Shown here in pieces: positions 1 to 41,699 of a DNA stretch of 41,699 nt. The position numbers and the translations under genes are program-made. The stretch is taken from contig CANQYC010000003.1 of assembly GCA_947627945.1 (NCBI GenBank), positions 1-41,699 of the forward strand, in the 5' to 3' direction. Below the pieces are notes generated by a model that saw nothing but the letters and a program-made list of their open reading frames with translations, did not search any database and was not told the DNA's origin. How positions within the stretch are numbered: position 1 is the stretch's first letter; every line of letters starts with the position of its first letter. The DNA is from an uncultured Clostridia bacterium. GTDB lineage: Bacteria; Bacillota; Clostridia; Oscillospirales; Ruminococcaceae.

Positions 1-345
1 CCGCAGTCCCGCCAGTGCGAGGATGTACGCCGCAAACATCCCACCCGGTCCGTAGCCGATCACCACGGGTCTTACATGGCTTCGGCAGGGCATCACCCGG
101 TAGGGATGCTCCCGCACAGGCAGGACATCTTTATGCGGTCGCCGGAGCAGCTGCCGCTCCCCCTGCACAGTCAGATCGACCGTCAGCAGGAATGTCACCT
201 CCCTGCGTCTGGCATCCACCGAACGCCGCCGAAGACGGATCTCCCGGATCTGTGAGACGGGAATGTGCAGCTTGTCCGCAGCAGCCTGCCGCAGGGTATC
301 CTCTGTATAGTCCAGCGGCAGCCGCAGATTCTGCAAACGGATCAT
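1..345 (-). CDS. NAD(P)/FAD-dependent dehydrogenase, N-terminal part (truncated by window edge)
   Basis: Minus-strand reading from ATG at 345: MIRLQNLRLPLDYTEDTLRQAAADKLHIPVSQIREIRLRRRSVDARRREVTFLL...RPVVIGYGPGGMFAAYILALAGLR; GxGPGG dinucleotide-binding motif; ATGA overlap with upstream gene. Not listed in the ORF track because it runs off the window. Confidence 0.75.
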   Translation of the reverse strand, partial: MIRLQNLRLPLDYTEDTLRQAAADKLHIPVSQIREIRLRRRSVDARRREVTFLLTVDLTVQGERQLLRRPHKDVLPVREHPYRVMPCRSHVRPVVIGYGPGGMFAAYILALAGLR

Positions 346-1568
346 GCCTGTTCCTCCCTTCCAAGCTTTGCAGCTGCCATGCCCGCACAGGCACCACTTG
401 CCCAGCACCAATGCAGATGATAGCCGCCGCAAACGGAATGTACATCGACCGCTTCTCCGGTCACAAACAGACCGGGGTATCGCTTTACCTGTAGATCATC
501 CCCCAATGCGCTCCCCGGCACGCCGCCGACAGTCGCCTGTGCCTGTGCAAATCCGGCAGTACCCGTCACCGGAAATTCCAGACCATGCAGCCGCTCTGCG
601 ATCATGGCAAGCTGCCGCCCGGACAGACTGCTGCATTGCATGCCCGGCGGGACTGCACACCGTTCCAGTACTGCCCTGCCCAGAGCCTTATGGACAAGCC
701 CGGTCAGCATGTCCTCACACGATGCCTCCGGGCGGACTGCCTGACAGGTGTAGAGCCGTGCCAATGTCTCCCCCGTATCGCACTCCGGGAAACAGTTCAC
801 AGACAGCCGGAACGCCTTGGTGCGCATGGGATCTATCTGACCGGACAGATCGAATACACAGATGCCGGAAAGTGCCTTTTCCGTAAACTGCACTTCCCCG
901 TCACGGGTGCAGACAGGGACATCCCCGTCGAACAGCGTGACACTGCCCCGGACACGCAGTCCTTTGAGCTGCCGCAGCAATGCCGGATCTGTCCCGACCG
1001 GACAGAGGATCGGATGCGGACTGACGAGCGGGATGCCGAGCTGCTCTAAAATTTTCCACGAGCTGCCATCTGTGCCGAACTTTGGCGCAGCCCATCCGCC
1101 GGCTGCAAAGATCACAGACCTTGCCGCAAGGCACTCCCCTGCTGCCGTCTGTACCTGCCAGTATCCACGCTGCGGGATGAGGGCAGTGACTTCCCTGCCG
1201 CAAAGCTCCTGCGTGCCATCTGCTTTCAGCCGCAGCCGCAGGGCATCAAGCACCCCCGCTGCCGTCATGCTGTACGGGTACATCCGTCCCTGTGCATCGG
1301 TGCGGCAGAACAGCCCCAAATTTCCGAAAAAAGTCGAAACGTCACCGAAACTGCCGAGGATCCCTTCCACAGGAACGCTCCCGGCATAATCGGCGGCGGT
1401 GATCTCAGTATGACTAAGGTTGCATCTCCCGTTTCCGGTGGCAAGGAGTTTCCTGCCGGTACGGGGCAATTTTTCGAGTATGACAATGCGGCGCAGACCA
1501 CAGGCAGCAGCCGTAACAGCTGCTGCCATGCCAGAGGCACCGCCGCCGATCACGATCAGCGGATACAC
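342..1568 (-). CDS. NAD(P)/FAD-dependent oxidoreductase, HI0933/BaiN-like flavoprotein
   Basis: MYPLIVIGGGASGMAAAVTAA...EKLPRTGRKLLATGNGRCNLSH...; C-terminal LFVTGEAVDVHSVCGGYHLHWCWASG, typical of the family. Confidence 0.9.
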   Translation of the reverse strand: MYPLIVIGGGASGMAAAVTAAACGLRRIVILEKLPRTGRKLLATGNGRCNLSHTEITAADYAGSVPVEGILGSFGDVSTFFGNLGLFCRTDAQGRMYPYSMTAAGVLDALRLRLKADGTQELCGREVTALIPQRGYWQVQTAAGECLAARSVIFAAGGWAAPKFGTDGSSWKILEQLGIPLVSPHPILCPVGTDPALLRQLKGLRVRGSVTLFDGDVPVCTRDGEVQFTEKALSGICVFDLSGQIDPMRTKAFRLSVNCFPECDTGETLARLYTCQAVRPEASCEDMLTGLVHKALGRAVLERCAVPPGMQCSSLSGRQLAMIAERLHGLEFPVTGTAGFAQAQATVGGVPGSALGDDLQVKRYPGLFVTGEAVDVHSVCGGYHLHWCWASGACAGMAAAKLGREEQA

Positions 1569-2368
1569 GGCAGCAGCACCTCACAGATATATGTTCTTGC
1601 GTCTCCCGGCTGCGGCAGATGGGAATTGACTGCCACCAATGCGTGTTTTGACGGGAATCCGATGCAGTTCTGTCCCCATTTCCCGCTCAGGCAGAATGCC
1701 TCGCCATAGACCCAGAAGCCCATGCCGTAATCCCTGCCGTCATTGCTGCGGGCATGCGGACGCAGAGCATTCTCCATCCATGCCGCCGGATACATCTTGC
1801 CCTCAAGCACCGACTGTCCGAGCTTTGCCAGATCCCGGGTACTCATATGCAGTCCGCTCGCACCGAAGAACCGCCCTTTTTCGTCATATTCAAACGAATA
1901 TTCCCGGATGCCGAGCGGATGGAGGATCTCCCTGCCGAGAAATTCTGCAAGCGGCTCATCGGCTGCCTGTTCTGCGAGCAGCCCCGCAAGGTAGGTATTG
2001 GCATTGTTATAATAAAATTCCGGTGCGCCGAGGGTCTGTGCCAGACAGGCACCCAGAAAATGATCGCACTGGTATCTGTCCTCAAACAGCAGTCCCCTGT
2101 CCAGTCCGGACTGCATCGTGAGCAGTGCCTCCAGCGTCACCTCTGCGAGCGGAGCCGTCTGCGGCATGTCCGGAAGTGTGCCCAGTTTCGTATCGAGGCG
2201 CAGTTTCCCCGCATCTATGAGCATGCCGACCGCCAGCGAAGTCAGGCTTTTCGTCACAGAATACTGCGGGTGCATCTCATCTATACCGACAGTCTGTGCG
2301 ATGATCTCCCCGTCCTGCATCACAAGTGCAGCGTGGATGCCGGGTATGACAGTTTGCAGTTCCTTCAT
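1556..2368 (-). CDS. serine hydrolase, class C beta-lactamase-like family
   Basis: MKELQTVIPGIHAALVMQDGEIIAQ...QYSVTKSLTSLAVG (SxxK) ... YNNANTYLAGLL (YxN); start at 2368 chosen because AGGAGGT precedes it. Confidence 0.85.
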   Translation of the reverse strand: MKELQTVIPGIHAALVMQDGEIIAQTVGIDEMHPQYSVTKSLTSLAVGMLIDAGKLRLDTKLGTLPDMPQTAPLAEVTLEALLTMQSGLDRGLLFEDRYQCDHFLGACLAQTLGAPEFYYNNANTYLAGLLAEQAADEPLAEFLGREILHPLGIREYSFEYDEKGRFFGASGLHMSTRDLAKLGQSVLEGKMYPAAWMENALRPHARSNDGRDYGMGFWVYGEAFCLSGKWGQNCIGFPSKHALVAVNSHLPQPGDARTYICEVLLPCIR

Positions 2369-2378
2369 GGGATACCTC

Positions 2379-3251
2379 CTATTCCTGCTTCTCAAGCATG
2401 GCGACAGCGGTCAGATCATAGCCTGCATTGATGGCGACCGCCGACCCGATCTTGCTCATCTCTGCCGGGGGATACCCGAGCCGCTGTGTCAGGGCTTCTG
2501 CCACCTGTGCGGCATACGTCCCATCCGCACCCTGAATGACGATATAGGGCGACTCCGGCTGTATGACACTGCAAATTTTTTCGGTCATACGGGACACAAT
2601 ATTCTTTTCCCCCCGTACCTTTTCGCTGACAGAGATCTTGCCGTGTGCAATACGGATGATGGGGCGCAGGCCGAGCAGTTCCCCCGCAAAGGCAGCCGCT
2701 GCGGTCAGTCTGCCGGACTTCTTGACATATTTCAGTGTCATCGGCAGGAAGTACACGCCGACGTTGTCGAGCCAGTGACGCAGGTATGTCAGGATCTCCT
2801 CTGCATCCTTTCCGGCGTCGATCATCTTCTTTGCCTGAAGCACCGGATAGCCGTAAGTCATGGTATAGTTGCCGGAATCAAGGATATGTATCCGCATCCG
2901 GTCATGTGACTCCGGGTACTCCTCATAGAGGGCATCCCGTGCATTGCAGGCGTTCTGATAGGTCGCAGAGCCGGAGGCATTGATGCTGACATAGATCACG
3001 TCCGTGTAGCCCTCGTCAAGATACTGCCGGAACAGCTCCTCAAAGGTGAACATCGTGATCTGTGAAGTGGAGGGCAGATCTGCGGCATGCTGGAGCAGAT
3101 CATAGAATTCTTCCTTTGACAGGTCACGCTGCTCCCGATAGGAATCCCCGTTGACCGTCAGCATAAAACTGAGCATTTCGATCCCGGCTGCCTCTGCCTG
3201 CTGCAGTGGAATGTCACTCGCCGTGTCTGTCATGAGTTTGATCTTCGACAT
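2379..3251 (-). CDS. DegV family protein (fatty-acid binding)
   Basis: MSKIKLMTDTASDIPLQQAEAAGIEMLSFMLTVNGDSYRE...STSQITMFTFEELFRQYLDEGYTDVIYVSINASGSATYQNA. Confidence 0.93.
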   Translation of the reverse strand: MSKIKLMTDTASDIPLQQAEAAGIEMLSFMLTVNGDSYREQRDLSKEEFYDLLQHAADLPSTSQITMFTFEELFRQYLDEGYTDVIYVSINASGSATYQNACNARDALYEEYPESHDRMRIHILDSGNYTMTYGYPVLQAKKMIDAGKDAEEILTYLRHWLDNVGVYFLPMTLKYVKKSGRLTAAAAFAGELLGLRPIIRIAHGKISVSEKVRGEKNIVSRMTEKICSVIQPESPYIVIQGADGTYAAQVAEALTQRLGYPPAEMSKIGSAVAINAGYDLTAVAMLEKQE

Positions 3252-3320
3252 AGAATTCTCCTTCCTGTGATCATAGATCCTATACGTCTCAATTTGTTGA
3301 AAATGGGGGCATGGCAGGGC

Positions 3321-3869
3321 TTATGCCCCTGCGCCCCGCTTTGCATTCCCCTGCTCTGTCCCGTCAAGGGGATCCCAAGTCCCCTGTGTCAGTTCGCCAG
3401 CCTGCGCCATATCCGGAAAATCCCACTGGCGCAGCACCTCATATGCAGCGATCGCCGCCGAATTGGACAGATTCAAACTGCGCAGCGTCGGGCGCATCGG
3501 GATGCGCACCGCCGTTTCCCGGTTCGCCCTCAGCAATGTCTCCGGCAGTCCCGCATCCTCCCGTCCGAACATCAGATAGACCTCCTGCGGATAGTGCGGC
3601 TCCGTATAGCACTGCTGTGCCTTCGTCGTAAAATAATAGATCGTATCCTGCGGATGCCGTGCCTGAAATGCTGCAAGGGAGGGATATTCTGTAATTTCCA
3701 GTTTATCCCAGTAATCCAGACCTGCCCGCCGCAGATGCCTGTCGGAAATGGTGAAACCATAGGGCTGGATGAGATGCAGCGATGCGCCTGTGACGGCGCA
3801 GGTGCGTGAAATATTGCCTGTATTCTGTGGTATCTGCGGTTCACAGAGAACAATGTGCAGCTTTGGCAT
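3321..3869 (-). CDS. trmL: tRNA (cytidine(34)-2'-O)-methyltransferase, SPOUT family, TrmL-like
   Basis: MPKLHIVLCEPQIPQNTGNISRTCAVTGASLHLIQPYGF...LMFGREDAGLPETLL...RIPMRPTLRSLNLSNSAAIAAYEVLRQ. Confidence 0.92.
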   Translation of the reverse strand: MPKLHIVLCEPQIPQNTGNISRTCAVTGASLHLIQPYGFTISDRHLRRAGLDYWDKLEITEYPSLAAFQARHPQDTIYYFTTKAQQCYTEPHYPQEVYLMFGREDAGLPETLLRANRETAVRIPMRPTLRSLNLSNSAAIAAYEVLRQWDFPDMAQAGELTQGTWDPLDGTEQGNAKRGAGA

Positions 3870-3959
3870 GGCGTGACTCCGTTTCTAAATGATGGTATGT
3901 AAGTTTCTTTGCACACGGGGCATACTGTTCACAGAATCTACAAGAAGGAGGGATGTTCT

Positions 3960-4133
3960 GTGAGTATGAAAGCGATCGTGAAAGGGATCTCCGTCGGTGC
4001 GACTGTCGGCACGGCGTGCTTTATGCTCGTCCGTTCCGGTGAGCGCAAAAAACGCAGCATCAAACGCCACGCCGGCAAGATGCTCCGTGCTGCCGGTGCC
4101 GTACTGGATGATTTCACTTCCGTCATGAGATGA
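3960..4133 (+). CDS. small basic hypothetical protein (about 57 aa)
   Basis: GGAGGG SD followed by GTG AGT ATG: VSMKAIVKGISVGATVGTACFMLVRSGERKKRSIKRHAGKMLRAAGAVLDDFTSVMR; hydrophobic N-terminal segment then basic tail; ATG at 3966 is an alternative start. Confidence 0.6.
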   Translation: MSMKAIVKGISVGATVGTACFMLVRSGERKKRSIKRHAGKMLRAAGAVLDDFTSVMR

Positions 4134-4134
4134 T

Positions 4135-4172
4135 GCAGATGCCTGCCGTCCTTGCAAAAGGGCGGCATCTGC
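4135..4172. repeat. imperfect inverted repeat / hairpin without a T-tract
   Basis: GCAGATGCC(T)GCC...GGCGGCATCTGC, 12 bp with a one-base bulge, between convergent genes. Confidence 0.5.
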
Positions 4173-4203
4173 TTCGCACTGCCAAGCCATCCGGGGCTGT
4201 TTC

Positions 4204-4629
4204 TCAGTTCGCTCCCTGATGTTTCCGGTAGGCAAGGTAGCTCTCCAGTATGATGACCGCTGCCACGGCATCCACCACCGCCTTGCGCTTTTTTCCCCTC
4301 GTATTCGTGACATTCAGATACTGGTGCGCCGAGACCGTTGTACAGCGTTCATCCCAGAGTACATAGTCCAGTCCCGTCAGCTCATGCAGCCGTTCCGCAA
4401 ACGCCTGACATGCTTCCGCACGTTCCCCGATGGTATTGTTCATGTTTTTCGGATGCCCGACCACGAGCAGTTCTGCCTTCTGTGCCTTTGCCGCCTCTGC
4501 GACTGCCTGTGCGCAGCGTTCCCTGTCACGCTCCTGCACGACCGTCAGCGGTGAGGCAAGCAGCTCGTCCTTGTCACAGACAGCAAGCCCGGTCCTCGCA
4601 TCGCCAAAATCCACACCCATGATCCGCAT
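4204..4629 (-). CDS. ruvX: Holliday junction resolvase-like RuvX/YqgF
   Basis: MRIMGVDFGDARTGLAVCDKDELLASPLTVV...ELLVVGHPKNMNNTIGERAEACQAFAERL...VLWDERCTTVSAHQYL. Confidence 0.93.
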   Translation of the reverse strand: MRIMGVDFGDARTGLAVCDKDELLASPLTVVQERDRERCAQAVAEAAKAQKAELLVVGHPKNMNNTIGERAEACQAFAERLHELTGLDYVLWDERCTTVSAHQYLNVTNTRGKKRKAVVDAVAAVIILESYLAYRKHQGAN

Positions 4630-4635
4630 CGTACA

Positions 4636-5547
4636 TCACCAGGGCTCCACCGTGCCGATAATATCACGCACGGCGGCAATATGGTTCTGATTCAGAAATT
4701 CATCCATCTCCCGGAGGATGCGCAGCGGCGCACAGGGATCCGTAAAGCAAGCCATGCCCACCTGCACCGCAGAAGCACCTGCCATCATCAGCTCGATGGC
4801 ATCCTCTCCCGAAGTGACACCGCCCATGCCGATGACCGGGATCTGTACCGCATTGGCAACCTGCCATACCATGCGCACGGCGACTGGGAACACTGCCGGA
4901 CCAGACAGCCCGCCGACATTGTTATGCAGTATGGGGCGTCTGGTACGGACATCAATGCGCATCCCGAGCAGTGTATTGATGAGAGAAACGGCATCGGCAC
5001 CGGCTGCTTCCACGGCTTTTGCGATCTCCGTGATGCTGGTCACATTCGGGGAGAGCTTGACGACAAGGGGCTTTGCGGTGGCTTTGCGGACAGCCGCCGT
5101 CACCTGCTCTGCCATTGCGCAGGATGTGCCGAAAGCGGCACCGCCCTGCCGCACATTCGGACAGGAGATATTCAGCTCGATCATATGGGCATCCGTGCTG
5201 TCGAGCTTCGCCGCCACCTCTGCGCATTCCTCCGCCGTAGCACCGGCAATGTTGGCAAGGATGACCGTGTTTTCCTGCATCAGTCTGGGCAGCTCCCTCT
5301 CAAGAAAGGCGTCAATGCCGGGATTCTGCAATCCCACGGAATTGAGCATGCCAGCGGGCGTTTCTGCCACACGGGGCGGAAGATTGCCCGTGCGGGGCGA
5401 TCCGGTCGTGCCCTTGGTCGCAATGCCGCCGAGTGCGGAAAGCGGGTAAAATTCCGCATATTCCCTGCCGTATCCGAACACACCGGATGCCGGGATGATG
5501 GGATTTTTGAACGGGATCCCGCAAACCTCTGTAGAAAGATCCGCCAT
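4636..5547 (-). CDS. pyrD: dihydroorotate dehydrogenase B, catalytic subunit
   Basis: MADLSTEVCGIPFKNPIIPASGVFGYGREYAEFYPLSALGGIATKGTT...NISCPNVRQGG...GMGGVTSGEDAIELMMAGASAVQVG; start set at 5547 (TAATG overlap with pyrK). Confidence 0.96.
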   Translation of the reverse strand: MADLSTEVCGIPFKNPIIPASGVFGYGREYAEFYPLSALGGIATKGTTGSPRTGNLPPRVAETPAGMLNSVGLQNPGIDAFLERELPRLMQENTVILANIAGATAEECAEVAAKLDSTDAHMIELNISCPNVRQGGAAFGTSCAMAEQVTAAVRKATAKPLVVKLSPNVTSITEIAKAVEAAGADAVSLINTLLGMRIDVRTRRPILHNNVGGLSGPAVFPVAVRMVWQVANAVQIPVIGMGGVTSGEDAIELMMAGASAVQVGMACFTDPCAPLRILREMDEFLNQNHIAAVRDIIGTVEPW

Positions 5548-6320
5548 TACCAGATCACCTCCTCTGCCCTGAACACAGGACCATCCTTGCAGACATGCAG
5601 ATAATGCTCCCCTCCATCGGCATCCTGCGTCCGTGTGGCACAGCAAAGACAGGCACCAACGCCGCATGCCATACGTTCCTCGAGCGAGACCTCACAGCGC
5701 ACCTGCTGCCGCAGACATACCTGTGCAACGGCTTTCAGCATCGCCACGGGGCCGCAGGCATAGACCATATCTGCCCCCTCGCTCACCAGCTGTTCGAGCG
5801 GTGCGGTGACAAACCCCCTGACAGCTCCGGCGGAACCATCCTCCGTACAGCAGATCGTCTGCGCCCCGGCTGCCTCCAGATCCTCCTGTAAGATCACCTG
5901 CGAAAAGCTGCGGAACCCGGAGATCGCAGCCGCCTTTACACCGTAATAGTCCGCCAGCGGCAGCATGGGCGGAACGCCGATCCCCCCGCCGACCAAGATC
6001 ACATGCGCCGCTTCCGGCAGCAGTGTAAAGCCATGTCCGAGCGGTGCGATCATGTCCATAGCATCCCCCGGGTTCAGGCGGGACAGCGTCTCCGTCCCCT
6101 TTCCCCGGATGGCGAAGACAAGGCGAAGCGTGCCATGTTCCCTGTCGATGCCCGCAATGGAGATCGGTCTTCGCAGTCCGGCACCGGCGGGCAAGATGTG
6201 AACGAACTGCCCCGGCTGTGCCTGCGCCGCCACATCGGGACAGGACAGCGTAAAGCTGAAAATGTCCTTTGCTATGGCAGTTTTTTTCAAGATGGGGTAA
6301 TTCCCCTGCATATACTTCAT
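5547..6320 (-). CDS. pyrK: dihydroorotate dehydrogenase B, electron transfer subunit
   Basis: FAD/NAD(P)-binding fold, RPISIAGID, VGGGIGVPPMLPLADYYG, C-terminal 2Fe-2S cysteines CEVSLEERMACGVGACLCC. Confidence 0.94.
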   Translation of the reverse strand: MKYMQGNYPILKKTAIAKDIFSFTLSCPDVAAQAQPGQFVHILPAGAGLRRPISIAGIDREHGTLRLVFAIRGKGTETLSRLNPGDAMDMIAPLGHGFTLLPEAAHVILVGGGIGVPPMLPLADYYGVKAAAISGFRSFSQVILQEDLEAAGAQTICCTEDGSAGAVRGFVTAPLEQLVSEGADMVYACGPVAMLKAVAQVCLRQQVRCEVSLEERMACGVGACLCCATRTQDADGGEHYLHVCKDGPVFRAEEVIW

Positions 6321-6336
6321 GAGGATGCTCCTCTCA

Positions 6337-9300
6337 TCAGATCTTGGTAATATCCACCAGCTCTATCTCATCCATGCTCCGCCCGGAACGCAGGACATTT
6401 GCCAGTGCATTCGCCGTATCCACCGCCGTCAGCGAACAGATGGAACGTTCCACGGATTTGCGCCGCATCCGGACAGAATCCCTTGCCGGCAGTCTGCCCT
6501 TGGCAGAGGTGGAGATCATGTAGTGGATCTTCCCGCTCTCGAGCAGATCGAGCGTATTCGGGCTGCCCTCGGAGATCTTGCGGACGGTATTGGTGGCGAT
6601 CATATTTTTATTCAGGTAGCTGGCAGTGCCGCTGGTGGCATACAGCTCAAAGCCCATGCGGGCAAATTTGTCCGCTATGCTGATCATCTCACGCTTTTCG
6701 GAATCACGCACGGAGATCAGCACGCCGCCCTCTTTCTTGAGGTCGTAGCCCGCACCCACGAGCCCTTTCAGCAGCGCATCCTCAAAGTTTTTGCCGATGC
6801 CAAGGCATTCGCCGGTGGACTTCATCTCCGGACCGAGCATCGTATCCACATCCTGGAGCTTTTCAAAGCTGAACACCGGGACCTTGACTGCCACATACTC
6901 CCCTTCCGGATACAGACCGCTCTTGTAGCCAAGTGACTGCAAGGTGATGCCGAACATGACCTTGGTCGCAATGTCCACCATCGGGATGCCCGTGACCTTG
7001 CTGATGTAGGGCACCGTCCGGGAGGAACGGGGATTGACCTCGATGACATAGACCTCATCCCGATAGACCACATACTGGATGTTCACAAGTCCAACCACGC
7101 CCAGTGCCAGGGAAAGGCGGCGGGTATATTCAATGATCGTCTCACGGATGCGTTTTGACAGATTCTGTGCCGGGTAGACGGAAATGGAGTCGCCGGAATG
7201 CACGCCTGCACGCTCGATATGTTCCATGATGCCTGGGATCAGGAAATCTTTCCCGTCACAGATGGCATCGACCTCGACCTCTGTACCCATCATGTACTTG
7301 TCGATCAGCACGGGGTTTTCGATCATGTGGGAGGTGATGATCCCCATGTATTCCACCACATCCTGCTCGGAATGTGCAATGATCATATTCTGTCCGCCAA
7401 GGACATAGGACGGACGCAGCAGCACGGGATAGCCCAGCCTTTCGGCAGCTTTGACTGCCTCCTTGGTCGTCATGACTGTAAAGCCCTCGGGACGGGGGAT
7501 GCCGCACTGTTCGAGCAGCTCATCGAACCGTTCCCTGTCCTCGGCAGCATCGATATGATCCGCAGAGGTGCCGAGGATACGTACGCCGCTGTCAGCAAGA
7601 TGGCGTGTCAGCTTGATGGCAGTCTGTCCTCCGAACTGCACCACAACACCGTAGGGCTGCTCGGTGGCAATGATATTGTCCACATCCTCCGGCGTGAGCG
7701 GGTCAAAATACAGACGGTCGCCGGTGTCAAAATCGGTGGAAACGGTCTCCGGATTGTTGTTGCAGATCACGGCTTCATAGCCCAGCTCTTTCAGCGTCCA
7801 GACGCAGTGTACGGAGCAGTAGTCGAATTCGATGCCCTGCCCGATGCGGATGGGACCGGAGCCGAATACAATGACCTTTTTCTTGTCGGAATGTTTGCGC
7901 TCGATGAATTGCTTCGCCTCGTTCTCCTCGTCATAGGTCGAGTAGAAGTACGGCGTCTCCGCCTTGAATTCGCCCGCACAGGTATCGACCATCTTATACA
8001 CCGCATTCCGGTGCATGGGGCATTTCTGTCCGGACAGACGTTCGATCGTCTTGTCCAGATAGCCGTACTGCTTGGCGGTCAGGTATTTCTGCTCTGTCAG
8101 GGTATCCTCTGCCAGCCATGCCTCCAGCTCGACCAGATTCAGGAGCTTGTCAAGGAACCATTCGTCGATCAATGTGATCTCATGGATCTTTGCCACGGAA
8201 ACGCCTTTTTTCAGTGCGGCGAACACCTGAAATGCACGCTCGTCCTCCACACCGCCCTGCAGACGCCCGAGCAGCTCCTCCACGGTCATTGCTTCGTACT
8301 TCTTCATGTTCAGCGAATCGACACCCAGCTCCGTGGAACGTACTGCCTTCATCATAGCCTGTTCAAAGCTCGTGCCGATCGCCATGACCTCGCCGGTCGC
8401 CTTCATCTGCGTACCGAGGGTACGCTTGGCATAGACGAATTTATCAAACGCCCATTTGGGGAACTTGATGACGACATAATCCAGTGCCGGCTCAAAGCAG
8501 GCATAGGTCTTGCCGGTGACTTGGTTGATGATCTCATCGAGTGTATAGCCGATGGCGATCCTTGTCGCCACCTTGGCGATCGGATAGCCAGTCGCCTTGG
8601 ATGCGAGCGCAGAAGAACGTGACACTCTCGGGTTGACCTCGATCACCGCATATTCCATGCTCTCCGGATGCAGGGCAAACTGACAGTTGCAGCCGCCCTC
8701 GACTTTCAGCTCGGAAATAATATTGAGGGATGCCGTCCGCAGCATCTGGTACTCCCTGTCGGACAATGTCACCGCAGGGGCAATGACGATGCTGTCACCG
8801 GTATGAACGCCCACAGGGTCAAAATTCTCCATGGAGCAGACGGTGATGACATTGCCTTTCCGGTCACGGATGACCTCGAACTCGATCTCCTTCCAGCCGC
8901 TGATGCACTTCTCGATCAGCACCTGCGTGATGGGAGACAGCCGCAGTCCGTTGGTGGAAATGTCACGGAGCTGCGCCTCATCCTCTGCAATGCCGCCGCC
9001 GGTACCGCCGAGCGTGAACGCCGGACGGACAATGACCGGATAGCCGATCTCTCCGGCAAATGCCACGGCATCCTCCACAGTCTCCACGACTTTGGAGGGA
9101 ATGCACGGCTCTCCGATCTTCTCCATCGTATCCTTGAATGCCTGACGATCCTCCGCCTTGTGGATGGTCTCCGGATCGGCACCGAGGAGCTTCACATGGT
9201 GGCTGTCGAGGAAACCCTCCTCGGCAAGCTGCATCGAAAGCGTCAGACCCGTCTGTCCGCCGAGCGTGGACAGGATGCTGTCAGGTTTTTCCAGCTCAAT

Positions 9301-9531
9301 GACGCTCTTGACCACATCAAGCGTCAGCGGCTCGATATAGACCTTGTCCGCCATTGCCTTATCGGTCATGATGGTCGCCGGGTTGGAGTTGATGAGTACG
9401 ACCTCCAGTCCCTCCTGCTTGAGGGCACGGCATGCCTGCGTACCGGCATAGTCAAACTCCGCTGCCTGTCCGATGATGATCGGACCTGAACCGATCACCA
9501 GCACCTTTTTGATATCGCTGCGCAGTCCCAT
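6337..9531 (-). CDS. carB: carbamoyl-phosphate synthase, large subunit
   Basis: MGLRSDIKKVLVIGSGPIIIGQAAEFDYAGTQACRALKQEGLEVVLINSNPATIMTD..., duplicated ATP-grasp halves, about 1064 aa from the start at 9531. Confidence 0.98.
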   Translation of the reverse strand: MGLRSDIKKVLVIGSGPIIIGQAAEFDYAGTQACRALKQEGLEVVLINSNPATIMTDKAMADKVYIEPLTLDVVKSVIELEKPDSILSTLGGQTGLTLSMQLAEEGFLDSHHVKLLGADPETIHKAEDRQAFKDTMEKIGEPCIPSKVVETVEDAVAFAGEIGYPVIVRPAFTLGGTGGGIAEDEAQLRDISTNGLRLSPITQVLIEKCISGWKEIEFEVIRDRKGNVITVCSMENFDPVGVHTGDSIVIAPAVTLSDREYQMLRTASLNIISELKVEGGCNCQFALHPESMEYAVIEVNPRVSRSSALASKATGYPIAKVATRIAIGYTLDEIINQVTGKTYACFEPALDYVVIKFPKWAFDKFVYAKRTLGTQMKATGEVMAIGTSFEQAMMKAVRSTELGVDSLNMKKYEAMTVEELLGRLQGGVEDERAFQVFAALKKGVSVAKIHEITLIDEWFLDKLLNLVELEAWLAEDTLTEQKYLTAKQYGYLDKTIERLSGQKCPMHRNAVYKMVDTCAGEFKAETPYFYSTYDEENEAKQFIERKHSDKKKVIVFGSGPIRIGQGIEFDYCSVHCVWTLKELGYEAVICNNNPETVSTDFDTGDRLYFDPLTPEDVDNIIATEQPYGVVVQFGGQTAIKLTRHLADSGVRILGTSADHIDAAEDRERFDELLEQCGIPRPEGFTVMTTKEAVKAAERLGYPVLLRPSYVLGGQNMIIAHSEQDVVEYMGIITSHMIENPVLIDKYMMGTEVEVDAICDGKDFLIPGIMEHIERAGVHSGDSISVYPAQNLSKRIRETIIEYTRRLSLALGVVGLVNIQYVVYRDEVYVIEVNPRSSRTVPYISKVTGIPMVDIATKVMFGITLQSLGYKSGLYPEGEYVAVKVPVFSFEKLQDVDTMLGPEMKSTGECLGIGKNFEDALLKGLVGAGYDLKKEGGVLISVRDSEKREMISIADKFARMGFELYATSGTASYLNKNMIATNTVRKISEGSPNTLDLLESGKIHYMISTSAKGRLPARDSVRMRRKSVERSICSLTAVDTANALANVLRSGRSMDEIELVDITKI

Positions 9532-9532
9532 C

Positions 9533-10648
9533 TTACTCAGCCTCCTTTTTGTATGCATCCATGCGGGCGGTGAATTCATCAAAGAGATATGCCGTATCCA
9601 GCGGACCGCCGTGCGCCTCCGGATGGAACTGCACGGTAAAGGCATTCAGCTTATGATAGCGCACGCCCTCGCAGGTATGGTCATTGGCGTTGATATGGGA
9701 GACCTCTGCATTGTCCGGATCCAGACTGTCCCCGATCACGGCATAGCCATGGTTCTGGCTGGTGACATATGTCCTGCCGCTTGCCAGATCAATGACAGGC
9801 TGGTTGGCACCCCGGTGACCGTATTTCAGCTTCTCCGTGCGTGCCCCCTGTGACAGTGCCATGAGCTGATGCCCCAGACAGATGCCAAACATCGGGATGG
9901 CAAGCTTTGCGATCTCCCGCAGATTTTCGATGATCTGTGTATTTTCTGACGGGTCTCCGGGACCGTTCGAGAGCATGATGCCGTCCGGGTGCAGTGCGGC
10001 GACCTCTTTGGCTGTCGTCTGTGCCGGGACTACGATCACCTCGCATCCCCGTTCGAGCAGAGACTGGCGGATGTTGCGCTTATATCCGAAATCAAACAGC
10101 ACGACCCGCCGGCGCACCTGTTCCGGCTGGTAGATGCGCTGCTCGGTGCCTGTGACATTTGCGACAGCGTCCCTGACGGCATAAGCACGGATCTGCGCAA
10201 GCAGCTCCGGCAGATGTTCCTGCGGATCAGATGTAGTGATGGCTCCGTTCATGACGCCTGCTTCACGCAGCGATCTGGTCAGGCGGCGGGTGTCGATGTT
10301 GTACAGACCGATGATGTTATGTGCTTTCAGGAAGCTGTCGATCGTGCCCTCACAGCGGAAATTCGAGGGCGTGTTGCACCATTCCCGCACGATATACCCG
10401 CCGACATAGGACTGCGCCGACTCATGATCCGCCGCATTTACGCCATAGTTGCCGATGAGCGGGAATGTCTGTGTCACGATCTGTCCGTAATAGCTCGGGT
10501 CAGTGAGCGTCTCCTGATAGGCGGTCATGCCCGTGGTGAACACGACCTCCCCGATGACAGTTCCCTCCGCACCGAAGCTCCTGCCTGTAAAGATCTGCCC
10601 GTCTGCCAGTACAAGACTGGCAGGCTTACCGTCCTTGATGAGTGCCAT
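9533..10648 (-). CDS. carA: carbamoyl-phosphate synthase, small (glutaminase) subunit
   Basis: MALIKDGKPASLVLADGQIFTGRSFGAEGTVIGEVVFTTGMTAYQETLTDPSYYGQIV...MFGICLGHQLMALSQGA (class I amidotransferase nucleophile). Confidence 0.97.
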   Translation of the reverse strand: MALIKDGKPASLVLADGQIFTGRSFGAEGTVIGEVVFTTGMTAYQETLTDPSYYGQIVTQTFPLIGNYGVNAADHESAQSYVGGYIVREWCNTPSNFRCEGTIDSFLKAHNIIGLYNIDTRRLTRSLREAGVMNGAITTSDPQEHLPELLAQIRAYAVRDAVANVTGTEQRIYQPEQVRRRVVLFDFGYKRNIRQSLLERGCEVIVVPAQTTAKEVAALHPDGIMLSNGPGDPSENTQIIENLREIAKLAIPMFGICLGHQLMALSQGARTEKLKYGHRGANQPVIDLASGRTYVTSQNHGYAVIGDSLDPDNAEVSHINANDHTCEGVRYHKLNAFTVQFHPEAHGGPLDTAYLFDEFTARMDAYKKEAE

Positions 10649-10727
10649 AACCTTACATCCTTTCCTTGGTAAATATAGGGAATCTTTTCAAATATCTTCT
10701 CTGTTCCGGGACGTCCCCGGACGAAAA

Positions 10728-11651
10728 CTATCCAAGATGCAGATAGGAGGTGATGTCGTCCCGCATCCGGAGTGCTTCCCTGCGGGCTGCACCGGCGAAA
10801 TCATGCGGATCACAGCCCTCTTTCTGATAGGCGCACATGATGGCACGGGAGGAATTGACGACCGCACCGAGTCCCTGTGCATCAAATGCGGCTGCCACAC
10901 CTTCGGCACCGCCGCCCTGTGAACCATAGCCGGGCACTAAGAAGAAAGTGTGCGGCAGACGTTCCCGCAGTTCTTTGAGCTGTGCCGGATAGGTCGCACC
11001 GACCACGGCACCCACTGCGGAATAGCCGTATTTTCCGATGGTATCCGCACCCCACTGCTCACAGAGATCGCCCATCCGGGCATAGAGCGGGACGCCGTCG
11101 ATCTTCTGATCCTGCAATTCACCGCTCGAGGGATTCGAGGTCTTGACCAGTACAAAGATCCCCTTGTCCTCCGCTTTGCAGATGTCGAGCAGCGGCCGGA
11201 TGCCGTCTGAACCGAGGTAGCCGTTCACCGTCAGGGCATCGGCACCGAATGGCTGTAATTCATTCTCATCGACACGCACCGTACCGAGATGGGCGGCGGC
11301 ATATGCCTCCATCGTCGTGCCGATGTCATTGCGCTTGCCGTCCGTAATGACGAACATGCCTTTCAGCCGGGCATAGCGAATGGTTTTTTCCAGCGTCTTC
11401 ATCCCATGGTAGCCATACATCTCATAGTAGGCAGCCTGCGGCTTGATCGCCGGTACGATGTCGCAGATCTCATCAATGATCGCCTTGTTGAATGCAAAGA
11501 TGGCACGGGATGCCGCCTTGAGACTGCATCCGTCCTCCTGAAGAAAATCCCGGATCAGATGCTCCGGCACATAGTCCAGCTTCGGATCAAGTCCGACAAC
11601 GGACGGATTTTTGGTTGCTTTGATCTTTTCGATCAGTCTGTCAAATCCCAT
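10728..11651 (-). CDS. pyrF: orotidine-5'-phosphate decarboxylase (long type)
   Basis: MGFDRLIEKIKATKNPSVVGLDPKLDYVPEHL...GMFVITDGKRNDIGTT...FFLVPGYGSQGGGAEGV. Confidence 0.96.
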   Translation of the reverse strand: MGFDRLIEKIKATKNPSVVGLDPKLDYVPEHLIRDFLQEDGCSLKAASRAIFAFNKAIIDEICDIVPAIKPQAAYYEMYGYHGMKTLEKTIRYARLKGMFVITDGKRNDIGTTMEAYAAAHLGTVRVDENELQPFGADALTVNGYLGSDGIRPLLDICKAEDKGIFVLVKTSNPSSGELQDQKIDGVPLYARMGDLCEQWGADTIGKYGYSAVGAVVGATYPAQLKELRERLPHTFFLVPGYGSQGGGAEGVAAAFDAQGLGAVVNSSRAIMCAYQKEGCDPHDFAGAARREALRMRDDITSYLHLG

Positions 11652-11732
11652 ATAATGCTCTCCTTTCAGAATGTTCCAGTTGATAGGGTGATCGATGTTC
11701 CCCGTGAGGGCGGGAAAAGCCGCTCCGTGCGG

Positions 11733-13010
11733 TCATTCCTGTTCATAGCGGATCGTTCCCTCCGTGATGGTCATGACGACCTTTCCGGTCAGCTCCATGC
11801 CACGGAATGCGGTATTGCAGGACTTGCTGTGGAATTTCGCAGGATCCACAGTCCATTTCTGTTCAGTGTCCACCAAGATCAGGTTTGCCGGTGCGCCGAT
11901 GCAGAGCCTTTCTGCGGCAATGCCCAGTATCTCCCGTGGGCGGATGCTCATCAGCTCCACGATCTTTTGCAGGTCTGCCTTGCCCGTGTGATACAGGGCG
12001 GTCAGGGCGGCTGACAGCGAGGTCTCCAGTCCCACGATGCCGTTCGGGGCAAGGGTGAAATTCGCCTTTTCTGCCTGTGTATGCGGGGCATGGTCGGTCA
12101 CGATGCAGTCGATCGTGCCATCTAGCACGGCTGCCTCGATGGCGGCACGGTCAGCCTCCTCCCGCAAGGGGGGATTCATGCGGTCATTCGCACTCCGGGA
12201 ACGGAGCTTCTCATGTGTCAGCATAAAGTAATGCGGTGCGGTTTCACAGGAAACATTGACACCGAGCCGTTTGGCAGCACGGATGATCTCCACACTGCCC
12301 TTGGTGCTGACATGACAGATATGCACCCGTCCGCCGACCGATGCGGCAAGGATGATCTCACGGGCGGTGATGTAGTCCTCCGACGCCCTGTCCATCCCCT
12401 TGACGCCAAGTTCTTCGGAAACACCGCCCTTGTGCATGATGCCGCCGTCAATGATCTCCAGATCTTCGCAGTGGGAGGCGATCAGCATGTCCTGCTGCTT
12501 TGCCTTTTCCAGTGCAAGGCGCATGAGTTCGGCACGCTTCACGGGTCTGCCGTCGTCCGAGAGACAGGCGGCTCCGTTGGCTTTCAGCAGTGCAAAATCT
12601 GTCAGTGCCTCGCCCTGCATGCCCTTTGTGATGCAGGCAGCGGGATAGACCGCAACACCCGTCTCCCTTGCTTTTTGCAGGATGTATCGCAGGATCTCCG
12701 GGGAATCCACAGGCGGGTTGGTATTCGGCATGCACAGCACACCGGTCACGCCGCCGGCAAGGGCTGCCCGGCAGCCGGTGAGGATGTCCTCTTTGTGGGT
12801 CTGTCCCGGGTCACGGAAATGGACATGCATGTCGAACAAGCCCGGCATGGCGGTCAGTCCCGTGGCGTCAATGACACGGTCGCCGTCGCCGTCACAAAGT
12901 TCCACGATGTCCGTCCCCATGCGGGTGATGGTGCCGTCTGTCACAAGGACGTCCGTGATCTCATCCAGTCCCCTGTCCACGGCATGGACATTTTTGATCA
13001 GCAGTTTCAT
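11733..13010 (-). CDS. pyrC: dihydroorotase
   Basis: [26 protein letters not shown]...[48 protein letters not shown]; start at 13010, ATGA overlap with pyrR. Confidence 0.96.
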
Positions 13011-13561
13011 GGCTGCTCCTTTCCGCCGTCTTCCGGCTGTACGATGCACACACGTTCCTCGCCGTCCAGCTCCTGCACAAAGACCTGTACCGTCTCGCTG
13101 CGGGAGGTAGGAAGATTCTTCCCCACATAGTCCGGTCGGATGGGCAGTTCCCGATGTCCACGATCTACCAGTACTGCCAACTGGATGGTGCGGGGTCTCC
13201 CCCGCTGGATCACGGCGTCGATCGCTGCACGGGTACTTCGCCCGGTGTAGAGGACATCATCACAGATCACGACATGCTTGTCTTTGGTAGAAAATGGTAT
13301 GACCGTCTTGTCCGGGCAGCTGCTGTCATGCGGCAGATCATCCCGGTAGGGCGTGATGTCGAGCGTCCCGCAGTCTACGGTGATGCCTTCAAGTTCCCGT
13401 ATCTTGTCGGCGATACGCTGTGCAATGACGGCACCCCGTGAGAGGATGCCGACCAGACAGACATCCTCCGCTCCCTTGTTGTGTTCCAGTATCTCATAGG
13501 TGATGCGTGCCAAGGCACGATGGATGGCATTTTCATCCATGATGACGGTATGCTTTCCCAA
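13007..13561 (-). CDS. pyrR: bifunctional pyr operon regulator / uracil phosphoribosyltransferase
   Basis: [54 protein letters not shown]...[21 protein letters not shown] (PRPP loop); TTG start preceded by GGAGGTG. Confidence 0.96.
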
Positions 13562-13580
13562 CGAGCTTCACCTCCGGCAG

Positions 13581-13619
13581 AAAAATAACGCCGATCTATC
13601 CGGCAGACAGATCAGCGTT
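13581..13619 (-). terminator. intrinsic terminator in the pyr leader
   Basis: Minus strand AACGCTGATCT-GTCTGCCGGAT-AGATCGGCGTT-ATTTTT: 11-bp stem plus T-run, directly upstream of pyrR. Confidence 0.9.
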
Positions 13620-13703
13620 ACCCACATTCATTCATATAGACTCCCATACACGGGCATTCCCGCATACAGGACCACTATGGCATTTTCCGCAATCTGAGCC
13701 TTG

Positions 13704-13721
13704 CCTGTCTCTCTGGACAGG
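13704..13721 (-). promoter_or_regulatory. putative PyrR RNA-binding hairpin
   Basis: Minus strand CCTGTC-CAGAGA-GACAGG: 6-bp stem with hexaloop CAGAGA, matching the known PyrR hexaloop pattern CNGNGA. Confidence 0.82.
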
Positions 13722-13741
13722 ATTAAAGATTCAACATTACT

Positions 13742-13770
13742 ATTATACCACACTCTGATGCATTTGGCAA
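13742..13770 (-). promoter_or_regulatory. sigma-A-type promoter of the pyr operon
   Basis: Minus strand TTGCCA-17 nt-TATAAT. Confidence 0.85.
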
Positions 13771-13808
13771 GGGGTTTTGAGAATTTTTTTCCTGACTGAT
13801 ACAGGAAA

Positions 13809-14045
13809 CTACTGAAGAACCCCCAGCTGAAGCAGCACACCGGCGATAGAGTTGAGCAGTGCAAGCACGAGGGCGATGATGTCAATGACCAAGATCGCAG
13901 TGGTGTTGTGGGTCTCTTTTCTGGAAACACACTGCGTGAGGCTGATGACACAGCAGGGATAGGTGACGATCGGCAGCAGCAGTGCGAACACTGCGCCGAT
14001 GATCATGAGGACAAGGCTCGGGGTGTAAATAGGTTTCTTTTCCAT
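13809..14045 (-). CDS. small membrane protein (about 78 aa, two predicted TM helices)
   Basis: MEKKPIYTPSLVLMIIGAVFALLLPIVTYPCCVISLTQCVSRKETHNTTAILVIDIIALVLALLNSIAGVLLQLGVLQ; start set at 14045. Confidence 0.75.
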   Translation of the reverse strand: MEKKPIYTPSLVLMIIGAVFALLLPIVTYPCCVISLTQCVSRKETHNTTAILVIDIIALVLALLNSIAGVLLQLGVLQ

Positions 14046-14088
14046 AATAATTCCTTTCATGACAAATGGCAGCGGGTTTGAGGATCTC

Positions 14089-14571
14089 TCATCCCCACAG
14101 GTCGCCGCCTTGTAATGTATGGTCTGCACCGATCTTCATGCCGATGCTGTGACCTGCAAAATAATCCGGCTCACAGCCCAGAAACAGCTCCAGTGAGATG
14201 TTTTCTTCGGCATAGACCGTCACGGAAACATACCGGAGCGATGCAGCAAAGTCTTCCTTTGTGATCGGCAGGAACACCTTGGCACCGTTTTCCATGAGAT
14301 AGCACTCCTGCGTCTCATCTTCGGCGGGTTCTGCGGAAGATGCCCAATCCTCAGCAAGTCCGAGCATCCCCTGCTGCTCCACAAGGTGATCCACGATCGT
14401 ATCCTTGTGCGTATCCAACCAGCGCAGTTCCTCCTCGATCTGCGGGAGAATGGCTTTCAGCTTTTCCTGATCTTCCTCCATTTTGATGCGGATATCGGCT
14501 TCTGTGCCCCAGATGGGATATTTCCCCTCAAAGGCAAAATACTTTCCCGGTGTAAGATCGCTTACCTGCAT
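14089..14571 (-). CDS. hypothetical protein, acidic, soluble
   Basis: 160-aa ORF with SD AGGGGGGAAG; no family recognised by eye. Confidence 0.75.
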   Translation of the reverse strand: MQVSDLTPGKYFAFEGKYPIWGTEADIRIKMEEDQEKLKAILPQIEEELRWLDTHKDTIVDHLVEQQGMLGLAEDWASSAEPAEDETQECYLMENGAKVFLPITKEDFAASLRYVSVTVYAEENISLELFLGCEPDYFAGHSIGMKIGADHTLQGGDLWG

Positions 14572-14586
14572 GGCACTTCCCCCCTG

Positions 14587-15714
14587 TTACATCTTCATCT
14601 GATACCCGTTGACGGTGATCTCCGGGTCTTCGAGGGAGATCATGAGGAAACGCCTGCCGTCGATCTCCTTTGTTGTGATCTTATCTGTCGCATCGCCGCT
14701 GATGCTGACGGTCACGCCGCCGGTGCTAAGGGTCGTCTTGGTATCTGTCAGATTGGAGGCGATGAAATAATTGCCGTCTGTTGCCTCCTTGTACAATGCC
14801 TGCGCCGCCTCGGCACGATCCTGCGAAACGCCGGAATCGAGCAGTACATCCCGGACGAAAATATCGCTGACGACCGGCGGCTCCGGTTCATCCTTGAATG
14901 TCCGGGCATAGTCCTGTATCTTCTCATTGACGCTGGCAATGACCTGCAAGTTCAGCTCCTCGCCGACGCCCTTGTCGAGGATGGCACGGAATGTCTCCTT
15001 TTCCTCCTCTGCCGACAGCGTATAGTGGCAGCCCAGCACTTCCTCCACGAGGGAGATATTCGGCTCCTTGGGCTTCTTGGCAAAGTACATGACATGATTG
15101 ACATCGGGTCCCCGCCCGGTGAATGTCGGAAAGAGGAAGCCGTCTGTGGGGGCTTCGGCGACCACACGGTCAAAGCGGGTCTTGCGGATGATGTTGTTCT
15201 CATCCTCATCGTAGATCAGACCATCCACTCTTGACTCCACGGGGCAGACAGCACCGATGAGGAAGTGGAATTCCCGGCTGTCATACTTGTTTTTCTCGCC
15301 CATTTTATTTTTCTCGAACACCGTATAGGTACACTGTGCGATGAACACGGCATAGGGGAGCGGATATTCGAGTTTTTCCGTCAGGTGGGCGATGTACTTC
15401 TCCATCTGCGCCTCGTCGTCAAGACCATTTTCCAGAAGCTGCCAGAGCAGGTTCTGGGGCTGATCTTCCTCATAGACCTCATTGGGGAATTCATACTCGA
15501 TCAGGGCTTTGCCGAGTTTGCCCTTGAGGATGCGGGAGAGGGTGGTATATAGGACGCTCATCTCCTCCTGCGGGATCTCGGCGAAGCTGCGGACACTGCG
15601 GCAGCGCAGGGTCTTTTCAGAGTCGATAAACGTAGAAAATACCCGGCGGATGACGAGCAGGTCATCCGCAGGGACAAAGTGTTTTTTCAGCTCAGACAGG
15701 TCTTTCTGGTTCAT
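14587..15714 (-). CDS. DUF4317 family protein
   Basis: MNQKDLSELKKHFVPADDLLVIRRVFSTFIDSEKTLRCRSVRSFAEIPQEEMSVLYTTLSRILKGKLGKALIEYEF; start at 15714 with SD AAGGAGA, not the track's upstream start, which runs through a tRNA. Confidence 0.82.
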   Translation of the reverse strand: MNQKDLSELKKHFVPADDLLVIRRVFSTFIDSEKTLRCRSVRSFAEIPQEEMSVLYTTLSRILKGKLGKALIEYEFPNEVYEEDQPQNLLWQLLENGLDDEAQMEKYIAHLTEKLEYPLPYAVFIAQCTYTVFEKNKMGEKNKYDSREFHFLIGAVCPVESRVDGLIYDEDENNIIRKTRFDRVVAEAPTDGFLFPTFTGRGPDVNHVMYFAKKPKEPNISLVEEVLGCHYTLSAEEEKETFRAILDKGVGEELNLQVIASVNEKIQDYARTFKDEPEPPVVSDIFVRDVLLDSGVSQDRAEAAQALYKEATDGNYFIASNLTDTKTTLSTGGVTVSISGDATDKITTKEIDGRRFLMISLEDPEITVNGYQMKM

Positions 15715-15745
15715 GCTGGTCTCCTTATCTCTTGATTTCTTGAAA

Positions 15746-15828
15746 TGCCGGTGGTGGGACTTGAACCCACACGCCCTTGCGGACAACAGATTTTGAGTCT
15801 GTCTCGTCTGCCATTCCGACACACCGGC
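15746..15828 (-). tRNA. tRNA-Leu (anticodon CAA)
   Basis: GCCGGTG acceptor paired with CACCGGC, anticodon arm CAGA-CTCAAAA-TCTG, long variable arm TTGTCCGCAAGGGCG, T-arm GTGGGTTCAAGTCCCAC. Confidence 0.97.
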
Positions 15829-15837
15829 AACGTGTTC

Positions 15838-15866
15838 ATTATACCATAACGGAGAGGAAATGTCAA
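15838..15866 (-). promoter_or_regulatory. promoter of tRNA-Leu (and apparently DUF4317)
   Basis: Minus strand TTGACA-17 nt-TATAAT, about 10 nt upstream of the tRNA 5' end. Confidence 0.88.
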
Positions 15867-15884
15867 GGGGATTTACAAAAAAAT

Positions 15885-15934
15885 TTGAAAAATCCGTATC
15901 CCGGGAGCGGCAAACGGGCATGCCAGCTCCCGGG
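15885..15934 (-). terminator. putative terminator after the relA-DUF5662 transcript
   Basis: Minus strand CCCGGGAGC...GCTCCCGGGATACGGATTTTT: 9-bp GC stem with a T-run offset by a few bases. Confidence 0.6.
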
Positions 15935-15954
15935 GCGGGGCGATCCTGCGGGTG

Positions 15955-16500
15955 TCAATAGTCATTATGCGTGGCAAGATAGCGGCGGATCCAAGCGAAT
16001 GTATATGCCTCTCCCCTGTCGGCGAGCATCCGGAGCAGGCGTTCCAGAAATGCTGAGGTCTCCGGATGGATGCGGCGGGTCGCCTTGCCTTTCAGGAAAT
16101 ACCGCAGCGGGGCATCATCCGTGTAGTTTTTGCCGCCGTAGATGCGGCTTGCTGCCACACGGTCGCAGAACATCTCCACCACATACCGCAGCGGCATCTT
16201 CACAGGCTCTATGCGGCGGGTCTTGGGGGAATAGTCCGTCCAGTACTCAAAATGATGGCGGTTGCGTCCCTTGTGGTGCATCCACGCCGCAGAATAGCCT
16301 TTTTCATCACGTTCCTGCTCATTCGGGCTGCGGGTGCCCTGATAGTAGCGCACACCGGGAAGAAACTCGGCAGGCGTGTATTTGGACAGGTCATGCCGCA
16401 GTCCCTGCCAGAGGATCCCCGCCTTGCCGCAGTTGCGGATGACCGCATGGCGATGGCGGGTGATGGTACGGAAGTGCTTTATCAAATTCTCCGGCTTCAT
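15955..16500 (-). CDS. DUF5662 family protein
   Basis: MKPENLIKHFRTITRHRHAVIRNCGKAGILWQGLRHDLSKYTPAEFLPGVRYYQGTRSPNEQER...GYSAAWMHHKGRNRHHFEYWTDY; conserved His/Asp pattern. Confidence 0.8.
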   Translation of the reverse strand: MKPENLIKHFRTITRHRHAVIRNCGKAGILWQGLRHDLSKYTPAEFLPGVRYYQGTRSPNEQERDEKGYSAAWMHHKGRNRHHFEYWTDYSPKTRRIEPVKMPLRYVVEMFCDRVAASRIYGGKNYTDDAPLRYFLKGKATRRIHPETSAFLERLLRMLADRGEAYTFAWIRRYLATHNDY

Positions 16501-16516
16501 AGTGTCTCCCCCCTGC

Positions 16517-18709
16517 TCAATTCGTGGAGCGTTCCACAGACAGCACGCCTTTGACACGGCGCAGACGGTCAAATGTGGAGGTGAGCTGTGACTTGCTGAC
16601 GATGCGGATGCTGGCTTCAAAGATGGCATTGCCATTTTTCAGGTTGCGGGAGGAGGAGTGGATGATCGGGATGCGTGCTTCGGTCAGCACGGCGGTGATG
16701 TCGAACACCAGACCCACCCGGTCGGTGGCAACGACCTCGATGCTCGTCTGCATAGCGGCATCGGGACTGTCTGTCCACTGGACATCTACCCAGCGGTCAC
16801 GTTCCTCGGGGATGTTCCTGCCGAGCATGGCACGGTAGTTGACACAGGAGGTGGTGTGTACGGAAATGCCGTGTCCACGGGTGATATATCCGACGATGTC
16901 GTCCCCCGGCAGCGGATTGCAGCACTGGGCAAATTTCACGGCACAGTCGCTGATATCATCGAGGATGATATGGCTGCGGTGGGATTTCACGGGGGTGATC
17001 ACCGGCTGTTCTTCGGGTTCTTCCTCCTGTTCATAATTCTTGCGGTACAGGTCTTTCCAGCGTGGTGTGAGCTTTTGCAGACTGACACCGCCGTAGCCGA
17101 TGGAGGCATAAAAATCATCAAGTGTGGCGCAGTTGTGACGCTTCATGTCCTCGCTGAGGAATTTTCCGATCTCCTCCTCCGGGATGCGGATATGGCTGTG
17201 ACGGAACACCTTTTCGAGCATGGCACGCCCGGTGACGATGTTTTCCTCACGCCGTTCCCGCTTGAACCAAGAGCGGATCTTGGAACGTGCCTCATTGGTC
17301 TTGGCGATCTCGAGCCATGCACGGTTGGGTCCCTTTTCGGGATCCTTGCTGAGCATGATCTCACAGATCTGCCCGGTCTGGAGGGTATAGTCGAGCGGCA
17401 CGATCCTGCCGTCCACCTTGGCACCCATCATCTTATGCCCGATCTGCGTGTGGATGCGATAGGCAAAGTCAATGACCGTGGAGCCGACCGGCAAAGAGAT
17501 GGTGTCCCCTTTCGGGGTCATGCAGACGATGTCCTCCGGGGAAAGATCGTTCTTGATCATGCGGACGATCTCCTCCACATCATCAGAGGTCTGCTGCGCT
17601 TCGAGCATCTGGCGGATCCATGCAAGACGCTGCTCCATCTTGTCCTTGCCCTGAATGCCCTCTTTATACTTCCAGTGTGCGGCAATGCCGTATTCGGCAG
17701 TGGCATGCATATCCCATGTGCGGATCTGCACCTCGAACGGGATGCCCTCCCTGCCGAGGACGGTGGTATGCAGAGACTGGTACATATTCGCCTTGGGGGT
17801 GGCGATATAGTCCTTGAAACGGTTCGGGAGCGGGCGGTACATGTCATGGATGATGCCGAGTACATTGTAACATTCCGGGATGTCGGAGACGATGACACGG
17901 ACAGCGTATTTGTCATAGACCTGCTCGATGTCCTTGTGACCGATAAACACTTTTTTATACATGCCGTAGATGCTCTTGACCCTGCCCTCGATAGCGGGTT
18001 CCTTTGAAAATTTCAGGGTCTTGAGACGTTCGGAAATGCTCTCGATGATGGAGGCGATGAACTGCTCCCGTGCCTCTTTCTTGATCTCCATCTGATGCTC
18101 GATCTCGGAATAGGCGTAGGGATCGAGGTAGTGGAAGGCAAGGTCTTCCAGTTCCTCCTGAACTGCCTTGATGCCCAGCCGGTGGGCGATGGGGGCATAG
18201 ACATTCATGGTCTCGAGTGCCGTCCTGCGCTGCTTGTATTCGGGACGGAAGGCAAGGGTGCGCATGTTGTGCAGACGGTCGCAGAGCTTGATGATGATCA
18301 CACGGATGTCCTGCGACATGGCAAGCATGATCTTGCGGACATTCTCTGCCTGCTGCTGTTCCTTGTTGAAGATGGGGATCTTGGTCAGCTTGGTCACGCC
18401 GTCCACGAGTGCGGCAACGTCCCTGCCGAAACGTTTCTGGAGCTGCTCGGAGGTGGCTTCGGTATCCTCGACCACATCATGCAGCAGTGCGGCACAGATG
18501 GTATCGGTATCCATGCCGAGGTCGAGCAGAATGTCTGCCACTGCGAGCGGATGGATGATATACGGCTGTCCGGAGGAACGGAACTGCCCCTCATGCGCTT
18601 TGGCGGCAAACTCGTAGGCGGAGACGATCTTGCTCTCGTCATACTGTTTGTCGTTGTCCAAGATCTTCTGCACGAGCATGTCGATGGTCACGGCGGTATC
18701 CTGTGTCAT
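16517..18709 (-). CDS. relA: bifunctional (p)ppGpp synthetase/hydrolase RelA/SpoT
   Basis: HD domain (FRSSGQPYIIHPLAVADIL...CAALLHDVVEDTE), synthetase domain, TGS, ACT domain; start set at 18709. Confidence 0.97.
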   Translation of the reverse strand: MTQDTAVTIDMLVQKILDNDKQYDESKIVSAYEFAAKAHEGQFRSSGQPYIIHPLAVADILLDLGMDTDTICAALLHDVVEDTEATSEQLQKRFGRDVAALVDGVTKLTKIPIFNKEQQQAENVRKIMLAMSQDIRVIIIKLCDRLHNMRTLAFRPEYKQRRTALETMNVYAPIAHRLGIKAVQEELEDLAFHYLDPYAYSEIEHQMEIKKEAREQFIASIIESISERLKTLKFSKEPAIEGRVKSIYGMYKKVFIGHKDIEQVYDKYAVRVIVSDIPECYNVLGIIHDMYRPLPNRFKDYIATPKANMYQSLHTTVLGREGIPFEVQIRTWDMHATAEYGIAAHWKYKEGIQGKDKMEQRLAWIRQMLEAQQTSDDVEEIVRMIKNDLSPEDIVCMTPKGDTISLPVGSTVIDFAYRIHTQIGHKMMGAKVDGRIVPLDYTLQTGQICEIMLSKDPEKGPNRAWLEIAKTNEARSKIRSWFKRERREENIVTGRAMLEKVFRHSHIRIPEEEIGKFLSEDMKRHNCATLDDFYASIGYGGVSLQKLTPRWKDLYRKNYEQEEEPEEQPVITPVKSHRSHIILDDISDCAVKFAQCCNPLPGDDIVGYITRGHGISVHTTSCVNYRAMLGRNIPEERDRWVDVQWTDSPDAAMQTSIEVVATDRVGLVFDITAVLTEARIPIIHSSSRNLKNGNAIFEASIRIVSKSQLTSTFDRLRRVKGVLSVERSTN

Positions 18710-20748
18710 AGCGTTTCCTCCTCCTTTGCGGCAAGCCGCCGCAGTGTCTGTAAAATGGCAGAACCCTCCAGATCTGCATGGGGCGCACCGCTGATGCGTC
18801 TGACGGATGTCTCTGTATCCTCGATGGCAAGCAGACCGAGCTGTGCGAGAATGTCCAGACACAGGCGCATTTTACAGTAGTTGACATCCTGCCGGTACAT
18901 CTGTGCGGCAAGCTGGCTGATGCGGATGCCATGCTTCGGCACGGACTTGTAGACGAGGATGCAGTCTTTTCTGTCGGGACAGACGGCACGGTACAATGCC
19001 GGCGTGAGCGGCTCTCCCCGCCGGTAGCGGTCATAGGTCTGTATGGCGGCGATCATGCGGCTCTGCTTCATGCCCGAAAGCCGGAGATCCTGCACATATA
19101 GGCTGATGCGGCGTTCATTCATATAGGTACTTACCTGCATTTTTACCATGAGATGGCACACATCACCGGGACGCAGTCCGGTGCTTTCCGGGCTGCGCCG
19201 GAAGAACAGTGCCTCACAGGACACACCATCCACTTCACAGAGCAGCTTGGTATGTACGCCGCCGGAAAGCGGGCGGATGTCACGGATCACGGCATTTTCT
19301 ACGGCAAAAAGCGGCTCCGGGTTGCCGGCACCGAACGGTGCGAGCTGGCTGAGGCTTTCAGCGGCGTCGAGCGTCAGAAATTCCCGCCGCAGCACACATG
19401 CCGCCCGCAGCTCCTGCACGGGCATTTCCGGATGCTGTGCTTCGGCGTAGGCAGCTACCCGCTCACGGAATGCCGGGACGTTCTCTGCCCGGATGGTAAA
19501 GCCGCCTGCTGCCGGATGCCCGCCGTATTTTTCCAGAAGATCGGCACATGCCGTCAGGCAGTCAAACACGGAGAAATTCCCGAAACTTCTGGCAGAACCG
19601 TGCCCGATGCCGTCATGCAGGCTGATCATGATGCAGGGTTTTCCATAGCGTTCCAGCATTCTGGCGGCGGTGATGCCGATGATGCCGGCATTCCAGCCCT
19701 CGCCCGCAAACACGAGGACACGCTCATGCAGCAGATCGGTCTCGGCTTCGATCGCCTCCCGCACCTGAAACAGGATGCTCTCCTCCTCGGTCTTGCGCTG
19801 GGCATTGATCTTTCCGAGCTGTTCGGCAAGCGTTTTCGCTTTGGTCGGGGATTCCTCGAGCAGGAGTTCCACTGCCAGACGGGGGGATGCGAGTCTGCCG
19901 GCGGCATTGATGCGTGGGGCGATGCCGAAGGCGATATTCTCGGCGGTCAGCGTCTTGACGCCCAGACCGCAAAGCTCCCGCAGGGCAAACAGTCCGGGGC
20001 GTTCGGTATTCTGGAGATATTCCAGTCCCATCTGCACGAGACAGCGGTTCTCCCCTGTCAGGGGGACGATGTCGGCGACTGTGGCGATGGCGGCAAGGTC
20101 GCCGAACTGCTCCATTGCCATTTCCACATCGCCGTCATTCAGGGCTGCCACGAGCAGCAGAGCGACTGCGGCACCGCAGTACAGGCGGAACGGTGAGGCA
20201 TTGTCCTCCCTGTGGGCATCCACAACGGCAACGGCATCCGGCAGGTCTTTGCCCGGCTGATGGTGGTCGGTCACGACCAGCTCCATCCCCAGCTCACGGA
20301 TGTAGGCGGCTTCCGGAATGGCTGAAATGCCATTATCCACCGTGATGATCAGCTCCACGCCGTCCTCGTGCATCTCCTCGACTGCTTTCCGGTTGAGTCC
20401 GTAGCCCTCGCTGCGTTCCGGGATGCGCCATGTCACATCGGCACCTGTTTCAAACAGATAGGTATACAGGATCACAGTCGCAATGACGCCGTCGCAGTCA
20501 TAGTCGCCGTAGATGCAGATGCGCCTGCCGCTGTCCACGGCGGCATTGACAGCATCGGCGGCTTCCCGCATATCACAGAGCAGAAAGGGGTCACTGAGCG
20601 ACTCACATCCGAGCAGCTGCGCTGCCTGCTCCACTGTGATACACCCCTCAGAAGCAAGCACCGTGCAGCAAAGTGCGGAAAGGTCACTGCGGCTCTGCAA
20701 GGTCTGCACTGCATCAGGATCCGGCGATCCGATGATCCACTTTTTCAT
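18706..20748 (-). CDS. recJ: single-stranded-DNA-specific exonuclease RecJ
   Basis: DHH motifs ICIYGDYDCDGVIATVIL, VVTDHHQPGKDLP, DHHA1 GHGSARSFGNFSVFDCL, KYGGHPAAGGFTI; ATGA overlap with relA. Confidence 0.97.
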   Translation of the reverse strand: MKKWIIGSPDPDAVQTLQSRSDLSALCCTVLASEGCITVEQAAQLLGCESLSDPFLLCDMREAADAVNAAVDSGRRICIYGDYDCDGVIATVILYTYLFETGADVTWRIPERSEGYGLNRKAVEEMHEDGVELIITVDNGISAIPEAAYIRELGMELVVTDHHQPGKDLPDAVAVVDAHREDNASPFRLYCGAAVALLLVAALNDGDVEMAMEQFGDLAAIATVADIVPLTGENRCLVQMGLEYLQNTERPGLFALRELCGLGVKTLTAENIAFGIAPRINAAGRLASPRLAVELLLEESPTKAKTLAEQLGKINAQRKTEEESILFQVREAIEAETDLLHERVLVFAGEGWNAGIIGITAARMLERYGKPCIMISLHDGIGHGSARSFGNFSVFDCLTACADLLEKYGGHPAAGGFTIRAENVPAFRERVAAYAEAQHPEMPVQELRAACVLRREFLTLDAAESLSQLAPFGAGNPEPLFAVENAVIRDIRPLSGGVHTKLLCEVDGVSCEALFFRRSPESTGLRPGDVCHLMVKMQVSTYMNERRISLYVQDLRLSGMKQSRMIAAIQTYDRYRRGEPLTPALYRAVCPDRKDCILVYKSVPKHGIRISQLAAQMYRQDVNYCKMRLCLDILAQLGLLAIEDTETSVRRISGAPHADLEGSAILQTLRRLAAKEEETL

Positions 20749-20846
20749 AAAAAGCCTCCCTCCCCCTTGACGGGGAAATGATAGACAGTAGTTGCACTGT
20801 ATGGAATAGATCTCCCCGGAAGCGACCGAAGTAGCATCTTCTTTAT

Positions 20847-20875
20847 ATTATATCATTTTTTGGTGAAAATTGCAA
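20847..20875 (-). promoter_or_regulatory. promoter of recJ-relA transcript
   Basis: Minus strand TTGCAA-17 nt-TATAAT. Confidence 0.78.
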
Positions 20876-20986
20876 TACCGGCGGGAAATTTTTTCCCATT
20901 TACATGGATATTCGGATCCCAGACTGTATATTTGGCAGAAAAATTTACTTTTTGGACAGTGCGGATAATTTTTTTCAAAAAAGTAC

Positions 20987-21015
20987 TTGACAAACCTGTG
21001 AGAATGTGCTATACT
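20987..21015 (+). promoter_or_regulatory. promoter of the tRNA-Ser pair
   Basis: TTGACA-17 nt-TATACT preceded by an A/T-rich tract. Confidence 0.88.
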
Positions 21016-21035
21016 ATAAAAGTCGGTTCATGACT

Positions 21036-21121
21036 GGAGAGATGTCCGAGCGGTTTAAGGAGCCAGTCTTGAAAACTGGTGATACGGCAACGTACCGTGG
21101 GTTCGAATCCCACTCTCTCCG
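21036..21121 (+). tRNA. tRNA-Ser (anticodon TGA)
   Basis: GGAGAGA/TCTCTCC acceptor, anticodon arm CCAGT-CTTGAAA-ACTGG, long variable arm, T-arm GTGGGTTCGAATCCCAC. Confidence 0.97.
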
Positions 21122-21131
21122 CTATCTAAAG

Positions 21132-21218
21132 GCAGAAGTACCCAAGTGGTGAAGGGGCTCCCCTGCTAAGGGAGTAGGTCGGGAAACCGGCGCGAGGGTT
21201 CAAATCCCTCCTTCTGCG
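21132..21218 (+). tRNA. tRNA-Ser (anticodon GCT)
   Basis: GCAGAAG/CTTCTGC acceptor, anticodon arm CTCCC-CTGCTAA-GGGAG, long variable arm, T-arm GAGGGTTCAAATCCCTC. Confidence 0.97.
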
Positions 21219-21225
21219 CTGCAGC

Positions 21226-21264
21226 TGCACCTTGATCTTGTGTAAGGTCAAGGTGCATTTTTTT
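21226..21264 (+). terminator. terminator of the tRNA-Ser operon
   Basis: TGCACCTTGA...TCAAGGTGCA + TTTTTTT. Confidence 0.93.
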
Positions 21265-21300
21265 GTGCTTTTGGGGATAGCGGCTTATTATCCTGCCGGA

Positions 21301-22425
21301 TCAGATGTCAATGTCCAGTGTGATGTGGAATGCATAGTCGGGGTAGGCTTTCTGGACATCGTCAGAAATATGCCGGAAGAGGGCATATCTGTCCGACAGA
21401 CCGTAGTCGATGATCACATCGAAACTGGCGGTCTTCTGTTCCGGCTCCGCATAAAAGCCATGCAGCTGCAGGACGCCCTCATGCCCGAGGACGATCTTCC
21501 GGATCTCCTCCCGCATGGAACAGACAGTACTGTCCCGCAGATCGACGGCGTAGATGCCGATGCAGGTCATCAGGACGCCGTGCCGCTTGAGGACATCGCC
21601 GGCGATCCTGCGCTGCATGCGGTCGATCTCCTTGGCGGTCATCGTATCCGGCACCTCCACATGGACGGAGCCGATGCAGAGATTCGGTCCGTAGCTGTGC
21701 AGCATCAGATCATAGGCACCCTGCACGCAGCTGTCTGCGCAGATGGTCTCACGGATGGCTGCAAGATAGGCACTGTCGAACCGCTTGCCGAGGAGATCAT
21801 CGAATGCCTCCATCAGCAAGGATACGCCCGTCCGGATGATGACGCCTGCAATGAGCAGTCCGACCACCGGCTCCAGCCGGATGTGCGTCAGCAGGAAAAG
21901 CACGGCGCAGAGCAGGACGGAGAGCGATACGACCGCATCGAAGAAGGCATCCGCACCGGAGGCGGTGAGCGCACCGGAATGCACCTTTTTGCCGACCATG
22001 GAAACATACTTTCCGAGCAGGAGTTTTACGATCACTGCCATGATCAGAATGCCGATGGAGAGCGGGGAGTAGTCCGGAGTCTCCGGATGCAGCAGCTTCT
22101 TGATGGATTCCACACCGGAGGCGATGCCGGCGTACAGCACGATGGCAGCGACGATCATTGCGCTGAGATATTCGATACGCCCGTGGCCGAGCGGGTGTTT
22201 TTTGTCGGGCATTTTCCCGGCAAGGCGTGTGCCGATGATGGTGACAACGGAGGAAAGCACATCGGTCAGGTTGTTGATGGCATCGAGCAGGATGGCGATA
22301 GAATGGGCAAATATACCAGTCACTGCCTTTGCTGCAGCAAGCAGCAGATTGGCAATGACGCCGATGGCACTGGTACGGATAATGATCCTGTCACGTTCTT
22401 TCTGTGTCATGTCCGGATGTTCCAT
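21301..22425 (-). CDS. cation diffusion facilitator (CDF) family transporter
   Basis: MEHPDMTQKERDRIIIRTSAIGVIANLLLAAAKAVTGIFAHSIAILLDAINNLTDVLSSVVTIIGTRLAGKMPDKKHPLGHGRIEYLSA. Confidence 0.95.
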   Translation of the reverse strand: MEHPDMTQKERDRIIIRTSAIGVIANLLLAAAKAVTGIFAHSIAILLDAINNLTDVLSSVVTIIGTRLAGKMPDKKHPLGHGRIEYLSAMIVAAIVLYAGIASGVESIKKLLHPETPDYSPLSIGILIMAVIVKLLLGKYVSMVGKKVHSGALTASGADAFFDAVVSLSVLLCAVLFLLTHIRLEPVVGLLIAGVIIRTGVSLLMEAFDDLLGKRFDSAYLAAIRETICADSCVQGAYDLMLHSYGPNLCIGSVHVEVPDTMTAKEIDRMQRRIAGDVLKRHGVLMTCIGIYAVDLRDSTVCSMREEIRKIVLGHEGVLQLHGFYAEPEQKTASFDVIIDYGLSDRYALFRHISDDVQKAYPDYAFHITLDIDI

Positions 22426-22446
22426 ACAGGTCTCCTTCTGATAGCC

Positions 22447-22480
22447 GCAGGGTGCTTTCCTCTGACAGAAAGCACCCTGC
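22447..22480. repeat. perfect 13-bp inverted repeat (8-nt loop) between the VWA gene and the CDF gene
   Basis: GCAGGGTGCTTTC-CTCTGACA-GAAAGCACCCTGC; no T-tract on either strand. Confidence 0.85.
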
Positions 22481-22512
22481 AAAGGTGGATTTTACGCCGA
22501 TCCTCTGAAATG

Positions 22513-24219
22513 TTACATCTGTGCGTTGAACAATGCGCCGAGCTTATAGGTCACATCCTCGGAATCGGCATCAATGGTCGCTGCCTCGTTGATGTCAGAA
22601 AGCTGTCCCAGTTCTTCGAGATCGGCATTGTAGCCGATGGTGTAGACGGGGATCTTGAGGGCGGAGACCACATCGGAGATCTTCTCCAGGCTGTTGCCCA
22701 CATTGGTCTCGCCGTCACTGAGGACGAACAGCATGAGCTTTGCATCCGGGATGGTCTGCTTTGCCTCCTGCAGCATCCGGATGCCCTGCAAAACGGCATC
22801 ATAGGTGCATGTCGAGCCGGAGGCGGACAGATCCTCCACGGCACCGGTGAAATAGGAACGCTGGTCGAGATCAAACTGTGCGATCGGGAGGTTGACAGTG
22901 ACATGGCTGCTGTAGGAGATCAGACCGATGTAGTTGTTGTTGCTGATGTACTGCGAAGCACTGATGAGGGAGGTCTTGAGGTTGTTCAGCGGCACGCCCT
23001 CCATACTGCCGGACACATCGGCGACAAACACTGCGACAACGGGCTTGCCGGAGTCCTTTTCCCGTTTCCAGAGCTGCTGGGCATTGAGCAAGGTGACGGC
23101 ATCAAATTCCGGTTCTGTGCTTTTATAGTCATCCATCTGGTTGAAGCCGTAGCGTTTTGCGGAATCCTGCTGCTCCTTGCCGAGGCAGTACTCTGTGAAG
23201 GCACGGAGGACTTCCTGCTTCTCCGGTCCGATGTTGCCGACCTCGTAGAGGGGGTTGTCATGGCGCACGCCGAACGGGAAGAACTGATACTGCTTCTGGA
23301 GCGTGGAATCGTTGACATAGGACTGATATTCCATGATACAGGCATTCAGGGAACCGCTGCTCATGGCGTTGCGCATCTGCATGGTGGTGTAGCAGACAAA
23401 GGGGACGTTCGCCTGAAATTTCTGGAAGGCACTGACAGCCGTGCTGCCCAAGGGGTCGTTATTGTCAAAGCTGTACAGTGAGGATACGAGAAAATTCAGT
23501 CCTGTGGAGCTGGTGTAGGGGTAGGTATATCCCATGGAGACTTTTCCGTCCATGGTGCCCTGTGTGATGGTCTCGATGCTGACAGAGCCGTAGTCCGCCG
23601 TGATCGTCTTGACCATATTATCCGCCAGCAAAATGCCTGCTACATTGCCGACAAGGCGGTCTGTGCCGTTTTCCAGACTAAGTTCGGCACCGTTTGCCTC
23701 CGCCATTGCACCCCACATCGTATTGGACGGTGTGAAGGCATCCGGAAGATATTTCCCGGATACGATGTAGTCCGATGCCATGCCGGAGGAAATGTTCCGG
23801 ATGGAGACGGACATCGTCCTGCCGTCCGAGGTGCGCATCTTCTGGGAATTGAAAGACTCGGCGGCTTCATTGATCCAGCCGTCTGTGCCGGTGCCGGATT
23901 TTTCCGGGGAGGCGAAGATCTCGATGTCGATATCCCCTTCCCCGCTGACGCTCAGCGGATACTGCTCAATATCCGGCAGGGAGGCTGCCAGATCCGTATC
24001 GACAAAATTGACGGGTGCCTTTCTTGGCTCCACGCTGGTCACTTGGATACCACGCAGCATTCTGTCCAGTTTGCGGTTCGCCTCTTCCTCAGAGATCTCA
24101 TAGGACGTCTTGCCGAGGTTGCCGGTGATGAGGACGCCGCCGATAATGGCTGCCATTACCAGTACGCCGATGCCGATAAGCAGACCAATGATCTTGGTAT
24201 TCTGATTGGGATTTGCCAT
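22513..24219 (-). CDS. membrane-anchored protein with periplasmic-binding-protein-like region and C-terminal VWA domain
   Basis: N-terminal TM anchor; SBP-like central region (DIDIEIFASPEKSGTGTDGWINEAAESFNSQ...YLPDAFTPSNTMWGAMAEANGA); VWA with intact MIDAS DVSGSM and FVLSDGETNVG. Confidence 0.87.
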   Translation of the reverse strand: MANPNQNTKIIGLLIGIGVLVMAAIIGGVLITGNLGKTSYEISEEEANRKLDRMLRGIQVTSVEPRKAPVNFVDTDLAASLPDIEQYPLSVSGEGDIDIEIFASPEKSGTGTDGWINEAAESFNSQKMRTSDGRTMSVSIRNISSGMASDYIVSGKYLPDAFTPSNTMWGAMAEANGAELSLENGTDRLVGNVAGILLADNMVKTITADYGSVSIETITQGTMDGKVSMGYTYPYTSSTGLNFLVSSLYSFDNNDPLGSTAVSAFQKFQANVPFVCYTTMQMRNAMSSGSLNACIMEYQSYVNDSTLQKQYQFFPFGVRHDNPLYEVGNIGPEKQEVLRAFTEYCLGKEQQDSAKRYGFNQMDDYKSTEPEFDAVTLLNAQQLWKREKDSGKPVVAVFVADVSGSMEGVPLNNLKTSLISASQYISNNNYIGLISYSSHVTVNLPIAQFDLDQRSYFTGAVEDLSASGSTCTYDAVLQGIRMLQEAKQTIPDAKLMLFVLSDGETNVGNSLEKISDVVSALKIPVYTIGYNADLEELGQLSDINEAATIDADSEDVTYKLGALFNAQM

Positions 24220-24235
24220 GACTCTCCATCCTTTC

Positions 24236-24940
24236 TTATAGCTCCTGCGACCCCTGCTGCATCATCATATCACTTTCCTCCGCAGGGGCGGCATGCTCAT
24301 CCCGCAGCTCCCGCAGGGCTTCTGTGATATTGTCCAGATGCAGGTTTTCAAGGTCTTTGGAATCACCGATCTGTGAGATCTCGATGATCAGGTTGTCATA
24401 TTGTGACAAGAGCTGTTTGTTCTGTCCCAGTACATGATGTACAAACTCGTTGTGCAGGGGGTATTTTGACTGATCTGTCGGGTCGAGGATGGTCATCCGG
24501 TTGAGCAGCTTGCGCATGTTGGACAGCAGACAATGCCGGACATCCTCACTGACAGAGAGGAATGGGTTCCCCTCCTCCTTTGCATTATCCCCCAAAAGTG
24601 CTTTCAGTGCGGTCTCCTTCTGGCAGAACAGGTCAAGCTGGTGGACAGCCTGCCGCAGCTCCGGATTAAAGGGATTCTGCTTTTCCTGCCATGCCTCAAG
24701 GGCATCACGGTAATCGTCCAGATCTTTGAGCTTGTCGGTGCTGACATGCCTTCGTTTGCCGGAGCCGGTCAGTATCCAGTAGTTGATGCCGACAAATGCT
24801 GCCACGCTGAGCAGTGCGGCAAGCAGTGCCGGGATCAGATGTGCGCCGAGATCCAGAAGTCCCCTTGAGAACAGGACGATCTCCACGATCACAAAAAGAA
24901 TATTGAACACAGCAAGCAGTACCTTTGTTTTACTTTTCAA
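24236..24940 (-). CDS. membrane protein with two N-terminal TM helices and a cytoplasmic helical region (possibly XpaC-like)
   Basis: TTG start at 24940 preceded by GAGAGGTG; LKSKTKVLLAVFNILFVIVEIVLFSRGLLDLGAHLIPALLAALLSVAAFVGINYWIL... The track's start at 25024 lacks an obvious SD. Confidence 0.65.
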   Translation of the reverse strand: MKSKTKVLLAVFNILFVIVEIVLFSRGLLDLGAHLIPALLAALLSVAAFVGINYWILTGSGKRRHVSTDKLKDLDDYRDALEAWQEKQNPFNPELRQAVHQLDLFCQKETALKALLGDNAKEEGNPFLSVSEDVRHCLLSNMRKLLNRMTILDPTDQSKYPLHNEFVHHVLGQNKQLLSQYDNLIIEISQIGDSKDLENLHLDNITEALRELRDEHAAPAEESDMMMQQGSQEL

Positions 24941-25024
24941 GCAAAGCACCTCTCCCGTCAGTTCGTTCCGGAGACAGCTCCGGAAGCTCAACCTTATTAT
25001 ATCACAACCCGCTGCAAATGTCAA

Positions 25025-28000
25025 TCACTTTGCGCACAGATATTGCTTCAGGATATGATAGAGCTGTTCGATCTTGAAGGGTTTCGCAAGGTGATCATTC
25101 ATGCCGGCATCAATAGCGATCTGTCTGTCCTCATCGAAGGCATTGGCTGTCATGGCTACGATCGGGATCCCCGCAAGCTTCGGATCTTTCAGGGCACGTA
25201 TCTCCTTGGTCGCCTCATAGCCGTCCATGACGGGCATCTGCACATCCATGAGTATGAGCTGATACTGACCGGGCTGCGAGGTACGGAGCATTTCGACCGC
25301 TTCCCTGCCATTCTCGGCGGTATCCACATTGACGCCCATATTGCTGAGTATTTCGACGGCGATCTCACGGTTCAGCTCATTATCCTCCGCAAGCAGGACG
25401 GTCTGTCCGTCAAATTTCTGATCCTCCGGATCCTTGGGAGCCGCATTCTCGCCCTTGCCGGTCACTCTCACAAGTGCATAATGGAGATCGTTCACGAACA
25501 GGGGCTTGCTGATGAAATCGGTGACGCCTGCTTCTCTTGCTTCGTCCTCGATATCTGTCCAATCATATGCGGAGAAGAGGATGATAGATGCATCCTGCTT
25601 GATCACTCTCCGGATCTGTCTTACGGTCTCGATGCCGTTCATGTCCGGCATCGACCAGTCGATGATATACAGCATATAGGGGTCGCCGATCTCATGTGCC
25701 TCTTTGGCTCTGACGACGGCTTCTTTTCCGTACATTGTCCATTCCGGACGCATGCCGACCTGCCGGAGCATTTTGGTGACGCTCTGGCAGCTTGTGACAT
25801 CGTCATCTACGACCAGACTGCGCACGCCCTCGAGTTCCTTGATGGCAGTCGGCTCGTAAGGCTTTCCGTGTATGCGGAATGTCAGGTCGATCGTGAATTC
25901 GGTGCCCTTGCCCGGTTCGCTGTTCACCGCAATGGTACCGTTCATCATGTCCACGATGTTTTTGGTGATGGACATGCCAAGACCTGTGCCCTGGATACCG
26001 CTCACGGTGGATGTGCGTTCACGGGTGAACGGCTCGAAAATGGTCTTGATGAACTCGGGGTTCATGCCGATGCCGGTGTCCTTGACGACAAATTCATAAT
26101 TCCGGTGCTGCTCGTCCTCTGCCGGACGCTGTGTGACTTTCAGGGAGATGGCACCGCCCGGATTTGTGAATTTGATGGAGTTGGAGAGCAGATTCAGCAG
26201 GATCTGGTTCAGGCGGAGCTTGTCGCAGAAGATGTTCTCATTTGTGACATCTATCGTGTCGATGTAGAATTCAAGATGCTTGGCATGCACATCCGCCTGA
26301 ATGATGTTCCGCAGCTCCTGCAGGATCTCGGACAGGCTTTCCGGTTTTTCCTCGATCACCACATTTCCGGATTCAATGCGGCTCATATCCAGCACATCAT
26401 TGATCAGAGAAAGCAGATGGTTGGAGGACTGTGAGATCTTCGCAATGTAGTCCTGCGCCTTTTCCTTGTTGTCGAGATGGGTGGCGGCAAGGGAGGTAAA
26501 CCCGATGATCGCATTCATGGGGGTGCGGATATCATGTGACATATTGTTCAGGAACGTGGTCTTGGCACGGTTTGCCTGATCTGCCATTGCCAATGCCTTG
26601 GAGAGTTCTTTCTCCTTGATCTCATACTTCTCAGTGACCTCGTCGACCTTCCGCTGCAGCATCTTCTGTGAACGGGTGCGGATCAGCAGGATGATGCAGA
26701 TAATGGCAAAAAGAGACACAAACAGCACTAAGATCATGCAGTAGACGGGGTTGGAATACAGCATGGCGACAAGTGTCTTATTCCGGTTTGCGCTGTGCAG
26801 TCCGGATTCTTTCAGGATGATATTGGAAAGATCTGTTTCGCTCATGGCGGAAAGCTCTTTGTTCAGAATGGAGATCAGTTCGTGCTTCTCGTCGTCTTTG
26901 ACGCCGATCGCAAAGGGGAGCGTCATATCGCCGACAAGGGAGTAGGAATAGCGGTTTTTCACATCATCCTGAACCATTTTTTCTGCCCGGTAAGCGAGCA
27001 GCAGCAGGGCATCCGCCTCGCCCTTGTCCACGGCATCGATGCACTCTTCCATGCTGTCATGGAAGATGATGTTGTCCTCGGAGTAGATGTCTGTGATGTT
27101 CGTTGTCAGGAAGTCGGAACGCTTGACGGTCGTGATCTTCTGGATGTCACCGTTGCTTTTCTGGGTGAGCAGTGCCATATTCCCCTGCATATAGCCACGG
27201 GTGAGCTTGTAGCCCTCATCCTCTGCAACGGAATTGGAAAAGGTATAGTCCAGTACGATGTCCGCTTCGCCATTTTCACGCATCTCATAATATTCATCAC
27301 GGGTGGACGTCTGGATAAAGTCGTAAGGGATCTTCTCCCCTTCTGCGATATGGCGGAAGACCTCCGGCACGATGCCCTTTGCCTCGCCGTTTTCAAAATA
27401 GGAATACGGGTTGCGGTCGGGGTTCATCAGCACATGGAGCGTTCTTCCGGAGGCAAGGAGTTCCTCGAGATAGGCACGCTCGTCCGCATCCAGCATGATC
27501 GTACCGCCGGAGTCGGTCGCATAATATTTCTGATGCAGGACGCTTCTCCAGTCCGACTCGTTCAGATCCAGCTCATGGATGGCATTATTGATGCGATCCA
27601 TCAGCTCGGGGGCGTCCTTGTTTACGGCGACATAGAAATTCGCTTCGTTCATGGATTCGATCAGCCACTCATCATTCAGCCTGCGCAGGCTCCCCGAAAC
27701 GATGCCATCGACGGCACCTGTCTGCAATGCCTGTGTCAGCTCGCTCTCCGTGGTATAATAGGCGGGCGTATAGGTGAAATCATGCTCCTTGGAAAAATTT
27801 TCAAAATCGTTGTTTTTGGAATTCCCTGTCAGCATTCCGATCTTCAAACCATCGTAGGTCGTATAATCCCCGGCAATGACATGTGTATTCCCTTCCTTGA
27901 CTGTGAAGATCGTAGAATTGGTGCCGATCGGTTCTTCGGAAAACAGGAAGATCTTCTCCCGTTCCGGTGATTTGGAGACCGATGTGACAACGTCCAGTTC

Positions 28001-28306
28001 GCCGTTTTGGAGCATTTCGAGGCTGTCGGCATAGGATCTGTCGTAGCCGACATATTCAAATGTCCAGTCGTCCAAAATGCTAATCTTCTGGAAAAATTCA
28101 TAGCCGTAGCCTGTCCTTGTCCCGTCCTCATCGATCTCGTGGTATCCCGAAAATGCAAAAAAGCCCACTTTGAACGTATCGGTGTTTCCAGCCGCAGCAT
28201 GTACTGCAAGCTCTGCAAAACTGCCCTGCAGCAGCATTGTGAGGATGCAGCAGACAAGCAAGAGCCGGGAAATGCACAAGGGCAGGTGCAGCGTGTTTTT
28301 GTTCAT
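25025..28306 (-). CDS. hybrid sensor histidine kinase: signal peptide, two SBP_bac_3-like sensor modules, TM, HisKA, HATPase, two receiver domains
   Basis: TFKVGFFAFSGYHEIDEDGTRTGYGYEFFQKIS... and LHVLMNPDRNPYSYFENGEAKGIVPEVFRHIA; NMSHDIRTPMNAIIGF H-box; HATPase GTGLGMSITKNIV; receivers SLVVDDDVTS... and TVLLAEDNELNREIA...LILMDVQMPVMDGYEATKEI. Confidence 0.93.
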   Translation of the reverse strand: MNKNTLHLPLCISRLLLVCCILTMLLQGSFAELAVHAAAGNTDTFKVGFFAFSGYHEIDEDGTRTGYGYEFFQKISILDDWTFEYVGYDRSYADSLEMLQNGELDVVTSVSKSPEREKIFLFSEEPIGTNSTIFTVKEGNTHVIAGDYTTYDGLKIGMLTGNSKNNDFENFSKEHDFTYTPAYYTTESELTQALQTGAVDGIVSGSLRRLNDEWLIESMNEANFYVAVNKDAPELMDRINNAIHELDLNESDWRSVLHQKYYATDSGGTIMLDADERAYLEELLASGRTLHVLMNPDRNPYSYFENGEAKGIVPEVFRHIAEGEKIPYDFIQTSTRDEYYEMRENGEADIVLDYTFSNSVAEDEGYKLTRGYMQGNMALLTQKSNGDIQKITTVKRSDFLTTNITDIYSEDNIIFHDSMEECIDAVDKGEADALLLLAYRAEKMVQDDVKNRYSYSLVGDMTLPFAIGVKDDEKHELISILNKELSAMSETDLSNIILKESGLHSANRNKTLVAMLYSNPVYCMILVLFVSLFAIICIILLIRTRSQKMLQRKVDEVTEKYEIKEKELSKALAMADQANRAKTTFLNNMSHDIRTPMNAIIGFTSLAATHLDNKEKAQDYIAKISQSSNHLLSLINDVLDMSRIESGNVVIEEKPESLSEILQELRNIIQADVHAKHLEFYIDTIDVTNENIFCDKLRLNQILLNLLSNSIKFTNPGGAISLKVTQRPAEDEQHRNYEFVVKDTGIGMNPEFIKTIFEPFTRERTSTVSGIQGTGLGMSITKNIVDMMNGTIAVNSEPGKGTEFTIDLTFRIHGKPYEPTAIKELEGVRSLVVDDDVTSCQSVTKMLRQVGMRPEWTMYGKEAVVRAKEAHEIGDPYMLYIIDWSMPDMNGIETVRQIRRVIKQDASIILFSAYDWTDIEDEAREAGVTDFISKPLFVNDLHYALVRVTGKGENAAPKDPEDQKFDGQTVLLAEDNELNREIAVEILSNMGVNVDTAENGREAVEMLRTSQPGQYQLILMDVQMPVMDGYEATKEIRALKDPKLAGIPIVAMTANAFDEDRQIAIDAGMNDHLAKPFKIEQLYHILKQYLCAK

Positions 28307-28420
28307 AATATATCCTTTCTGTCAGCCGTCCGCCCCGCAGATGGTGCGGAGCAGGCAGTCTGTACAAGCAAGTTTCCCTATCATCCTGTCGGGAAGATAC
28401 CCCGCAGGATCGCTGTTTAC

Positions 28421-28449
28421 ATTGTACCATATTCTACATCGTTTGTCAA
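28421..28449 (-). promoter_or_regulatory. promoter of the hybrid histidine kinase gene
   Basis: Minus strand TTGACA-17 nt-TACAAT. Confidence 0.8.
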
Positions 28450-28611
28450 TAGGAAATGGGGCGTGTGCCCTGTGTCAGAGGGCGGCTGTGCCTGATGGGA
28501 AGAAAACGCCCTCCACAACTTCCCGCATGCCGCCGCCCCCGTCTGCCGGTGCAGTTATTCTGTAATATTGGGACAAACCCCGGAAAGGGGGATGAGCTGA
28601 AAAATCATCAG

Positions 28612-28627
28612 ACACTATATGTTGTGG
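28612..28627 (+). promoter_or_regulatory. NrdR-box-like sequence (distal)
   Basis: ACACTATATGTTGTGG, 14/16 by eye against ACACWATATATWGTGT. Confidence 0.45.
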
Positions 28628-28757
28628 TCGAGAAAGTATGTTCGTTTTATTTTCCAATTCCTGAAAAACTTGACTTTTTCTTGTAAGATCCGTTATTTTA
28701 TCAATTTTTAGTGCGATGTAGCTAAAAATGCGGTGCGGTTATTGTGCAAAATTACGG

Positions 28758-28786
28758 TTGACAAGGAGGGAAATATGAGGTATACT
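28758..28786 (+). promoter_or_regulatory. promoter of nrdD operon
   Basis: TTGACA-17 nt-TATACT. Confidence 0.87.
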
Positions 28787-28824
28787 AAGATATAGTATGA
28801 AATCAGGAATACAAGATATTGTAT
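28782..28824 (+). promoter_or_regulatory. two related palindromes overlapping and following the nrdD -10 (NrdR-box-like)
   Basis: ATACTAAGATATAGTAT (28782-28798) and ATACAAGATATTGTAT (28809-28824). Confidence 0.45.
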
Positions 28825-28843
28825 ATGGAGGAGGAACCACGAA

Positions 28844-31159
28844 ATGCTGATGTATATCACAAAACGTGACGGAAGAAAGGTGCCGTTCAATGTCGAAAAG
28901 ATCGTCAATGCGATCTTCAAGGCAGCCAAGGCAGTCGGCGGTACCGATTATGAGGAGGCATCCCGTGTGGCAGAGGAAGTCTGCCGGCTCTGCGAAGCGA
29001 AGTACAGCGATGTGCCGACCGTGGAGCAGGTGCAGGATCTGGTGGAAAAGGTGCTGATCGAGCGTGGACATGCCCAGACAGCAAAGGCGTATATCCTCTA
29101 TCGCTATGAACGAACCCGCTCCCGTGAGATGAAGACCAATCTCATGAGCGTACTCAATGAACTGACCTTCCATTCCGCAAAGGACAGCGATATCAAGCGG
29201 GAAAATGCCAACATCGACGGCGATACCGCAATGGGCACCATGCTCAAATACGGCAGTGTTTCCGCCAAGGAATTCTATGAGCTGTATGTCCTCAAGCCGG
29301 AACATGCCAAGGCGCATGCGAATGGCGACATCCATATCCATGACCTTGACTTTCTGACACTGACAACGACCTGCTGTCAGATCGACCTGATCAAGCTGTT
29401 CCGCAACGGCTTCTCCACGGGGCATGGTTTCCTGCGGGAGCCGAACGATATTGCCAGCTATTCGGCACTTGCATGCATCGCCATCCAGTCCAACCAGAAC
29501 GACCAGCACGGCGGGCAGAGCGTCCCGAATTTTGATTACGCCATGGCAGATGGTGTCCGCAAGACCTATATCGCAAGGTACCGGCAGAATGTCTCCCGTG
29601 CGTTGGAGCTGCTGGCAGGCTGCGAGGATGCGGATGCACAGGCTGCGGCACTGATGGATGCGATGCAGACAGAGGGCGTCGAGCCGACACTGTCCAATGA
29701 CAACGGCTTTACGGAAAAGGCTGCCGCATGGCTCTCCGGACACGGGTTCGGCGATAATGCCGAGAAGGTGCTTGCCTTTGCCGCAAAGCACGCCTATCAG
29801 GAGACCAACCGTGCCACCTATCAGGCAATGGAGGCACTGGTACACAACCTGAATACAATGAACAGCCGTGCCGGTGCGCAGACGCCGTTCTCCTCCATCA
29901 ACTATGGTACAGACACCTCGCCGGAGGGACGGATGGTCATTGAAAACATTTTGCTTGCCAATGAGGCAGGTCTCGGCAACGGCGAAACACCGATCTTCCC
30001 GATCCACATTTTCAAGATCAAAGAGGGCATCAATTATAATCCGGAGGATCCGAACTATGATCTGTTCAAGCTCGCCTGCCGTGTATCGGCAAAGCGGCTG
30101 TTCCCGAATTTCTCGTTCCTCGATGCGCCGTATAATCTCAAGTACTACAAGCCCGGCGACTACCGCACCGAGATCGCCTATATGGGCTGCCGGACAAGAG
30201 TCATCGGCAATGTGCATGACCCGAGCCGGGAGATCGTCACCGGCAGGGGCAATCTGAGCTTCACCTCCATCAATCTGCCCCGTCTGGCGATCGAAGCCGA
30301 TCATGACATTGACAAATTCTATGAGTCGCTCGATGCTGTGATGGATCTGGCGATCGACCAGCTGAAAGACAGGTTCCGCATCCAGTGTCAGAAAAAAGTG
30401 CGCAATTTCCCCTTCCTGATGGGACAGGGTATCTGGATAGATTCCGACCGTCTCAGCCCGGATGAGAGTGTCGCAGAGGTGCTGCGCCACGGCACGCTTT
30501 CTGTCGGCTTTATCGGGCTGGCGGAGACGCTCAAATCGCTCATCGGAGTACACCATGGTGAGAGCGACCGTGCCCGTGCGCTGGGACTTGAGATCATCTC
30601 CCGGATGCGTGCCCGTCTGGATGCAGAATCGAAGAACACCAAGCTGAATTTCACGCTGCTTGCCACACCTGCCGAGGGGCTTTCCGGGCGTTTTGTGCGG
30701 ATGGATGCTAAAAAGTACGGCATCATTCCGGGTGTCACCGACAGGGCTTACTACACCAATTCTTTCCATGTGCCGGTCTATTATCCCATCAGTGCATTTG
30801 ATAAGATCCGCATTGAGGCTCCCTATCATGAGCTGACCAATGCCGGGCATATCAGCTATGTGGAGCTGGACGGCGATCCGCTCCAGAACTTGGAGGCATT
30901 TGAGAAGATCATCCGCTGCATGAAAGAATCCGGCATCGGCTATGGCTCTATCAACCATCCCGTTGACCGTGACCCGGTATGCGGCTACACAGGCATCATC
31001 GGCGACAGCTGCCCGATGTGCGGCAGACCGGAAAAGGATCACAATCGTGTCGGATTTGAGCGCATCCGCCGCATCACCGGCTATCTGGTGGGTACCCTCG
31101 ACCGCTTCAATGACGCCAAGCGCAGTGAGGTAGAGGACAGAGTCAAGCACAATGTCTGA
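28844..31159 (+). CDS. nrdD: anaerobic ribonucleoside-triphosphate reductase
   Basis: N-terminal ATP-cone (MYITKRDGRKVPFNVEKIVNAIFKAAKA), catalytic core, C-terminal zinc site VCGYTGIIGDSCPMCGRPE and RRITGYLVGTLDRFNDAKRSE; SD GGAGGAGG. Confidence 0.97.
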   Translation: MLMYITKRDGRKVPFNVEKIVNAIFKAAKAVGGTDYEEASRVAEEVCRLCEAKYSDVPTVEQVQDLVEKVLIERGHAQTAKAYILYRYERTRSREMKTNLMSVLNELTFHSAKDSDIKRENANIDGDTAMGTMLKYGSVSAKEFYELYVLKPEHAKAHANGDIHIHDLDFLTLTTTCCQIDLIKLFRNGFSTGHGFLREPNDIASYSALACIAIQSNQNDQHGGQSVPNFDYAMADGVRKTYIARYRQNVSRALELLAGCEDADAQAAALMDAMQTEGVEPTLSNDNGFTEKAAAWLSGHGFGDNAEKVLAFAAKHAYQETNRATYQAMEALVHNLNTMNSRAGAQTPFSSINYGTDTSPEGRMVIENILLANEAGLGNGETPIFPIHIFKIKEGINYNPEDPNYDLFKLACRVSAKRLFPNFSFLDAPYNLKYYKPGDYRTEIAYMGCRTRVIGNVHDPSREIVTGRGNLSFTSINLPRLAIEADHDIDKFYESLDAVMDLAIDQLKDRFRIQCQKKVRNFPFLMGQGIWIDSDRLSPDESVAEVLRHGTLSVGFIGLAETLKSLIGVHHGESDRARALGLEIISRMRARLDAESKNTKLNFTLLATPAEGLSGRFVRMDAKKYGIIPGVTDRAYYTNSFHVPVYYPISAFDKIRIEAPYHELTNAGHISYVELDGDPLQNLEAFEKIIRCMKESGIGYGSINHPVDRDPVCGYTGIIGDSCPMCGRPEKDHNRVGFERIRRITGYLVGTLDRFNDAKRSEVEDRVKHNV

Positions 31160-31177
31160 TCAGAAAGAGGTCGTTAT

Positions 31178-31681
31178 ATGCTTCTGAATATCTCCGATAC
31201 CGTCAACGATTCGATCGTTGACGGTCCCGGACTGCGGTTCACGATCTTCGTGCAGGGATGTCCGCACCATTGTCCGGGATGTCATAATCCCCAGACACAT
31301 CCCTTCTCCGGCGGGACGCAGGTCACACCGGCGTCACTGCTGGAAAAAATACAAGCCAATCCCCTGCTGGACGGTGTCACTTTCAGCGGGGGCGAACCGT
31401 TCTGTCAGGCGTCTGCACTGGCGGCACTGGGCGAGGACATCCATCGGCTCGGACTGAACATCATGACTTACACCGGGTATACTTTTGAGTATCTCTATGC
31501 GCACCGGGCGGAGCATGGCTATGGAGAGCTGCTTGCGGTCACGGACATTCTCGTGGACGGTGAATTTGTGGAATCCCTGCGCAGTCTTGAACTGCGGTTC
31601 CGGGGCAGTGCCAACCAGCGTATCTTGGATGTACCCCGCAGTCTTGCCGCAGGTGCGCCCGTGGAAGCAGACATGCCATGA
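31178..31681 (+). CDS. nrdG: anaerobic ribonucleoside-triphosphate reductase activating protein (radical SAM)
   Basis: [43 protein letters not shown], follows nrdD. Confidence 0.97.
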
Positions 31682-31959
31682 ATTACACCTATATCCTCAG
31701 ATGTGCGGACGGCACACTGTACACCGGATGGACAAATGATCTCGCCAGACGTCTGAAAACGCACAATGCCGGAAAGGGTGCCAAGTACACACGCACACGC
31801 CTGCCGGTGCGGCTGGTCTATGCAGAGACGTTTGAGGACCGGCAGGATGCCATGCGGCGGGAATGTGCCATCAAGCGGATGACACGGGCGCAGAAAGAGC
31901 AGCTTGCAGCACAGTTTCCATGTGACGATGCGTTTTATACAAATGAAAGCCTCCCCTGA
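31678..31959 (+). CDS. GIY-YIG nuclease family protein (UPF0213-like)
   Basis: [80 protein letters not shown] overlap with nrdG. Confidence 0.94.
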
Positions 31960-31974
31960 ACGGGAGGCTTTCTT
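31945..31974 (+). terminator. terminator overlapping the end of the GIY-YIG gene
   Basis: GAAAGCCTCCC-CTGAAC-GGGAGGCTTTC-TTGT. Confidence 0.75.
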
Positions 31975-32000
31975 GTGTCAGGATACTTGTGTCAGTCAGG

Positions 32001-34943
32001 TCACTTGACCTCGGACGAGATCGGCAGACCCAGTCCCTTGATGGCATTTGCCACCAGTCCCGCTACGGCATTGGCACCGGTCTCTGTGAAATGTGTCATG
32101 TCGGTGGAACCCTCCACGGCACCGATGAGATGATACTGATAGGCAGCATCATAACCGATGGCATTGTAGTGATCGACCATCAATGTGTTCAGGTCGATGC
32201 ACGGGATGTTGTACTTGGCTGCCAGCTTCTTGCAGGCATCGCAGTAGTTGGTGTAGCTGTTGGTGAATTTGCCGTTGGAATATGCTTTCAGTCCGATGAC
32301 GGTCGTCACCAGCACAGGGGTCGCACCCTTATCCATCGCACCCTTGATGTACTGGGTCATGTACCATTCGTAGGAGCCTTCTGCCGGCTGATCGACATTC
32401 CCGCAGACGGGGGCATAGCGTTCCGCATTGCCCGAGGCGGAGTCATTGATGGCGAACTGTACGAGCAGATAATCCCCCGGCTGAATGGCATCGAGGATCG
32501 TGGTCAGTCTGCCGTTGTCGTAGAAGCTCTTGGAGCTGCGCCCGGCAATGGCATGATTGGAGACGGTCACATTGTCGGTAAAATAGGATCCGAGGTAATA
32601 CCCCCACCCCTGCTGCGGCGCATAGCTGGCACGATAGGACTGCACGGTGGAATCGCCGGCAATATAGATCGTTGCGCCGGCTGTCGGCTGCGGTTCCGGT
32701 CCTGCGGGCGGCTGATAGGTCTCTGCGATTGGTTCATCCGTCCACTCTGTCCGCAGATAATCGAGATTGGGGCCGCCCTCTGCCGTTGCAGAAGTCAGCC
32801 GGATGAGATTGGCACCGGCAACGAGCGGCAGCACGATGGCACGTTCGTTCCATTCCGTCCATGCACTGGTGGACAGGAAATCCTGCATCCAGTAGTCCGC
32901 TGCGTTGTTGACCTCGATCTTCATCTGCCGGTTATTGGCACTGCCGTTGGCAATGCCAAACGTACAGAGATAGTTGCCGTCTTTGGGGACGGTGACCGTA
33001 AACTCTGTGAAGCTCATGGCATCGTTATCAAGGTTCAGGTAGGCATCGGAAGTAAACCCTGCGTTCACGGATTCGTGTACGCCCTTGCTGAAAGCGGCAT
33101 CTATCGCATAATAGACCTGCTTGCCCTCTGCCACGGAGGTGATCTTTCCGCTGCCGAGTACAAAATCACGCAGCACTGCCAGATCGTCTGCATTGATCTG
33201 CACATCTCCATTGAGATCGGAGACCCTGCGCTGTGCATGGGTAACGGTGCCCGCTGTGAGCTGCCGTTTGAGCAGTGCCTCATCTACCACGTTCACAATG
33301 CCGTCGCCATTCAGGTCGCCCGGTGCCACGGCTCCGGCGGAGGTCACGGCATTGTCTATGAACCATGTCTGGCATGCATGGCCGTTTCTCTCCCATTCCT
33401 GCACATTCTCGCCGCTGATGCCGGAGGCATCCTTGACTTCTACGGCACTCTTGCTGTCACTGACTTTCGTTGCGATGACATAGCTGCCGTTCTCCTGCCG
33501 GAGGAAGCGAAAGAGCTGCGCATCGGATGCGGTATTCTCCCAGACGCCGATATTGGTGCCATTTGCCATTTTTCCGTTTGCAACATCTAAAAACAGGCTT
33601 TCGTCACTGGCACTCACAAGGTAATAATATCCATCCTCTGCGGGGACGGCTTTCCAGAGTGCTGCCCCGGAATCAATGCCCGGTGCGGCAAGCTGTGCCA
33701 CATTGGTGCCATTCTCCGGTGCGCCTGTCATGGACAGATACTGCCCGGAGTTGCCGTTGCGTAGCATGAAAACATCCGGCACATCCTCAAGAACACTGCC
33801 TGTTTCTGTAAATACCAGCCCTGCCACCAGCTCTGCGAGCTTCATGGAGCCGGTCTTGCTCTGGTGCAGATCATCTTCCTCTGCATAGTAGGCAGCCATG
33901 CCGTCATAGCCGACACTCAGCCCGAAATCCTGCCAGGGGTTAAACAGATCCACGACCGTTACACCCTCTGCGGCACCAATGCTGTCCATCTGTCCGCCGA
34001 ACCATCTGCCGGAAAGCAGCGGGCTTCTGTTCAGGTCGCTGCGGCGTCCCTGCTGCTTGACGAGGATGACGGTCATGCCCTTCTTTTTCGCACGCTGTAC
34101 CATATCGGTGACGACCTGCGTGTATTCCTCTGCATTGGAGTAGTTGGTGTCATTGATGCCGATGGCGATGATATAATAATCACCGGTCTTTCCGTAGGCT
34201 TCGATGGCATCGAACTGTCCGCCGTCCACAAAGCCCTTGGCATACTGACCGCTTGCCGCCATATTGCGGACTACATAGCCCTCGGCAGCCGTGCCGGTCA
34301 GGTTGTCTGCAAGGAACTGTCCCCAGCCGTGCTGTGCTGTGTCGTTGGTATTGTAGTAGTTGGCGACCGTGGAATCGCCGCAGAGCCATACCGTGGGGTT
34401 GGTCTCTCCCGTGGTATTGAGCTGCCGGATCTCCACAGCACTGATGGAAAATGCAGTGCCCGCCCTGCCGGCAACTGCCTGTAGATTGAGCTGTCCATCC
34501 GTGACAGGCAGCTCGAACGTCTCCACCGCATTGTTGCCGGTAAGATTGATCAGCTGGAGCATCCCCTCTGCCCGGATGCTGGTGCGGCTGGTGTTCCCGG
34601 TGGTCACCGTTACCTCATACAGACCCTTTGGCAGATCGACATTGAATGTGTTCCCCGCAGCTTCGGAAGTGAACTGTACCGCATCGCTGCGTGCGCCGCT
34701 TCCGGCGGCTGCCACATCCTTGACGCCGGATGTATTGGCAAAGCCATAGCCCGCCGATGCACTGTAGCCATTGGCGGCACTGACCCCGGTATAGCCGGAG
34801 GCTGCCCCGCCGCCGCCAAGGTCAAATTTCCACTCCGTCCCCGCCGCATCTGCCATCTGGGGGGTCTGCCCCATCCCCAGAACAGCCATTGAAGCGGCAA
34901 GGAACATGCCAAGGAACCGTTGTCTGAACGTTCGCATCTTCAT
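32001..34943 (-). CDS. secreted multidomain SGNH esterase (rhamnogalacturonan-acetylesterase-like) with ricin-type, dockerin and CBM35-like modules and a second SGNH domain
   Basis: Signal peptide; SGNH-1 (WLCGDSTVAN, AIGINDTN, DLHQSKTGSMKLAEL); ricin-like repeats; dockerin GDLNGDGIVNVVDEALLKRQLTAG...SDLNGDVQINADDLAVLRDFVLG; CBM-like region; SGNH-2 (YIAGDSTVQSY, QFAINDSA, DMTHFTETGA). Confidence 0.92.
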   Translation of the reverse strand: MKMRTFRQRFLGMFLAASMAVLGMGQTPQMADAAGTEWKFDLGGGGAASGYTGVSAANGYSASAGYGFANTSGVKDVAAAGSGARSDAVQFTSEAAGNTFNVDLPKGLYEVTVTTGNTSRTSIRAEGMLQLINLTGNNAVETFELPVTDGQLNLQAVAGRAGTAFSISAVEIRQLNTTGETNPTVWLCGDSTVANYYNTNDTAQHGWGQFLADNLTGTAAEGYVVRNMAASGQYAKGFVDGGQFDAIEAYGKTGDYYIIAIGINDTNYSNAEEYTQVVTDMVQRAKKKGMTVILVKQQGRRSDLNRSPLLSGRWFGGQMDSIGAAEGVTVVDLFNPWQDFGLSVGYDGMAAYYAEEDDLHQSKTGSMKLAELVAGLVFTETGSVLEDVPDVFMLRNGNSGQYLSMTGAPENGTNVAQLAAPGIDSGAALWKAVPAEDGYYYLVSASDESLFLDVANGKMANGTNIGVWENTASDAQLFRFLRQENGSYVIATKVSDSKSAVEVKDASGISGENVQEWERNGHACQTWFIDNAVTSAGAVAPGDLNGDGIVNVVDEALLKRQLTAGTVTHAQRRVSDLNGDVQINADDLAVLRDFVLGSGKITSVAEGKQVYYAIDAAFSKGVHESVNAGFTSDAYLNLDNDAMSFTEFTVTVPKDGNYLCTFGIANGSANNRQMKIEVNNAADYWMQDFLSTSAWTEWNERAIVLPLVAGANLIRLTSATAEGGPNLDYLRTEWTDEPIAETYQPPAGPEPQPTAGATIYIAGDSTVQSYRASYAPQQGWGYYLGSYFTDNVTVSNHAIAGRSSKSFYDNGRLTTILDAIQPGDYLLVQFAINDSASGNAERYAPVCGNVDQPAEGSYEWYMTQYIKGAMDKGATPVLVTTVIGLKAYSNGKFTNSYTNYCDACKKLAAKYNIPCIDLNTLMVDHYNAIGYDAAYQYHLIGAVEGSTDMTHFTETGANAVAGLVANAIKGLGLPISSEVK

Positions 34944-34985
34944 TCCTCCTTTGGAATTGTGAATATTCGATGTCTTAGTAATTAC

Positions 34986-35014
34986 ATTATACCATATCTT
35001 CAGAGGAATGTCAA
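34986..35014 (-). promoter_or_regulatory. promoter of the esterase gene
   Basis: Minus strand TTGACA-17 nt-TATAAT. Confidence 0.86.
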
Positions 35015-35057
35015 GACAAAATCAGGGGAAGTCTTTTGAAAAAACTCCCCCGATCTT

Positions 35058-36503
35058 CTATGCCTTCTGCGGCGTGTGGTTTTTCAGGATCCCTAAAGTC
35101 AAATCATTGGTATTTCTGTCCAGCTCCCGATACGTCCCGATGATAAGGAGAAAAGCGATCACAAATGTCAGGATATCCGACACGGGCATGGAAAATAAAA
35201 CACCGTCAAGTCCGAAAAAGACAGGGAGGACGACTGCAAAGCCCACGCCGAAAACAATTTCCCGTATCATGGAAAGTGCTGTCGATTGCACGGCTTTTCC
35301 CATTGCCTGCAAAAAGATGAAGCAGGATTTATTGACGCAGGCAAAGATCATCATGCAAAGGTAAATACGGAAAGCCCGTACTGCGAAATCGGTGTAATAA
35401 CTGCTCTCATTTGCGGCACCGAATATGTCGATGAGCTGCCTTGGAAAAATTTCCACGACCAGAAGTGCCACAGCACCGACAGCGGCTTCTGAGAGCAGTA
35501 ATTTTGTGAACAGCTCTTTCACACGTCTGCAAAGCCCTGCCCCCATATTGAATCCGACAATGGGGATGCAGCCTGCTGCCATCCCGACAGCGATCGAAAT
35601 GACGATCTGAAAGAATTTCATGACAATGCCGACCACTGCCATGGGGATCTGGGCATATTGTTCCTGTCCGAAGACCGCATCCATCGCACCGTATTTGCGG
35701 ATCATATTGTTGATGGCTGCCATTGCGGCGACAAGGGCGATCTGTGACAGAAAACTTGTCATGCCGAGCGAGAGCGTTTTGCGGATAGTGGAGCCATCAG
35801 GCTTGAGATCAGCCTTTCCGGGCTTCACGGCTTTCATGTGGCACAGATACCATACCGCAAGGGCTGCCGTTGCGATCTGTCCGATGACCGTTGCAGCTGC
35901 GGCACCCATCATCCCCCACCGGAAAACAAAAATGAAGAGCGGGTCAAGCAGGATGTTCAGCACAGCACCCGTAAACATGGAGAGCATCGCAAATTTAGGA
36001 TCGCCGTCCGCACGGATCACGGGATTCATCGCCTGCCCGAACATGTAGAACGGGATCCCCAGCGAGATATAGAAGAAATACGCTTTCGCATGACGGAACG
36101 TTTCCGGATTGACCGTACCGCCGAACAATGCGATGATGCTGTCGCTGAAGACCAGATAGACTGCGCAGAGCAGCAGACTCAAAACGATCGTCAATACCAC
36201 AGAATTGCCGACGCTTCTTTTCGCCTTATCGGGTTCTTCCCTGCCAAGGCTCAGACTCACGAATGCACAGCAGCCGTCGCCGATCATAACAGCAATGGCA
36301 AGGGCAATGACCGTCAGGGGAAAAACGACCGTATTGGCGGCGTTTCCGTAAGAGCCGAGATAGCTTGCATTGGCAATGAATATCTGATCAACGATGTTGT
36401 AGAGTGCGCCGACGAGCAGTGAAATAATGCACGGCACGGCGTATTTTTTCATCAGTCTGCCGACGGGGGCTTGCCCTAAAAATTGGTTTGCGGTCTGTTC
36501 CAT
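35058..36503 (-). CDS. MATE family efflux transporter
   Basis: MEQTANQFLGQAPVGRLMKKYAVPCIISLLVGALYNIVDQIFIANASYLGSYGNAANTVVFPLTVIALAIAVMIGDGCCAFVSLSLG; start set at 36503 with SD AGGAGGT. Confidence 0.95.
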   Translation of the reverse strand: MEQTANQFLGQAPVGRLMKKYAVPCIISLLVGALYNIVDQIFIANASYLGSYGNAANTVVFPLTVIALAIAVMIGDGCCAFVSLSLGREEPDKAKRSVGNSVVLTIVLSLLLCAVYLVFSDSIIALFGGTVNPETFRHAKAYFFYISLGIPFYMFGQAMNPVIRADGDPKFAMLSMFTGAVLNILLDPLFIFVFRWGMMGAAAATVIGQIATAALAVWYLCHMKAVKPGKADLKPDGSTIRKTLSLGMTSFLSQIALVAAMAAINNMIRKYGAMDAVFGQEQYAQIPMAVVGIVMKFFQIVISIAVGMAAGCIPIVGFNMGAGLCRRVKELFTKLLLSEAAVGAVALLVVEIFPRQLIDIFGAANESSYYTDFAVRAFRIYLCMMIFACVNKSCFIFLQAMGKAVQSTALSMIREIVFGVGFAVVLPVFFGLDGVLFSMPVSDILTFVIAFLLIIGTYRELDRNTNDLTLGILKNHTPQKA

Positions 36504-36576
36504 GTGATTACCTCCTAAAAAAATAAAAACGCATGGCAAATAACTGGATTTACGCAGAAATTTGCCACACGTTTCG
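36501..36576 (-). promoter_or_regulatory. hairpin/poly-U leader element A, upstream of the MATE gene
   Basis: Minus strand AACGTGTGGCAAAT...ATTTGCCATGCGTT (14-bp stem with wobbles) followed by TTTATTTTTTT then AGGAGGTAATCACATG; homologous to element B. Confidence 0.8.
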
Positions 36577-36602
36577 ATCTGATAGTATATGTTGCACAGA
36601 GT

Positions 36603-37100
36603 TTATGCGATATGTTTTTCGATATAGTCCACGACTTCGCTTCTGTCAATGTTAAGTGCAAAAGCGAATTCCTCAAACAGCATATTCTCTGCAAGGTTAA
36701 GATAATTCTCATCCGCAGAGCGGAGTTTCTTTCCGTTCTTTGCAAGCTCTTTGCGGCGCAGATACAGGGTCTTGACGAGCCGGATGACCTCATGCCTGTC
36801 GGCACCTTTCAGGATGCGGCTGTATTCCTCTTTGCGCTTTATGTCGTTGTCGATCCATATCAGCCCCTCGGAATTCATATGAGAGATCAGCTCATCGACC
36901 TCCGATCTGGAACATATCGGGTGTATCTTACTGAGCGCAGCTTCGTTATTGGTGGGTACATAGAAAATATTTTTATCGGAGTTGATATGGTTAAGGATAT
37001 AGTATTCCTGTTCTTCTCCTGTAAAATCCCGCTTTTCGATCGCCATGATCTTACATAGCCCGAACGAACCGTACATCACAACATCATCCACATGATGCAT
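36603..37100 (-). CDS. CarD-like (CarD/CdnL/TRCF-type) transcriptional regulator
   Basis: MHHVDDVVMYGSFGLCKIMAIEKRDFTGEEQEYYILNHINSDKNIFYVPTNNEAALSKIHPI...AKNGKKLRSADENYLNLAENMLFEEFAFALNIDRSEVVDYI. Confidence 0.85.
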   Translation of the reverse strand: MHHVDDVVMYGSFGLCKIMAIEKRDFTGEEQEYYILNHINSDKNIFYVPTNNEAALSKIHPICSRSEVDELISHMNSEGLIWIDNDIKRKEEYSRILKGADRHEVIRLVKTLYLRRKELAKNGKKLRSADENYLNLAENMLFEEFAFALNIDRSEVVDYIEKHIA

Positions 37101-37173
37101 AATGATCACCTCACAAAAAAATAAGAGCGTGCGGCAAGCAACTGGACTTACGCAGTAACTGCTACACGTTCTC
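37098..37173 (-). promoter_or_regulatory. hairpin/poly-U leader element B, upstream of the CarD-like gene
   Basis: Minus strand GAGAACGTGTAGCAGTTACTGCGTAAGTCCAGTTGCTTGCCGCACGCTCTTATTTTTTTGTGAGGTGATCATTATG; aligns with element A through the start codon. Confidence 0.8.
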
Positions 37174-37180
37174 TAAGTAT

Positions 37181-37209
37181 ATTATACCACAGTTTCGAGC
37201 GGAGCGCAA
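37181..37209 (-). promoter_or_regulatory. promoter of the CarD-like gene
   Basis: Minus strand TTGCGC-17 nt-TATAAT. Confidence 0.78.
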
Positions 37210-37392
37210 GGGTATTTTTGCACAAAAATGCAGGACAAAAATGAACTGACTTTTTCTTTTTGCAATGCAAAACGCTCCCTCCGCCGCCGTTTTGAGGGGC
37301 GTTTGCCATGTCCATGCAGGCGGGCAGACATCCTCTGCGGGCTTCATAAATATAAAAAATATGAAAATTTTGAAAAATTTTCTGATAACATC

Positions 37393-37421
37393 TTGCAACT
37401 ATGGGCAGGATATGTTATAAT
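37393..37421 (+). promoter_or_regulatory. promoter of the metY-type gene
   Basis: TTGCAA-17 nt-TATAAT. Confidence 0.78.
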
Positions 37422-37455
37422 TAAAAGTAATACTATGCTCAGAAAGGAAATTGTC

Positions 37456-38739
37456 ATGAACGATTATACAATTGATACCAAATGTGTACAGGGAGGGTAT
37501 ACGCCCGGAAACGGAGAACCCCGCCAGATACCGATCATCCAGTCCACCACTTTCAAGTACGAGACGAGCGAGCAGATGGGAAAGCTGTTCGATCTGGAAG
37601 AAAGCGGCTATTTCTACACCCGTCTCCAGAATCCGACGAATGATATGGTCGCTGCCAAAATTTGTGAACTGGAGGGCGGTGCGGCGGCAATGCTGACTTC
37701 CTCCGGGCAGGCTGCCAATTTCTTTGCCATCTTCAATATCGCCTCCTGCGGCGATCATGTCGTGGCATGCTCAACGATCTATGGCGGCACTTACAATCTT
37801 TTCCATGTCACCATGAAGAAAATGGGCATCGAGTTTACATTCGTCGATCCAAACTGTTCAGAAGAAGAGCTGAATGCGGCATTTCGTCCCGAAACAAAGG
37901 CAGTTTTCGGGGAGACCATCGCAAACCCCGCACTCACCGTCCTCGATATTGAAAAATTTGCCAAGGCAGCACATGCGCATGGGGTGCCGCTGATCGTGGA
38001 CAATACCTTTGCAACACCCGTGAACTGCCGCCCGTTTGAGTGGGGATGCGACATTGTGACACATTCCACAACAAAATACATGGACGGACACGGAGCCGGT
38101 GTCGGCGGCTGTATCGTGGACAGCGGCAAATTTGACTGGCTTGCACATGCGGATAAATTTCCGGGACTTACCACGCCGGACGACAGCTATCACGGTGTGA
38201 CCTATGCGGAAAAATTTGGTCTGGGCGGTGCGTTCATCACAAAATGCACGGCGCAGCTGATGCGGGACTTCGGTTCGATCCAGTCTCCGCAGAATGCATT
38301 TATCCTCAATCTCGGACTGGAAAGTCTGCATGTCCGGATGCCGAGGCACTGTGAAAACGGGCTTGCCGTTGCGAAATTTCTGAAAAGCCATCCGAAGATC
38401 CGGTTTGTGACATACCCGTCTCTGGAGGGCGATCCCTACTATGAACTGGCAAAGAAATACATGCCGGACGGCACCTGCGGCGTGGTGTCCTTTGGGTTCC
38501 ACGGTGGGAGAGCTGCTGCGGAAATGTTCATGAAGCATCTGAAACTTGCCGCCATCGAGACGCATGTCGCCGATGCACGCACCTGCTGTCTGCATCCGGC
38601 TTCTGCGACACACCGGCAGATGAATGACAAGGAACTGGAAGCCGCTGGCATCAGCTCGGATCTTGTGCGCATGTCGTGCGGACTTGAAAATGCGGCGGAT
38701 CTGATCGCAGATATTTCACAGGCTCTGGAAAAAATATGA
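37456..38739 (+). CDS. O-acetylhomoserine aminocarboxypropyltransferase/cysteine synthase family, PLP-dependent (MetY-like)
   Basis: MNDYTIDTKCVQGGYTPGNGEPRQIPIIQSTTFKYETSEQMGKLFDLEESGYFYTRLQNPTNDMVAAKICELEGGAAAMLTSSGQAANFF...DIVTHSTTKYMDGHGAGVGG (PLP lysine); start set at 37456. Confidence 0.94.
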   Translation: MNDYTIDTKCVQGGYTPGNGEPRQIPIIQSTTFKYETSEQMGKLFDLEESGYFYTRLQNPTNDMVAAKICELEGGAAAMLTSSGQAANFFAIFNIASCGDHVVACSTIYGGTYNLFHVTMKKMGIEFTFVDPNCSEEELNAAFRPETKAVFGETIANPALTVLDIEKFAKAAHAHGVPLIVDNTFATPVNCRPFEWGCDIVTHSTTKYMDGHGAGVGGCIVDSGKFDWLAHADKFPGLTTPDDSYHGVTYAEKFGLGGAFITKCTAQLMRDFGSIQSPQNAFILNLGLESLHVRMPRHCENGLAVAKFLKSHPKIRFVTYPSLEGDPYYELAKKYMPDGTCGVVSFGFHGGRAAAEMFMKHLKLAAIETHVADARTCCLHPASATHRQMNDKELEAAGISSDLVRMSCGLENAADLIADISQALEKI

Positions 38740-38802
38740 TATTGACAGAGCAGCATGCGCCTGTTGATTACCGGGGACGGATCTTGAAAAGGGGAACACC
38801 AT

Positions 38803-39837
38803 ATGAAACGAATTCTGGCTGGTCTGCTCAGTGTCCTGCTTTGCGTGCCGCTGACAGGCTGTCATAAAAATAATACGGCACAAAGCGAGAAGTCCGCACC
38901 GGATTTCATGCCCTTGACAGAAATTGTTGACGGGCGGAAAGATGTGTATCTGATCGTGAAGGTGCTGGAGAACAGCAGCTACTGGGATGTCATCATCGAG
39001 GGCGCACGGGATGCGGGAAATGACCTTGACTGCAATGTGTACTACAGCGGCTCCTATGTCGAGACCGACTGGGCATCCCATGAACGGCTGCTGAATGAGG
39101 CCTCTGCTGCCGGTGCGGATGCCATCGTACTGGCACCGGATGATTCTGTGAATCTGTCGGGCAAGATCGATGAGGTCTACAGTAAAGGTATCCCGCTCGT
39201 GCTGATCGACACCATTGCCAATACGGAAAATTATGATGTGTGTTACATGACGGACAACCTGATGGCGGGGCAGGAGGCAGCCAAGGAAATGCTCTCCCTG
39301 CTCGAAAAACAGGGAACGGATGCCTCCGAGCCGGCACAGGTCGGCATTCAGGTCGGGGCAACGTCCTCCCTGACGATCATTGAACGGCTGGCAGGATTTT
39401 TCCAGTACTGGAGCAAGTATGCGCCGCCCGCATGGGAGGTCATACCGGACGTGAAATGCAATGAGGGCGATACAGAAAAGGCTGTAGCATGTGCGGAGGA
39501 ATTGCTGGAGTATCCCGATCTCAAAGGGGTGTTCGGTGCAAACAACGGCTCCACGGTCGGGTTTGCCAAAGTCATCCGGGAACAGGAACGGAAAGATGTG
39601 GCAGTTGTCGGGTTTGACTATTCTGAGGAGATCGCAGGTCTCATCATGGATGATGACTATACAGTCTCCACCATTCTGCAAAAGCAATATGACATGGGGT
39701 ATATGGGCGTAGATACGGCATTGTCCCTGACCGACGGCGAGGAGATGCCTGTGAAGTTCATTGATACGGGCGTTATCGTCGTCAGTCAGGATACACTTCA
39801 ACAAAAAGAAGTGCAGGAAGCACTGTCGTATAATTGA
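38803..39837 (+). CDS. periplasmic sugar-binding-type lipoprotein (Peripla_BP_4-like)
   Basis: Lipobox LTGC in MKRILAGLLSVLLCVPLTGCHKN; VYLIVKVLENSSYWDVIIEGARDAG...DAIVLAPDDSVNLSGKIDEVYSKGIPLVLIDT...GVFGANNGSTVGFAKVIREQ. Confidence 0.92.
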   Translation: MKRILAGLLSVLLCVPLTGCHKNNTAQSEKSAPDFMPLTEIVDGRKDVYLIVKVLENSSYWDVIIEGARDAGNDLDCNVYYSGSYVETDWASHERLLNEASAAGADAIVLAPDDSVNLSGKIDEVYSKGIPLVLIDTIANTENYDVCYMTDNLMAGQEAAKEMLSLLEKQGTDASEPAQVGIQVGATSSLTIIERLAGFFQYWSKYAPPAWEVIPDVKCNEGDTEKAVACAEELLEYPDLKGVFGANNGSTVGFAKVIREQERKDVAVVGFDYSEEIAGLIMDDDYTVSTILQKQYDMGYMGVDTALSLTDGEEMPVKFIDTGVIVVSQDTLQQKEVQEALSYN

Positions 39838-39845
39838 GGTGAGTC

Positions 39846-41360
39846 ATGAAGAAAAACCAATCTGAGATGCATTCTGAGGGGATCAGTGAAAATGTGTCAT
39901 TTGTCAGAATGCTGGTGATCTATCTGCTGATCTGCGGTATCGGGGTAACGCTGCTTCTGGTCAGCTTTGACTCCCTCATCCGGGAGCATGACAAAAAGCT
40001 GACGACAGATATTTGCAGTCTGGTGACAGAAAAAATGAACAACTCCATCCGGTATATGACAAGTGCGGCGCAGAATATGGCGGATGTCTTTTCGGCGCAG
40101 GATTATGAGGATCTGCAGGAGCTGTACGATACCCTGTCACTCTCACAGCAGGACAGCAGCTATGTCAGTCTCGGCTTTATTGATGCCAATAAAAAGATCT
40201 ATGCCACGCCGACAGAGCTGGAGGAATTTGAAAAGTGGGGGCTGCTCGAAACGGCAGATCTGGCGGATCCGATCTCCATTTCTGCGCCCTACCGATCCGG
40301 TGCAACGGGGCAGCCGGTGTATACCATGTTTGCGGATCTTACATATGACAACGGCAAAAAGGGCTATTTGTTCCTGACGTATCCGCTGAAAGAGATACAG
40401 ACTATGGCATATACTGAGTCGCTGTCGGAAGATACGGAGATCTGGCTGATGGAGGCAGCATCTGACAACATCATCCAGTGCGCCGGTTCCAGCACCTATT
40501 CCATCGGGAGCTGGAACAATGCGCTGCTTTCGATGCGGATGCAGATCGACGCTGCGGATGAAAATGCGTACATCCAGTGGAAAGACAAGATGCTCCACGG
40601 CGAAAAAAGTGCCAGCGTGAGCTACCATATCGGCAAGGAGACCTATACACAGGTATATTCCGATATTGACTTCATGTACGGCTGGTATGTGGTGGTGCGT
40701 ATCCCGAGCAGCTCGCTTTCGTCTGCCATCCAGCAATTTAGGAAGAATGTCATACTGTTCCTGTCCGTGCTGCTTGTAGCGACTGCCATCCTGTTCGTCC
40801 TGCTGCATAAACGGGAGGCGGCTGAAAAACGTGTGCTGGAAAATCTTTCTGTCCACGATCCCCTGACGTCGGTCATGAACCGGCGGGCATTCGATTTTGC
40901 GGCAGAGAACTATCTCGAAAAGGGTGCCAGAGCAGGCGCATCGCTGCTGTTCATGGATGTGGATTATTTCAAGCAGGTCAACGACCGCTTCGGGCATGAT
41001 GCCGGCGACCGGATACTGAAAGAGTTTTCGGCTGCTTTGCGTGAATTGTTCGGTGAAACGAGCTATATTTCCAGATACGGCGGCGATGAATTTGTCATTC
41101 TGGTGCGCAGTGCGGACACCGTGAAAGTCAGCGAACGGCTCACACATCTGCAAAAGAAAGCGGCAGCGATCAAGCCAAGTGACCATCCGGAGGAATATGG
41201 CGATTTTGTCCTGACGTTCAGCTGCGGTGCGGCGGTGTTCCCGAAAGACGGAGAACATTTTCAGGAACTGAAAGCAAGCGCAGACAGTGCCTTGTATCGT
41301 GTGAAGAAGAATGGACGGAACCATTTCGGATGGTATTTTGAGATGCCGGGAAGTAAATAA
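39846..41360 (+). CDS. membrane sensor diguanylate cyclase (extracellular Cache-like domain, TM, GGDEF)
   Basis: Two TM segments flanking a ~270-aa extracellular region; LSVHDPLTSVMNRRAFD...MDVDYFKQVNDRFGHDAGDRIL...YISRYGGDEFVILV. Confidence 0.94.
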   Translation: MKKNQSEMHSEGISENVSFVRMLVIYLLICGIGVTLLLVSFDSLIREHDKKLTTDICSLVTEKMNNSIRYMTSAAQNMADVFSAQDYEDLQELYDTLSLSQQDSSYVSLGFIDANKKIYATPTELEEFEKWGLLETADLADPISISAPYRSGATGQPVYTMFADLTYDNGKKGYLFLTYPLKEIQTMAYTESLSEDTEIWLMEAASDNIIQCAGSSTYSIGSWNNALLSMRMQIDAADENAYIQWKDKMLHGEKSASVSYHIGKETYTQVYSDIDFMYGWYVVVRIPSSSLSSAIQQFRKNVILFLSVLLVATAILFVLLHKREAAEKRVLENLSVHDPLTSVMNRRAFDFAAENYLEKGARAGASLLFMDVDYFKQVNDRFGHDAGDRILKEFSAALRELFGETSYISRYGGDEFVILVRSADTVKVSERLTHLQKKAAAIKPSDHPEEYGDFVLTFSCGAAVFPKDGEHFQELKASADSALYRVKKNGRNHFGWYFEMPGSK

Positions 41361-41370
41361 ACAGAATGAT

Positions 41371-41409
41371 AAAAAGCAGCCTGTACAAGTTGTGCGGGCT
41401 GCTTTTTTT
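41371..41409 (+). terminator. terminator downstream of the diguanylate cyclase gene
   Basis: AAAAAGCAGCC...GGCTGCTTTTTTT. Confidence 0.93.
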
Positions 41410-41411
41410 GT

Positions 41412-41649
41412 GGGTGCGGGGTGTGACCCGCTACATCTTTATATTTGTATATATGTTGGCATAACAATGATCTTGTTATGCATTTATATTTGTGTATATG
41501 GGAACATGGTAATGATCCTGCTATGCCTTAACATAAGGATGCGGGTGTGACCCCGCTATGCTGCATGGGGTGCGGGGTGTGACCCCACTGGGGGTGCGGG
41601 GTGTAACCCCCGCTACGCCCTGCCATGCGGGGGTGCAACCCCCGCAAGA
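41412..41649. repeat. array of degenerate hairpin repeats, (G)GGTGCGGGGTGTGACCCCGC type
   Basis: Copies near 41412-41433, 41537-41560, 41567-41590, 41591-41617, 41624-41649. Confidence 0.75.
41438..41527. repeat. two tandem 45-nt A/T-rich units
   Basis: 41438-41482 and 41483-41527, about 34/45 identical by eye; first carries GCATAACA-ATGATCT-TGTTATGC. Confidence 0.75.
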
Positions 41650-41652
41650 TAG

Positions 41653-41689
41653 CCCCCTCCCCTTCAGGGGAGGGGGTCGGGGGGTGGGG
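41653..41689. repeat. C/G-rich inverted repeat with adjacent G-quadruplex-type motif
   Basis: CCCCCTCCCCTTCAGGGGAGGGGG then TCGGGGGGTGGGG; GGGGAGGGGGTCGGGGGGTGGGG gives four G-runs. Confidence 0.7.
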
Positions 41690-41699
41690 CAAATGCCAA

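Follow-up and report, generated by a model that had tools for sequence, protein, structure and literature searches.

The HMP-PP (thiS motif) riboswitch carries its aptamer nested in a terminator, such that P1 competes with the terminator stem, and is found only in association with genes for thiazole or thiamin (Atilho et al., 2019, PMC6478431). The guanidine-IV riboswitch (mepA or GGAM-1) uses the loop of an upstream hairpin to kiss the terminator loop (Lenkeit et al., 2020, PMC7736828); its aptamer in C. botulinum is 88 nt long. Gd4v comprises two hairpins and a pseudoknot and is mostly found before PRK07324 transaminases (Lenkeit et al., 2022, PMC9788692). A survey of ncRNAs in 26 genomes reported the HRC-8-4 motif, a terminator stem with a conserved loop and no separate aptamer, which is associated with hvrB and was described as resembling HMP-PP and guanidine-IV (PMC8632094).

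We have analysed a window of 41,699 nt from an uncultured Clostridia bacterium of the Ruminococcaceae (GCA_947627945.1, contig CANQYC010000003.1). Two elements of ∼ 50 nt, A and B, lie on its minus strand in front of a MATE exporter gene and a CarD-like gene respectively (Table 1). They are predicted transcription attenuators with two mutually exclusive folds, and we consider it likely that they represent a widespread class of RNA switches embedded in terminators, most likely riboswitches with ON logic. As in HMP-PP, a putative aptamer is located in the terminator hairpin, the loop is unusually conserved, two folds exclude each other, the ON fold has a distinct P1 and a P2 hairpin, and the terminator is close to the start codon (PMC6478431). 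The element differs from HMP-PP in its genes, which are exporters, CarD and others, none of those classified being a thiamin gene, and in P2, which is the terminator tip in thiS but the middle of the terminator 5′ arm here. Rfam 15, which may or may not include a thiS model, gave no match to the element at either the gathering or a relaxed threshold. Control of MATE exporters by terminator read-through and a sensing loop within the terminator hairpin are shared with guanidine-IV (PMC7736828); in the element, however, no hairpin lies upstream and the loop pairs with the 5′ end of the RNA itself. Guanidine-IV, the first lead, was rejected on its architecture as described in these papers. Gd4v is likewise a terminator-embedded orphan switch, enriched in gut bacteria, whose genes include MATE and GNAT (PMC9788692), whereas the element has a single hairpin and no transaminase among its classified genes. 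HRC-8-4 shares the terminator stem and conserved loop and is set apart, from its description alone, by the association with hvrB. A scan of the whole window against Rfam at the gathering threshold returned no family matching the elements, and a scan of the elements and their relatives at a relaxed threshold returned only chance-level matches. No account of this RNA was found in the open-access literature on CarD or MATE genes and RNA motifs. The structured RNA class is apparently undescribed, in agreement with an initial annotation of the locus, which had not recognized it as a named riboswitch class.

That annotation had also placed the two elements before the MATE and CarD-like genes and had described an attenuator-type leader with a conserved loop, T-tract and Shine-Dalgarno (SD) sequence; both points were borne out by sequence, fold and family. 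The order in both elements is hairpin, T-tract, SD. The predicted fold of A has an energy of −22.7 kcal/mol (z −6.5) and that of B −17.1 kcal/mol (z −2.1). Exact copies of the loop occur in the genome only in A and B, and a third match has two mismatches. Covariance model R1, which includes both copies among its seed sequences, scores A at 57.9 bits (E 9.2e-11 per genome) and B at 52.7 bits (E 1.8e-9 per genome); the corresponding scores with model R2 are 53.4 and 49.1 bits. Because of the R1 E values, and because relatives occupy the same position at unrelated loci, both elements are beyond chance. The CarD-like protein is matched by Pfam PF02559 (E 2e-10) and PF21095 (E 5e-6) and, in phmmer, by CarD structures; its sequence indicates a full CarD consisting of the RID plus the C-terminal domain. 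The MATE protein is matched by PF01554 (E 3e-32) and scores above the cut-off of TIGR00797. The CarD-like gene is predicted to be regulated by B and the MATE gene by A.

For B, the promoter TTGCGC-17-TATAAT had been proposed. Its TATAAT is good, but TTGCGC matches at only 3 of 6 positions and a promoter scan leaves the B promoter unflagged. A is preceded, at the same distance as B, by a TATACT box that the initial annotation did not list. No convincing −35 accompanies this box and A may therefore be transcribed partly from the CarD promoter. Two neighbouring genes were characterized by eye. An O-acetylhomoserine sulfhydrylase-like gene (37228-38739, plus strand) runs divergently from the CarD promoter and probably starts at an internal ATG near 37456. 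The open reading frame list also holds, at 32001-34943 (minus strand), a protein of 980 aa that looks extracellular and combines two GDSL/SGNH-like halves with a dockerin-like stretch.

Table 1. Features of elements A and B and of the genes behind them (window coordinates).
Feature	Position	Strand	Basis
Element B, terminator-embedded RNA switch before CarD-like gene	37123..37171	-	covariance model, sequence
B −35, TTGCGC, weak	37204-37209	-	sequence
B −10 box, TATAAT, 9 nt before element	37181..37186	-	sequence
B P1 5′ strand, GAAC, also base of terminator 5′ arm	37168..37171	-	covariation with columns 45-48
B P2 5′ strand, GCAG, within terminator 5′ arm	37159..37162	-	covariation, columns 10-12/25-27
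B P2 3′ strand, CTGC	37152..37155	-	covariation
B conserved core, GTAAGTCCA (consensus GUAARUCCR)	37143..37151	-	column conservation
B P1 3′ strand, GTTG, in terminator loop	37139..37142	-	covariation
B terminator 3′ arm	37127..37135	-	sequence, fold, terminator covariation
B T-tract	37115-37126	-	sequence
B SD, GAGGTG	37107-37112	-	sequence
CarD-like gene, 165 aa, CarD_TRCF_RID + CarD_C, behind B	36603..37100	-	Pfam, phmmer
Element A, terminator-embedded RNA switch before MATE gene	36525..36574	-	covariance model, sequence
A −10-like box, TATACT, 9 nt before element	36584..36589	-	sequence
A P1 5′ strand, AAC	36571..36573	-	sequence; family covariation
A P2 5′ strand, GCA	36563..36565	-	sequence; family covariation
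A P2 3′ strand, TGC	36554..36556	-	sequence; family covariation
A conserved core, GTAAATCCA	36545..36553	-	column conservation
A P1 3′ strand, GTT	36542..36544	-	sequence; family covariation
A terminator 3′ arm	36527..36541	-	sequence, fold
A T-tract	to 36517	-	sequence
A SD, GGAGG	36511-36515	-	sequence
MATE family exporter gene, about 480 aa, behind A	35058..36503	-	Pfam, TIGR00797

Within the bacterial family the element recurs upstream of CarD genes whose proteins are only about 28-41% identical, and a pattern search located it before MATE and DUF2798-like genes as well. This first DNA-pattern search gave about 12 matches against 14 for a reversed-pattern control, a total that carries no weight; only the placement of its matches was used as evidence, and the counts rest on the later covariance model. 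R1, which was built from 12 sequences, found 82 further matches (the window's two not counted) in 398 genomes of the family. The gene that follows was classified for 75 of the 82: CarD (31), MATE (25), a 79-aa ORF that usually precedes MATE (12), a DUF2798-like gene (6) and an ABC exporter (1), where the MATE, CarD and DUF2798 labels at most loci come from BLAST to Pfam-typed references and not from a Pfam scan per locus. R2, built from 80 sequences, was applied to samples of genomes from the class and from outside it; of the 341 class genomes, 38 carry the element (about 11%), as do four of those sampled outside. An all-species scan, in which a degenerate pattern was run over one genome per species, matched at least 120 stretches; four phyla or more have the element, among them Firmicutes, Spirochaetes, Bacteroidetes and Actinobacteria. 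Among the 80 matches listed are isolates of Ruminococcus flavefaciens, Faecalicatena contorta, Clostridium saudiense, Diplocloster agilis, Erysipelatoclostridium, Adlercreutzia equolifaciens and Millionella massiliensis, together with Spirochaete bins; the genes behind the matches listed are again mostly MATE and CarD. The covariance search of Clostridia genomes that the initial annotation had suggested thus found homologues upstream of other genes, and the breadth across phyla exceeds what had been proposed. A mobile or interspersed repeat was rejected, since each genome has few copies (1-4), nearly always ahead of genes from the same families.

A −10 box precedes the element by 4-14 nt at 78% of loci, compared with 6% at control offsets. 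The commonest distance is exactly 7 nt, and the usual predicted transcription start is therefore the first base of the element. Within operons a second copy often separates the 79-aa ORF from MATE with no evident promoter, and the same is true of a copy before an ABC pair at one locus. These copies argue for an element that acts on the passing transcript.

The terminator helix is paired in 94.5% of cells in 80 aligned sequences (84.0% when shuffled), with 65 double changes (17 when shuffled). The pattern used for the all-species scan omitted the 3′ arm, so that recovery of this arm is an independent test; it is present in 94% of 78 all-species matches, compared with 16% of shuffled ones, and is followed by a T-rich stretch. 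An unbiased analysis of column pairs identified additional pairs that do not belong to the terminator, between columns 1-4 and 45-48 (P1) and between columns 10-12 and 25-27 (P2). P1 is formed by the first four nucleotides (consensus CAAC) with GUUG of the loop; P2 is GCA/UGC, capped by a variable loop. Conserved GNGYN and GUAARUCCR occupy opposite sides of the internal loop between the two helices. P1 and P2 together are paired in 91.7% of cells (77.8% when shuffled) and show 96 double changes (32 when shuffled, 0/500), with all seven pairs doubly substituted; sliding the partners reduces pairing to at most 42%. Since the search model contained neither P1 nor P2, the alignment was not fitted to them. 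An independent set of 27 rows, drawn from other families of the class and phylum, gives 105 paired cells out of 108 for P1 and 79 out of 81 for P2. Columns 2-4 covary not only with the loop but also with the terminator 3′ arm, a pattern that mutually exclusive structures should produce. Both helices are short (3-4 bp each) and the outermost P1 pair is broken in 15 of 79 sequences, including both window copies. The feature originally annotated as a 16-nt loop is indeed conserved, but it is more than a loop: its 3′ part, GUU, can pair instead with the opening nucleotides of the transcript, and UGC pairs with GCA of the 5′ arm. This second, exclusive fold, which would be the actual switch, was absent from the initial annotation. 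Thermodynamic calculations on the full RNA show that the terminator dominates (mean P 0.89), whereas without the 3′ arm P1 and P2 are marginal (P 0.31 and 0.20 respectively). Marginal stability is expected if a ligand is needed, and the energies agree with a switch. No conserved AUG was found in the leader of the aligned sequences, and the GUG-like columns 5-7 vary (GUG/GAG/GCG); a peptide-leader (uORF) attenuator was ruled out because the leader has no conserved start codon.

The element shows two marks of a riboswitch: in distant lineages this 5′ leader keeps conserved nucleotides and a covarying structure, and its aptamer-like fold is exclusive with the expression platform, since the 5′ columns covary with both. 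We infer that a small molecule binds the alternative fold and turns expression on. In such a model the transcript would start at the element or within a few bases of it, and its first ∼ 35 nt, on emerging from RNA polymerase, could form the small aptamer-like P1/P2 structure. With no signal P1/P2 would be too weak to persist, the 5′ nucleotides would pair with the 3′ arm to create an intrinsic terminator with its U-tract, and transcription would stop after about 60 nt. A signal, most likely some toxic or drug-like small molecule, would bind the internal loop; the ligand-held P1/P2 would then occupy the 5′ arm, the terminator would be blocked and the exporter or CarD gene expressed. The most probable role of the element is that of a putative ON riboswitch for the molecule exported by the regulated pumps. 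The earlier proposal of a small RNA switch or transcription attenuator common to the CarD-type gene and the MATE exporter is supported by these data.

The classes of gene behind the element are non-homologous and mostly exporters. Further targets are DHA2-type MFS pumps (Adlercreutzia and others) and ABC exporter pairs. A MATE protein fused to a Cytidylate_kin2-type P-loop kinase is encoded 56 nt after the element in Treponema, and an MFS protein fused to a Cytidylate_kin2 domain 7 nt after it in Millionella; five genomes have a Cytidylate_kin2 gene directly behind MATE. This type of kinase may act on the pump substrate as a detoxifying phosphotransferase. The occurrence of one leader before several unrelated pumps suggests detoxification of a small molecule. 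The element also precedes a UvrA-like protein with a UvrA_inter domain (a strong copy, locus L273, 1501-1552), VEG-family proteins at three loci and a BMC-domain protein at two Blautia loci. Three copies are present at a single locus (L079, 401-5478; G113:C65), before CarD-MarR, an ABC-ABC pair and MATE-kinase, and another genome has the arrangement of the window, with CarD and MATE each behind an element of its own. Tudor-like PcrA/UvrD domains, like that of CarD, bind RNA polymerase; small proteins near the element at three loci have a possible, weakly supported Tudor-like (PcrA/UvrD C-terminal) stretch.

On balance we lean towards a widespread new riboswitch class, which with its ∼ 50 nt would rank among the most compact and the candidate ligand of which would be toxic or drug-like, common in gut and rumen, and a direct inducer of MATE, MFS and ABC exporters, of P-loop (cytidylate-kinase-like) enzymes fused or adjacent to pumps, and of RNA-polymerase and DNA-repair factors (CarD and, at one locus, a UvrA-like protein). 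Against this explanation, a single xenobiotic is not an obvious fit for the CarD, VEG, BMC and UvrA genes, and an RNA-binding protein could take the role of the ligand. The latter would make the element a protein-dependent attenuator, in which a trans-acting protein (an antiterminator or a CarD-like protein) binds the conserved loop and blocks the terminator. We judge this unlikely, while noting that CarD binds RNA polymerase and is itself often located behind the element, and that small hairpins with a conserved loop of ∼ 9 nt, such as the one seen here, resemble protein-binding attenuators. Participation of the CarD-like protein, as the initial annotation had envisaged, is contradicted by at least eight element-bearing genomes of 95% or more completeness that have no free-standing CarD and carry the element before MATE or DUF2798. 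PF21095 is absent from the CarD-free genomes, nine in number, and the only RID domain above the cut-off is found in an ORF of ∼ 1,160 aa, the size of Mfd. Feedback by the CarD protein, or CarD-dependent control, was rejected on these grounds; CarD is a target of the element and not a required partner. More generally, no protein gene is seen with every element, the core is conserved in four phyla, and the covariation of P1/P2, together with the conserved and asymmetric internal loop, points more to a pocket than to a simple recognition loop.

A plain intrinsic terminator or 5′ stabilizing hairpin, with no sensing and a fixed low read-through, would account for the strong terminator fold and the good U-tract. 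It is nonetheless very improbable: the loops of such terminators are normally unconserved, whereas the core here is conserved at 91-98% at most positions, a second fold covaries with the 5′ arm, and duplicate copies occur within operons, one before each gene. Still less credit can be given to membership of the guanidine-IV (mepA) class or to a Gd4v variant, despite the MATE exporters found behind a terminator-embedded sensor in Clostridia. Those RNAs consist of two hairpins joined by a pseudoknot, whereas the element begins at the predicted transcription start, at the base of its only hairpin, which leaves no room for an upstream first hairpin; it is also shorter than the guanidine-IV aptamer of C. 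botulinum, and no sugE/emrE, PnuC or transaminase gene occurs among the classified downstream genes. Least probable of all is a DNA operator, an inverted repeat at the transcription start that binds a repressor, for although the element is palindromic, sits at +1 and has MarR or TetR genes near some loci, 46 of 79 sequences have a G-U pair at one stem position, which would be mismatched in a DNA dyad, the conserved loop is asymmetric, P1/P2 pairing is sensible only in single-stranded RNA, and some operon-internal copies have no evident promoter.

If the riboswitch interpretation is correct, the element would define an orphan class present in about 11% of the genomes sampled from the class and spread over four phyla or more, with many gut and rumen bacteria among its carriers. 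Its ligand would tell what several unrelated pump families export and would tie a CarD-type regulator of RNA polymerase to the signal of the pumps. Beside HMP-PP, it would be another clear aptamer wholly within a terminator, with an ON fold that starts from the first nucleotide of the transcript. The gene targets and testable base pairs are already known for ligand screening.

Some further features of the operon copies and of the family were observed. At six loci the second copy follows the first by about 330 nt, between the 79-aa ORF and MATE. The 79-aa proteins form a conserved, uncharacterised family (MKRI.ACICQ.LHF...) with no Pfam match. Two loci (L132, 401-490; L137, 401-487) have a variant with a second, separate terminator hairpin, the 5′ arm of which complements the element's 3′ arm, and thus a different expression platform.
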